42,116 bases of DNA from Gemmatimonadota bacterium (lineage in GTDB: Bacteria; Gemmatimonadota; Gemmatimonadetes; Gemmatimonadales; Gemmatimonadaceae), in contig JAJPIM010000033.1 of the NCBI GenBank assembly GCA_021324775.1, positions 1 to 42,116 of the forward strand, written 5' to 3'. Shown one piece after another: positions 1 to 42,116 of the stretch. Position 1 is the stretch's first letter; every line of letters begins with the position of its first letter. The position numbers and the translations under genes are program-made. The notes below the pieces were generated by a model, which was not told where the DNA came from, searched no databases, and was given only the letters and a program-made list of their open reading frames with translations.

Positions 1-622
1 AAAGCCACGCCCGAAGCGCGTCGCGCGCTCGCGCCGGCATGAGGCGGCTTCCGCGATGTCCGGAGGCACACGCCGCGCACACGATGCCGCCCATCGGATG
101 GCTGAATGGGAACCGCCCGTCGCGATCGACCGGCGCGTGGCATGCGCTGCACACATCGATCGTCGGTGCGAACCCCAGCTCCGCGACGATGTGCCACGCG
201 CCGGCAAGTGTCGCATCCAGGGCGCGCCCCGGCATGTCCGGCGCGGACGCGATCCCATCCAGAGCACCACCCACGGCGTCGTAGAGTCCCGGCTGCGCGT
301 CTTCCCGCGCGAACCGGAGTGCCAGCTCGGCGATCGCCGACGCCCCCGTGAATCGCTCGAGCGATTCCGCCAGCGCGGGGCGCGCGTGCGTCACGTCGAA
401 GGCAGTCAGCGTCTGCAGGTCTCGCGTCGGCCGCACCGACATCTGGGCCTCACCCTCGGCGAACAGGTCCGCGGCCGACCCGTGGCGTGATCGCGACCGG
501 CGCGCGCCTCTCGCCAGCGCGGACTGCAGGCCGGCCTCGCGAGTCAGCAGCCGGTAAATTCGTGACGTTTCGAGGTAGTCGAATGCGTGCAGCACGACTG
601 CATCGGTCACGAGAAGGGGCAT
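1..622 (-). CDS. recO: DNA repair protein RecO (partial, C-terminus beyond window)
   Basis: RecO helps RecR load RecA onto SSB-coated single-stranded DNA in the RecFOR recombination-repair pathway. The minus strand reads openly from an ATG at 622 to the window edge, giving about 207 residues. The N-terminus (MPLLVTDAVVLHAFDYLETS) fits the RecO OB fold, followed by the basic stretch ARGARRSRSR near residues 38-47. A four-cysteine zinc site is visible at C158/C161 and C182/C185, with the typical FPFSHPMGG segment between the pairs. Roughly 30-50 C-terminal residues should lie outside the window. An in-frame ATG at 649 would add nine residues; I prefer 622 because family members start near there. 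It lies 41 bp downstream of btuB on the same strand. Recognition is by sequence pattern; no database search was possible. Confidence 0.88.
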   Translation of the reverse strand, partial: MPLLVTDAVVLHAFDYLETSRIYRLLTREAGLQSALARGARRSRSRHGSAADLFAEGEAQMSVRPTRDLQTLTAFDVTHARPALAESLERFTGASAIAELALRFAREDAQPGLYDAVGGALDGIASAPDMPGRALDATLAGAWHIVAELGFAPTIDVCSACHAPVDRDGRFPFSHPMGGIVCAACASGHRGSRLMPARARDALRAWL

Positions 623-663
623 GCCGAAATGTAGCCGCGGCGCTTCCATGCCCTGCGGACGGT

Positions 664-2715
664 CTACCGCGTGACTTCGATCCGGCCTCCGACCAGCACG
701 GTCCGCCCCGGCGCCGCGTAGGTCGCGATCTCGTCGTAGTGACGGTTGAACACGTTCACGACGCGGGCCGTGAGACTCACGTTCGGCCCGTGCGCCGCCG
801 CCTGGAAGAGCCGGTAGTCACCGGTGAGGTCCCACGTCGTGTAGCCCGCGAGGACGACCCGGCTGTCGCTGTCGAAGTCGATGTCATCGCGTGTCCCGAC
901 GAAATGCGCCGTGACGCCGAATGACCCCTTGCTCGAGAGCGAGTGGCGGAACGTGCCGCTGAACTCGTGCGACGGCCGGCGAATCAGCCGGTCGCCGACG
1001 ATGTACTGGCCGGTCCCCGAGGTGTCGAACCCGACATCGGTCACGCGCGTGCGCAGGAAGGTGTACGCCAGGTTGAGGGAGGTCCCGGCGACCGGGCCGG
1101 CGAGAAATGCGAGTTCGACCCCGTCGGCCCGCGCACCCGCGACGTTCACGTAGTTGGTCGGGGTCGTCGTGCCGGGGAGAATGGTCGACACCGGCGTGTA
1201 GTCGACGATGTTCTCGAATAACTGATTGAAATAGGTACCGGACAGCGTCAGCCCCTGCCCGAACGGCGTCTCGCTGATGCCCGCCTCCCATCCGATCGAA
1301 TGTTCAGGGCGGAGCTTGGCGTTGCCGGAGTCGAACGGCACGGCCGAGAAGTTTTGCTCGAAGGTCGGCTCCTTGTACGCGCTGCCGAACGACGCGTGGA
1401 GCTGCCCGCCGGTGCCGATCGCGTAACCCAGGCCGACGCGATACGTGCCGTATGTGCCGAATGCGCTGTTGTCATCGAGTCGCACGCCCGCCGTGTACGA
1501 GGCGAGATTGCCGACGTTGCCGACCACCTGGGCGTACGCCGCGCCGATGCGCCGGAAGCGCGCCACAGGGGCGCCGATCGACGTGTCCACGCTCCCGCCG
1601 CCCAGGGCGAACTCATCGGACGAGCGGGTCCGGTTCGTCTGCCCCTCCTCGCCGCCGCCCGCGGTGAACACCGCACCAGCGATGTGCGCATCGAGCCGCG
1701 CATCGACCCCCACACGCTGGTCGACCTCACGCTGGAACGATTGCGAGAACGTGCTGTCGGTGATCGGTACGTCGGGTGGGTTGATGTCGGCGACATCCTG
1801 GCTGTTGGAGGTCAGGAGGATGTGCCCATCGAATACACGGCTGAACGAGTGCGCCGCGTCGAGCGCGAAGGACGAGCCTTCGTCACGACTGTACTGGTTG
1901 TGATCGACCGGCGTCCCGTCGCCCACCGTCGGGAAGTGATAGTCCATCGTGTGGTAGCGCGCCGTGAGTGCCGCGGACGTCGGGGTGTTCAGTCCGTAGT
2001 CGACCCGGCCCGACATCTCGCCGTTGAGCATCTGGTTGTTGAACGGCAGGATGCCGTTGGTCGACTGGCGATCGCCACCGGCGGAGTATCCGAAGGGGCC
2101 GAGTCCCCCGCTCACCGCGGCCGTACCATCGAGGGTGCTGTAGGTGCCGCCGTTGACGCCGAGGTATCCGGCGATCGGTCCGCTGCCCCGCACGGTGAAG
2201 ATCTGAATGACACCCGACATGGCATCCGATCCGTAGAGCACGCTCGATGGACCGCGCAGGATTTCGATGCGGTCGACGTTTGCCGTCGTGAGGTAGTCGA
2301 ACGAGAACGAGCCCCCCGGAAGGTTGAGCGGCACGCCATCGAGGAGGACTTTGACGTATCCGCTCTGGCCGCCGCGCATGAAGAGTGACGTCTGGCTCCC
2401 GAACGATCCGCTCTGGACGACCGTGGCGCCCGCGACGTCCTGCAGTGCTTCGGCGACGGTCGTGATCCCGCGAGCGCGAAGGTCCTCGCCCGTCAGGACC
2501 GTCGTCGATGCCGTCGGCACCGACTCCGCGATCGGCACCTTGGTCGCCGTCACGACGACCGGCGTCAGGGTCCCCGTATCGGAGACGGTCTGGGTGCGCG
2601 TCACCGGCTGGGTGTGGGTGGCCGACTGCGCCAGCGCAGCAGCGGAAACGACCGGAAGGGCGATGCACGCCGCAACGGCCGCGCGGGTCAGATATGAGAG
2701 GTGCGGTGCGGTCAT
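664..2715 (-). CDS. btuB: TonB-dependent outer-membrane receptor, BtuB-like (cobalamin)
   Basis: This is a 683-residue outer-membrane receptor that would import a large nutrient, here most likely vitamin B12, using TonB energy. The start at 2715 overlaps the btuD stop by 4 bp (ATGA), so the two are probably translationally coupled; longer in-frame starts would precede the signal peptide. Residues 1-30 form a signal peptide ending near ALAQS. A TonB-box-like TPVVVTATK follows, then a plug domain with the usual ITTVAEALQDVAG, FMRGG and IEILRGPSSVLYGSDAMSGV segments. The rest is an alternating-strand barrel with the typical C-terminal region. The cobalamin assignment rests on the operon: it is the last gene behind a cobalamin riboswitch and the btuFCD transporter. 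Sequence alone would also allow an iron-siderophore receptor. Confidence 0.88.
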   Translation of the reverse strand: MTAPHLSYLTRAAVAACIALPVVSAAALAQSATHTQPVTRTQTVSDTGTLTPVVVTATKVPIAESVPTASTTVLTGEDLRARGITTVAEALQDVAGATVVQSGSFGSQTSLFMRGGQSGYVKVLLDGVPLNLPGGSFSFDYLTTANVDRIEILRGPSSVLYGSDAMSGVIQIFTVRGSGPIAGYLGVNGGTYSTLDGTAAVSGGLGPFGYSAGGDRQSTNGILPFNNQMLNGEMSGRVDYGLNTPTSAALTARYHTMDYHFPTVGDGTPVDHNQYSRDEGSSFALDAAHSFSRVFDGHILLTSNSQDVADINPPDVPITDSTFSQSFQREVDQRVGVDARLDAHIAGAVFTAGGGEEGQTNRTRSSDEFALGGGSVDTSIGAPVARFRRIGAAYAQVVGNVGNLASYTAGVRLDDNSAFGTYGTYRVGLGYAIGTGGQLHASFGSAYKEPTFEQNFSAVPFDSGNAKLRPEHSIGWEAGISETPFGQGLTLSGTYFNQLFENIVDYTPVSTILPGTTTPTNYVNVAGARADGVELAFLAGPVAGTSLNLAYTFLRTRVTDVGFDTSGTGQYIVGDRLIRRPSHEFSGTFRHSLSSKGSFGVTAHFVGTRDDIDFDSDSRVVLAGYTTWDLTGDYRLFQAAAHGPNVSLTARVVNVFNRHYDEIATYAAPGRTVLVGGRIEVTR

Positions 2716-3533
2716 GTCTCCATGGGACGATGAACAGTAACAGGTGACGGCGCACGAAGCGGAATCAGCATCGGAGCGCCTACGGCAGGATCTCGCGCGA
2801 CGACGAGGGGCCAATCGTAAACCCGTTCCAGTATGCCACCCGTCATCACCGCGTTGGGCGGTCCCTGCGCGGCGATCGTGCCGGCATGCAGCAGTACCAC
2901 GTGCTGGGCGAATCGCGCGACCAGATTGAGCTGATGAGTGATGAGCAGCACGCCCATTCCGTCACGTGCGAGCTCCGCCAGCAGCTCGAATACCGCCATC
3001 TCGTGTCCCACGTCGAGGAAGGTCGTGGGCTCGTCGAGCACGAGCAGGCGCCCGCCCTGCGCCAGCGCTCGGGCGATCCGGACGCGCTGCCACTCGCCGC
3101 CGGATAACTCGTCCGTGTGGCGTTCGAGAAACCCGCCCACCCCGGCGCGCTCGACAGCCGCAGTCACGGCCCGGTCGCCTCCCGGGTCGCTCGTGCTCCA
3201 GACGCTCGCGTATGGAAACCGCCCCAGGGCGATGTACTCACGGACGGTCATCGGGAATGCAGGTTCTTCGCGCTGCGGGACGACCGCGGCCCGCCGCGCC
3301 GCATCGCGCAGTGACATCTGGCCGAGCGTCACGCCACCGATCGCGATGTCGCCTCCGGCCAGCGGCACGCGGCGCAGCAGCGCCTTCACCAGCGTGCTCT
3401 TGCCGCTGCCGTTCGGCCCGGTCACAGCAGTGATGTTCCCGCTCTGCGCCGCAAAGGTGACCCCGGCCACTGCCAGCCCCCCGGCGCCGGCGTAGCGCAC
3501 CCTGGCGTCGCGAAACTCGATGGCGGCGGTCAT
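2712..3533 (-). CDS. btuD: ABC transporter ATP-binding protein, cobalamin uptake (BtuD-like)
   Basis: This 273-residue cytoplasmic ATPase would drive B12 import through the adjacent permease. Walker A (GPNGSGKST) lies at residues 39-47, a Q-loop (VVPQREE) at about 84-90, the signature LSGGEWQR at 143-150, Walker B with catalytic glutamate (LLVLDEPT) at 163-170, and the H-loop histidine in LLITHQLN. The layout matches the FecE/BtuD/HmuV subfamily. It overlaps the permease gene upstream by 4 bp and btuB downstream by 4 bp. The subfamily also serves siderophores and haem; cobalamin specificity is inferred from the riboswitch that precedes the operon. Confidence 0.92.
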   Translation of the reverse strand: MTAAIEFRDARVRYAGAGGLAVAGVTFAAQSGNITAVTGPNGSGKSTLVKALLRRVPLAGGDIAIGGVTLGQMSLRDAARRAAVVPQREEPAFPMTVREYIALGRFPYASVWSTSDPGGDRAVTAAVERAGVGGFLERHTDELSGGEWQRVRIARALAQGGRLLVLDEPTTFLDVGHEMAVFELLAELARDGMGVLLITHQLNLVARFAQHVVLLHAGTIAAQGPPNAVMTGGILERVYDWPLVVARDPAVGAPMLIPLRAPSPVTVHRPMET

Positions 3534-4513
3534 GACCGCGCGGCCAGCCGCCGCAGTTGGAACAGGAAGAACGGGACGCCCAACAGCGCGGTCACCGCGC
3601 CAAGCGGCAGCTCGGCGGGCGGACGAACCGTGCGGGCCACGACGTCGGCACTGATCACCAGGGCCGCGCCTACTATGGCCGCTCCGCAGAGCAATGTCCG
3701 GTACTGGCGAAGTCCCGCCGCGCGCACCATGTGCGGCACGACCAGTCCGACGAATCCCACGAGCCCCGCAGCCGCGACCGTGGACGCCGCAAGCAGTGCC
3801 GCCGCCAGATAGGCCCGGCGGCTGGCCCGCTCGACGTCGACGCCGAGGGCCGCCGCGCCATCGTCACCGAGGGCCAGGGCATCGAGATCGCGCGCCCACA
3901 CGATCAGCGCGCCTCCCCCGATCACCACGTACGCCGCCAGCCACGTCACACGCTGCCACTCGGCTCCGTCGACGGAACCCATCATCCACCAGAGCGCCCC
4001 GCGCACGGATTCCGGCGGAGCGGTCGCGTAGGCGACCATGATCGCGGCGTTGGCGAAGGCCCCCACGACGACACCGGCCATCAGCAAGAGCCGCACATCG
4101 GCCCGCCCGCCGGCGATGCGGGCAATCGTCAGCACGAGAGCGGCCGCCCCCGCCGCTCCCGCGAACGCAGCGAGTGGCACCCCCACAACGGTATTCCAGT
4201 GGAACGCGATCGCCGCCACGGCGCCGACGGCCGCGCCCCCTGAGACGCCGAGCAGGTACGGCTCGGCGAGACCATTGCGCAGGGTGCCTTGCATTGCCGC
4301 GCCGCTCATGCCCAGTGCGGCGCCAACGAGGGCGGCGAGCGCCACGCGAGGGAGGCGGATCGCCTGAACGATCGTGACCGTGGTGGTATCGCCGTGCCCG
4401 GCGAGCGCCGCCCAGACGGCCGCCGGCGAGAGGCCCACTGGACCCAGGGCGACGCCCAGCAGCGCAGCCGCGGCGAGGCCGAGGGATGCGACGATCCAGA
4501 ATCTTGCACGCAC
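3530..4513 (-). CDS. btuC: FecCD-family ABC permease, cobalamin uptake (BtuC-like)
   Basis: This 327-residue inner-membrane permease of the BtuC/FecCD family would form, as a homodimer, the channel for B12 import. It is hydrophobic throughout, consistent with about ten membrane helices. Family landmarks are present: LPRVALAALVGAALGMSGAAMQG near residues 53-75, a GVSGGAAVG stretch shortly after, and FVGLVVPHMVR near residue 260. The stop overlaps the btuD start (ATGA), and the gene begins 64 bp downstream of btuF. The alternative, a siderophore permease, is made unlikely by the cobalamin riboswitch upstream of the operon. Confidence 0.92.
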   Translation of the reverse strand: MRARFWIVASLGLAAAALLGVALGPVGLSPAAVWAALAGHGDTTTVTIVQAIRLPRVALAALVGAALGMSGAAMQGTLRNGLAEPYLLGVSGGAAVGAVAAIAFHWNTVVGVPLAAFAGAAGAAALVLTIARIAGGRADVRLLLMAGVVVGAFANAAIMVAYATAPPESVRGALWWMMGSVDGAEWQRVTWLAAYVVIGGGALIVWARDLDALALGDDGAAALGVDVERASRRAYLAAALLAASTVAAAGLVGFVGLVVPHMVRAAGLRQYRTLLCGAAIVGAALVISADVVARTVRPPAELPLGAVTALLGVPFFLFQLRRLAARS

Positions 4514-4577
4514 GGCTCAGCGCACCACGTCGCGTGGCACCTGATGTAATACGTGAGGTGCCGGCCCAGAGGTCATC

Positions 4578-5516
4578 TCAGTGCACCACGCCAGGGTGGA
4601 GCAGACCCACCAGCTCGGCCGCGGCGGCTCCCATGCGGACGGACGGCATGCCAACGAGCGCCGTGTCGGGCACGAGCACCCGGTGTCCACTGTCCGCGAG
4701 CCAGCGCTGCCAGCGCGGATCGCTCCGCATCGCGCGCACCGTTGCGCCGGTGGTGAGCACGACCGAGGGGTTTCGGCGGAGCAGGTCTTCGAGCGACACC
4801 TGCGGGGCGGGATCGGACATCGCGCCGTACACGTTGTGGGCGCCGGCATCGGCAAGCAGGTCGTTGAGGTAGCTGCCACCGCCGATGACTCGGAGCGGCG
4901 CGATTTCGACGGGCCACACGACACTCACCGGCGCGAGGCCGGCTGTCGACGCGCGCACTCTGGCGAGCGACGCCGTCACCGAGTCATCCACCGCCCGCGC
5001 CGCCGCGCTGTCGTGCAGCGCCGCCCCGAGCAGCGAGAGGATGCGGTGGAAGTCGGCGAGCCGGTCCTCCCGCACGCTGAGGGTCGCGACCCCGGCTGCC
5101 TTGAGACGGCCAACCGCATCGCGGTTGTCGGCGGCGGCGTACAGCAGCACCAGATCCGGGTGCACGGACAGGACCGCTTCCACGTTGGGTCTCAGGCCGT
5201 TGCCCAGGTCCGCGACCGGGAGCGCCGCGGGCGGATAGGTGTCCCACCGCGTCCGTCCGACGACATGGTTCCCCTGCCCCATCGCGAACAGCATCTCGGT
5301 GGTCGCCGGATTGAGCGAGACGATGCGACGAGGCGGACCGCTCGGCGTGCGAAGGGTGTCGCCGAAGTCATCCACGATGGCTTTGGCCACTGGAGGGCTG
5401 TCGGCATTCGAGAGCGGGCGGCGGGCAGCCGGCGGTGAGCCGCTGCCGCACGCGGCCAGCGCCGCGAGCGAGAGCGCCGTGCTGGCCGGTACGGCGATGC
5501 GGCGGGCGAACGCCAC
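4578..5516 (-). CDS. btuF: Cobalamin-binding lipoprotein of the ABC importer (BtuF-like)
   Basis: This 312-residue periplasmic substrate-binding protein delivers B12 to BtuCD. The N-terminus has a basic start, a hydrophobic stretch and a lipobox (LAALAAC followed by GSG), so it is probably a lipoprotein. The TroA/BtuF-type fold is indicated by RIVSLNPATTEMLFAMG, WDTYPP, the linker region around PDLVLL, and GGGSYLNDLLADAGAHNVYG in the second lobe. The start is GTG at 5516, with a purine-rich ribosome site (GGGGGAGGG) just upstream. It is the first gene after the cobalamin riboswitch, which supports the substrate. Related iron-chelate binding proteins share the fold. Confidence 0.88.
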   Translation of the reverse strand: MAFARRIAVPASTALSLAALAACGSGSPPAARRPLSNADSPPVAKAIVDDFGDTLRTPSGPPRRIVSLNPATTEMLFAMGQGNHVVGRTRWDTYPPAALPVADLGNGLRPNVEAVLSVHPDLVLLYAAADNRDAVGRLKAAGVATLSVREDRLADFHRILSLLGAALHDSAAARAVDDSVTASLARVRASTAGLAPVSVVWPVEIAPLRVIGGGSYLNDLLADAGAHNVYGAMSDPAPQVSLEDLLRRNPSVVLTTGATVRAMRSDPRWQRWLADSGHRVLVPDTALVGMPSVRMGAAAAELVGLLHPGVVH

Positions 5517-5532
5517 GAGCCCTCCCCCGAGG
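5517..5532 (-). promoter_or_regulatory. btuF ribosome-binding site within a small hairpin
   Basis: On the minus strand, CCTC (5532-5529), loop GGGG, then GAGG (5524-5521) can form a short stem containing the purine-rich ribosome site of btuF, 4-5 nt before its GTG start. It sits 27 nt downstream of the riboswitch core, so ligand control of translation initiation through this stem is possible. The stem has only four base pairs, so its role is an inference. Confidence 0.4.
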
Positions 5533-5554
5533 ACTGTGAGTGTGGCGCGGATGG

Positions 5555-5709
5555 TGAGCGTCTACTGGCTCCAGGCCGCGTCGCTCGCCTTCCCAATGCC
5601 ATGCGGCATCAGTGGCACATCCGAGCTCGCGTCGTGCCCGATACAGTGGCGGGGCCGCGCCGGCATTGCACCGGCTTCCGGTCTCACCGTCCGCGATCGT
5701 TCAGTTGGT
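5555..5709 (-). ncRNA. Cobalamin riboswitch
   Basis: Read on the minus strand, the leader of the btu operon contains the conserved cobalamin-aptamer elements in the right order. These are GGTGAGACCGGAAGCCGGTG, then AATGCCGGCGCGGCCCCGCC and CACTGTA (B12-box-like, 5641-5652). Next come GAGCTCGGATGTGCCACTG (second GCCACTG at 5605-5616), a small ATGCCGCATGGCAT hairpin, GGGAAGGCGAG (5584-5594), and the closing GAGCCAGTAGACG (5559-5571). This matches the known cobalamin riboswitch consensus closely. In this family, cobalamin binding lowers expression of downstream B12 uptake genes. The first gene downstream is btuF. Boundaries are approximate; class (adenosyl- or hydroxo-/methylcobalamin) cannot be settled by eye, although the large peripheral hairpin suggests the adenosyl type. 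Confidence 0.93.
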
Positions 5710-5715
5710 TGCGCG

Positions 5716-5744
5716 AATCTACCCCTTGGATTCTACGCCGGCAA
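5716..5744 (-). promoter_or_regulatory. Putative sigma-70 promoter of the btu operon
   Basis: On the minus strand, TTGCCG (5744-5739) and TAGATT (5721-5716) are separated by 17 bp, each matching the -35 and -10 consensus at four of six positions. The expected start near 5709 would begin just before the riboswitch. The elements overlap the 3' end of the upstream gene, whose stop is at 5719-5721. Confidence 0.5.
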
Positions 5745-6834
5745 GCGGTAGCACGGGACGCGGGCGCCGCGTGAATGCGCGGGCCAGCGCGCCGAGCATC
5801 GCCGCGCCGATCGCCGTCAGCACCAGTGCGAAGTACAGCGTGCGGCGGTCGCCGATGATGACGGGCACGATCACCCGTGCCGCACTACCGGCCGGCACAT
5901 CCTGTGCGATGAACCGCCGGAATGTCCGCCCCTGGATCGACACTGGGTCCACCTCGCGGAGCCGCGGCGCTTCCGCCCGGGCCGCCGGTTCCTCGAGCAG
6001 GATCTCCATCACCGATACCTGGCCTGCGGACGGCCGCGCCAGTGGAAACGCCGACGACGGGAGCGTATACGTGAACGAGATCTGCTTCAATCCTGGAGCG
6101 ATCGGCGCGAAGATCTCGAAATCGCTGTGCACGACCGTGACCGCGTCCGCCGACATGTCGCCCTGGCCGACACGGACGCCCTCTGCCCCTGGCGGAATGC
6201 TCGTGTGCCATGTCGGCCGGTCGCCTGACGCGGCTGGGGACACGAGGGTGACCGACGAATCGTTGGAGAGCTCGAAGACCTCGACCACCGTCCGCGATCC
6301 GCCGGCGCCCGGCGCCGACACGATCAGATGGCGGCCCCGGATCTGGATGGGGACGTGTTGGGACGTCGTATCGAACACGGTGATCTCGGCATCCGGGCCG
6401 CGCGTCACGGGCTGGACGAGCGGCTGCGAGAAATACGCGATGCCGTCGTAGCTCGCCGAGACGAAATACACGGCGTCGCTGGCGCCGCGCGGCTGATACC
6501 GAAACATGAACTGGCCGCTCGCATCGGTGCGGAGCGAATCCATAGGGCCGGCCGTATCGGAGCCCACACGGTGAAGTGTGACCCACGTGTCCGCGAGCGC
6601 GGTCGCGGTGTGCGGCCCCTGATGGACGACCCGGCCGTAGACGCGCCTCGCCGCCGGCGGTGCGCCGGATGTGCCGCGCGGTACTACAGCCGTCGTCGCC
6701 GGGTCCGCGCCCTGTCCGGCACCCGGTGCGGCATTCTGGGCGGATGCGCTGCGAGCGGAGGAGCCGATCAGACCACACACGCCCAATGCGAGCCACAGAC
6801 ACCGCGTCCGGCCCCGCGTGAGTCTGCCGGACAT
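5719..6834 (-). CDS. Secreted, C-terminally membrane-anchored protein of unknown function
   Basis: This protein of about 371 residues has no assigned function. The N-terminus (after ATG 6834) is a signal peptide ending near SARSASAQN. Next comes a Ser/Ala/Pro-rich linker. A carboxypeptidase-regulatory-like beta domain follows, with VYGRVVHQ, TWVTLHRVG and TDASGQFMFRYQP segments near residues 60-125. Several beta-rich segments come after it. A single C-terminal membrane helix (about LYFALVLTAIGAAMLGALA) is followed by a basic tail. The topology suggests a periplasmic domain held to the inner membrane. It follows the bifunctional-nuclease gene by 28 bp. The ribosome site is unclear: AGGGGA sits directly against the ATG, and an in-frame GTG at 6849 is an alternative start. 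Confidence 0.75.
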   Translation of the reverse strand: MSGRLTRGRTRCLWLALGVCGLIGSSARSASAQNAAPGAGQGADPATTAVVPRGTSGAPPAARRVYGRVVHQGPHTATALADTWVTLHRVGSDTAGPMDSLRTDASGQFMFRYQPRGASDAVYFVSASYDGIAYFSQPLVQPVTRGPDAEITVFDTTSQHVPIQIRGRHLIVSAPGAGGSRTVVEVFELSNDSSVTLVSPAASGDRPTWHTSIPPGAEGVRVGQGDMSADAVTVVHSDFEIFAPIAPGLKQISFTYTLPSSAFPLARPSAGQVSVMEILLEEPAARAEAPRLREVDPVSIQGRTFRRFIAQDVPAGSAARVIVPVIIGDRRTLYFALVLTAIGAAMLGALARAFTRRPRPVLPLAGVESKG

Positions 6835-6862
6835 TCCCCTCGCGAGCACGCTGTGGGGCGGC

Positions 6863-7381
6863 TTACAGGTTGAACTTTCCGAAGTCTTCAGGGCGCAGGT
6901 TCTCGAGGTACGCCTTGAGCTGGTCCGCGGAGAGCTCTTCCGCACTCGGCGCGTCCTGATCCGCCGGCGTGAGCTCGTCGGCTCCCTCTTCGTCCGCGAC
7001 CGCGGTCAGCAGGGCCTCCGGCGCGAAGATCGGCGCCGCCATCCGCAAGGCGATCGCTATGCTGTCGGAGGGACGCGCGTCCACGTGCACCACGCCCTCG
7101 GCGCGTACGACGTGCATCTCCGCGTAGTAGGTGCTCTTCTGCACTTTGGTGATCTGGACGCGTCGCAGTGTGCCGCCGAGTCCGACGATGAGGCTCTTGC
7201 ACAGGTCGTGGGTCAGCGGTCGTTCCCGCCGGACCTGTTTCATCTCCATGATGATCGACTCTGCCTCGGCCGGACCGATCCAGATCGGGAGAAGGCGGTT
7301 GCCGCCCTTCTCCCGGAGGATCACGACGTGGCTGTTGTTCGAGCTGTCCACTCCCAGGCGCTCGACGAACACTTCGACCAT
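6863..7381 (-). CDS. Bifunctional nuclease domain (BFN/DUF151) protein
   Basis: This 172-residue protein belongs to the BFN family, whose plant founder was reported to cut both DNA and RNA. The role of the bacterial members is not settled. The family core is clear: VEVFVERLGVDSSNNSHVVI at the N-terminus, then LPIWIGPAEAESIIMEM, RPLTHDLCKSLI and ARPSDSIAIALRM. A short acidic C-terminal tail follows. The ATG at 7381 was chosen because homology begins there. The reading frame stays open upstream through the 97-bp gap to ahcY, but that stretch has no family character. An inverted repeat (GTCCCG...CGGGAC, 7447-7468) lies in the gap, without a T-run. Confidence 0.85.
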   Translation of the reverse strand: MVEVFVERLGVDSSNNSHVVILREKGGNRLLPIWIGPAEAESIIMEMKQVRRERPLTHDLCKSLIVGLGGTLRRVQITKVQKSTYYAEMHVVRAEGVVHVDARPSDSIAIALRMAAPIFAPEALLTAVADEEGADELTPADQDAPSAEELSADQLKAYLENLRPEDFGKFNL

Positions 7382-7478
7382 GATGCCGTCACGCCCCAGC
7401 GCGGCCCGGACCGGCAGGCCGTTGGCCAGCGGGCTCCGGTCCACGCGTCCCGCGCGCGGACCCGGGACGGCGCACCGG

Positions 7479-10144
<2,666 letters not shown>

Positions 10145-10165
10145 GGTGCTTGGGAGTTTACCCGG

Positions 10166-11938
10166 CTACGCGAGGCCCGGCAACCCGCCACGCAGGAACG
10201 GATCGTCGCCGAGCGCGGAGATGAACCGCTTCCGAAGGCCTTGCTCAGCGATGGCCGCGGTCGGCGCCTCAAGGGCCTCGTTGGCCGCCTGGGCCGCCGC
10301 CTCCACCGTCACGCTCCGGACGACGCGCTTGACGAGCGCCACGGCGCGCGGTGCCACGCTCAATCCCCGGAGCCCGAGGCCAATGAGAGCGAACGCCATG
10401 AGCGGCTGCGACGCCATCTCGCCGCACACGCTCAGATCCTGCCCGGCCACAGCCGCGGCCTCGCTGATCCGCTTGATGAGCCGGAGCACCGCGGGATGGA
10501 GCGGCGTGAACCGGGACGTGAGATTGGCGTTGCCGCGGTCGACGGCCAGCGTGTACTGAACGAGATCGTTGGTGCCGATGCTGAAGAACGACACGTCCCG
10601 GCCGAAGCTATCGGCCATGACCGCGGCGGCGGGCGTCTCGATCATGACCCCGAGCGGCAGGTTGGCGCGAAAGTTCGCCTTGCGGGCAGCCAGCTCCTCC
10701 GTCGCCTCGGCCAGCAGCGTGCGCGCCTGCCGGACTTCATCGAGCGTCACGATCAGCGGCAGCATGATGCGGACGTCGCCGTGCACGGCGGCGCGCATCA
10801 GCGCCCGGAGCTGCGCCTTGAACATTTTCGGCTCGTCGAGGCACATCCGGATGGCGCGCCACCCGAGAAAGGGATTGGCCTCGGCCGGATACCCGCTGGC
10901 GGGCATCTTGTCGCCGCCCACATCGAAGGTCCGGATGATCACCGGGCGCCCGCCGAACGCGTCGACCACCCGTGCATACGCGCGATACTGCTCGTCTTCG
11001 TCCGGCATGGTCGCGCGGCCGATCACCAGGAACTCCGTGCGCATGAGTCCCACGCCCTCCGCGCCGCTCTGGGCCGCCGCTTCCGCCTCCTCCGGCAGAT
11101 CCACGTTCGCGAAGAGGGTGATCCGCGTGCCGTCCTTGGTGACCGGTTCGACGGTCGCGAATTGCCGAAGCTCCGCCTGGGCTTCGGCCTCACGGCGCGC
11201 CCGGCGGCGATACTCCTTGAGTTCCGACTCGGTGGGGTTGATCGACAGCTTCCCCGCGGCCCCATCCAGCACGACGCGCTCGGTCCCGTCCATCTGGCTC
11301 GTTGCGTCCCGCAGCCCGAGCACCGCCGGAAGCCCCAGCGACCGCGCGAGAATGGCGACGTGCGACGTCTGCGTCCCCGCGTCGGTCGCGATGCCCACGA
11401 TGGCGTCGCGATCGAGTTGGACCGTCAGGCTCGGCGTCAGGTCGTGCGTCACGAGAATCGCGTGCGCCCCCTTGGGGACGTCCACGGGGTCATGGTCGGG
11501 AAGTCCGAGCAGGACCGAGAGCACGCGGATGTGGATGTCCGTCAGATCGGCGGCTCGCTCGCGCATCCGCGGCTGCGCGTGCCGGGCGAACACCTGGCGG
11601 TGCTCCAGCATCACCAGGTCGAACGCTTTCTCGGCGGCGTAGTTCTGCCGGATGTTCGACTCCACTTCCTCGATCAGCGACGAGTCATCCAGCATGAGCA
11701 ACTGCGCGTCGAAGATCGCCGCTTCTTCCGGCCCCGCGTGCTGCTCGGCCCGGGCGCGGACCTGCCGCAGCCGCTCCTTGGCGCGGGTGAATGCGTCGTG
11801 CAGCCTCTCGATTTCGCCGAGGATCGCGTCGTCGGAGATGATGCGGTGGCGCACATCGGGCACCTCCCACCGGAGGAGGTGCACCGGACCGGCGACGATG
11901 CCGGGCGAGGCGGGAACGCCGACGAAGACGCGATCCAC
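10166..11938 (-). CDS. ptsI: PTS Enzyme I (phosphoenolpyruvate-protein phosphotransferase)
   Basis: This 590-residue soluble enzyme starts the PTS phosphorelay, moving phosphate from phosphoenolpyruvate to HPr. The N-terminal part (VFVGVPASPGIVAGPVHLL) fits the HPr-binding/phosphohistidine region, with the active-site His193 in GTQTSHVAILARSLGLP. The C-terminal PEP-binding barrel has EGVGLMRTEFL, the arginine-rich YRAYARVVDAFGG-RPVIIRTFDVGGDK region, and the catalytic cysteine in SVCGEMAS. The start is GTG 11938, chosen for the AGGAG ribosome site 4 nt upstream that overlaps the HPr stop, and for family alignment. It lies 7 bp downstream of ptsH. Confidence 0.96.
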   Translation of the reverse strand: MDRVFVGVPASPGIVAGPVHLLRWEVPDVRHRIISDDAILGEIERLHDAFTRAKERLRQVRARAEQHAGPEEAAIFDAQLLMLDDSSLIEEVESNIRQNYAAEKAFDLVMLEHRQVFARHAQPRMRERAADLTDIHIRVLSVLLGLPDHDPVDVPKGAHAILVTHDLTPSLTVQLDRDAIVGIATDAGTQTSHVAILARSLGLPAVLGLRDATSQMDGTERVVLDGAAGKLSINPTESELKEYRRRARREAEAQAELRQFATVEPVTKDGTRITLFANVDLPEEAEAAAQSGAEGVGLMRTEFLVIGRATMPDEDEQYRAYARVVDAFGGRPVIIRTFDVGGDKMPASGYPAEANPFLGWRAIRMCLDEPKMFKAQLRALMRAAVHGDVRIMLPLIVTLDEVRQARTLLAEATEELAARKANFRANLPLGVMIETPAAAVMADSFGRDVSFFSIGTNDLVQYTLAVDRGNANLTSRFTPLHPAVLRLIKRISEAAAVAGQDLSVCGEMASQPLMAFALIGLGLRGLSVAPRAVALVKRVVRSVTVEAAAQAANEALEAPTAAIAEQGLRKRFISALGDDPFLRGGLPGLA

Positions 11939-11942
11939 TGGG

Positions 11943-11947
11943 CTCCT
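11943..11947 (-). promoter_or_regulatory. ptsI ribosome-binding site overlapping the ptsH stop
   Basis: The minus strand reads TAGGAGCCCAGTG: the TAG stop of ptsH merges with AGGAG, four bases before the GTG start of ptsI. This fixes the start of ptsI and suggests ribosomes ending on HPr can reinitiate on Enzyme I. Confidence 0.65.
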
Positions 11948-12212
11948 ACTTCTCGCCGAACTTGCCGCTGATGAGCGCCGCGATGGCGTCCACCGCCGCC
12001 GTCTCGTCGGGGCCCGACGCACGCAACGTGATCGTCGATCCGCATTCCGCGGCGAGCATGAGCACACCCATGATGCTCTTGCCGTTCACCTCGAGATCGT
12101 CGCGCACGATCACGACGTCGCTCGCGAACTTCGCTGCGGTTTTCACGATCTCCGCGGCCGGCCGCGCATGGAGCCCGTTCTTGTTGACGATGGTCACCAG
12201 GCGCTCAGCCAT
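11946..12212 (-). CDS. ptsH: Phosphocarrier protein HPr
   Basis: This 88-residue protein carries phosphate from Enzyme I to the sugar-specific EII proteins. The catalytic His15 lies in KNGLHARPAA. Ser46 in VNGKSIMGVLML is the canonical site for HPr kinase, which matches the presence of hprK in the same cluster. Ser46 indicates a regulatory HPr of the Gram-positive/HprK type and not a plain transport carrier. The start is ATG 12212, overlapping the EIID stop by 8 bp, and ptsI follows after 7 bp. Confidence 0.96.
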   Translation of the reverse strand: MAERLVTIVNKNGLHARPAAEIVKTAAKFASDVVIVRDDLEVNGKSIMGVLMLAAECGSTITLRASGPDETAAVDAIAALISGKFGEK

Positions 12213-12990
12213 GTCGCAATACCGTCGCGTAGAGGACGAACGCGGCCAGAACGCCAAGCGCGATGCGCCAGCCCTCGGCCCTGCCATGCATGCGGACCAG
12301 TGTGATGCTGCCGACCGCCGTCGCCACCAGCACCCCGGCGAGCGGCCCCCGCCCCTGCCCGGGACCAATGACCCGCGCGAGCGCCACTGGAAGCGCGATA
12401 CCGGCCAGGAGTGCGCCCGCGCGGGCGAGGTACGCCGGACCGTCGCGGAACACCCGCGAGCTGAGCGCCGTCGCGACCCGCATGCCGTGCTTCCATCCGG
12501 CCTGGAGGCCCCAGATACGGAGCGCCAGGTGCCCGGCGTTGTACGCCAGGAGGAACGTCGCCACGACCCGCAGCGGGCCGCCACCCAGGCCGTACACGGC
12601 AAGGGCCAGCAGCGAGCACACCGGGAGCCATCCAGCCCATACGAGCCGGTCGCCCACGCTCCCGAGCGGACCGCACAGCGCGGTGCGGAATCGCTCGATG
12701 CGGTCCCCCGGAACGCCGTCGAGTTCCGTGCGCGCCAGCGCCCCGACCGCGACGGAGGCGAGATACGGATGGGCGTTGAAGTAGCGGCATTGGCGGGCCA
12801 GCGCCTCGTGGTAGCGAGGGCCGTCCGGGCCGCCGGGCAGGCTTCGGAGCGCCGGTTCGACGCAGAAACCGATGCCGATGCCCATCAGCAGCTCGTAGTT
12901 CCAGGACGCCTGGATGGCGAACAGGCGGGTGAAGATGCCGATTCGCGTCCCGGGACTCAACGGCACCGGGGCCGCGCCACCGCCCGTCAC
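12205..12990 (-). CDS. PTS mannose/fructose/sorbose-family EIID membrane component
   Basis: This 261-residue inner-membrane protein forms the sugar channel with EIIC. Near the N-terminus, FTRLFAIQASWNYELLMGIGIGF matches the EIID hallmark (QASWNYER-type), followed by RYFNAHPYLASVAVGA and GPLGSVGDRLVWAGWLP. The C-terminal third is hydrophobic with several membrane spans. The GTG start at 12990 overlaps the EIIC stop by 4 bp (GTGA), and the stop overlaps ptsH by 8 bp. The transported sugar cannot be read from sequence. Confidence 0.92.
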   Translation of the reverse strand: MTGGGAAPVPLSPGTRIGIFTRLFAIQASWNYELLMGIGIGFCVEPALRSLPGGPDGPRYHEALARQCRYFNAHPYLASVAVGALARTELDGVPGDRIERFRTALCGPLGSVGDRLVWAGWLPVCSLLALAVYGLGGGPLRVVATFLLAYNAGHLALRIWGLQAGWKHGMRVATALSSRVFRDGPAYLARAGALLAGIALPVALARVIGPGQGRGPLAGVLVATAVGSITLVRMHGRAEGWRIALGVLAAFVLYATVLRHG

Positions 12991-13661
12991 GACCACACCA
13001 CCAGCGCCACCCCCCCAATGAGGCCGGCCCCGAAGAGCATCCGGGACAGCGGCGCCCAGTGGAATACTTTCCACACGGCGGCCACCGCCACGGCTGCCGC
13101 GGCCCCCACGACGAGCGCTCGCGACGTGCGCGCGTCGACCCGCCAGTGGACGGCTGCCGCGTCGACGACCGGGCGCAGCGCCGAATACGAGATGATCGTC
13201 AGGGCCGCTCCCCGTGCGAGGTCCGCGGTCAAGCCCCACAGCTGAAGCGCGTTGACGGTGGTGGCTGACCCGCGCTCGAGATCCGCGAGATGGGCGCGCG
13301 CGCGGACCGCGTTCCACTTGCGGAGCGCGATCATGGACCATCCGCCGACCCAGGCCGTCGCGAGCGCCGCGAGGATCGTCATCGGCACCGGACCGGGACT
13401 CCCCGGCGGCGCTCCCGCCGCAAGCGCGCCCGCCACGACCGACGCGGATCCCCACTCCGGGTAGCGGGACGCCCCGACGGGCAGCGTCTCGAGGGCGATC
13501 AGCTCCACGGCGGCACCCACCAGCAGCCCCGCGCCCGCATTGCCGGCGAACGCGCCGCCGACCGTGGCCGCGACGATCGGCCGCGAGATCATGGCTTGCG
13601 GAAAACTGACCACATCCAGTCCGGCGACGGCGCCGAGGAGGGCTATCGGAAGCAATGTCAT
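12987..13661 (-). CDS. PTS mannose/fructose/sorbose-family EIIC membrane component
   Basis: This 224-residue, highly hydrophobic protein would form the sugar-translocating unit with EIID. The segments QAMISRPIVAATVGGAFAG and ELIALETLPVGASRYPEWGS correspond to the conserved EIIC core (RP-G and LPVG motifs). At 224 residues it is somewhat shorter than the usual 250-270. The ATG at 13661 overlaps the EIIB stop by 4 bp, and the stop overlaps the EIID start by 4 bp. Identification rests on core motifs plus its position between EIIB and EIID. Confidence 0.87.
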   Translation of the reverse strand: MTLLPIALLGAVAGLDVVSFPQAMISRPIVAATVGGAFAGNAGAGLLVGAAVELIALETLPVGASRYPEWGSASVVAGALAAGAPPGSPGPVPMTILAALATAWVGGWSMIALRKWNAVRARAHLADLERGSATTVNALQLWGLTADLARGAALTIISYSALRPVVDAAAVHWRVDARTSRALVVGAAAAVAVAAVWKVFHWAPLSRMLFGAGLIGGVALVVWS

Positions 13662-14146
13662 GCGCCGCGACCCTCGAGGAGCGCGTCGAGACTCACCGGG
13701 CGCGTCGCCGGCACGTCCTGGGCGGTGACCTCGACGCCGCAGCTGGCCAGGTCGCGGAGCACCTGCTCTTCGCCGGGGCTCAGAAAGACGTAGCGCAGCT
13801 TCTGCACACGGCCGGCGCTGTAGTGCAGGCCACCAAGATTGATGCTCCGTAGCTGCGGCACCCGGGTCGCGAGGCGCCGCATCGTCTCGATGTCCTTGGT
13901 CAGCAGAATGCCCACCTGCCGCTCGCCGTTGTATCGGGCGAACCGATCTGCGGCTTCAGCGACGGTCTCGAAGTGCACCGCCATCCCGGGAGGCACTCCC
14001 AGCCGATAGAGCTCCTGCTCCCACTCCGACGTCGCGACCTCGTCGTCGACGAGCACGATGAATCCGACATCCAGCGGCTGGCCCCATCCGACGACGACCT
14101 GGCCGTGAATGAGCCGGTCATCGATGCGAAACAATTCAATCGGCAC
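13658..14146 (-). CDS. PTS mannose/fructose/sorbose-family EIIB component
   Basis: This 162-residue cytoplasmic EIIB passes phosphate from EIIA to the sugar. The signature FRIDDRLIHGQVVVGW carries the phosphorylated His14, and the family pattern continues with VLVDDEVATSEWEQEL, LLTKDIETMRRL and INLGGLHY. The start is GTG at 14146; the reading frame runs further upstream, but homology begins at this GTG. It overlaps the end of the EIIA gene by 11 bp, with a GGAGGG ribosome-like stretch inside EIIA. Confidence 0.94.
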   Translation of the reverse strand: MPIELFRIDDRLIHGQVVVGWGQPLDVGFIVLVDDEVATSEWEQELYRLGVPPGMAVHFETVAEAADRFARYNGERQVGILLTKDIETMRRLATRVPQLRSINLGGLHYSAGRVQKLRYVFLSPGEEQVLRDLASCGVEVTAQDVPATRPVSLDALLEGRGA

Positions 14147-14579
14147 CGCCGGCGCTCCCTCCGCTGCTTCCCAGCACGACCATGGCGCCGCGTCCCTTGT
14201 CCGCCGAGTGGCGGGCCGCCTCGTCGTTCGTGACGTGTGTCTGAAAGACGAAATCCAGGAGGGCCGGCAGATTGGCGCCGGTGACGACAACGACATCCGG
14301 CCGGTCGCGCTGCACGCGCCGCGCGGCGATCGTCCAGCTCCCGGCCGGCAGGTCAGTGAAGATCACCCGGGCGCCGGCGGATGTGACCGCGTCCCGGAGC
14401 GTGCGCACGATCTCGTCGGCGCCCAGTCCGCTGTTGGTCAGTGCCACGAGCACGCCGCCCCGCCCGGTGATCTGCTCGACGGCGGAGACGATCCCGATGG
14501 CGAACTCGCCATGTCCCGCCACCAGGGCCCGCGGCACGAGCGCCGTGCCCGCCGCGTCCGATTTTCCCGCGTCACTCAT
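14136..14579 (-). CDS. PTS mannose-family EIIA component
   Basis: This 147-residue cytoplasmic protein accepts phosphate from HPr. The phosphorylation site is His23 in LVAGHGEFAIGIVSAVEQITG, as in the ManX EIIA domain. A later VVVVTGANLPALLDF stretch matches the family's GVNLPMLLE-type segment. The start at ATG 14579 overlaps the hprK stop by 8 bp (ATGAGTGA); a nine-codon upstream extension is possible but lacks family character. In many organisms EIIA and EIIB are fused; here they are separate genes. Confidence 0.92.
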   Translation of the reverse strand: MSDAGKSDAAGTALVPRALVAGHGEFAIGIVSAVEQITGRGGVLVALTNSGLGADEIVRTLRDAVTSAGARVIFTDLPAGSWTIAARRVQRDRPDVVVVTGANLPALLDFVFQTHVTNDEAARHSADKGRGAMVVLGSSGGSAGGAD

Positions 14580-15591
14580 CGTCTTCTCGCAGATACCGTT
14601 GCACAAGTGCGCGCTGGCTGCGCGCCCGCTGCATGTGGTCGATCAGCCGCTCGTTGAACTGCTCGGCCGCATCCACCCCGCTGTAGCGGAGCAAATGGTT
14701 CATGGCAATCACCTCCGCCACGACGGTGATGTTCTTTCCCGGATTGAGCGGGACCGTGATCTTGGGCACCGGCACGCCCAGGATGGACACGGTGACGCCG
14801 TCGAGGCCTGTGCGCTCGACGACGGCATCCTGGTTCCATTCCTCGAGGTGGACCACCACCTCGATGCGCTTCTGCTGCCGCACGGCACGGATGCCGAATA
14901 TCGCGCGAACGTCGATCAATCCGATGCCGCGCACCTCCATGAAGTGCCGCTGCAGCTCGTGGCCGCGGCCGACCAGGAGGTCGGTCCCCCGGCGCGCCAC
15001 CAGGACCAGATCGTCGGCGACCAGCCGGTGGCCGCGCTCCACGAGATCGAGTACACACTCGGATTTCCCGATGCCGCTCTTGCCGGTGAACAGCAGCCCG
15101 ACGCCGAACACGTCGGCCAGCGATCCGTGCAGGGTTGTCGCCGGCGCGAACAGATCTTCCAATACCGGCTTGACCCGCCGGTAGAACTCGTTGGTCTTGA
15201 GCGGCGTGCGAAGCACGGCGACCCGCGCACCGGCGGCAGCGGCCGCCAGTCCGGGTGGCAGTTCCTGGCCTTTCGTGATGAAGACGGCCGGGATGTCGAA
15301 ACTGAAGAACCGGGCCAGCACCGCCTCGCGCACCGCGTCGCTGAGCGAGCAGAGATAGGTGACTTCGGTCTCGCCCAACACCTGCAGGCGCCGCCCCACG
15401 AACCGGTCGGTGTACCCCGCCAGCACGAGTCCCGGACTCGAGACTTCCGGGCTGGACAGCTCACGGCCGAGCGACACCGCGTCGTCGGCTCCGGGCAGCG
15501 CCAGGGTCTCCAGTTGGAGCGTGTCCCGGAGCATGTCGGCCAGGGCGCCGACGGTGATCGGGCGCATGCCAATTCGCGGCGGGTTCGTCAC
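14572..15591 (-). CDS. hprK: HPr kinase/phosphorylase
   Basis: This 339-residue enzyme phosphorylates and dephosphorylates Ser46 of HPr, linking sugar status to regulation. The C-terminal catalytic domain holds Walker A GKSGIGKS at residues 170-177, VADDLV at 191-196 with the catalytic aspartates, and the family signature MEVRGIGLIDV at 218-228. A final P-loop-type region includes PLNPGKNITVVAEVIAMN. The N-terminal domain matches HprK/P architecture. The start is GTG 15591, which overlaps the stop of the upstream glycosyltransferase (GTGA). Its target, a Ser46-bearing HPr, is encoded five genes downstream. Confidence 0.96.
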   Translation of the reverse strand: MTNPPRIGMRPITVGALADMLRDTLQLETLALPGADDAVSLGRELSSPEVSSPGLVLAGYTDRFVGRRLQVLGETEVTYLCSLSDAVREAVLARFFSFDIPAVFITKGQELPPGLAAAAAGARVAVLRTPLKTNEFYRRVKPVLEDLFAPATTLHGSLADVFGVGLLFTGKSGIGKSECVLDLVERGHRLVADDLVLVARRGTDLLVGRGHELQRHFMEVRGIGLIDVRAIFGIRAVRQQKRIEVVVHLEEWNQDAVVERTGLDGVTVSILGVPVPKITVPLNPGKNITVVAEVIAMNHLLRYSGVDAAEQFNERLIDHMQRARSQRALVQRYLREDDE

Positions 15592-16709
15592 GCCGGGCCC
15601 TCCGCGACCTGCGCGAGATGCGCGGCCGTGGCGGCGGCGGCGTGGTCCCAGGTCAGCGTCTCCGCGAACTCGCGGCCGGCGCGTCCCATGGCCGCCACGA
15701 GCGCCGGATCACGGGCCAGCCGCTCGAGCGCAGCGGTCATCGCGTCGATGTTGCCGTGTGGCACCAGAAATCCCGTCTTCCCATCGCGCACGGACTCGCG
15801 GATACCCGGCGAGTTCGAGGCAACGACGGGCGTCCCACAGGCTGCTGCTTCCATGTTGGTGATGCCCCACCCTTCCTTGGGCGAGGCGAACGTCAGCGCC
15901 CACGCGCGCCGGAGAAGGAGCAGCTTGTCCGCCTCGGACACCCGTCCAAGAAACCGAACGCGCGCCCCGAGGTCAAGCGAATTCGCGAGCTGCTCGAGAG
16001 CCGCCCGATAGTCCCCCGCTCCGGCGATCTCGAGAGTCGCGCCCGGCGTGCGCATGCGCGCGAACGCCCGGATCACGATGTCCACGCCCTTGTAACGTTT
16101 CAGGCGCCCGAGGTACGCGAACAGCGGCGTCGCGGACCGGCACGCCGGGTCCGGCGTGTGCGTCGTCGTGTCGACGCCCTGATAGATCACCCGCACGTTG
16201 GCGCGCGGGATCCCGCGCGCCACGAGGTCGTCGGCCGTGCTCTGGCTGACGGCTTCGAACGGCACGAGACGGTACACGCGGCCCAGGGGGCGCTCGCCCA
16301 ACCAGACCGCCGCGGCGAGCGGAGGGGAGAGCTCGCGGAACGCGGTCGCCCCGAAGAGATGGTGCACGAGGCCGACGATGCGTGGGGCGCCGGGTTTGCC
16401 CCGCACCCACCACGGCGTCAGGAGCGGCAGCTTGTTGAGATCCTCAACCAGGATGTCGAACCGCCCGGCGGCGAATCGCGACCGGTAGGCCTCGTACGCC
16501 ATCAGCGGGAACGTGTGCCGGGTCCCGACGCGGTGGACGCTGATCCCGTCCAGCTCCGCCGACGGGGGACAGCCCGGCCAACCGCCGCACAGCAGGGTGA
16601 CGGAATTCCCGAGGCGGGCCAGCCGCCCGAATATCTCGTGGAGATGCGTCTCGGCGCCGCCTGCTTGCGGATTTTCCCGATCCTGCCAGTTGACGACGAG
16701 GATGCGCAC
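15588..16709 (-). CDS. Glycosyltransferase family 4
   Basis: This 373-residue enzyme transfers a sugar from a nucleotide-sugar donor, probably to a surface glycan or lipid. The N-terminal Rossmann part carries NPQAGGAETHLHEIF near residues 13-27. The C-terminal part has YLGRLKRYKGVD and the donor-site pattern SPKEGWGITNMEAAACGTPVVASN, which contains the E-x7-E motif typical of family GT4. It sits between nusB (37 bp upstream) and hprK, whose start overlaps its stop by 4 bp. Donor and acceptor cannot be determined. Its link to PTS genes is co-transcription only. Confidence 0.87.
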   Translation of the reverse strand: MRILVVNWQDRENPQAGGAETHLHEIFGRLARLGNSVTLLCGGWPGCPPSAELDGISVHRVGTRHTFPLMAYEAYRSRFAAGRFDILVEDLNKLPLLTPWWVRGKPGAPRIVGLVHHLFGATAFRELSPPLAAAVWLGERPLGRVYRLVPFEAVSQSTADDLVARGIPRANVRVIYQGVDTTTHTPDPACRSATPLFAYLGRLKRYKGVDIVIRAFARMRTPGATLEIAGAGDYRAALEQLANSLDLGARVRFLGRVSEADKLLLLRRAWALTFASPKEGWGITNMEAAACGTPVVASNSPGIRESVRDGKTGFLVPHGNIDAMTAALERLARDPALVAAMGRAGREFAETLTWDHAAAATAAHLAQVAEGPA

Positions 16710-16746
16710 GGGCGTGGTCAGGCGCCGCCCGGCGCGCGCGCGACGA

Positions 16747-17265
16747 TCACAAGCGGCCGGCGTGCCGGGCGAGCGCGTCGAGCACGCCGTTCACGAACTT
16801 CGCGCTCTGCACGGATCCGTAGCGCTCCGCGAGCCGGACGGCTTCCTGGATCGCCACACGCGGCGGCGTCACATCCCCGAACAGTTCGGCGGCTCCGAGG
16901 CGAAGCACCGATCGCTCGATCGCGCCAAGGCGCTCGAGCCGCCAGTTCGTCGTGACTGCCAGGAGATCGCGGTCGATCGGTCCGGCGTGTTTCGCGACCA
17001 GCAAGATCAGCGCGCCCGCGAGCCGCCGCTCATCGGCGGGTACGATCAGATCGTCCCAGACTTCGTTCGCGACGCGGGTGAGATCCCGTCTGCCGCCTGC
17101 CGCCTGCCGGATGTCCCAGGCGTACACGGCCTGCAGCGCCCGCGCCCGCGCACGAGTCTCGACACGGGGCACGCCCTTCGGCCGGGCTGGCCGGCGCAAC
17201 CGGCGCTGCGTTGCGGACGGAGGGCTCGGCGAGGCGGCCGGGGGGTCACCGGCGCGCGGGGCCAT
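16747..17265 (-). CDS. nusB: Transcription antitermination protein NusB
   Basis: NusB with NusE binds boxA RNA and prevents premature termination of ribosomal RNA transcription. The conserved core runs from TRARARALQAVYAWD through IDRDLLAVTTNWRLERLGAIERSVLRLGAAEL to AIQEAVRLAERYGSVQSAKFVNGVLDAL, which is diagnostic. With ATG 17265 the protein is 172 residues with a basic, low-complexity N-terminus overlapping ribH by 20 bp. A GTG at 17172, with GAAGG just upstream, would give the usual length of about 142 residues and is a real alternative start. It follows ribH, as in many bacteria. Confidence 0.9.
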   Translation of the reverse strand: MAPRAGDPPAASPSPPSATQRRLRRPARPKGVPRVETRARARALQAVYAWDIRQAAGGRRDLTRVANEVWDDLIVPADERRLAGALILLVAKHAGPIDRDLLAVTTNWRLERLGAIERSVLRLGAAELFGDVTPPRVAIQEAVRLAERYGSVQSAKFVNGVLDALARHAGRL

Positions 17266-17815
17266 TCGCGACGTTCGGGGACGGACGGGTGCGCTGGTTG
17301 CCCGCGTCGTGAGGCGATTCCCCACCCGCATCGTCGCCCGAGTCGCGGGCTACGTCGAGGCGCGCGTGGAGATCGGCCATTTCGAGAGCGGCGAGCGCGG
17401 CGTCCGCGCCCTTGTTGCCGTGAGCGCCCCCGGCCCGGGCTTCAGCCTGGGCCACCGTGTCGCACGTCAACACCCCGAACCCGACGGGTGTGTCGAATTC
17501 CGCTGCCACCTCGGCGAGCCCGCGTGCGGCCGCCCCGGCCACGTAGTCGAAGTGCGGCGTCTCGCCACGGATCACGGCACCCACGGCCACGAGCGCGTCG
17601 TAGCGGTCGGTCGCCAGGGCGGTTCGCGCGGCTGCGGGCAATTCCCACGCACCCGGGACCCGGATGACGTCGAGATCCGCCTCCGCGACCCCTGCGCGCA
17701 GCAGTGCGTCGATCGCGCCGAGCTCGAGCCGCTGCGTGATGCCCTCGTTGAAACGGCTTACCAGCACCGCGAGGCGGCGGCCGCGACCGTCCGGTACTCC
17801 AGCGAATTCCGCCAC
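17246..17815 (-). CDS. ribH: 6,7-dimethyl-8-ribityllumazine synthase
   Basis: This 189-residue enzyme makes 6,7-dimethyl-8-ribityllumazine, the direct precursor of riboflavin. Substrate-site segments are visible: VSRFNEGITQRLELGAIDAL near residues 19-38, VPGAWELPAA, GAVIRGETPHFDYVA and the later HGNKGADAALAALEM. The enzyme is normally about 155 residues; here about 35 extra Pro/Gly/Asp/Asn-rich residues follow the core and run into the nusB N-terminal region. It lies 16 bp downstream of ribBA. Confidence 0.95.
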   Translation of the reverse strand: MAEFAGVPDGRGRRLAVLVSRFNEGITQRLELGAIDALLRAGVAEADLDVIRVPGAWELPAAARTALATDRYDALVAVGAVIRGETPHFDYVAGAAARGLAEVAAEFDTPVGFGVLTCDTVAQAEARAGGAHGNKGADAALAALEMADLHARLDVARDSGDDAGGESPHDAGNQRTRPSPNVANGPARR

Positions 17816-17831
17816 CGAGCGATCCTCGGCC

Positions 17832-19037
17832 TCAGGACGCGAGCAGGTGGCCGAGCTTCGACCGCTTGGTGCTCAGATATCCGGCATTTTCGTCGTTCGA
17901 GGGCGCCTCGAGGCGCACGCCATCCCCCACCCGAAGTCCGTATCCCTCGAGGCCGACCAGTTTCTTGGGGTTGTTGGTCAGGACCCGGATCGAGTGCAGT
18001 CCGAGGTCGAGGAGGATCTGCGCGCCGATCCCGTAGTCGCGCAGATCGGGCTTGAACCCGAGCCGTTCGTTCGCTTCGACGGTGTCAGCGCCCTGATCCT
18101 GAAGCGCGTACGCCTTGAGCTTGTTGAGCAGCCCTATGCCGCGTCCTTCCTGATCGAGGTACACGACGACTCCGCGGCCGGTTTTTTCGATCAGTTCCAT
18201 CGCCCGGTCGAGCTGCCACCCGCAGTCGCAGCGCTTCGAGTGGAAGACGTCGCCGGTCAGGCACCGTGAGTGCATCCGCACCAGGACGTCTTCTCCTCCC
18301 GCGACATCGCCGTGAACGAGCGCCACGTGCTCGTGCGTGTCCACGTCGTTGCGGTAGCCGACGATCCGCCATTCCCCGTAGGGAGTCGGCAACCGCGCTT
18401 CCGCGACCCGGTGGACCAGACGCTCGGTCTGCAGCCGGTAGGCGACGAGCTGCGCAATCGTGACGAATGTGAGGCCGTGACGGGTCCCGAAGCGTTCGAG
18501 CTCCGGCCGTTTCGCCATGCTGCCGTCCTCGTTCATGATCTCGCAAATGACGCCGGCCGGCCAATGCCCGGAGAGCCGCGCGAGATCGACGGCGGCCTCG
18601 GTGTGCCCGACCCGCCGCAGCACGCCGCCATCGCGCGCACGCAGCGGCGAGATGTGTCCAGGGCGGCGGAGATCGCGCGCGGTGGTGGACGGGTCGGCGG
18701 CGACCCGGATCGTCGTGGCCCGATCGGTCGCGCTCACACCGGTCGTCACCCCGAACCGCGGCGTCGCGTCGACCGTCACCGTGAACGCCGTCTGTTGCCC
18801 TTCGGTGTTCTGGTCGGCCTGCGGCGGAAGATCCATCTCGTCGGCGCGCTCCCGCGTCAACGCGACGCAAATCAGCCCGCGTGCTTCCCGCAGCATGAAG
18901 TTGACCATCCGGGGCGTGATCTGCTCCGCCGCGCAGATGAGGTCACCTTCGTTCTCACGATCTTCGTCGTCCGCCACGACGATGAACTTGCCCGCGCGAA
19001 GATCGGTAATCGCTTGCTCAATTGTTCCGATTGGCAC
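17832..19037 (-). CDS. ribBA: Bifunctional 3,4-dihydroxy-2-butanone 4-phosphate synthase / GTP cyclohydrolase II
   Basis: This 401-residue protein carries two riboflavin-pathway activities. The N-terminal DHBP synthase part has [19 protein letters not shown] near residues 16-34, [12 protein letters not shown] and [12 protein letters not shown]. The C-terminal cyclohydrolase II part has [18 protein letters not shown], with the zinc cysteines, and [18 protein letters not shown]. Together they supply both inputs for RibH. It lies 3 bp downstream of ribE and 16 bp before ribH. Confidence 0.96.
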
Positions 19038-19040
19038 GGA

Positions 19041-19643
19041 TCACCGCGTCAGAGAGAGGTAAGGAGCCGTCAATCGCCGTACATACTTTCCGATCACATC
19101 ACCCTCGACATGCACCGTGTCGCCGGGCCGGAGCGATCCGAGCGTCGTGTGACGCATGGTGTAGTCGATGATCGACACCTGCATCACGTCCGGAGCCAGG
19201 ATCTCGTTGACGGTCAGGCTCACCCCGTCCACCGTGATCGAGCCATGCGGGACGATCAGTCCGGCCACGTCCCCCGGGACGGCGAGATCGATCAGCCACG
19301 CGTCGCCGAGCGGCTCGGTGGCACGCACTTCACCCACGCCATCCACGTGGCCCTGCACCATGTGTCCGCCCAGGCGGTCCCCCGCGCGCAGCGCCCGCTC
19401 GAGGTTCACCCGGGTGCCGCTCTTCCACGAGCCCATTGTGGTGCGCTCGAGGGTCGTCGTGACGGCAGCAGCCGTAAACCACGATGGGCCGCATTCGCGG
19501 ACCGTGAGACATGCGCCATTGAGCGCAACGCTCTCGCCGCCGGCCAGATCCGTATACCGGCACCGGACGCGAAACGTGCGGCCGGCCGCTGCCGGCTCGA
19601 CCTCCTCGATCACCCCGACATCGTCGACCAATCCCGTAAACAT
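19041..19643 (-). CDS. ribE: Riboflavin synthase (alpha subunit)
   Basis: This 200-residue enzyme dismutates two lumazine molecules to riboflavin. It has the two related beta-barrel halves of the family: [15 protein letters not shown] with LNGACLTV in the first, and [15 protein letters not shown] with [13 protein letters not shown] in the second. It starts at ATG 19643, 14 bp after the ribD stop, and ends 3 bp before ribBA. Some genomes call this gene ribC. Confidence 0.96.
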
Positions 19644-19657
19644 GTTCCCTTTTCCCT

Positions 19658-20755
19658 TCAGGGCTCCGAGAACCCGTATATCGTCATCAGGTCGTCCCCG
19701 AACGGCTGGCGGGCCACAATTGGCCAGCGCCGGGCGCCGGCAACCGTCACCGCAGGAGCGAATGCGAAGGCCGGCTCGGCACCCATGCCCAGGACGATCG
19801 GTGCCTGAAAGATAACGAGCCGGTCGGCGGCCGATGCCGTGAGCACCGCCCCCGCGAGCCGCGGGCCGCCCTCGACGAGGAGCGCGCGAACACCACGGCC
19901 ACGAAGCGCGAGGAGCGCGGCATCCAGCGTGCCCGCCACAATGATCTCGACGCCGCCGTCCGCAAGTTGTGCGGCTCGCCTGGGTTCCGGTGCACGGCTC
20001 GCGACAATGCAGACAGGTCCCTGTTGGACCGATTGAACCAACCGGGATGCCAGCGGCAGCCGTGCCCCGTTGTCGAAGACGACCCGAAGGGGCGTCACAC
20101 GCGGAGCGGGCGCATCCCGGACCGTGAGGAGCGGATCGTCGGCGAGCACCGTGCCAATGCCCACCGCGATGGCGTCGCTGGCCGCGCGCATCCGGTGGAC
20201 TTCAGCCCGCGCTTCGGGCCCGGTGAGCCAGCCCGCCGATCTGGCCCCATCCCGGACGGCGCCGTCGAGCGACACGGCCAGTTTGAGCGTTACCCACGGA
20301 CGGCTGGAATGCAATGCATGAAAAAACACCGCGTTGAGCTCACGAGCTGCGGTTTCCTCCACACCGACCGTGGTCTCGATTCCCGCGGCCTCGAGGACGC
20401 GCGCGCCGCCTCGCGCAAGCGGATGCGGATCGCGGGTCGCGATGACGACGCGGCGGACCCCGGCGCGAATCAGCGCGTCCGTGCAGGGTGGCGTTTGCCC
20501 GGTGTGCGTGCACGGCTCGAGGGTGATGTAGGCAGTTGCGCCCGATGCCCGGTCCCCCGCCGCACGCAAGGCTGCAGTCTCGGCGTGCGCGTCACCATAG
20601 CGGGCGTGATAGCCTTCGCCGACGACCTCGTGGTCGCGAACGATGACGGCGCCGACCAACGGGTTCGGCGCCGCATGTCCCGACCCGCGCCGGGCCAGCT
20701 CGAGCGCCCGCCGCATGTGCCCCGCGTCATCCGGTGTTCCGCCGGCGCTCACCAT
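19658..20755 (-). CDS. ribD: Bifunctional riboflavin biosynthesis deaminase/reductase
   Basis: This 365-residue enzyme performs two early steps of riboflavin synthesis: deamination and then side-chain reduction of the pyrimidine intermediate. The deaminase half has APNPLVGAVIV, the zinc-site HAETAAL and PCTHTGQTPPCTDALI, all within about the first 95 residues. The reductase half begins near SRPWVTLKLAVSLDGAV and includes ALLVEGGPRLAGA. It starts at GTG or ATG near 20755, 39 bp downstream of purM. No FMN riboswitch is visible before it. Confidence 0.95.
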   Translation of the reverse strand: MVSAGGTPDDAGHMRRALELARRGSGHAAPNPLVGAVIVRDHEVVGEGYHARYGDAHAETAALRAAGDRASGATAYITLEPCTHTGQTPPCTDALIRAGVRRVVIATRDPHPLARGGARVLEAAGIETTVGVEETAARELNAVFFHALHSSRPWVTLKLAVSLDGAVRDGARSAGWLTGPEARAEVHRMRAASDAIAVGIGTVLADDPLLTVRDAPAPRVTPLRVVFDNGARLPLASRLVQSVQQGPVCIVASRAPEPRRAAQLADGGVEIIVAGTLDAALLALRGRGVRALLVEGGPRLAGAVLTASAADRLVIFQAPIVLGMGAEPAFAFAPAVTVAGARRWPIVARQPFGDDLMTIYGFSEP

Positions 20756-20794
20756 GTCGCCGGCATGACCTGAAATCCCCTCATCGCGACGTGC

Positions 20795-21847
20795 TCACTC
20801 GAGTATGACCCGTCCGCTCCCGGACACCACACGGCCGAGCAGCCACGCGTCGATCCCGGCCGCACGCGCGCTGCCGATGATGTTGCCGGCCGAGTCAGGC
20901 GGCGCGATAACGGCCATGCCGACCCCCATGTTGAACGCACGGAGCATCTCGGGCCGGCTGATCCCTCCGTACTCGGCGAGGACCGCGAACTCGTGCGGGA
21001 CCGTCCAGCTCGACGCGTCGAGCTCCGCGTCCACTCCCGGCGGGAGCGCGCGAGGCACGTTTCCCGGGAGTCCGCCGCCCGTGATGTGCGCCATCGCGTG
21101 GATCTCGCCGAGGACGGGACGGAGTGCACGGAGGTACGACCGGTGAACGCGCAGCAGCACGTCGGCGACGGTCGTGGACGTACCCGGAAAGCGATCGCCC
21201 GCGTTGAGGCGCAGGCGCTCCGCCACGACGCGGCGGGCGAGCGCGTAGCCGTTGGTGTGGAGCCCGTTGCTCGCCAGCCCCACGATCACGTCTCCGGCCT
21301 GTACGCGGTCCGGTCCCAGGAGTTGTGTCTCCGGCACCGATCCCACGATGAACCCGGCGAGATCGTAGTCCGGCGGTGTATACACGCCGGGCATCTCGGC
21401 GGTCTCGCCGCCGAGCAGCGCGCAGCCATTCTCCGCACATCCGCTCGCCACGCCGGAAACGACCGCCTCGACGACCGCCGGCTCGAGCTTCCCGAAGGCC
21501 ACGTAATCGAGGAAGAACATCGGGACGGCACCCTGCACGAGGATGTCGTTGACGCAGTGGTTGACGAGGTCGTGGCCGATGGTGTCGTGGCGGCCGGCCT
21601 CGATCGCGACTTTGACCTTGGTGCCGACACCGTCCGCGCTCGCCACCAACACCGTCGGCTGCCCCGAGGCTGGCATGCGGAACAACCCCCCGAATCCCCC
21701 GAAGCTGCCACGCGTCGCGCCCGATCCGGTTGCCTCCACCAGTTCCCGGATGCGGCGTTTCGCTTCGTCAGCGGCATCGATGTCGACGCCCGCCGTCTGG
21801 TAGTCGAGTGGCGGCACTGCAGGAGTCCGATCGCGGCCGGGTCTCAC
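20795..21847 (-). CDS. purM: Phosphoribosylformylglycinamidine cyclo-ligase (AIR synthetase)
   Basis: This 350-residue enzyme closes the imidazole ring in purine synthesis, making AIR from FGAM with ATP. Typical segments are VDIDAADEAKRRIRELV at the start, SFGGFGGLFRM, ASADGVGTKVKVA, HCVNDILVQGA, LLGGETAEMPGVY, and AHITGGGLPGN near residue 255. The start is GTG 21847, overlapping the stop of the upstream PfkB-family gene by 4 bp. It is not accompanied by other purine genes here. Confidence 0.96.
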   Translation of the reverse strand: MRPGRDRTPAVPPLDYQTAGVDIDAADEAKRRIRELVEATGSGATRGSFGGFGGLFRMPASGQPTVLVASADGVGTKVKVAIEAGRHDTIGHDLVNHCVNDILVQGAVPMFFLDYVAFGKLEPAVVEAVVSGVASGCAENGCALLGGETAEMPGVYTPPDYDLAGFIVGSVPETQLLGPDRVQAGDVIVGLASNGLHTNGYALARRVVAERLRLNAGDRFPGTSTTVADVLLRVHRSYLRALRPVLGEIHAMAHITGGGLPGNVPRALPPGVDAELDASSWTVPHEFAVLAEYGGISRPEMLRAFNMGVGMAVIAPPDSAGNIIGSARAAGIDAWLLGRVVSGSGRVILE

Positions 21848-22782
21848 CGGCCCGTTGCCGCGCCCGCCACCGGCGCCCCGCGTTCGAAGGCGACCAGGTC
21901 CTGGAACTCCGCGATTCGCTGGTCGATCTCCGCCGGTGTGACGCTGAGCAACCGCTCGTTGGAGAACCGCTCGACGGCGAAGGAGCCCATGGCCGACCCC
22001 ACGACAACGGCGCGCCGCAGGTTGGCGTCGCTCAACTCGCCGGTCCGCGCGAGGTGCCCCATGAATCCGCCCGCGAACGAATCCCCCGCCCCGGTCGGGT
22101 CGAAGACCTGCTCGAGCGGGTAGGCGGGAGCGAAGAACGTCGACGTCTTGGTGAACATGAATGCGCCATGTTCGCCTTTCTTGACGATCACGTACCGGGG
22201 GCCCTTCTCGAGAATCCAGCGGGCGGCGTGCACCAGATTCGTCCGCTCCGTGAGCTGCCGCGCCTCACCGTCATTCAGCGTGATCAGATCGACGCGGCCG
22301 AGCAGCGCAATCACGTCGTTGCGCCTGCTCTCGATCCAGAAATTCATCGTGTCGCAGGCGACCAGTCGCGGGCGCTCGACCTGGCCCAGGACGTCCATCT
22401 GCAGCCGCGGGTCGATGTTGGCGAGGAACACGAACGGCGCTCGCCGGAACGCCTCCGGGATCTTGGGCCGGAAGTGCGAAAACACCCCCAAGCGCGTCTC
22501 GAGCGTCTCGGCCGAGTTGAGATCGTGGCGATACCGGCCCCGCCAGCGGAATGATTCGCCCGGAGCGTGCTCCAATCCGGCCAAGTCCACCCCGCGCGCC
22601 GCCAGCGGCTTCAGCTTGTCGACGGGATAGTCTTCGCCGACGATGCCCACGAGTTGCACCGGCGCGAAGTGGCTGGCCGCCGACGCGAAGTAGGTCGCCG
22701 ATCCGCCGATTACGCTGTCGGCGCGGCCGAATGGCGTCTCGACTGAGTCGAGCGCCACAGAGCCGACGACGAGCACGCTCAT
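21844..22782 (-). CDS. PfkB-family (ribokinase-like) kinase, substrate unknown
   Basis: This 312-residue kinase of the PfkB family phosphorylates a sugar, nucleoside or similar alcohol using ATP. The N-terminal VGSVALDSVETPFG and GGSATYFASAASHF belong to the substrate-binding half. The C-terminal FDPTGAGDSFAGGFMGHLA, near residues 230-248, carries the anion hole and catalytic aspartate. No motif settles the substrate. Overlap with purM by 4 bp would be compatible with a purine-nucleoside kinase, but that is only context. Confidence 0.88.
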   Translation of the reverse strand: MSVLVVGSVALDSVETPFGRADSVIGGSATYFASAASHFAPVQLVGIVGEDYPVDKLKPLAARGVDLAGLEHAPGESFRWRGRYRHDLNSAETLETRLGVFSHFRPKIPEAFRRAPFVFLANIDPRLQMDVLGQVERPRLVACDTMNFWIESRRNDVIALLGRVDLITLNDGEARQLTERTNLVHAARWILEKGPRYVIVKKGEHGAFMFTKTSTFFAPAYPLEQVFDPTGAGDSFAGGFMGHLARTGELSDANLRRAVVVGSAMGSFAVERFSNERLLSVTPAEIDQRIAEFQDLVAFERGAPVAGAATGR

Positions 22783-22816
22783 GTGGCCGTCCTGGGTGAC
22801 GTGGTGGGATGCCGGG

Positions 22817-24460
22817 TCACATACGCTCCGGCGCCGAAATGCCGAGAAGCGTGAGCCCGTTGCCGAGCACGATCTGCGCCGCCCGCGCGAGCGTCAAGCG
22901 CGCCGCGGTCAGGGCCGGCGCTTCACCGAGCACGTGGTGGCGGTGGTACCAGCGGTGGGCGAGTTCCGCCGTATCGTGCAGATACGTCGTCATGCGGTGT
23001 GGCTCCAGTGCGTCCGCCGCCGCTTGCACCGCCGCCGGGAAGTCCGCCAGCGCGTTGATCAGTTCCAGTTCGTCCGCCTCAGATAGCAGATCGATCGCCA
23101 CACCCTCGCCGGTAATGCCTGCCGCGTCGATGCCGCCGACCCGAAAGATCCCGCTCATGCGCGCGTGCGCCATCTGCACGTAATACACCGGGTTCTCCTC
23201 CGACTGGGTCCGCGCGAGATCGACGTCGAAACTGAGCTGGGAGTCGGCGCGCCGCATCAGGAAAAAGTACCGGACCGCATCGCGCCCGACGTCATCGATC
23301 AGATCGCGGACCGTGACGTAGCTCCCGGCGCGCTTGGACAATTTCACATCCTCTCCGCCCCGCACGACGGTCACGAGCTGGTGGAGCACATACTCCGGAT
23401 AGCCCTCGGGAATCCCGATCCGGAGCGCCTGCAGCCCCGCCCGGACCCGCGTGACGGTGCTGTGATGATCGGATCCCTGGACGTTGATCGCCCGTCTGAA
23501 GCCGCGGCGCCATTTCGTGACGTGGTAGGCGATGTCCGGCACGAAGTAGGTGAACGTGCCATCGCTCTTGCGCATGACACGATCCTTGTCGTCGCCGAAC
23601 GCCGTCGTCCGGAGCCAGAGCGCCCCGTCGTTCTCGTACGTGTCGCCGCCATCCCGGAGAGCCTGCACCGTCTCGTCCACGAGGCCGTCGGTATAGAGGG
23701 AGGACTCCAGGTAGTAGGTATCGAACCGGACGCCGAACGCCTTGAGGTCCTGGTCCTGCTCGGCCCTGAGCGCCGCGACCGCGAACTCGCGCACCCGATC
23801 CGTGTCGCGGCCGTGGCGGTCACCCGGATGCCCGGCGGTGTACTGCTCGGCGATCTCACCGATGTATTCGCCGTGATAGCCCCCGTCGGGAATCTGCAGC
23901 CCCCCGCCGGCGTCCTCTACGATGCGGGCGTGCACACTGGCGGCCAGCTTCTCGATCTGCACACCGGCGTCGTTGTAATAGAACTCGCGGGACACGGCCC
24001 ATCCGGTCCATTCGAGCAGCGCGGCCACCGCATCACCCAGCGCCGCCTGGCGTCCGTGACCGACATGCAGCGGCCCGGTGGGGTTCGCCGATACGAACTC
24101 GACGACGACGGCGGTCCGCTTCCCGGTTTCGCTCCGCCCATAGGCGGCACCGGCCTGCAGGATCTCGGGGATGCGGCCCGCGACAGCCGCAGTCTCCAGC
24201 CGGAAGTTGATGAATCCTGGCCCGGCGACCTCTGCGATCCTGACACCGGCGCGTGTCCAGTCACCCTGTGCGATCAGCGCGCGTGCGAGATCGCGCGGCT
24301 TCATCCCGAGCGGCTTCGCCAGCACCATCGCGAGATTCGTCGTCCAGTCACCGAATGCCGGATCCCGAGGGCGATCCAGCACGGTCTCGATCGGATCGGT
24401 GGCGCCCAGGCCGCGCGCCGCGCGCGTCAGCTCCGCGCGAAGCAGCTCGACGGCGCTCAT
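22817..24460 (-). CDS. argS: Arginyl-tRNA synthetase
   Basis: This 547-residue class I synthetase charges tRNA-Arg. The HIGH-type motif appears as ANPTGPLHVGHGRQA near residues 130-144, and the KMSKS position reads VKLSKRAG, the relaxed form common in this enzyme. DIAYHVTKW and NVQGSDHH are present in the catalytic core, and the C-terminal anticodon-binding DALRP-like domain ends at LLGISAPERM. The start ATG 24460 overlaps the stop of the upstream FmdB-like gene by 4 bp. Confidence 0.96.
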   Translation of the reverse strand: MSAVELLRAELTRAARGLGATDPIETVLDRPRDPAFGDWTTNLAMVLAKPLGMKPRDLARALIAQGDWTRAGVRIAEVAGPGFINFRLETAAVAGRIPEILQAGAAYGRSETGKRTAVVVEFVSANPTGPLHVGHGRQAALGDAVAALLEWTGWAVSREFYYNDAGVQIEKLAASVHARIVEDAGGGLQIPDGGYHGEYIGEIAEQYTAGHPGDRHGRDTDRVREFAVAALRAEQDQDLKAFGVRFDTYYLESSLYTDGLVDETVQALRDGGDTYENDGALWLRTTAFGDDKDRVMRKSDGTFTYFVPDIAYHVTKWRRGFRRAINVQGSDHHSTVTRVRAGLQALRIGIPEGYPEYVLHQLVTVVRGGEDVKLSKRAGSYVTVRDLIDDVGRDAVRYFFLMRRADSQLSFDVDLARTQSEENPVYYVQMAHARMSGIFRVGGIDAAGITGEGVAIDLLSEADELELINALADFPAAVQAAADALEPHRMTTYLHDTAELAHRWYHRHHVLGEAPALTAARLTLARAAQIVLGNGLTLLGISAPERM

Positions 24461-24855
24461 TCGGCTTTCTTGGTCCGCGACTTCCCGGTGTCCCGTGCCG
24501 GCTTCGGCGCCTCACTGCTTGCGGCCGCCGGCGACGGGGCTGGAGCCGGCGCCGCGCCGGAGGTGGATCCCGTGGCTGCCGCACCGTCCCCGGTGCCAGG
24601 AGCCGCCGCAGGCTTCGCGGTCTCGGACCCGGCGTCGGGTGTGCCCGCGGTGCGCTGGTCCTTCTTGCCGTCCTTCCCGTAATCGGTGATGTAGAATCCC
24701 GAGCCCCGGAATACGAGACCCGCTCCTCCGGACACCCGGCGCTCCGCTGGGAGCCCGCAGACTGGGCATGGCAACGTCGCCACGCCCTCGCTGATTTTTT
24801 GGACGAAATGATCGAAATCGTGCCCGCTGGGGCACCGATATTCGTAAGTAGGCAT
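24457..24855 (-). CDS. FmdB-family zinc-ribbon protein with Ala/Pro-rich tail
   Basis: This 132-residue protein begins with the FmdB-type zinc ribbon: MPTYEYRCPSGHDFDHF, then LPCPVCGLPAERRV. Possible metal ligands are C8, H11, C30 and C33; the usual second N-terminal cysteine is replaced by Gly-His, as in some relatives. The function of the family is unclear, with roles in regulation or amidase operons suggested. Residues from about 62 on form a low-complexity Ala/Pro/Gly/Ser tail ending in basic residues (GKSRTKKAE). The start at ATG 24855 is set by homology, and the stop overlaps argS by 4 bp. Confidence 0.85.
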   Translation of the reverse strand: MPTYEYRCPSGHDFDHFVQKISEGVATLPCPVCGLPAERRVSGGAGLVFRGSGFYITDYGKDGKKDQRTAGTPDAGSETAKPAAAPGTGDGAAATGSTSGAAPAPAPSPAAASSEAPKPARDTGKSRTKKAE

Positions 24856-25061
24856 GTGGGGGTGTATTAGCCGGGCGTAGTCACGCATCCACAAGCTACG
24901 ATCGACGCCGGGACGGTACAAGGCGCGAGTAGGCACTGGCAGCCGTTCCGAACCACTGCGCGCGAGTGCTACACCGTAATGCAGGTCAGTCGTGTGTTGC
25001 GTCTTGCTGCTTACGAGAATTGCCGGTAGTCGCGGTTGTGTACTCCTTGGCCTGCCGCGTC
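24856..25061. other. 206-bp intergenic region, no gene recognised
   Basis: This is the longest gap without a confident gene or RNA. I saw no tRNA arms, riboswitch core or T-run terminator on either strand. On the minus strand a TAATAC hexamer lies about 10 nt before the fmdB-like start and could be a -10 element, with a weak TTGTGG 19 bp further upstream. Short open frames crossing the region look like shadows. The region probably holds the start of the argS-to-btu transcription run and the end of the mcm run. Confidence 0.5.
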
Positions 25062-26735
25062 CTAGGCGCCCGGGCGAAAATGTCCCCACTGGCTCGCCAG
25101 GGTGTCCGCGATCTCGCCGACGGTGGCCCGCGCGCGCACGGCATCGATGATGAGGGGCATGAGCGGCATGGGTGCCGCGCGACCGGGTTGCGGCCTGCCA
25201 ACTCCCTGGCCGGCCGCCGCAGACCGGAGTGCGCCGAGCGCATGCTCGGCTCGTGCGCTGTCACGAGCAACGCGTGCTGCGCGGACGCGTGCGATCTGAT
25301 CGGCCGCGAGCGCCGAAAAATCCGGCATTTCAATGGACGGCGGCGGCGCGTCGTCGGTGAAGCAGTTCACGCCGACGATCCGTGCCTCGCCACGCTCGAC
25401 CCGCAGTTGGTGCTCGTAGGCGCTTCGGCCGATCTCCTCCTGGATAAACCCCGCCTCGATCGCCGCGACCGCCCCTCCCAGCTCGTCGACGCGCGCCAGG
25501 AGCGCCACCGCCCGGGTCTCCAGCTCCCAGGTCAGGTGCTCGACGTAGTAGCTCCCGGCCAGTGGGTCGGCGGTGCCGGTGATGCCCGACTCGAACGCCA
25601 GGATCTGCTGCGTCCGCAGTGCCAGCGTCGCGGCTGCCGCAGTCGGCAGCGAAAGGGCCTCGTCATATCCGTTGGTGTGCAGCGACTGCGTACCGCCCAG
25701 CGTCGCCGCCAGCGATTGGACCGCGACCCGCACCACATTGTTGAGCGGTTGCTGCGCGGTGAGCGTCACGCCGCCTGTCTGGGTGTGGAACCGAAGCCGG
25801 CAACTGGAGTCGCTCGCACCGAAGCGCTCCCGCATCAGGCGCGCGTAGATGCGGCGCGCCGCCCGGAACTTGGCCACCTCCTCGAACAGGTCGCTATGTG
25901 CGGCGAAGAAGAACGACAGGCGAGGCGCAAAGTGTTCGACCGGGACGCCGGCGGCGATCGCGCGGGACACGTACTCGATCGCATTCCCGAATGTGAAGGC
26001 CAGTTCCTGGATCGCCGTCGCACCCGCCTCGCGGATGTGGTAGCCGGAGATCGAGATCGGGTTCCACCCCGGTACCTGATCCGCGCAGAAGCGGAACACA
26101 TCCGCGACGAGGGCCAGGCTGGGGCCCGGAGGATACACGTACGTGCCGCGTGCGACGTACTCCTTGAGGATGTCGTTCTGGATCGTTCCGGTAACCTTGT
26201 CCCACGGGATTTGCCGCTCCTCCGCCACGACGAGGTACATCGCGAGCAGCGTCGCGGCCGTGGCGTTGATGGTCATCGAGGTCGAGACGCGGTCGAGCGG
26301 GATATCTCGCAGGAGTGTGTGCATGTCATCGACGGTGTCGATCGCCACGCCCACCCGGCCGACTTCCCCGGCCGCGCGGGGCGCATCGGAGTCGATGCCC
26401 ATCTGGGTCGGCAGGTCGAACGCCACCGACAGCCCGGTCTGCCCCGCCGCCAGCAGCAGCTTGAATCGCGTGTTCGTTTCGGCGGCGGTGCCGAAGCCGG
26501 CGTACTGGCGCATCGTCCAGGGGCGCCCGCGATACATCGTGGGCTGGATGCCACGCGTGAACGGAAACTGCCCGGGATCACCCAGCTCCGTCGCGTAGCT
26601 CATCGCCCAGTCCGCGGGGCGATAGACTGGCGCGATCGGGATGCCGGACGGCGACTCGCGGTCGTCCGCAGTCACGCCGCGCGGTACGTCAGTGGCGCCG
26701 GCTGGCCGTCCCGATCGCGTCGCCTGGCCGCTCAC
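25062..26735 (-). CDS. mcmA1: Methylmalonyl-CoA mutase, catalytic (large) subunit without B12-binding domain
   Basis: This 557-residue protein is the TIM-barrel catalytic part of methylmalonyl-CoA mutase, which interconverts methylmalonyl-CoA and succinyl-CoA with adenosylcobalamin. It has TMYRGRPWTMRQYAGFGTA near residues 66-84, TIQNDILKEY at 184-193 and SISGYHIREAGA. Tyr78 (RQYAGF) and Arg196 (ten residues after the glutamine of TIQND) match the spacing of the methylmalonyl-specific Tyr89/Arg207 pair. Isobutyryl-CoA mutase has Phe/Gln there. The protein ends before any B12-binding domain (no DxHxxG), so a separate small subunit must be encoded elsewhere. The GTG start at 26735 overlaps the fbp stop by 4 bp. 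An open frame to 27101 is not homologous. Confidence 0.88.
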   Translation of the reverse strand: MSGQATRSGRPAGATDVPRGVTADDRESPSGIPIAPVYRPADWAMSYATELGDPGQFPFTRGIQPTMYRGRPWTMRQYAGFGTAAETNTRFKLLLAAGQTGLSVAFDLPTQMGIDSDAPRAAGEVGRVGVAIDTVDDMHTLLRDIPLDRVSTSMTINATAATLLAMYLVVAEERQIPWDKVTGTIQNDILKEYVARGTYVYPPGPSLALVADVFRFCADQVPGWNPISISGYHIREAGATAIQELAFTFGNAIEYVSRAIAAGVPVEHFAPRLSFFFAAHSDLFEEVAKFRAARRIYARLMRERFGASDSSCRLRFHTQTGGVTLTAQQPLNNVVRVAVQSLAATLGGTQSLHTNGYDEALSLPTAAAATLALRTQQILAFESGITGTADPLAGSYYVEHLTWELETRAVALLARVDELGGAVAAIEAGFIQEEIGRSAYEHQLRVERGEARIVGVNCFTDDAPPPSIEMPDFSALAADQIARVRAARVARDSARAEHALGALRSAAAGQGVGRPQPGRAAPMPLMPLIIDAVRARATVGEIADTLASQWGHFRPGA

Positions 26736-27763
26736 GCACCGACACTGGAGAGCTGAGGGGCCAGCATGGTCCGCGCGAGCTCGACATCGTCCGCGCTCCC
26801 AATAAACAGCGGCGTGCGCTGGTGTAACTCCGTGGGGGTCACGTCCAGGACCGGATTCACGCCGTCGATCGCCGCGCCACCCGCCTGCTCCGCGATCATG
26901 GCCAGCGGGTTCGCCTCGTAGAGGAGCCGCAGCTTCCCACGGCGATTCTGGCGATTGGCTGGATATGCGAACAGTCCGCCGCCCAAGAGGTTCCGGTGGA
27001 AGTCGGCGACGAGCGACCCCACGTAGCGGACGCTCAGCGGCTTCCGGTCGCCGTCCTGCCCGCGGTACACCCGCATGAGCGCGCGCAGCGGTTCGTCCCA
27101 ATCCCGCAGGTAGGAATCGTTGACCGAGAGGTACCGGCCAACCCGTGGCGTGCGAATGTTGGGGTGCGAGAGCAGGAATTCGCCGATCGACGGATCGAGT
27201 GTGAACCCGTGCACGCCCTGGCCCGTCGTGTACACCATCATGGTGCTCGACCCGTAGATCACGTAGCCCGAGGCGACCTGGCGGCGGCCGCGCTGCAGCA
27301 TGTCCGCCAGCTCGCCCCGCGGTCCGCGCGTGACCTTCTTCAGCACCGAGAAGATCGTGCCCACCGGGACGTTGACGTCGATGTTCGACGACCCGTCGAG
27401 CGGATCGAACAGGAGGCAGTATTTCCCGGTGCGGAATCCCTCGGGGATGGGAATGATGTCCGGCTCCTCTTCCGACGCCATCGCGCAGAGACGCCCGCCG
27501 TGGTCGAGCGCCTTGATCATGATCGAGTTCGCCAGGACGTCGAGCTTCTGTTGGGTCTCGCCGTGCACGTTGATGTCCGACGTCGCGCCCAGCACGTCGG
27601 CCAGTCCGGCACTCCGGACCTTGCTGGCGATCATCTTGGCAGCCAGGGCGAGATCGTACAGGATCCCGGACAACTCACCCGTGGCCTGCGGGGCGTGGAG
27701 CTTCTCCTGTTCGATGATGAAGCGCTCGATCGTGACGACCGAGACGTCAGTGTGATGCACCAC
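26732..27763 (-). CDS. fbp: Class I fructose-1,6-bisphosphatase
   Basis: This 343-residue enzyme removes the 1-phosphate of fructose-1,6-bisphosphate in gluconeogenesis. The metal/phosphate motif LLFDPLDGSSNIDVNVPVGTIFSV lies near residues 112-135 and the C-terminal KLRLLYEANPLAMIAEQAGG is diagnostic. A further acidic motif (ASEEEPD) is also visible. The GTG start at 27763 is preceded by the strong ribosome site AAGGAGG with 6-nt spacing; an adjacent GTG at 27760 is an alternative. The start lies inside the end of the ComFB-family gene (17 bp overlap). Confidence 0.95.
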   Translation of the reverse strand: MVHHTDVSVVTIERFIIEQEKLHAPQATGELSGILYDLALAAKMIASKVRSAGLADVLGATSDINVHGETQQKLDVLANSIMIKALDHGGRLCAMASEEEPDIIPIPEGFRTGKYCLLFDPLDGSSNIDVNVPVGTIFSVLKKVTRGPRGELADMLQRGRRQVASGYVIYGSSTMMVYTTGQGVHGFTLDPSIGEFLLSHPNIRTPRVGRYLSVNDSYLRDWDEPLRALMRVYRGQDGDRKPLSVRYVGSLVADFHRNLLGGGLFAYPANRQNRRGKLRLLYEANPLAMIAEQAGGAAIDGVNPVLDVTPTELHQRTPLFIGSADDVELARTMLAPQLSSVGA

Positions 27764-28037
27764 CGTCCACCTCCTTGGGATGTCGCGGCTCAGCGGCCAC
27801 GCGGCGCATCGCATCCAGCACGATCACCGACAGCTCGGCCCGCAACTGGCGCCGGGCAAGCGCCACTCGCGTCACCGCGGATCCGAGCGGATCGCCGACG
27901 ATGTAGCGGGGGTGGGCCTGGTTCATCGCCATGGTCAGCACATCTTCCTGGCAGCGCGAACACCGGCAGAACGACGGATCCGCGCTTCGCAGGGTGTCGA
28001 ACGCATCGCGCACGGCTTCCTCGAGAGCGTTTTGCAT
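27747..28037 (-). CDS. ComFB-family small protein
   Basis: This 96-residue protein resembles ComFB of Bacillus subtilis. Visible features are the N-terminal NALEEAVRDAFDTL helix, then CRCSRCQEDVLTMAMN, with three cysteines in a C-x-C-x2-C pattern, then HPRYIV and a helical second half. I recall reports that ComFB/CdgR-type proteins bind cyclic dinucleotides; that is knowledge of the family, and not visible here. The start ATG 28037 lies 7 bp after the miaB stop. The stop overlaps the fbp start. A longer open frame upstream (to 28319) overlaps miaB and is not family-like. Confidence 0.82.
   Translation of the reverse strand: MQNALEEAVRDAFDTLRSADPSFCRCSRCQEDVLTMAMNQAHPRYIVGDPLGSAVTRVALARRQLRAELSVIVLDAMRRVAAEPRHPKEVDGGASH
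27767..27776 (-). promoter_or_regulatory. Strong ribosome-binding site of fbp inside the upstream gene
   Basis: The minus-strand stretch AAGGAGGTGG is close to a perfect Shine-Dalgarno sequence and lies 6 nt before GTG 27763. It sits within the 3' end of the ComFB-family gene. It decides the fbp start and suggests that fbp is translated efficiently independently of its neighbour. Confidence 0.75.
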
Positions 28038-28044
28038 GAGGCGC

Positions 28045-29442
28045 TCAGCCGGCCGCGGCCAGAGGGAGAGGAGCCCGCGACCGCGCGAGCGGGACAGCCG
28101 GCACGAACCGCGGCGCACGACCCTCGGACGCCGGCGCCACCGTCCCGGTGAACGTCGATCCGGTCGTGCCTGTGAGTGTAGCGGTATAGTACCCGCCGAT
28201 GACCGCCTCGGAAGCGGGCAGCAGGACGGTCTTGAAGTCGCGAGTACGTGCCTGCACTGCGTCGCCGCGCCGCGCGGCCTTCTCGACGAGCACTTCGTGC
28301 GACGTGCCGAGCAGCGCAAGGTTGCGGCCGCGCGCTCCCCTCCGCACCGTTTCGATCAACCGATGGAGACGATCCTGCGCGACGTCGTCGGGCACCATCT
28401 CGCTCTCCGGCATTCGCGTTGCCGCCGTTCCCGGGCGCGGCGAGAACCGGAACGTATACGCGTCATCGAAACCGGCCGCCTCGACCGCCGAAAGTGTCTC
28501 GGCGAAATCGTCCGCTGTTTCACCCGGAAATCCGACGATCACATCGGTCGTCAGCGCCAGTCCCGGCACCGCTGCCCGCAGCCGGCCGGCACACGCCAGA
28601 TACTCCTCCCTGCTGTACCGGCGGAGCATCCGCCGCAGGGTACGAGTGGACCCTGACTGCATCGGCAGGTGCACGTGCTCGCAGACGGCGGCCGTTGCCG
28701 CCATGGCGTCGAGCACGCGATCGCTGAAGTCGTTCGGGTGCGGGCTCGTAAAGCGCACGCGCCGGATCCCAGGCACTGCCCCAGCCGCGCGAAGCAGGTC
28801 GGCGAAATCGTGCGTCCCGTCGTGGTAGGAGTTGACGGTCTGGCCCAGTAGGACGATCTCGGTCATGCCCTGGCCGGCGATCTCCTGGACCTCGCGCACG
28901 ACATCCGGCAGGCGACGGCTTCGTTCCGGTCCGCGCGTCGTCGGCACGATGCAATACGTGCACCGATAGTCGCAGCCGCGCTGCACCGGAATCCACGCTT
29001 TGACGCCGGCTGCCCGCCGCGGGCGAATGTCCTCGTAGTGCTCGGCGGGATCGAAGCCGGCCGATACCGACCGCGTCCCGGTGCGTGCCTGATCGACCAG
29101 CGCCGGCAGCCCGCGATAGCCATCGGGACCGATGACCAGACTCACGTGCGGCGCGCGTTCGAGGAGGGCTGAGCCCAGGCGTTGGGCCATGCAGCCCGTG
29201 ACGCCCAGCACCGTGTCGCGTCCCATGTGCCGTTTGAGCTCGCCGAGGCGGCCGAGGACGCGCTGCTCCGCGTGGTCGCGGATCGCGCAGGTGTTGACCA
29301 GAATCACGTCGGCGCCATCCGGCTGGGCGACCGCACGGTACCCTGATGCCGCCAGCGCGCCGAGCATCAGCTCGGAGTCGCTCGCATTCATCTGGCACCC
29401 GTACGTTTCGATGTAGACGCTCGGCCGCGTAGCGCTCGGCAT
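28045..29442 (-). CDS. miaB: tRNA-2-methylthio-N6-dimethylallyladenosine synthase
   Basis: This 465-residue radical SAM methylthiotransferase adds a methylthio group to i6A37 in tRNA. Three cysteines for the auxiliary cluster are C16 (YGCQMN), C52 (NTCAIRDHAEQ) and C84 (TGCMAQR). The radical SAM cluster motif CDYRCTYC follows, with the MiaB-type segment GQTVNSY. A C-terminal TRAM-like domain ends the core; the last about 30 residues are Pro/Ala/Arg-rich. The ATG at 29442 fits the family start; a longer frame to 29568 lacks similarity. It is followed by the ComFB gene after 7 bp. Confidence 0.95.
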   Translation of the reverse strand: MPSATRPSVYIETYGCQMNASDSELMLGALAASGYRAVAQPDGADVILVNTCAIRDHAEQRVLGRLGELKRHMGRDTVLGVTGCMAQRLGSALLERAPHVSLVIGPDGYRGLPALVDQARTGTRSVSAGFDPAEHYEDIRPRRAAGVKAWIPVQRGCDYRCTYCIVPTTRGPERSRRLPDVVREVQEIAGQGMTEIVLLGQTVNSYHDGTHDFADLLRAAGAVPGIRRVRFTSPHPNDFSDRVLDAMAATAAVCEHVHLPMQSGSTRTLRRMLRRYSREEYLACAGRLRAAVPGLALTTDVIVGFPGETADDFAETLSAVEAAGFDDAYTFRFSPRPGTAATRMPESEMVPDDVAQDRLHRLIETVRRGARGRNLALLGTSHEVLVEKAARRGDAVQARTRDFKTVLLPASEAVIGGYYTATLTGTTGSTFTGTVAPASEGRAPRFVPAVPLARSRAPLPLAAAG

Positions 29443-29474
29443 GGGGCCAAATGTAACGACCGGCTTCCCTCCGG

Positions 29475-30770
29475 TCACGGACTTATTGCGGGATAATCCG
29501 CAGTCCGGGGCTGTGCGGGCAGAAGTACGTGAAATGCGCTGCCGGTGCCCTCGGTACTCTTGACCCAAATGCGCCCGCCGTGACGCTCGATCACGAGCCG
29601 GCAGAACGCGAGCCCCAATCCCGAGCTTCGCACCCGCGGCGCGTTCGGCGTGCGGACCTGCTCGAACTTCCGGAAAATGAGCTCCTGATATTCGGACGGA
29701 ATGCCTGGGCCATCGTCCGCCACCGTGAACAGCACGCCCATAGGCTCTCCGCGCACCGCGAGCCGGATCGTCACCGCATGCGGGGAATGGGTGAGCGCAT
29801 TCTGAATGAGATTGCCGAATACCCGCTTGAGCAGCCCTTTGTCCGCCTGGAAAACGGGCGCGTCATCGGATGCGTCGATCGTGGCCGTGGCACCGGCTTG
29901 CTGGAAGCGGACGGCCCACTCGTAGACCACTTCCGTCAAGAGCGCGACGGGGGCGATTGGAACGAGCGTGAGCGGCAGCGCCGTCTCTTCCAGCTTCGCG
30001 ATCTCCAGGAGGTCCTCGATCAGGCGAAGCAGATCCTCAGCCTTTGTCTCTGCATCGGCGATGACCTGATGCTGCGTATGGGACACCGGGCCGAAGTCGC
30101 CGTCGAGCAGGAGCTCGAGCGTCGCGAGCACGGACGTGAGCGGGGTCTTGAGGTCGTGCACGATCATCTTGAGCAGGTCGTCGCGCACTTTTTCGAGCTC
30201 GCGCAGCTTGCGCACGCTCTCCTCGAGCGCGTCGGTCGCGCCCTTCAGCTTGAGCAGGCTGCGGACGCGGGCGCCGAGTACCAGCCGGTTGTGGGGCTTG
30301 GTGAGGAAATCGTCGCCACCGGCCTCGATCGCCTTGACGCGATCGCTCGCATCGTTGAGGGCGGTGACGAAGACGACCGGGATCCTCGCGGTGCGCGGAT
30401 CACGCTTGATGTGCCGGCACACCTCGAATCCTGTCGACCGGTCGTCGCATCCCAGGTCACCGGCCGGCATCGACACATCGAGGATGCACAGGTCGGGCTG
30501 GTGCCGCGCGGCCGCGGCGACGGCCGATGGGCCGTCTCGCGCCGAGATCGTGCGGTACCCGAGAGTATGGAGCTGATCGAACAGCAGCTCCACGTTGGCG
30601 GGTACGTCGTCGGCGACCAGAATGAGCGCGCCTTCGCGGCCGCCGGCCGAAGCGCCGGGTCCACCAGGCGCGTCGCCAGTCCGGGTCACCGTCGCTGCCG
30701 ATCCGTCCGGTGATGGACTCGTGCCTGGCGGCGGCGTGCCACCCGCCCCGGTGCCTGACCCTGCCGTCAT
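29475..30770 (-). CDS. Receiver-histidine kinase hybrid protein (REC-HisKA-HATPase)
   Basis: This 431-residue soluble signalling protein has its receiver domain in front of the kinase. After a Gly/Pro/Thr-rich leader (about 1-46), the receiver spans about 49-174, with the acidic pair D54/D55, phospho-acceptor D98 in CILDVSMP, and K158 in LTKP. An insertion of about ten residues follows the acceptor loop. HisKA has MIVHDLKTPL with His205; the ATPase part has N-box NLIQNAL, G1 DDGPGIP and G2 SGLGLAF. There is no membrane segment. No separate response regulator lies nearby. It ends 32 bp before miaB and may transmit signals between partners encoded elsewhere. Confidence 0.9.
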   Translation of the reverse strand: MTAGSGTGAGGTPPPGTSPSPDGSAATVTRTGDAPGGPGASAGGREGALILVADDVPANVELLFDQLHTLGYRTISARDGPSAVAAAARHQPDLCILDVSMPAGDLGCDDRSTGFEVCRHIKRDPRTARIPVVFVTALNDASDRVKAIEAGGDDFLTKPHNRLVLGARVRSLLKLKGATDALEESVRKLRELEKVRDDLLKMIVHDLKTPLTSVLATLELLLDGDFGPVSHTQHQVIADAETKAEDLLRLIEDLLEIAKLEETALPLTLVPIAPVALLTEVVYEWAVRFQQAGATATIDASDDAPVFQADKGLLKRVFGNLIQNALTHSPHAVTIRLAVRGEPMGVLFTVADDGPGIPSEYQELIFRKFEQVRTPNAPRVRSSGLGLAFCRLVIERHGGRIWVKSTEGTGSAFHVLLPAQPRTADYPAISP

Positions 30771-30810
30771 GCTACGAGCAGGCCGCCAGAGGCGCCACTC
30801 GCGGGAGCGG

Positions 30811-31998
30811 CTACGGCCGGACGGTCAGTCCCACGCTCAGCGTCCACGCACTCTCCGATACGTCGATCGGCGCGGACCGGAATGCGCGCTGGAGAGCCAG
30901 ATCGATCGTGGCCTGGTCGAATCGTACTGGAATCCCAAATCCGCCGGACACTGCATTCTCCCTCACCAGTGCGCCATCAGCCCGGTACGGCAGCGTGTGC
31001 GTCAATCCGCCGAGCCGCAGCACCATCGACCGGCTGCCCACTTTCGGTCCCGTAAATTCTGCACCCGCACTGAACTCCCACGAGTCCGTGGCGTCGGCGG
31101 CGGGGGTTCCCAGGCCATCCAGCTTCGACCAGCCTTCCCAGTCGCCTCGCACTGCAAGCGATAGGCCCGAGATGCCGTTGTACCGGACGCCGGCCCCCGC
31201 CCTCGGTGGCACGTTGGCAGAACTCTGCAACGTATCACGCCGATACGCCTTCAGTCCCCCTCCGGCCCGCATCGACGCCGCGATGTCCCACAGCGGCGAG
31301 GGTTGCAAGTCAACGCCGACCGATCCCGCGACGCCGCTGAAGCTGTAAGTGGAGGTGTCGGAGAAGGGCTGGGTCTTGACGACCGCCGTATCGGGGAAGT
31401 CTCGCGTCACCTGGATCTGATTGCGACCCGTCAGCGCGTGTAAGCCGACGCCAAGCCGGAGCCATGACGAGGCCTTCCATCCGAGCGCCAGCCGCACGTC
31501 TTCGAGTCCCCCCGTGCTGCGGAACGTCTCTCCGCTGACGACGGACGTGTCGCCCACCGGAATCACCGCGACCTGGCGCGTCTGCCACGACCGGTCGAGG
31601 AGCGTGCCGAGCGATAATCCGATCACGAATCGCGAACCGATCGGGACGCCGGCCGACAGCAGCGGGAACCGGACGGTCGTCGCGTGATCCGATCCCTGGC
31701 TGGAACTCACCGTCCGGAACTCAGGGTCGTACTGGAAGTGAATCGCGGCACGGCCCCAGGACGCGAGCGCTGCCGGGTTGATCGCTGACACCGGGTCGGT
31801 CTCGCCGAACGCCCCGCCGGCGCCCATGGTGGCGGTCGTCACTTCACCCGGCGGATATCCGAGGCCTTGCGTGCTCAGATTCCCTTGCGCCGTCGCCCGC
31901 TGGCTCAGGGTGGTACCCGCCAACACGAATATCAGCGCGAATGACGGCCAGTGCCGCACACGCGGCCTCCGCGAACGTCCGAACGCGACGCCGGTCAC
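30811..31998 (-). CDS. Probable outer-membrane beta-barrel protein, unknown function
   Basis: This 395-residue protein has a basic start, a hydrophobic stretch and a signal cleavage region near SQRATAQG. The rest alternates polar and hydrophobic residues with many aromatic strand ends, as in FadL/PorV-like barrels. GLGYPPGEVTTATMGAGGAF near the mature N-terminus and NPAALASWG resemble such proteins (compare the NPA motif of FadL). The start is GTG 31998, overlapping the upstream lipoprotein gene by 4 bp. Substrate or role cannot be determined; it could be a transporter, a scaffold or a partner for the lipoprotein. Confidence 0.7.
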   Translation of the reverse strand: MTGVAFGRSRRPRVRHWPSFALIFVLAGTTLSQRATAQGNLSTQGLGYPPGEVTTATMGAGGAFGETDPVSAINPAALASWGRAAIHFQYDPEFRTVSSSQGSDHATTVRFPLLSAGVPIGSRFVIGLSLGTLLDRSWQTRQVAVIPVGDTSVVSGETFRSTGGLEDVRLALGWKASSWLRLGVGLHALTGRNQIQVTRDFPDTAVVKTQPFSDTSTYSFSGVAGSVGVDLQPSPLWDIAASMRAGGGLKAYRRDTLQSSANVPPRAGAGVRYNGISGLSLAVRGDWEGWSKLDGLGTPAADATDSWEFSAGAEFTGPKVGSRSMVLRLGGLTHTLPYRADGALVRENAVSGGFGIPVRFDQATIDLALQRAFRSAPIDVSESAWTLSVGLTVRP

Positions 31999-33284
31999 GG
32001 GAGTCCGAACCCGGGCGGCCTGATATACGCGATGCGGATGCGCGGCCGCTGCGGCTGCGGCACCGTCGGGCCTGCGGCAAAGAAGCTCGTCACCAGCGGA
32101 TCGGCGCCTTCGTTGGCGATGCGGAGCACGATGGCCCGCGTCACGGAGTCGGTCTGGTGTCCGGACCAGCGGCGGACGGCGTTGACGAACTCGATGTTCA
32201 CCGTGTCGGCGAGGTCGGGCGATGTGCGCACCGTATCGATGCCGACAATACTACCCGATGCCAGGAATGCCGCTGCTTTGGTGGGGTCGGTGATCAGCGA
32301 CGTCGCGATCACGGATTGCGGGAAGATCGTCAGCGAGTCACCCGGGAGGAATCCGCCGAAGCCTTTGACCGACAGGGTCAGCGTCGCCCGGACGACGGTC
32401 GACGAGTCGACGATGCGTGAGGGCAGCCGGAAGCGAAGGTAGACGCGTCGCGCGGGCATGCCTCCGACATCGAGCCGCTGGGCGATCCGCGGGGACGATC
32501 CCACCACGATCAGGGGATAGGTCGCCAGATCGCCCTGTAACAGTGAGTCGGTGAGCGGCGTCAGCGAGCGCGGAACGGTCACGAAGGCGGTGATGCCCGA
32601 GGTGTCCGTCGACGGAAAGTACGCGAACGACGGCGCTATGCCGCCGCCGGTGGCCGTCGCGATGTCGGCGCGCCCCGTGGTGCTCAGCCGGACGCCGATA
32701 CGCACGCGCTTGTCGCCACGGACGTGCACCGCGATACGTCCCGAGTCGAGCGCGATGCGCACCGAATCGCTGAGTGAGTCGAACTGGGCCTGTCCGAGAA
32801 ACCGGTCGGGGCGGAACAGCGACGCCAGCACGGCCACGGCAGTGTCATTGCCAATGGTGTCGACGTCGTAGGCCTGGATCGTCATGTTGACCGCGCCACC
32901 GGACCGGAAGGTCGTGCTGTCGAGGCGCAACGTCAGCGTCGGATGGTAGGCGGTCGTCGCCGGCCGCGCGGTATCGCCCGCAGTGGACGGCGTAAACAGG
33001 AACGAGATCGAGTCGAAGCGGATGATCCCTCGCACATCGAGCGAATCACCGCCATTGGCGACGAGCAGCTCGGGCGCGGTCCCGATCGCCGGATAACCGG
33101 CCACGGTCGTATCGACCGCCAATCCAGTCAGCCCATCGATCGTGGTATCGATGACGGGCACGGCCTGGCCGGGGCACAGCGCGGGACAGCCGGCCCGGCC
33201 CTCCTGGAGATTCTCGTTGCACGCCGTCGCCCCCGCGTACGCCAGAATGGCCACGCCGAACGCCACAAGCCGATTTCGAATCAC
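31995..33284 (-). CDS. Putative lipoprotein with DNRLRE-like repeats, unknown function
   Basis: This 429-residue protein carries a lipobox (LAYAGATAC) followed by NENLQEG, so it should be a lipid-anchored surface or periplasmic protein. Two segments with LLVANGGDSLDVRGIIRFD and RIAQRLDVGGMPARRVYLRF, each followed by a T/S-L-x-L-rich beta region, are weakly similar to the DNRLRE fold seen in surface proteins; this is a tentative reading. The start is GTG 33284, overlapping the alr stop by 4 bp, and the end overlaps the barrel gene by 4 bp. Function is unknown. Confidence 0.68.
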   Translation of the reverse strand: MIRNRLVAFGVAILAYAGATACNENLQEGRAGCPALCPGQAVPVIDTTIDGLTGLAVDTTVAGYPAIGTAPELLVANGGDSLDVRGIIRFDSISFLFTPSTAGDTARPATTAYHPTLTLRLDSTTFRSGGAVNMTIQAYDVDTIGNDTAVAVLASLFRPDRFLGQAQFDSLSDSVRIALDSGRIAVHVRGDKRVRIGVRLSTTGRADIATATGGGIAPSFAYFPSTDTSGITAFVTVPRSLTPLTDSLLQGDLATYPLIVVGSSPRIAQRLDVGGMPARRVYLRFRLPSRIVDSSTVVRATLTLSVKGFGGFLPGDSLTIFPQSVIATSLITDPTKAAAFLASGSIVGIDTVRTSPDLADTVNIEFVNAVRRWSGHQTDSVTRAIVLRIANEGADPLVTSFFAAGPTVPQPQRPRIRIAYIRPPGFGLP

Positions 33285-34453
33285 GGGCGGGAATCTACCC
33301 AGTGGGCGTCGTCAACGTACACGCGTGGCAGCCGAACTCGCAGTCCGGTCAGCACCTCATAGGGGGACAGCCCGGCGTCGCGGGCAGCGCCCACGAGGTC
33401 CACGACGGGTCGTGGTTCGGGTGGCACCGTCGTTGGCTCTGTCACCGGCACCGTCGCTGCCGCGCGCCCAAGGAGTGTCACGATGTCTCCGATCTCACAT
33501 GCGATGCCGGTGACGTCGAGCAGCGTCATGTCCATCGTCACCATGCCTACGACCGGGACCCGGTGTCTTCGCACGAGTGCCGCACCCACGTTGCCGAACG
33601 CGCGCCGATAGCCATCCCCATACCCCACCGGTACCGTCGCGATCCGCGCCGGTGCACGCGCGGTGTGCGTGCCGCCGTAGCTCACGGTCTCCCCCGCTCC
33701 GATCGTCCGCAGCTCGGCGATGCGGGCGTGCAGCGAGACGACGGGCTCGCTCACGAGCACCGGACGTTGGCGCGGGCCGCCGGCCGGCGCCACACGGCTC
33801 GCCACGCCGTAGAGGAAGACACCCGGCCGCACGAATGTCCACGCCGACGGACGCTCCAGCCGTTCGATCGCCGCGCTGTTCTCGGCGTGCAGGATCGGGG
33901 GGCGCGCAGGTAGAGCATCCAGGGCGCTCGCGAACCGCCGGAGTTGTTGCGTGTCCGTGTCGTCGTCTCGATCGGCCGAGTGGAAATGGGTGCAGGCGCC
34001 GGCCGGCGGAGCGGCCCGGAGCACATCCCGCAATGGCCCGATCTCGTCCCATTGCACGCCGCTCCGGGCCATCCCGGTGTCGATCGCGAGGTGCCAGTCC
34101 GCGTTGCCGGTGGCCGCCGCCCACGCTGCGATCATCGCGCCCGAACCCAGCACGGGCGTCAGCCGGGCGTCGCGTGTATCCGCAATGTCCGCTTCGAGGA
34201 TCGGGGTGAACACGAGCATCGGACGATCGATGCCCGCGGCTCTGAGCTCCACGCCCTCCTCCACCGTCGCCACACCGTATCCCCACGGACTCAACCGGTC
34301 CAGCGCACGCGCGACTGCGACGGCGCCCAGTCCGTATCCGTCGGCCTTGACCATCGGCAGAATCGGAACGCCGGCACGCGCCCCCATCGCTGCGCCGTTG
34401 CGCACGAGCGCGCCGAGATCGACTTCGATCCAGGCGCGCAGTCTCTCGTTCAT
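33281..34453 (-). CDS. alr: Alanine racemase
   Basis: This 390-residue PLP enzyme makes D-alanine for peptidoglycan. The PLP lysine lies in ILPMVKADGYGLGA near residues 31-44, and the catalytic tyrosine lies in GETVSYGGTHTA. The family segment VGMVTMDMTLLDVTG follows, close to the usual GRVSMDM form. The start is ATG 34453 behind a good -10 element, and its stop overlaps the lipoprotein gene by 4 bp. It is divergent from mazG. Confidence 0.95.
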   Translation of the reverse strand: MNERLRAWIEVDLGALVRNGAAMGARAGVPILPMVKADGYGLGAVAVARALDRLSPWGYGVATVEEGVELRAAGIDRPMLVFTPILEADIADTRDARLTPVLGSGAMIAAWAAATGNADWHLAIDTGMARSGVQWDEIGPLRDVLRAAPPAGACTHFHSADRDDDTDTQQLRRFASALDALPARPPILHAENSAAIERLERPSAWTFVRPGVFLYGVASRVAPAGGPRQRPVLVSEPVVSLHARIAELRTIGAGETVSYGGTHTARAPARIATVPVGYGDGYRRAFGNVGAALVRRHRVPVVGMVTMDMTLLDVTGIACEIGDIVTLLGRAAATVPVTEPTTVPPEPRPVVDLVGAARDAGLSPYEVLTGLRVRLPRVYVDDAHWVDSRP

Positions 34454-34482
34454 CGGCGTGGCGCGGTCTGCACAGGGCGGGT

Positions 34483-34512
34483 AGTATACGGCACTTGCGG
34501 AATCCGATGCAA
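34483..34512 (-). promoter_or_regulatory. Putative alr promoter overlapping the mazG start
   Basis: On the minus strand, TATACT (34488-34483) matches the -10 consensus at five of six positions and TTGCAT (34512-34507) is a moderate -35 box, with an 18-bp spacer. The expected start is near 34476, leaving a leader of about 23 nt. The -35 covers the ATG of mazG, so divergent transcripts may interfere. No clear -35 is seen for mazG on the plus strand. Confidence 0.5.
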
Positions 34513-35331
34513 CCGAAATCCACTCTTGAAGATGCGCTCGCGCTGATGCGCGACCTGCGCGCGCGCTGCGACTGGGATGCGGCGCAGACGCACGAGTCGT
34601 TGCGTCCGTATCTGCTCGAGGAAGCCCACGAGGTCGACGAGGCGATCCGCTCGGGCGACGACGCGTTGCTCCGGGAGGAGCTGGGCGATCTCCTGCTCCA
34701 GGTGCTGTTTCACTCGGTGCTGGCCGCGGAACGCAAAGCGTTCGACGCGGGCGACGTTGCGAACACGCTCGTGACGAAGATGCGCGGACGGCATCCCCAT
34801 CTCTACGGCGATGGAGTCAAGGAGCCGTGGGAGCGGATGAAGGCGACCAGGCGCCGGTCGATCGTCGATGGCCTGCCGGTGCATCTCCCGGCACTGCACC
34901 GCGCCCATCGGTTGCAGGAACGCGCTGCCGGCGTGCACTTCGACTGGCCCGACACGACGGGGCCGCTCGCGAAGGTCGCTGAGGAACTGGCAGAAGTCGC
35001 CGCGCTGGTTTCCGCGCACCCTCCACGCATCGCCCCGAGCGGATCGCCGGTCCGCGATGCGGAGCACGAACGACTGTCCGAGGAGTTGGGTGACCTGCTC
35101 TTCTCCTGCGTCAATCTGTGCCGGAAAGCCGGCGTGCACGCCGCACTCGCCCTCGACGCGGCCAATGCCAAGTTCGCCAGGCGATTTCAGGCGGTCGAGG
35201 TCCTCGCGCGCGAGCGCGGGCTGCGCGTGGGCGAGGTTCCACTCGGCGTGCTGGACGCCCTGTGGGACGAAGTCAAAGCGCGCGAAATCTCCGCCGGCGC
35301 TGCGACGCGGCCGGCACCGCCCGCCCCGTAG
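34507..35331 (+). CDS. mazG: Nucleoside triphosphate pyrophosphohydrolase MazG
   Basis: This 274-residue enzyme hydrolyses NTPs to NMPs plus pyrophosphate and can cleanse damaged nucleotides. Both halves carry the E-x2-E...E-x2-D metal pattern: LLEEAHEVDEAI with EELGDLLLQV in the first, and AEELAEVAALV with SEELGDLLFSCVN in the second. RHPHLYGDG is typical of the family. The ATG at 34507 is chosen; a TTG at 34495 would add four residues. It is one of three plus-strand genes and converges on asnS. Confidence 0.94.
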   Translation: MQPKSTLEDALALMRDLRARCDWDAAQTHESLRPYLLEEAHEVDEAIRSGDDALLREELGDLLLQVLFHSVLAAERKAFDAGDVANTLVTKMRGRHPHLYGDGVKEPWERMKATRRRSIVDGLPVHLPALHRAHRLQERAAGVHFDWPDTTGPLAKVAEELAEVAALVSAHPPRIAPSGSPVRDAEHERLSEELGDLLFSCVNLCRKAGVHAALALDAANAKFARRFQAVEVLARERGLRVGEVPLGVLDALWDEVKAREISAGAATRPAPPAP

Positions 35332-35359
35332 CGCGGTCGTCCCTAGGGGCGGAGGCGGT
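35316..35359. terminator. Putative bidirectional terminator between mazG and asnS
   Basis: ACCGCC-CGCCCC (35316-35327) pairs with GGGGCG-GA-GGCGGT (35346-35359), giving a 12-bp stem with a two-base bulge and an 18-nt loop. It covers the stop codons of both convergent genes. There is no U-tract on either side, so it may not act as a full intrinsic terminator. Confidence 0.42.
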
Positions 35360-36692
35360 TCATCAAGCGCGCGAACGGGATCGTCTCGCGCACGTGGGGG
35401 AGCCCGCAGATGTAGGCCACGCAGCGCTCCAGACCGAGACCGAAGCCCGAGTGGACGAACGTTCCGTACCGGCGCAGATCGAGATACCACCCGTATGCAT
35501 CCACTGGCAGCCCCTCCGCGAGGATGCGCGCCAATAGCCGGTCATAGTCGTCTTCGCGCTGGGACCCGCCGATGATCTCGCCATAGCCTTCCGGCGCCAG
35601 ACAGTCGTTGCAGAGGACCGTCCGCGGATCGGCCGGATTTTCTTTCATGTAGAACGCCTTTGCTTCCTTGGGATAGTTGCACACGAAGACGGGCCGGTCG
35701 GCGCCTTCGACCAGCAGGGCCTCATCTTCCGCCCCGAGGTCCGCGCCCCATTCGATCGAGCTGCCGCGGGTTCGGAGGATCTCGACCGCGTCGGTGTAAG
35801 CGATGCGCGGGAACGGCGGCGCGACATGTTCGAGCTTCGACACATCCCGTTCGAGTTCATCGAGCTCCCGGCGGCGCCGGCTGAGCACCCGCTCGACCAG
35901 GTAGCTCAGGAGATCTTCCTGAAGCCGCATGTTGTCCGCGGAATCCGCGAACGCGACCTCCGGCTCGATCATCCAGAACTCGGTCAGATGACGGCGAGTC
36001 TTCGACTTCTCGGCGCGGAACGTGGGGCCGAAGGTGTAGATGCTCCCCAGCGCCGCGGCCGCTGCCTCGCCGTAGAGTTGTCCTGTCTGCGCGAGATAGG
36101 CCGTGCCTTCATCGAAATATTCCGTCGAGAATAGGCCGCTGCGCTCACCGATCGCCGCGGTCAGAATCGGCGTATCAACACGCGTGAAATTGCGGACGTA
36201 GAAGAAATCATGTATCGCCTGCTCGATTTCACTCCGCACCCGGAGAATGGCGGCCTGGCGCGGACTGCGCAGCCAGAGATGACGATGATCCATCAGGAAA
36301 TCGACGCCGTGCTCCTTGGGCTGGATCGGGTAGCCAATTGGGCTCCCGCCCGTGACCACGAAATCCCTGAGGGTCAGCTCGAAGCCGCCGGGCGCCCGGG
36401 GGTCGGCGCGGACGGTGCCCGTAAGCTCGACCGAGGCCTCCTGCGTGAGCTCACCGTATCGGTCCCAGATCGCGGGACCCACGTCGGCTTTGGCCAGCAC
36501 CGCCTGGACGGTGCCCAGGCCATCCCGGACAACGAGAAAGGCGATCTTGCCCGAGGAGCGCAGGTGCGTGATCCAGCCGCGCAGCGTAACCACCGAGCCC
36601 ACATGCGCGTTGAGGTCGGGAATCCGGACCAGTGGCGGGGTCTGGGACGACGTTGCGGAGCCGTCGCCGGAAGATGGAGAAGCGATTGGCAT
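35343..36692 (-). CDS. asnS: Asparaginyl-tRNA synthetase
   Basis: This 449-residue class IIb synthetase charges tRNA-Asn. An N-terminal OB-fold anticodon-binding domain (HVGSVVTLRGWITHLRSSGKIAFLVV) precedes the catalytic core with YLAQTGQLYGEAAAAAL, YTFGPTFRAEKSKTRRHLTEFWMIEPE and the C-terminal motif 3 GFGLGLERCVAYICGL followed by HVRETIPFARLMNRLRP. The asparaginyl form is distinguished from AspRS by this ending. The start is ATG 36692. A frame open to 37166 lacks family sequence and overlaps the kinase gene on the other strand. No Shine-Dalgarno sequence precedes the ATG. Confidence 0.95.
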   Translation of the reverse strand: MPIASPSSGDGSATSSQTPPLVRIPDLNAHVGSVVTLRGWITHLRSSGKIAFLVVRDGLGTVQAVLAKADVGPAIWDRYGELTQEASVELTGTVRADPRAPGGFELTLRDFVVTGGSPIGYPIQPKEHGVDFLMDHRHLWLRSPRQAAILRVRSEIEQAIHDFFYVRNFTRVDTPILTAAIGERSGLFSTEYFDEGTAYLAQTGQLYGEAAAAALGSIYTFGPTFRAEKSKTRRHLTEFWMIEPEVAFADSADNMRLQEDLLSYLVERVLSRRRRELDELERDVSKLEHVAPPFPRIAYTDAVEILRTRGSSIEWGADLGAEDEALLVEGADRPVFVCNYPKEAKAFYMKENPADPRTVLCNDCLAPEGYGEIIGGSQREDDYDRLLARILAEGLPVDAYGWYLDLRRYGTFVHSGFGLGLERCVAYICGLPHVRETIPFARLMNRLRP

Positions 36693-36726
36693 TACGGAGG
36701 TTGGGGGTGTCTTCGGGGGGCGCGGC

Positions 36727-36755
36727 AAGGTAGGCCGGTAGCTAGATGGTGTCAA
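36727..36755 (-). promoter_or_regulatory. Near-consensus sigma-70 promoter of asnS
   Basis: On the minus strand a perfect TTGACA (36755-36750) and TACCTT (36732-36727) are separated by exactly 17 bp. Initiation near 36720 would give a leader of about 28 nt before the asnS ATG. The leader has no Shine-Dalgarno sequence. The gap between asnS and the divergent kinase gene is 122 bp (36693-36814) and holds no gene. Confidence 0.68.
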
Positions 36756-36814
36756 CGCGCTCCCTTGCGATGTTCGCGCATGCCGCTTAGTCGCCGCCGC
36801 ACTATTCTTCTCCC

Positions 36815-38332
36815 ATGACGCTCCGCGCCAGGCTGGCGGCGGGCATTCTCGCCATAGCGATCGTGCTCGTCGCCCCCTTGGTCCTTGCCCTGCACTCCCT
36901 CGAGGCGCTCCACCAATCCGCGCTTGGGCTCCGTAACACGGAGTTCGCCGCGTCCTTGCTGCTGGGGCGAATCCGGGGACGGACCGAGAATCTCCGGCGC
37001 GCCGAAGACGCGTTGCTGATCGTGCACGACTCCGCGAGCCAGGTGCGGATGTCGACTGAAATCGCGGCGCTCTCGGCCATGGCCGACTCGCTCGAGGGAT
37101 TCGCGCTTGACAGTGCGGCCCTGCAACTCGGTGCCGCAATCGGCGCCGTCGACGTCGCCGCGCCACGGGAATATGCGGCCGCGCTCGCCAGGCGATCCGC
37201 GCGGGCGGACAGTCTCTCGGCGAATGCCGTGCGCCCAGCGATCGCGCGGATCGAGAGCTGGACCGCGGCGGCTGAATTGTCGCTGCGTGAGCGCACCGGC
37301 GACCGCGTCGCTGCCGCGGCGGATGCCGCTGAGCGAGCCCGCGAATTCTCGGCCGCGGTCCTGGCTTTCGCGACCCTCCTCGCGACGGCGATCGCGGCTT
37401 GGCTCACGCGTTCGGTCAGCGGCCCGGTCGAGGAGCTCGAAGCCGGCATGCAGGCGGTGTCCGAGGGCGAGTTCGGCCACCGCCTCGCACTCGCTCCCGC
37501 CCGGCACGACGAGTTCGGGCGTCTGGCGGCCAGCTTCGCGACGATGGCGCGGCAGCTCGCCGAGCTGGACAAGCTCAAGGCTGAATTCGTGTCCGTGGCG
37601 TCGCACGAGTTGAAGACGCCGGTCAACGTCCTCCTCGGTTATCTGCAACTGCTGGAAGAGGGCGTGTACGGCGAGCTGACCGACCGGCAGCTCGAGGTGT
37701 GCCAGACGCTGGAAGCACAGAGCCAAGCCATCAGCCGGCTCGTCAAGCAATTGCTGGATGTGAGCCGCTTCGAGGCGGGCGGCGGCAAGCTCGAGCCGCG
37801 GGCGTTCTTGCTGCATGAATTGCTCGACGATCTCGCAACCTCGTTCAACGTGCTGGCCCACCAGCGGGGCGTCACGTTCATCGTCACGAGCGCGCCGCAC
37901 GTCCCGCGCGAAGTCGTCTGGGACCAGGACCGGATCAGCGAGGTACTCGGCAACCTGCTGTCCAACGCGTTCAAGTTCACGCCCCGAGGCGGCCGCGTCG
38001 ATCTCGATGTTGACGCCCGCGCGGATCACGTGCATATGAAGGTCCACGACTCGGGCGCCGGCATTCCGGCCGCCCAGCTCCCACGCATCTTCGATAAATT
38101 TTTCCAGGCGGACAATCAGGTGGCAGCCGCGACTGAAGGAACCGGACTGGGGTTGGCGATCGCCAAGAACATTGTCGAAGCCCACCGAGGGACCATCACC
38201 GCCGACAGCACGCCGGGCATGGGGACGACGTTCGCCATCACACTGCCCATTGCGCTTCCACAACGACGGACCCGCGTCGGAACGCCGCCCAGCGACCGGC
38301 GCGCAATCGGAGTGGTGAAGAGCTCGGTGTGA
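36815..38332 (+). CDS. Membrane histidine kinase with HAMP domain
   Basis: This 505-residue sensor kinase has one membrane helix at about 8-27, a mostly helical periplasmic domain of about 150 residues, and a second helix at about 178-198. The HAMP linker spans about 199-252. The HisKA domain holds His264 in FVSVASHELKTPVN. The ATPase domain has N-box NLLSNAFKF (380-388), G1 DSGAGIP (412-418) and G2 GTGLGLAIAK (442-451). It is divergent from asnS. No response regulator lies next to it. Its stop overlaps the lipoprotein gene start by 4 bp (GTGA), so the two proteins are probably made together. Confidence 0.93.
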   Translation: MTLRARLAAGILAIAIVLVAPLVLALHSLEALHQSALGLRNTEFAASLLLGRIRGRTENLRRAEDALLIVHDSASQVRMSTEIAALSAMADSLEGFALDSAALQLGAAIGAVDVAAPREYAAALARRSARADSLSANAVRPAIARIESWTAAAELSLRERTGDRVAAAADAAERAREFSAAVLAFATLLATAIAAWLTRSVSGPVEELEAGMQAVSEGEFGHRLALAPARHDEFGRLAASFATMARQLAELDKLKAEFVSVASHELKTPVNVLLGYLQLLEEGVYGELTDRQLEVCQTLEAQSQAISRLVKQLLDVSRFEAGGGKLEPRAFLLHELLDDLATSFNVLAHQRGVTFIVTSAPHVPREVVWDQDRISEVLGNLLSNAFKFTPRGGRVDLDVDARADHVHMKVHDSGAGIPAAQLPRIFDKFFQADNQVAAATEGTGLGLAIAKNIVEAHRGTITADSTPGMGTTFAITLPIALPQRRTRVGTPPSDRRAIGVVKSSV

Positions 38333-38937
38333 GAGGTCGAGCACTGCCAGCCGTCGCACTGCTCGTCGCCGGTGCGGGGTGCGCGGCGCACCACGCGAAT
38401 CTCAATCCAGCGCCGGCCCAGGCGTGGCCGGCCACGCTGAGTTTCGCCCAGAAGGCGGTCGACGATGACCGCTATCAGGAGGCGGATACCACGCTCGGGA
38501 GTTTCGCGACACGCTACGCCGGCACACCTGAAGCCGCCGAGAGTGATTACTGGCGCGCGCTGGTCGCGCTCGACCCGCGGAACGAGCGCCGGTCGGGAAT
38601 GGACGCGATCGTCGCGCTCGACGCGTACTTCGCGAGCGCCCCTCCGCGCATGCACGATGCCGAGGCCTCGGTCCTCCGCCGGACGGCAGTCGCCCTGTCC
38701 ACGCTACGCGCCGCCACACAGGAAGCGAACTCGGAAGCCGATTCGGCGCGTACCAGCGCTGATTCCGTGCGCACCCGCGCCGACAGCGCTAGAGTGGCCG
38801 GCGCGTCGCGTGACCGGTCGAAGGACGTAGAAGTGCAGCGCCTGCGCGATTCGCTCGACAAGGTGGTGAGCCAGCTCACTCAAACCACGCAGGAACTGGA
38901 ACGGATCAAGAAGCGGCTCGCGACGCCCCAGCCGTGA
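38329..38937 (+). CDS. Lipoprotein with helical repeat and C-terminal coiled coil, coupled to the kinase
   Basis: This 202-residue protein starts with GTG overlapping the kinase stop. Its lipobox (LLVAGAGC, lipid cysteine at about 18) marks it as a lipoprotein. The first half is TPR/Sel1-like helical (AQKAVDDDRYQEADTTLGSF). The second half contains repeats of ADSARTSADSVRTRADSARV followed by a coiled coil with heptad Leu/Val. No function is recognised. The arrangement, a histidine kinase with a downstream lipoprotein, resembles the QseE-QseG pair, but sequence similarity was not tested. Confidence 0.8.
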   Translation: MRGRALPAVALLVAGAGCAAHHANLNPAPAQAWPATLSFAQKAVDDDRYQEADTTLGSFATRYAGTPEAAESDYWRALVALDPRNERRSGMDAIVALDAYFASAPPRMHDAEASVLRRTAVALSTLRAATQEANSEADSARTSADSVRTRADSARVAGASRDRSKDVEVQRLRDSLDKVVSQLTQTTQELERIKKRLATPQP

Positions 38938-38946
38938 TCGGGCTGG
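38928..38946. terminator. Small hairpin between convergent lipoprotein gene and recG
   Basis: CCAGCC (38928-38933) and GGCTGG (38941-38946) form a 6-bp stem with a 7-nt loop covering the lipoprotein stop codon. It lies just before the recG stop on the other strand. There is no U-tract, so bidirectional termination is only possible. Confidence 0.32.
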
Positions 38947-38950
38947 CGCC

Positions 38951-41062
38951 CTACCCGACGCGGAACAACTCCAGCCCGCGCGCGTAGCGGGCTCCGATCG
39001 ACCGCCGGAGCGCGGCATTCTGAGGCGAGCCGAGTTCCGGATCGTCCGCCAGGATCTGCTCGGCGATGAGTCGCGCCCGCTCGTTGAGCTCCTCGTCCCG
39101 CAACGGGTCGGCCACCCGGAATGACGCCGTGCCGCTCTGCTGCGCCCCGAACAGATCGCCCATGCCCCGCAGGCGGAGATCGGCGCGCGCGATCTCGAAT
39201 CCGTCCTCCGTGCCGGCGAACAGACGCAACCGGTCGGATGCCTCCGGTCCGGCATCGCCGAGGAGGATGCAGTAGGACTCCTCGCTTCCCCGCCCGACGC
39301 GCCCGCGCAGTTGGTGCAGCTGCGACAGACCGAATCGCTCCGGGTGCTCGATCAGCATCACCGTGGCATTCGGGACGTCGATGCCGACCTCGATGACCGT
39401 GGTCGCGACCAGGACGTCGATCGCTCCATCGCGGAAAGCACGCATGACCGCATCGCGCTCGTCGGCCGGCACGCGTCCGTGCAGCAGTGCCACGCGCCGG
39501 TCCGCGAACGCGCCGCCCGGCCCGGACAGCGACGCATACATGGCAGTGGCCGATTTGAGATCGGCCCGTTCCGACTCTCCGATCACGGGATACACGACAT
39601 ACGCCTGGCGTCCCTCGGCCACCTGCGTCCCGATGAATGACAGAACCCGCGCGCGGGCCGATTCCGGCCGCAGCGCAGTCATGACGCCGCGGCGCCCGGG
39701 CGGCCGCTCGTCCAGGACGCTGACGTCGAGGTCTCCGTATGCAGTCAGCGCGAGCGACCGCGGGATGGGCGTCGCGCTCAGCAGCAGGACGTCCGGGTGC
39801 TGGCCTTTGGACCCCAGGGCCTGCCGCTGCTCGACGCCGAAGCGGTGTTGCTCGTCGACGATCGCCAATCCCAGTCGTGCAAAGCGGGCGTCCTCCTGCA
39901 CGAGAGCATGTGTCCCGATCACCAGCAGCGGCCCATCCTCGGCCATCCGTTGCGCCGCCGCACGCCGTTCAGAGGCGGCAAGGCTTCCGGTCACCAGTAA
40001 CGGGCGAATACCGAGCCCCTCGAGCAGTGCCGAGGTCGTGCGCATGTGCTGCTCGGCGAGCAACTCGGTGGGCGCCATCATGGCCGCCTGATAACCGTTG
40101 TCCATCGCGAGGAGCGCCGCGAAGAGGGCGACGATGGTTTTGCCGCTCCCCACATCGCCCTGGAGCAACCGGTGCATCTTGGTCGCGCTCCGCATGTCCG
40201 CGACGATCTCGCGCAGCACACGGACCTGCGCGCGCGTGAGCTCGTAGGGGAGCGCCGCCTTGAGTGCCGCCGTGAGCTGCTTCCGGTTCTCGTACCGCAC
40301 GCCGGTCCGTTTGACGCGTGCGATCGCATTCGCGCGGCGGTGGAGGATCTGGAGGGACAGCAGCTCCTCGAACGCCAGCCGCGACCTCCCGTGAGCCGCC
40401 TCGGCAAGGGAGGTGGGATGGTGCACCATCCGAAGTGCATCCGGCAGGGGCGGCACACCGGCCGCGGAGAGAACGGATGGACTGAGGAACTCGGCGGCGA
40501 GCGGCAGCAACGCATCCAGGTGCTGGTCGAGCAGTGACCTGAGCACCTTGACGGACAGCCCTTCGGTCGTCGGATACACGGCCAGGACTCTTCCCTGCTC
40601 CAGCCCAGCCGCACCCGCGCCGAGGTTGACGTACTCGCGGGCCTGCAACTGCCGGCCATGGAAGAAGCGAATCGTACCAGCGACGAGCAGGACATCCTGC
40701 TTGCCGATCACCCGGTCGAGGAACGGCTGGCCCGGCCATGAGACCTCGATCATCCCCGAGTCGTCGCGCAGCACAACCTGGAAGATGCGAAGCCCGCGGC
40801 GGGTCGGGAGCACGCCCTTGGAGATCACGGTGCCGACGATCGTGGCATCCATGCCGACCGCCAGCGCCGCGATCGGCGAGACCGTGGTCGCGTCCTCGTA
40901 GCGGTGCGGTACGTGCGTGAGAAGGTCGCCCGCCGTCACGATTCCCAACCGCCGCAACAGCGCAGCGCGGCGCTCGCCCACCCCCTTGAGATAGGTGACC
41001 GGCATGTCGAGACGGACCGATCCGCGTGCCGGGAGCCGGCGCCGTGCCGCGTCCGCGCTCAT
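38951..41062 (-). CDS. recG: ATP-dependent DNA helicase RecG
   Basis: This 703-residue helicase remodels stalled replication forks and Holliday junctions. The N-terminal wedge domain region has VTYLKGVGERRAALLRRLGI and HVPHRYED. Helicase motifs are visible: I LLQGDVGSGKTIVA, II IVDEQHRFGV (DEQH form usual for RecG), III LLLSATPIPRSLA, and VI HQLRGRVGRGSEESYCIL. The ATG at 41062 is chosen because the frame upstream (to 41194) overlaps ftsY. It begins 7 bp after the ftsY stop and ends near the converging lipoprotein gene. Confidence 0.96.
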   Translation of the reverse strand: MSADAARRRLPARGSVRLDMPVTYLKGVGERRAALLRRLGIVTAGDLLTHVPHRYEDATTVSPIAALAVGMDATIVGTVISKGVLPTRRGLRIFQVVLRDDSGMIEVSWPGQPFLDRVIGKQDVLLVAGTIRFFHGRQLQAREYVNLGAGAAGLEQGRVLAVYPTTEGLSVKVLRSLLDQHLDALLPLAAEFLSPSVLSAAGVPPLPDALRMVHHPTSLAEAAHGRSRLAFEELLSLQILHRRANAIARVKRTGVRYENRKQLTAALKAALPYELTRAQVRVLREIVADMRSATKMHRLLQGDVGSGKTIVALFAALLAMDNGYQAAMMAPTELLAEQHMRTTSALLEGLGIRPLLVTGSLAASERRAAAQRMAEDGPLLVIGTHALVQEDARFARLGLAIVDEQHRFGVEQRQALGSKGQHPDVLLLSATPIPRSLALTAYGDLDVSVLDERPPGRRGVMTALRPESARARVLSFIGTQVAEGRQAYVVYPVIGESERADLKSATAMYASLSGPGGAFADRRVALLHGRVPADERDAVMRAFRDGAIDVLVATTVIEVGIDVPNATVMLIEHPERFGLSQLHQLRGRVGRGSEESYCILLGDAGPEASDRLRLFAGTEDGFEIARADLRLRGMGDLFGAQQSGTASFRVADPLRDEELNERARLIAEQILADDPELGSPQNAALRRSIGARYARGLELFRVG

Positions 41063-41069
41063 CCCGATC

Positions 41070-41999
41070 CTAAGTCTCGAGCAGCTCGCGCGCGAAATCC
41101 GCCGCGTCGAACGGCACGAGGTCGTCGGCGGTCTCGCCCGTACCGATGAATTTGACCGGAACGTTGAGCGCTTCGTGGACTGCGACGACCACACCGCCTT
41201 TCGCGGTCCCGTCGACCTTGGTCAGCACCAGCCCAGTGACCGGCACCGCGGCGGCGAATGTCTGTCCCTGTGCGATGGCGTTCTGGCCGATCGTCGCATC
41301 GAGAACCAGGAGAATCTCGTGCGGCGCTCCCGGACAGCGCTTGGCGATGACGCGAATGATCTTCTTCAATTCGTCCATCAGGGCGCCGCTGGTGTGCAGG
41401 CGCCCGGCGGTGTCGATCAGCACGACATCCGCATCCGAGGCTCCTGCCGCTTCGAGCGCATCGACGGCAACCGCTGCAGGGTCGCGGCCGGTGGCGCCGC
41501 TGATGAACTGGCTGCCGGTACGCTCGGCCCACACACGCAACTGGTCGACGGCACCTGCCCGGAAGGTGTCGCCCGCAGCGACGAGCACGCGACGCCCCTC
41601 ACGGCGCAGCCGGCCGGCCAGTTTGCCGATGAACGTCGTTTTGCCGGCGCCGTTGATGCCGATGACGACAATGATCGTGGGTCCTTGCGCGGCCGTGTGC
41701 AGCGTGGGGTCGCTCTGTCCGGAGCGCAGCGCTGACTCGACGCCGCCCTGCAACGCCCCGAGCAACTCGTCCCGGGTGCGCAGAATCCCCTCGCGGGCGT
41801 CACGCTCGACGGTCGCGACGAGGCGCGACGTCGTGGCGACGCCAAAATCCGCCTCGAGCAGTACCTCCTCGAGCCGCTCCAGCGACCCCTCATCGACGCC
41901 GCGGACCGCGACTGCCACATCGGTGAGAGCGAGTTCCTTGATCCGTTGCCAGAGCGTGCGTCGCGCACCATCAGCCGGCCGCTGAAAGAGTCGTCCCAT
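41070..41999 (-). CDS. ftsY: Signal recognition particle receptor FtsY
   Basis: This 309-residue GTPase is the SRP receptor for co-translational membrane targeting. The N domain precedes the G domain, which has the P-loop GINGAGKTTFIGKLA, DTFRAGAVDQL, DTAGR, TKVDGTAKGG, and the C-terminal GTGETADDLVPFDAADFARELL. It lacks the long acidic A domain of the Escherichia coli protein, as in many bacteria. The start is ATG 41999; an upstream reading frame overlaps the neighbouring gene. recG follows 7 bp downstream. Confidence 0.95.
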   Translation of the reverse strand: MGRLFQRPADGARRTLWQRIKELALTDVAVAVRGVDEGSLERLEEVLLEADFGVATTSRLVATVERDAREGILRTRDELLGALQGGVESALRSGQSDPTLHTAAQGPTIIVVIGINGAGKTTFIGKLAGRLRREGRRVLVAAGDTFRAGAVDQLRVWAERTGSQFISGATGRDPAAVAVDALEAAGASDADVVLIDTAGRLHTSGALMDELKKIIRVIAKRCPGAPHEILLVLDATIGQNAIAQGQTFAAAVPVTGLVLTKVDGTAKGGVVVAVHEALNVPVKFIGTGETADDLVPFDAADFARELLET

Positions 42000-42000
42000 G

Positions 42001-42116
42001 TCACCGCATTCCGGCCCGGCGGCGCCAGAGCCATTCGGCACAGAGCGCGGCGACGAGCAGCACGTAAATCCATCCGAGAGAGCGGAGGCGCGGCGCAGCA
42101 CCAGCCAACACCACGC
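42001..42116 (-). CDS. C-terminal end of a membrane protein (partial)
   Basis: The open frame from the right edge ends at TGA (42003-42001), one base before the ftsY ATG. The 38 visible codons read as a short segment, a membrane helix (LGWIYVLLVAALCAEWLW) and a basic tail (RRRAGMR). Such endings are common in von Willebrand-type or BatA-like membrane proteins, but most of the gene lies outside the window, so function is unknown. Confidence 0.6.
   Translation of the reverse strand, partial: VVLAGAAPRLRSLGWIYVLLVAALCAEWLWRRRAGMR

Follow-up and report, generated by a model that had tools for sequence, protein, structure and literature searches.

A cobalamin riboswitch predicted to block the btuF start through its P13 hairpin, behind a stop-codon promoter, in a Gemmatimonadaceae genome

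The locus described here poses the question of how a bacterium of the Gemmatimonadaceae controls a four-gene transporter operon, at the level of transcription or of translation, and from which promoter. The window, as we call the whole stretch of DNA analysed, is 42,116 bases long, and RF00174 (Cobalamin) is its sole Rfam match above the gathering threshold. A preliminary description of this DNA had placed a cobalamin aptamer in the leader of the btu genes and proposed a covariance-model check, which was passed in our Rfam search: the match covers model positions 1–189 of 189, at 68.7 bits against a gathering score of 31.5 (Table 1). The span then given to the leader, 5555–5744, takes in the promoter, stops 17 nt short of where the aptamer match ends, and leaves the expression platform, which reaches down to 5510, wholly outside. 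As in the known class, there is a full-length aptamer with a C-run in L5, a G-run in L13 and B12 transport genes downstream, and the aptamer shows no evident difference; a P13 hairpin with an L13 complementary to L5, a mark of membership in RF00174, is also present. The aptamer is that of a known riboswitch class and is itself ordinary. We regard it as confirmed, as predicted regulation, that this bacterium puts its B12 uptake genes under a B12-sensing riboswitch.

Table 1. Features of the btu locus, in positions of the window
Feature	Positions	Strand	Basis
ORF of 408 aa (upstream gene), without a Pfam or NCBIfam hit	5719..6945	-	family search, tblastn in relatives
-35 box TTGCCG, within last codons of upstream gene	5739..5744	-	sequence; TTG conserved, 17-bp spacing
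-10 box TAGATT, overlaps stop codon	5716..5721	-	sequence; conservation among relatives
Putative transcript start region AACCAACTGA	5701..5710	-	inference; ACAAYYGA in relatives
Cobalamin riboswitch aptamer, RF00174	5538..5704	-	68.7 bits, E 5e-15
L5 segment GCGGCCCCGCC, kissing-loop partner, CCCC	5648..5658	-	L5-L13 descriptions in parts of PMC9600662 and PMC10653944
P13 hairpin, expression platform	5510..5548	-	covariation, fold
Shine-Dalgarno GGAGG of btuF, in P13 3' arm	5521..5525	-	sequence, fold
btuF, B12-binding lipoprotein, GTG start	4578..5516	-	family models, only in-frame start
btuC, FecCD permease	3530..4513	-	PF01032 280.7 bits; top NCBIfam hits BtuC, below cut-off
btuD, ABC ATPase, ATGA overlap with btuC	2712..3533	-	family models
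btuB-like TonB receptor, listed ORF start TTG 2814	664..2814	-	TonB-B12 best family, below cut-off

The gene order read earlier from the sequence (lipoprotein, permease, ATPase, TonB receptor) was borne out as F-C-D-B, and for the btuB-like gene an ATG at 2715, overlapping the btuD stop, is a likelier start than the listed TTG. None of the four transport proteins reached the NCBIfam equivalog cut-offs for B12 uptake (BtuBFCD): BtuF scored 80.8 of the 234 bits needed with the B12 family, BtuC 236.7 of 461 with its best family, and the receptor 236.3 of 599.7 with the TonB-B12 family, while the top family of the ATPase was heme ABC (212.3 bits), with the corrinoid ATPase family only third (204.7 of 537 bits). 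B12 families rank first for the other three (BtuF, BtuC, TonB-B12). The btu names rest on best family, gene order and riboswitch, and are to be taken as likely function and not as cut-off membership. Likewise, the riboswitch likely fixes the substrate of four transporter genes that the family models leave open; its use as substrate evidence in the preliminary description was fair, given that no protein passes a B12 cut-off.

This substrate reading agrees with what is found in relatives, where RF00174 is present in 55 of 60 genomes and btuF-C-D occur in order in 47 of 60 fetched loci (F-C-D-B in 37 of 60, an undercount for btuB since the stretches end at ~7 kb or at contig ends). A BtuC profile search with 80 kept named loci returned Gemmatimonadota, mostly Gemmatimonadaceae (two are titled only 'bacterium'), and a plasmid search gave only ATPases at <60% identity. 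The window's genome encodes MetH (1125.7 bits) and NrdJ (639.2 bits), both over cut-off; in the same genome, which is 98% complete, CbiC had no match and CobI/CbiL only a sub-threshold one. At that completeness the host is likely a B12 auxotroph, and with MetH and NrdJ present and CbiC absent, B12 uptake probably matters to it.

Comparative analysis of the leader used 112 loci. Those lacking an anchor (11 of 80 named loci, 2 of 62 genome loci) and 17 duplicates were set aside beforehand; alignment A2 holds the 107 distinct sequences among the 112. L5 is CCCC in 105 of the 112 loci and UCCC in the remaining 7, and L13 is mostly GGGG, as it is in the window (5528–5525), complementary to the CCCC of L5. 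Being near-invariant, L5 offers little variation from which covariation in a kissing loop could be read. A short capped hairpin after GCCACUG was considered as L5, which would preclude the kissing loop, and was rejected in favour of the GCGGCCCCGCC loop.

Directly 3' of the aptamer, nearly all loci carry CGCCAC-n-CCCTC-GGGG-GAGGG-n-GTGGCG in some form, the P13 hairpin, whose helices in the window are GCGCCAC/GTGGCGT (outer) and AGTCCTC/GAGGGCT (inner). The inner helix is paired in 95.9% of alignment cells, and its covariation of 0.224, compared to 0.115 after shuffling, was equalled by none of 500 shuffles and lies above all slides; its first pair occurs as CG, UA, GC and AU. For the outer helix the values are 86.1% paired and 0.179 against 0.138, again with 0/500 shuffles as high and above all slides, and its pair-type count is not exceptional (171/500 shuffles as high). 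Minimum-energy folding gave a structure with P13 for 102 of 111 loci. The consensus fold that RNAalifold computed from this alignment (-0.73 kcal/mol) lacks the hairpin.

In the window, the GTG at 5516 is the only in-frame start of btuF and sits, paired in the fold, within the P13 outer helix. No intrinsic terminator was found within ~170 nt after P13. A ribosome site and start codon lie in a hairpin beside the aptamer without a terminator, as is characteristic of a translational platform; the preliminary description lacked a mode of control, and P13 with the btuF ribosome site and start codon is what we add to it here. In the ligand-free fold of the leader the ribosome site is already paired, freeing it costs 15.2 kcal/mol, and no ON-state structure emerged from plain folding. 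The P13 outer pairs reach probabilities of only 0.13–0.21 in the plain fold, where GUGGCG at the btuF start (5516–5511) pairs with CGCCAC of the aptamer core (5651–5646). This alternative pairing is possibly an extra switch.

The same hairpin appears to have two different outputs among the relatives. A terminator-like hairpin scoring at least 30 follows P13 in 63 of the 112 loci, with btuF beginning further on; only this threshold was used, as the detector is permissive (102/112 loci at any score) and was run without a shuffled control. In 53 of these 63 loci, the loop and 3' arm of P13 pair with the 5' arm of the terminator above the shuffle mean (Wilcoxon 1.4e-8 with loci counted irrespective of kinship; 14/63 individually <0.05). 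Such an antiterminator arrangement was shown by mutation for metE of Priestia megaterium, according to the available part of PMC10653944. By contrast, among the 100 loci that had a BtuF match, reading by hand placed the btuF start inside P13 in eight, of which the window is one; the criteria were an in-frame start in P13, a distance of at most 204 and no terminator of at least 30. Locus L082 fits in frame and distance and was excluded for a terminator score of 31.0; L053, at 23.8, was kept.

On the BtuC tree (100 rows, with seven of the eight cases), the start-in-P13 arrangement requires at least four changes, every one of which is imposed by branches with good support; the window is its lone case in the genus as represented there by two further genomes. 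P13 and BtuF lie 204 nt apart in the window; in these two genomes the figures are 339 and 365, an excess of 135 and 161 nt. In G002 no terminator was detected, and in G001 a hairpin of 12 pairs, whose T run is poor, is visible by eye but was skipped by the detector; the terminator may therefore have been decaying in the genus before it was lost. Judged from this one assembly, the lineage of the window most likely lost ~140–160 nt, such that btuF now starts in P13, and the genome seems to have switched its riboswitch from a transcription stop to a ribosome block. We also considered the P13 GTG as a leader-peptide start in relatives of the terminator type. There, the GTG does not hold a constant frame relative to btuF, and the open stretch from it spans 3 to >300 codons; its pairing in P13 is thus a better explanation than a leader peptide.

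A promoter with 17-bp spacing, lying over the stop codon of the previous gene, had also been described, and both points held up. The boxes TTGCCG and TAGATT are 17 bp apart, and the TAG stop codon (5721–5719) of the 408-aa ORF supplies the opening three bases of the -10 box. The match to a TTGACA/TATAAT-like consensus is weak (4+4 of 12 bases), and a scan requiring 9 of 12 over positions 1–8000 returned no sites. The promoter is supported by its conservation in relatives, and not by its consensus score. The upstream gene was found by tblastn in 96 of the 112 loci, and the 90 in which it ends no more than 260 nt from the end of the B12 box were used. TTG exactly 17 bp ahead of the -10 box occurs in 74 of these, as does TA-nnn-T starting on the upstream stop codon; both boxes are found together in 72/90, compared to 2/453 other gene ends of the same loci (Fisher 1e-69, for loci that are not independent). 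The upstream stop is TAG or TAA in 79/90 loci, as opposed to TGA in 357/453 other gene ends, and the final T of the -10 box is retained despite lying past the stop codon, in noncoding DNA. Searched genome-wide, the motif showed little enrichment (15 matches, and 10 with the pattern reversed); another control pattern gave 0 matches and its reverse 4.

Downstream of the boxes, ACAAYYGA occurs in 67/112 loci and in 0/112 control stretches, starting 6 or 7 nt after the -10 box in 41 of the 48 loci with readable spacing. The copy in the window deviates at one base and was not counted in the 67. No clear peak emerged when a pairing partner for the element was sought in the leader, and its position suggests that it probably marks the transcript start.

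Taken together, we consider it quite probable that B12, when bound, fixes P13 in place and so keeps ribosomes from translating btuF, in an operon with its own promoter and a P13 start acquired by loss. The btuF-C-D-B transcript would begin at this promoter, which overlaps the 3' end of the preceding gene, with the aptamer first. Once cobalamin is bound, the CCCC of L5 would kiss the GGGG of L13 and P13 would be held, sequestering the ribosome-binding site and GTG and lowering btuF translation, and the reduction would spread to later genes through ATGA overlaps. When B12 is scarce, P13 would be accessible to ribosomes and the uptake system produced. The ligand response, the kissing loop, the OFF direction and the coupling to btuC-D-B are what we infer.

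It may be that the riboswitch in the window still acts mainly on transcription, through Rho when btuF is untranslated or through a terminator too weak to detect. The terminator-like hairpins of most relatives and their pairing with the P13 3' arm, as in the portion of PMC10653944 on P. megaterium metE, speak for this, and the accessible text of PMC11260477 takes up the coupling of Rho to control by B12 riboswitches. We nevertheless hold it unlikely, as the ~170 nt past P13, where btuF has already started, lack an intrinsic terminator. Somewhat more doubtful is the view that the promoter match arises only from conservation of the upstream protein's C-terminus, and that btu is read through from the metK-ahcY side. 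The upstream genes are indeed closely spaced and on the same strand, and the low consensus score, the negative scan and the 15 versus 10 matches genome-wide point the same way. The preference for TAG/TAA, the exact 17-bp placement of TTG and the retained noncoding T speak against this view, as do the boxes (TTGCGT and TACCTT) in front of the second riboswitch of this genome, which has a different neighbour gene. That the operon imports another corrinoid, a siderophore or heme, with cobalamin sensed merely as a signal, we find very improbable. Scores below the B12 cut-offs and an ATPase closest to heme ABC would fit such an operon; against it stand the first rank of B12 families for three of four proteins, the co-occurrence of the riboswitch with btuF-C-D in 47/60 fetched loci, and a genome with B12-dependent enzymes and no CbiC match.

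With translational block as the preferred reading, the locus can be set beside known systems. The E. coli btuB riboswitch governs the single btuB gene, whereas here there are a four-gene operon and a stop-codon promoter. Translational control of a B12 uptake gene (predicted here) is shared, inhibition of ribosome binding in E. coli being stated in the part of PMC2258182 at hand. With P. megaterium metE, as far as the available part of PMC10653944 describes it, the window's relatives share P13, the pairing between the P13 3' arm and the terminator 5' arm and, by inference, the L5-L13 kissing loop; the window differs in having no terminator and in carrying ribosome site and start codon in P13. 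In metE and ppe2 of M. tuberculosis, as covered by an excerpt of PMC11260477, the start region is likewise hidden when ligand is bound (predicted for the window) and L13 lies near the start, but those two riboswitches rely on distinct anti-start sequences and on uORFs, unlike the btuF start in P13 itself. Searches by title and abstract found no paper treating the btu locus and little riboswitch work in Gemmatimonadota, and no recognised match for promoters overlapping stop codons, of which single cases may exist in print.

In this locus, a riboswitch of known class shows an instructive change of platform and stands behind a stop-codon promoter. The relatives form a natural series in which one hairpin works now with a terminator, now with a ribosome site, which makes the evolution of riboswitch output testable with close pairs. 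The promoter, for its part, cleanly illustrates a stop codon under selection for transcription. To a joint reading we give an even chance: across the Gemmatimonadaceae, a btu promoter embedded in the upstream gene, one triplet serving both as its stop and as the opening half of the -10 box, with TAG replacing the preferred TGA, together with an orphan P13 ribosome site and GTG in terminator-type relatives that terminator loss has repeatedly joined to btuF, converting a transcription switch to a translation switch.

Several further features of these loci were observed. Upstream of btu on the same strand, as is the upstream gene in 41 of 47 btuF-C-D loci, lie the 408-aa ORF, a gene for a bifunctional-nuclease-domain protein, adenosylhomocysteinase (ahcY) and a further ORF that, by its sequence, is likely S-adenosylmethionine synthetase (metK), the set spanning 10144–5719 on the minus strand and recurring in part in many relatives. 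Such a neighbourhood would connect B12 uptake with the SAM cycle, in which methionine synthase depends on B12. The 408-aa protein, for all its lack of a family match, is conserved beside btu across the family. The window's genome carries RF00174 twice; the second copy (42.5 bits; C29:50101-49919, minus; L033 8102-7920) precedes a 753-aa TonB-receptor-like ORF, has GAGG as L13 and a strong terminator-like hairpin, and shares the ACAACTGA start element. In one relative (G010, locus L044, ~7147–7639), two cobalamin riboswitches point apart with ~100 bp between them, one facing btuF-C-D and the other a TonB-receptor-like gene.
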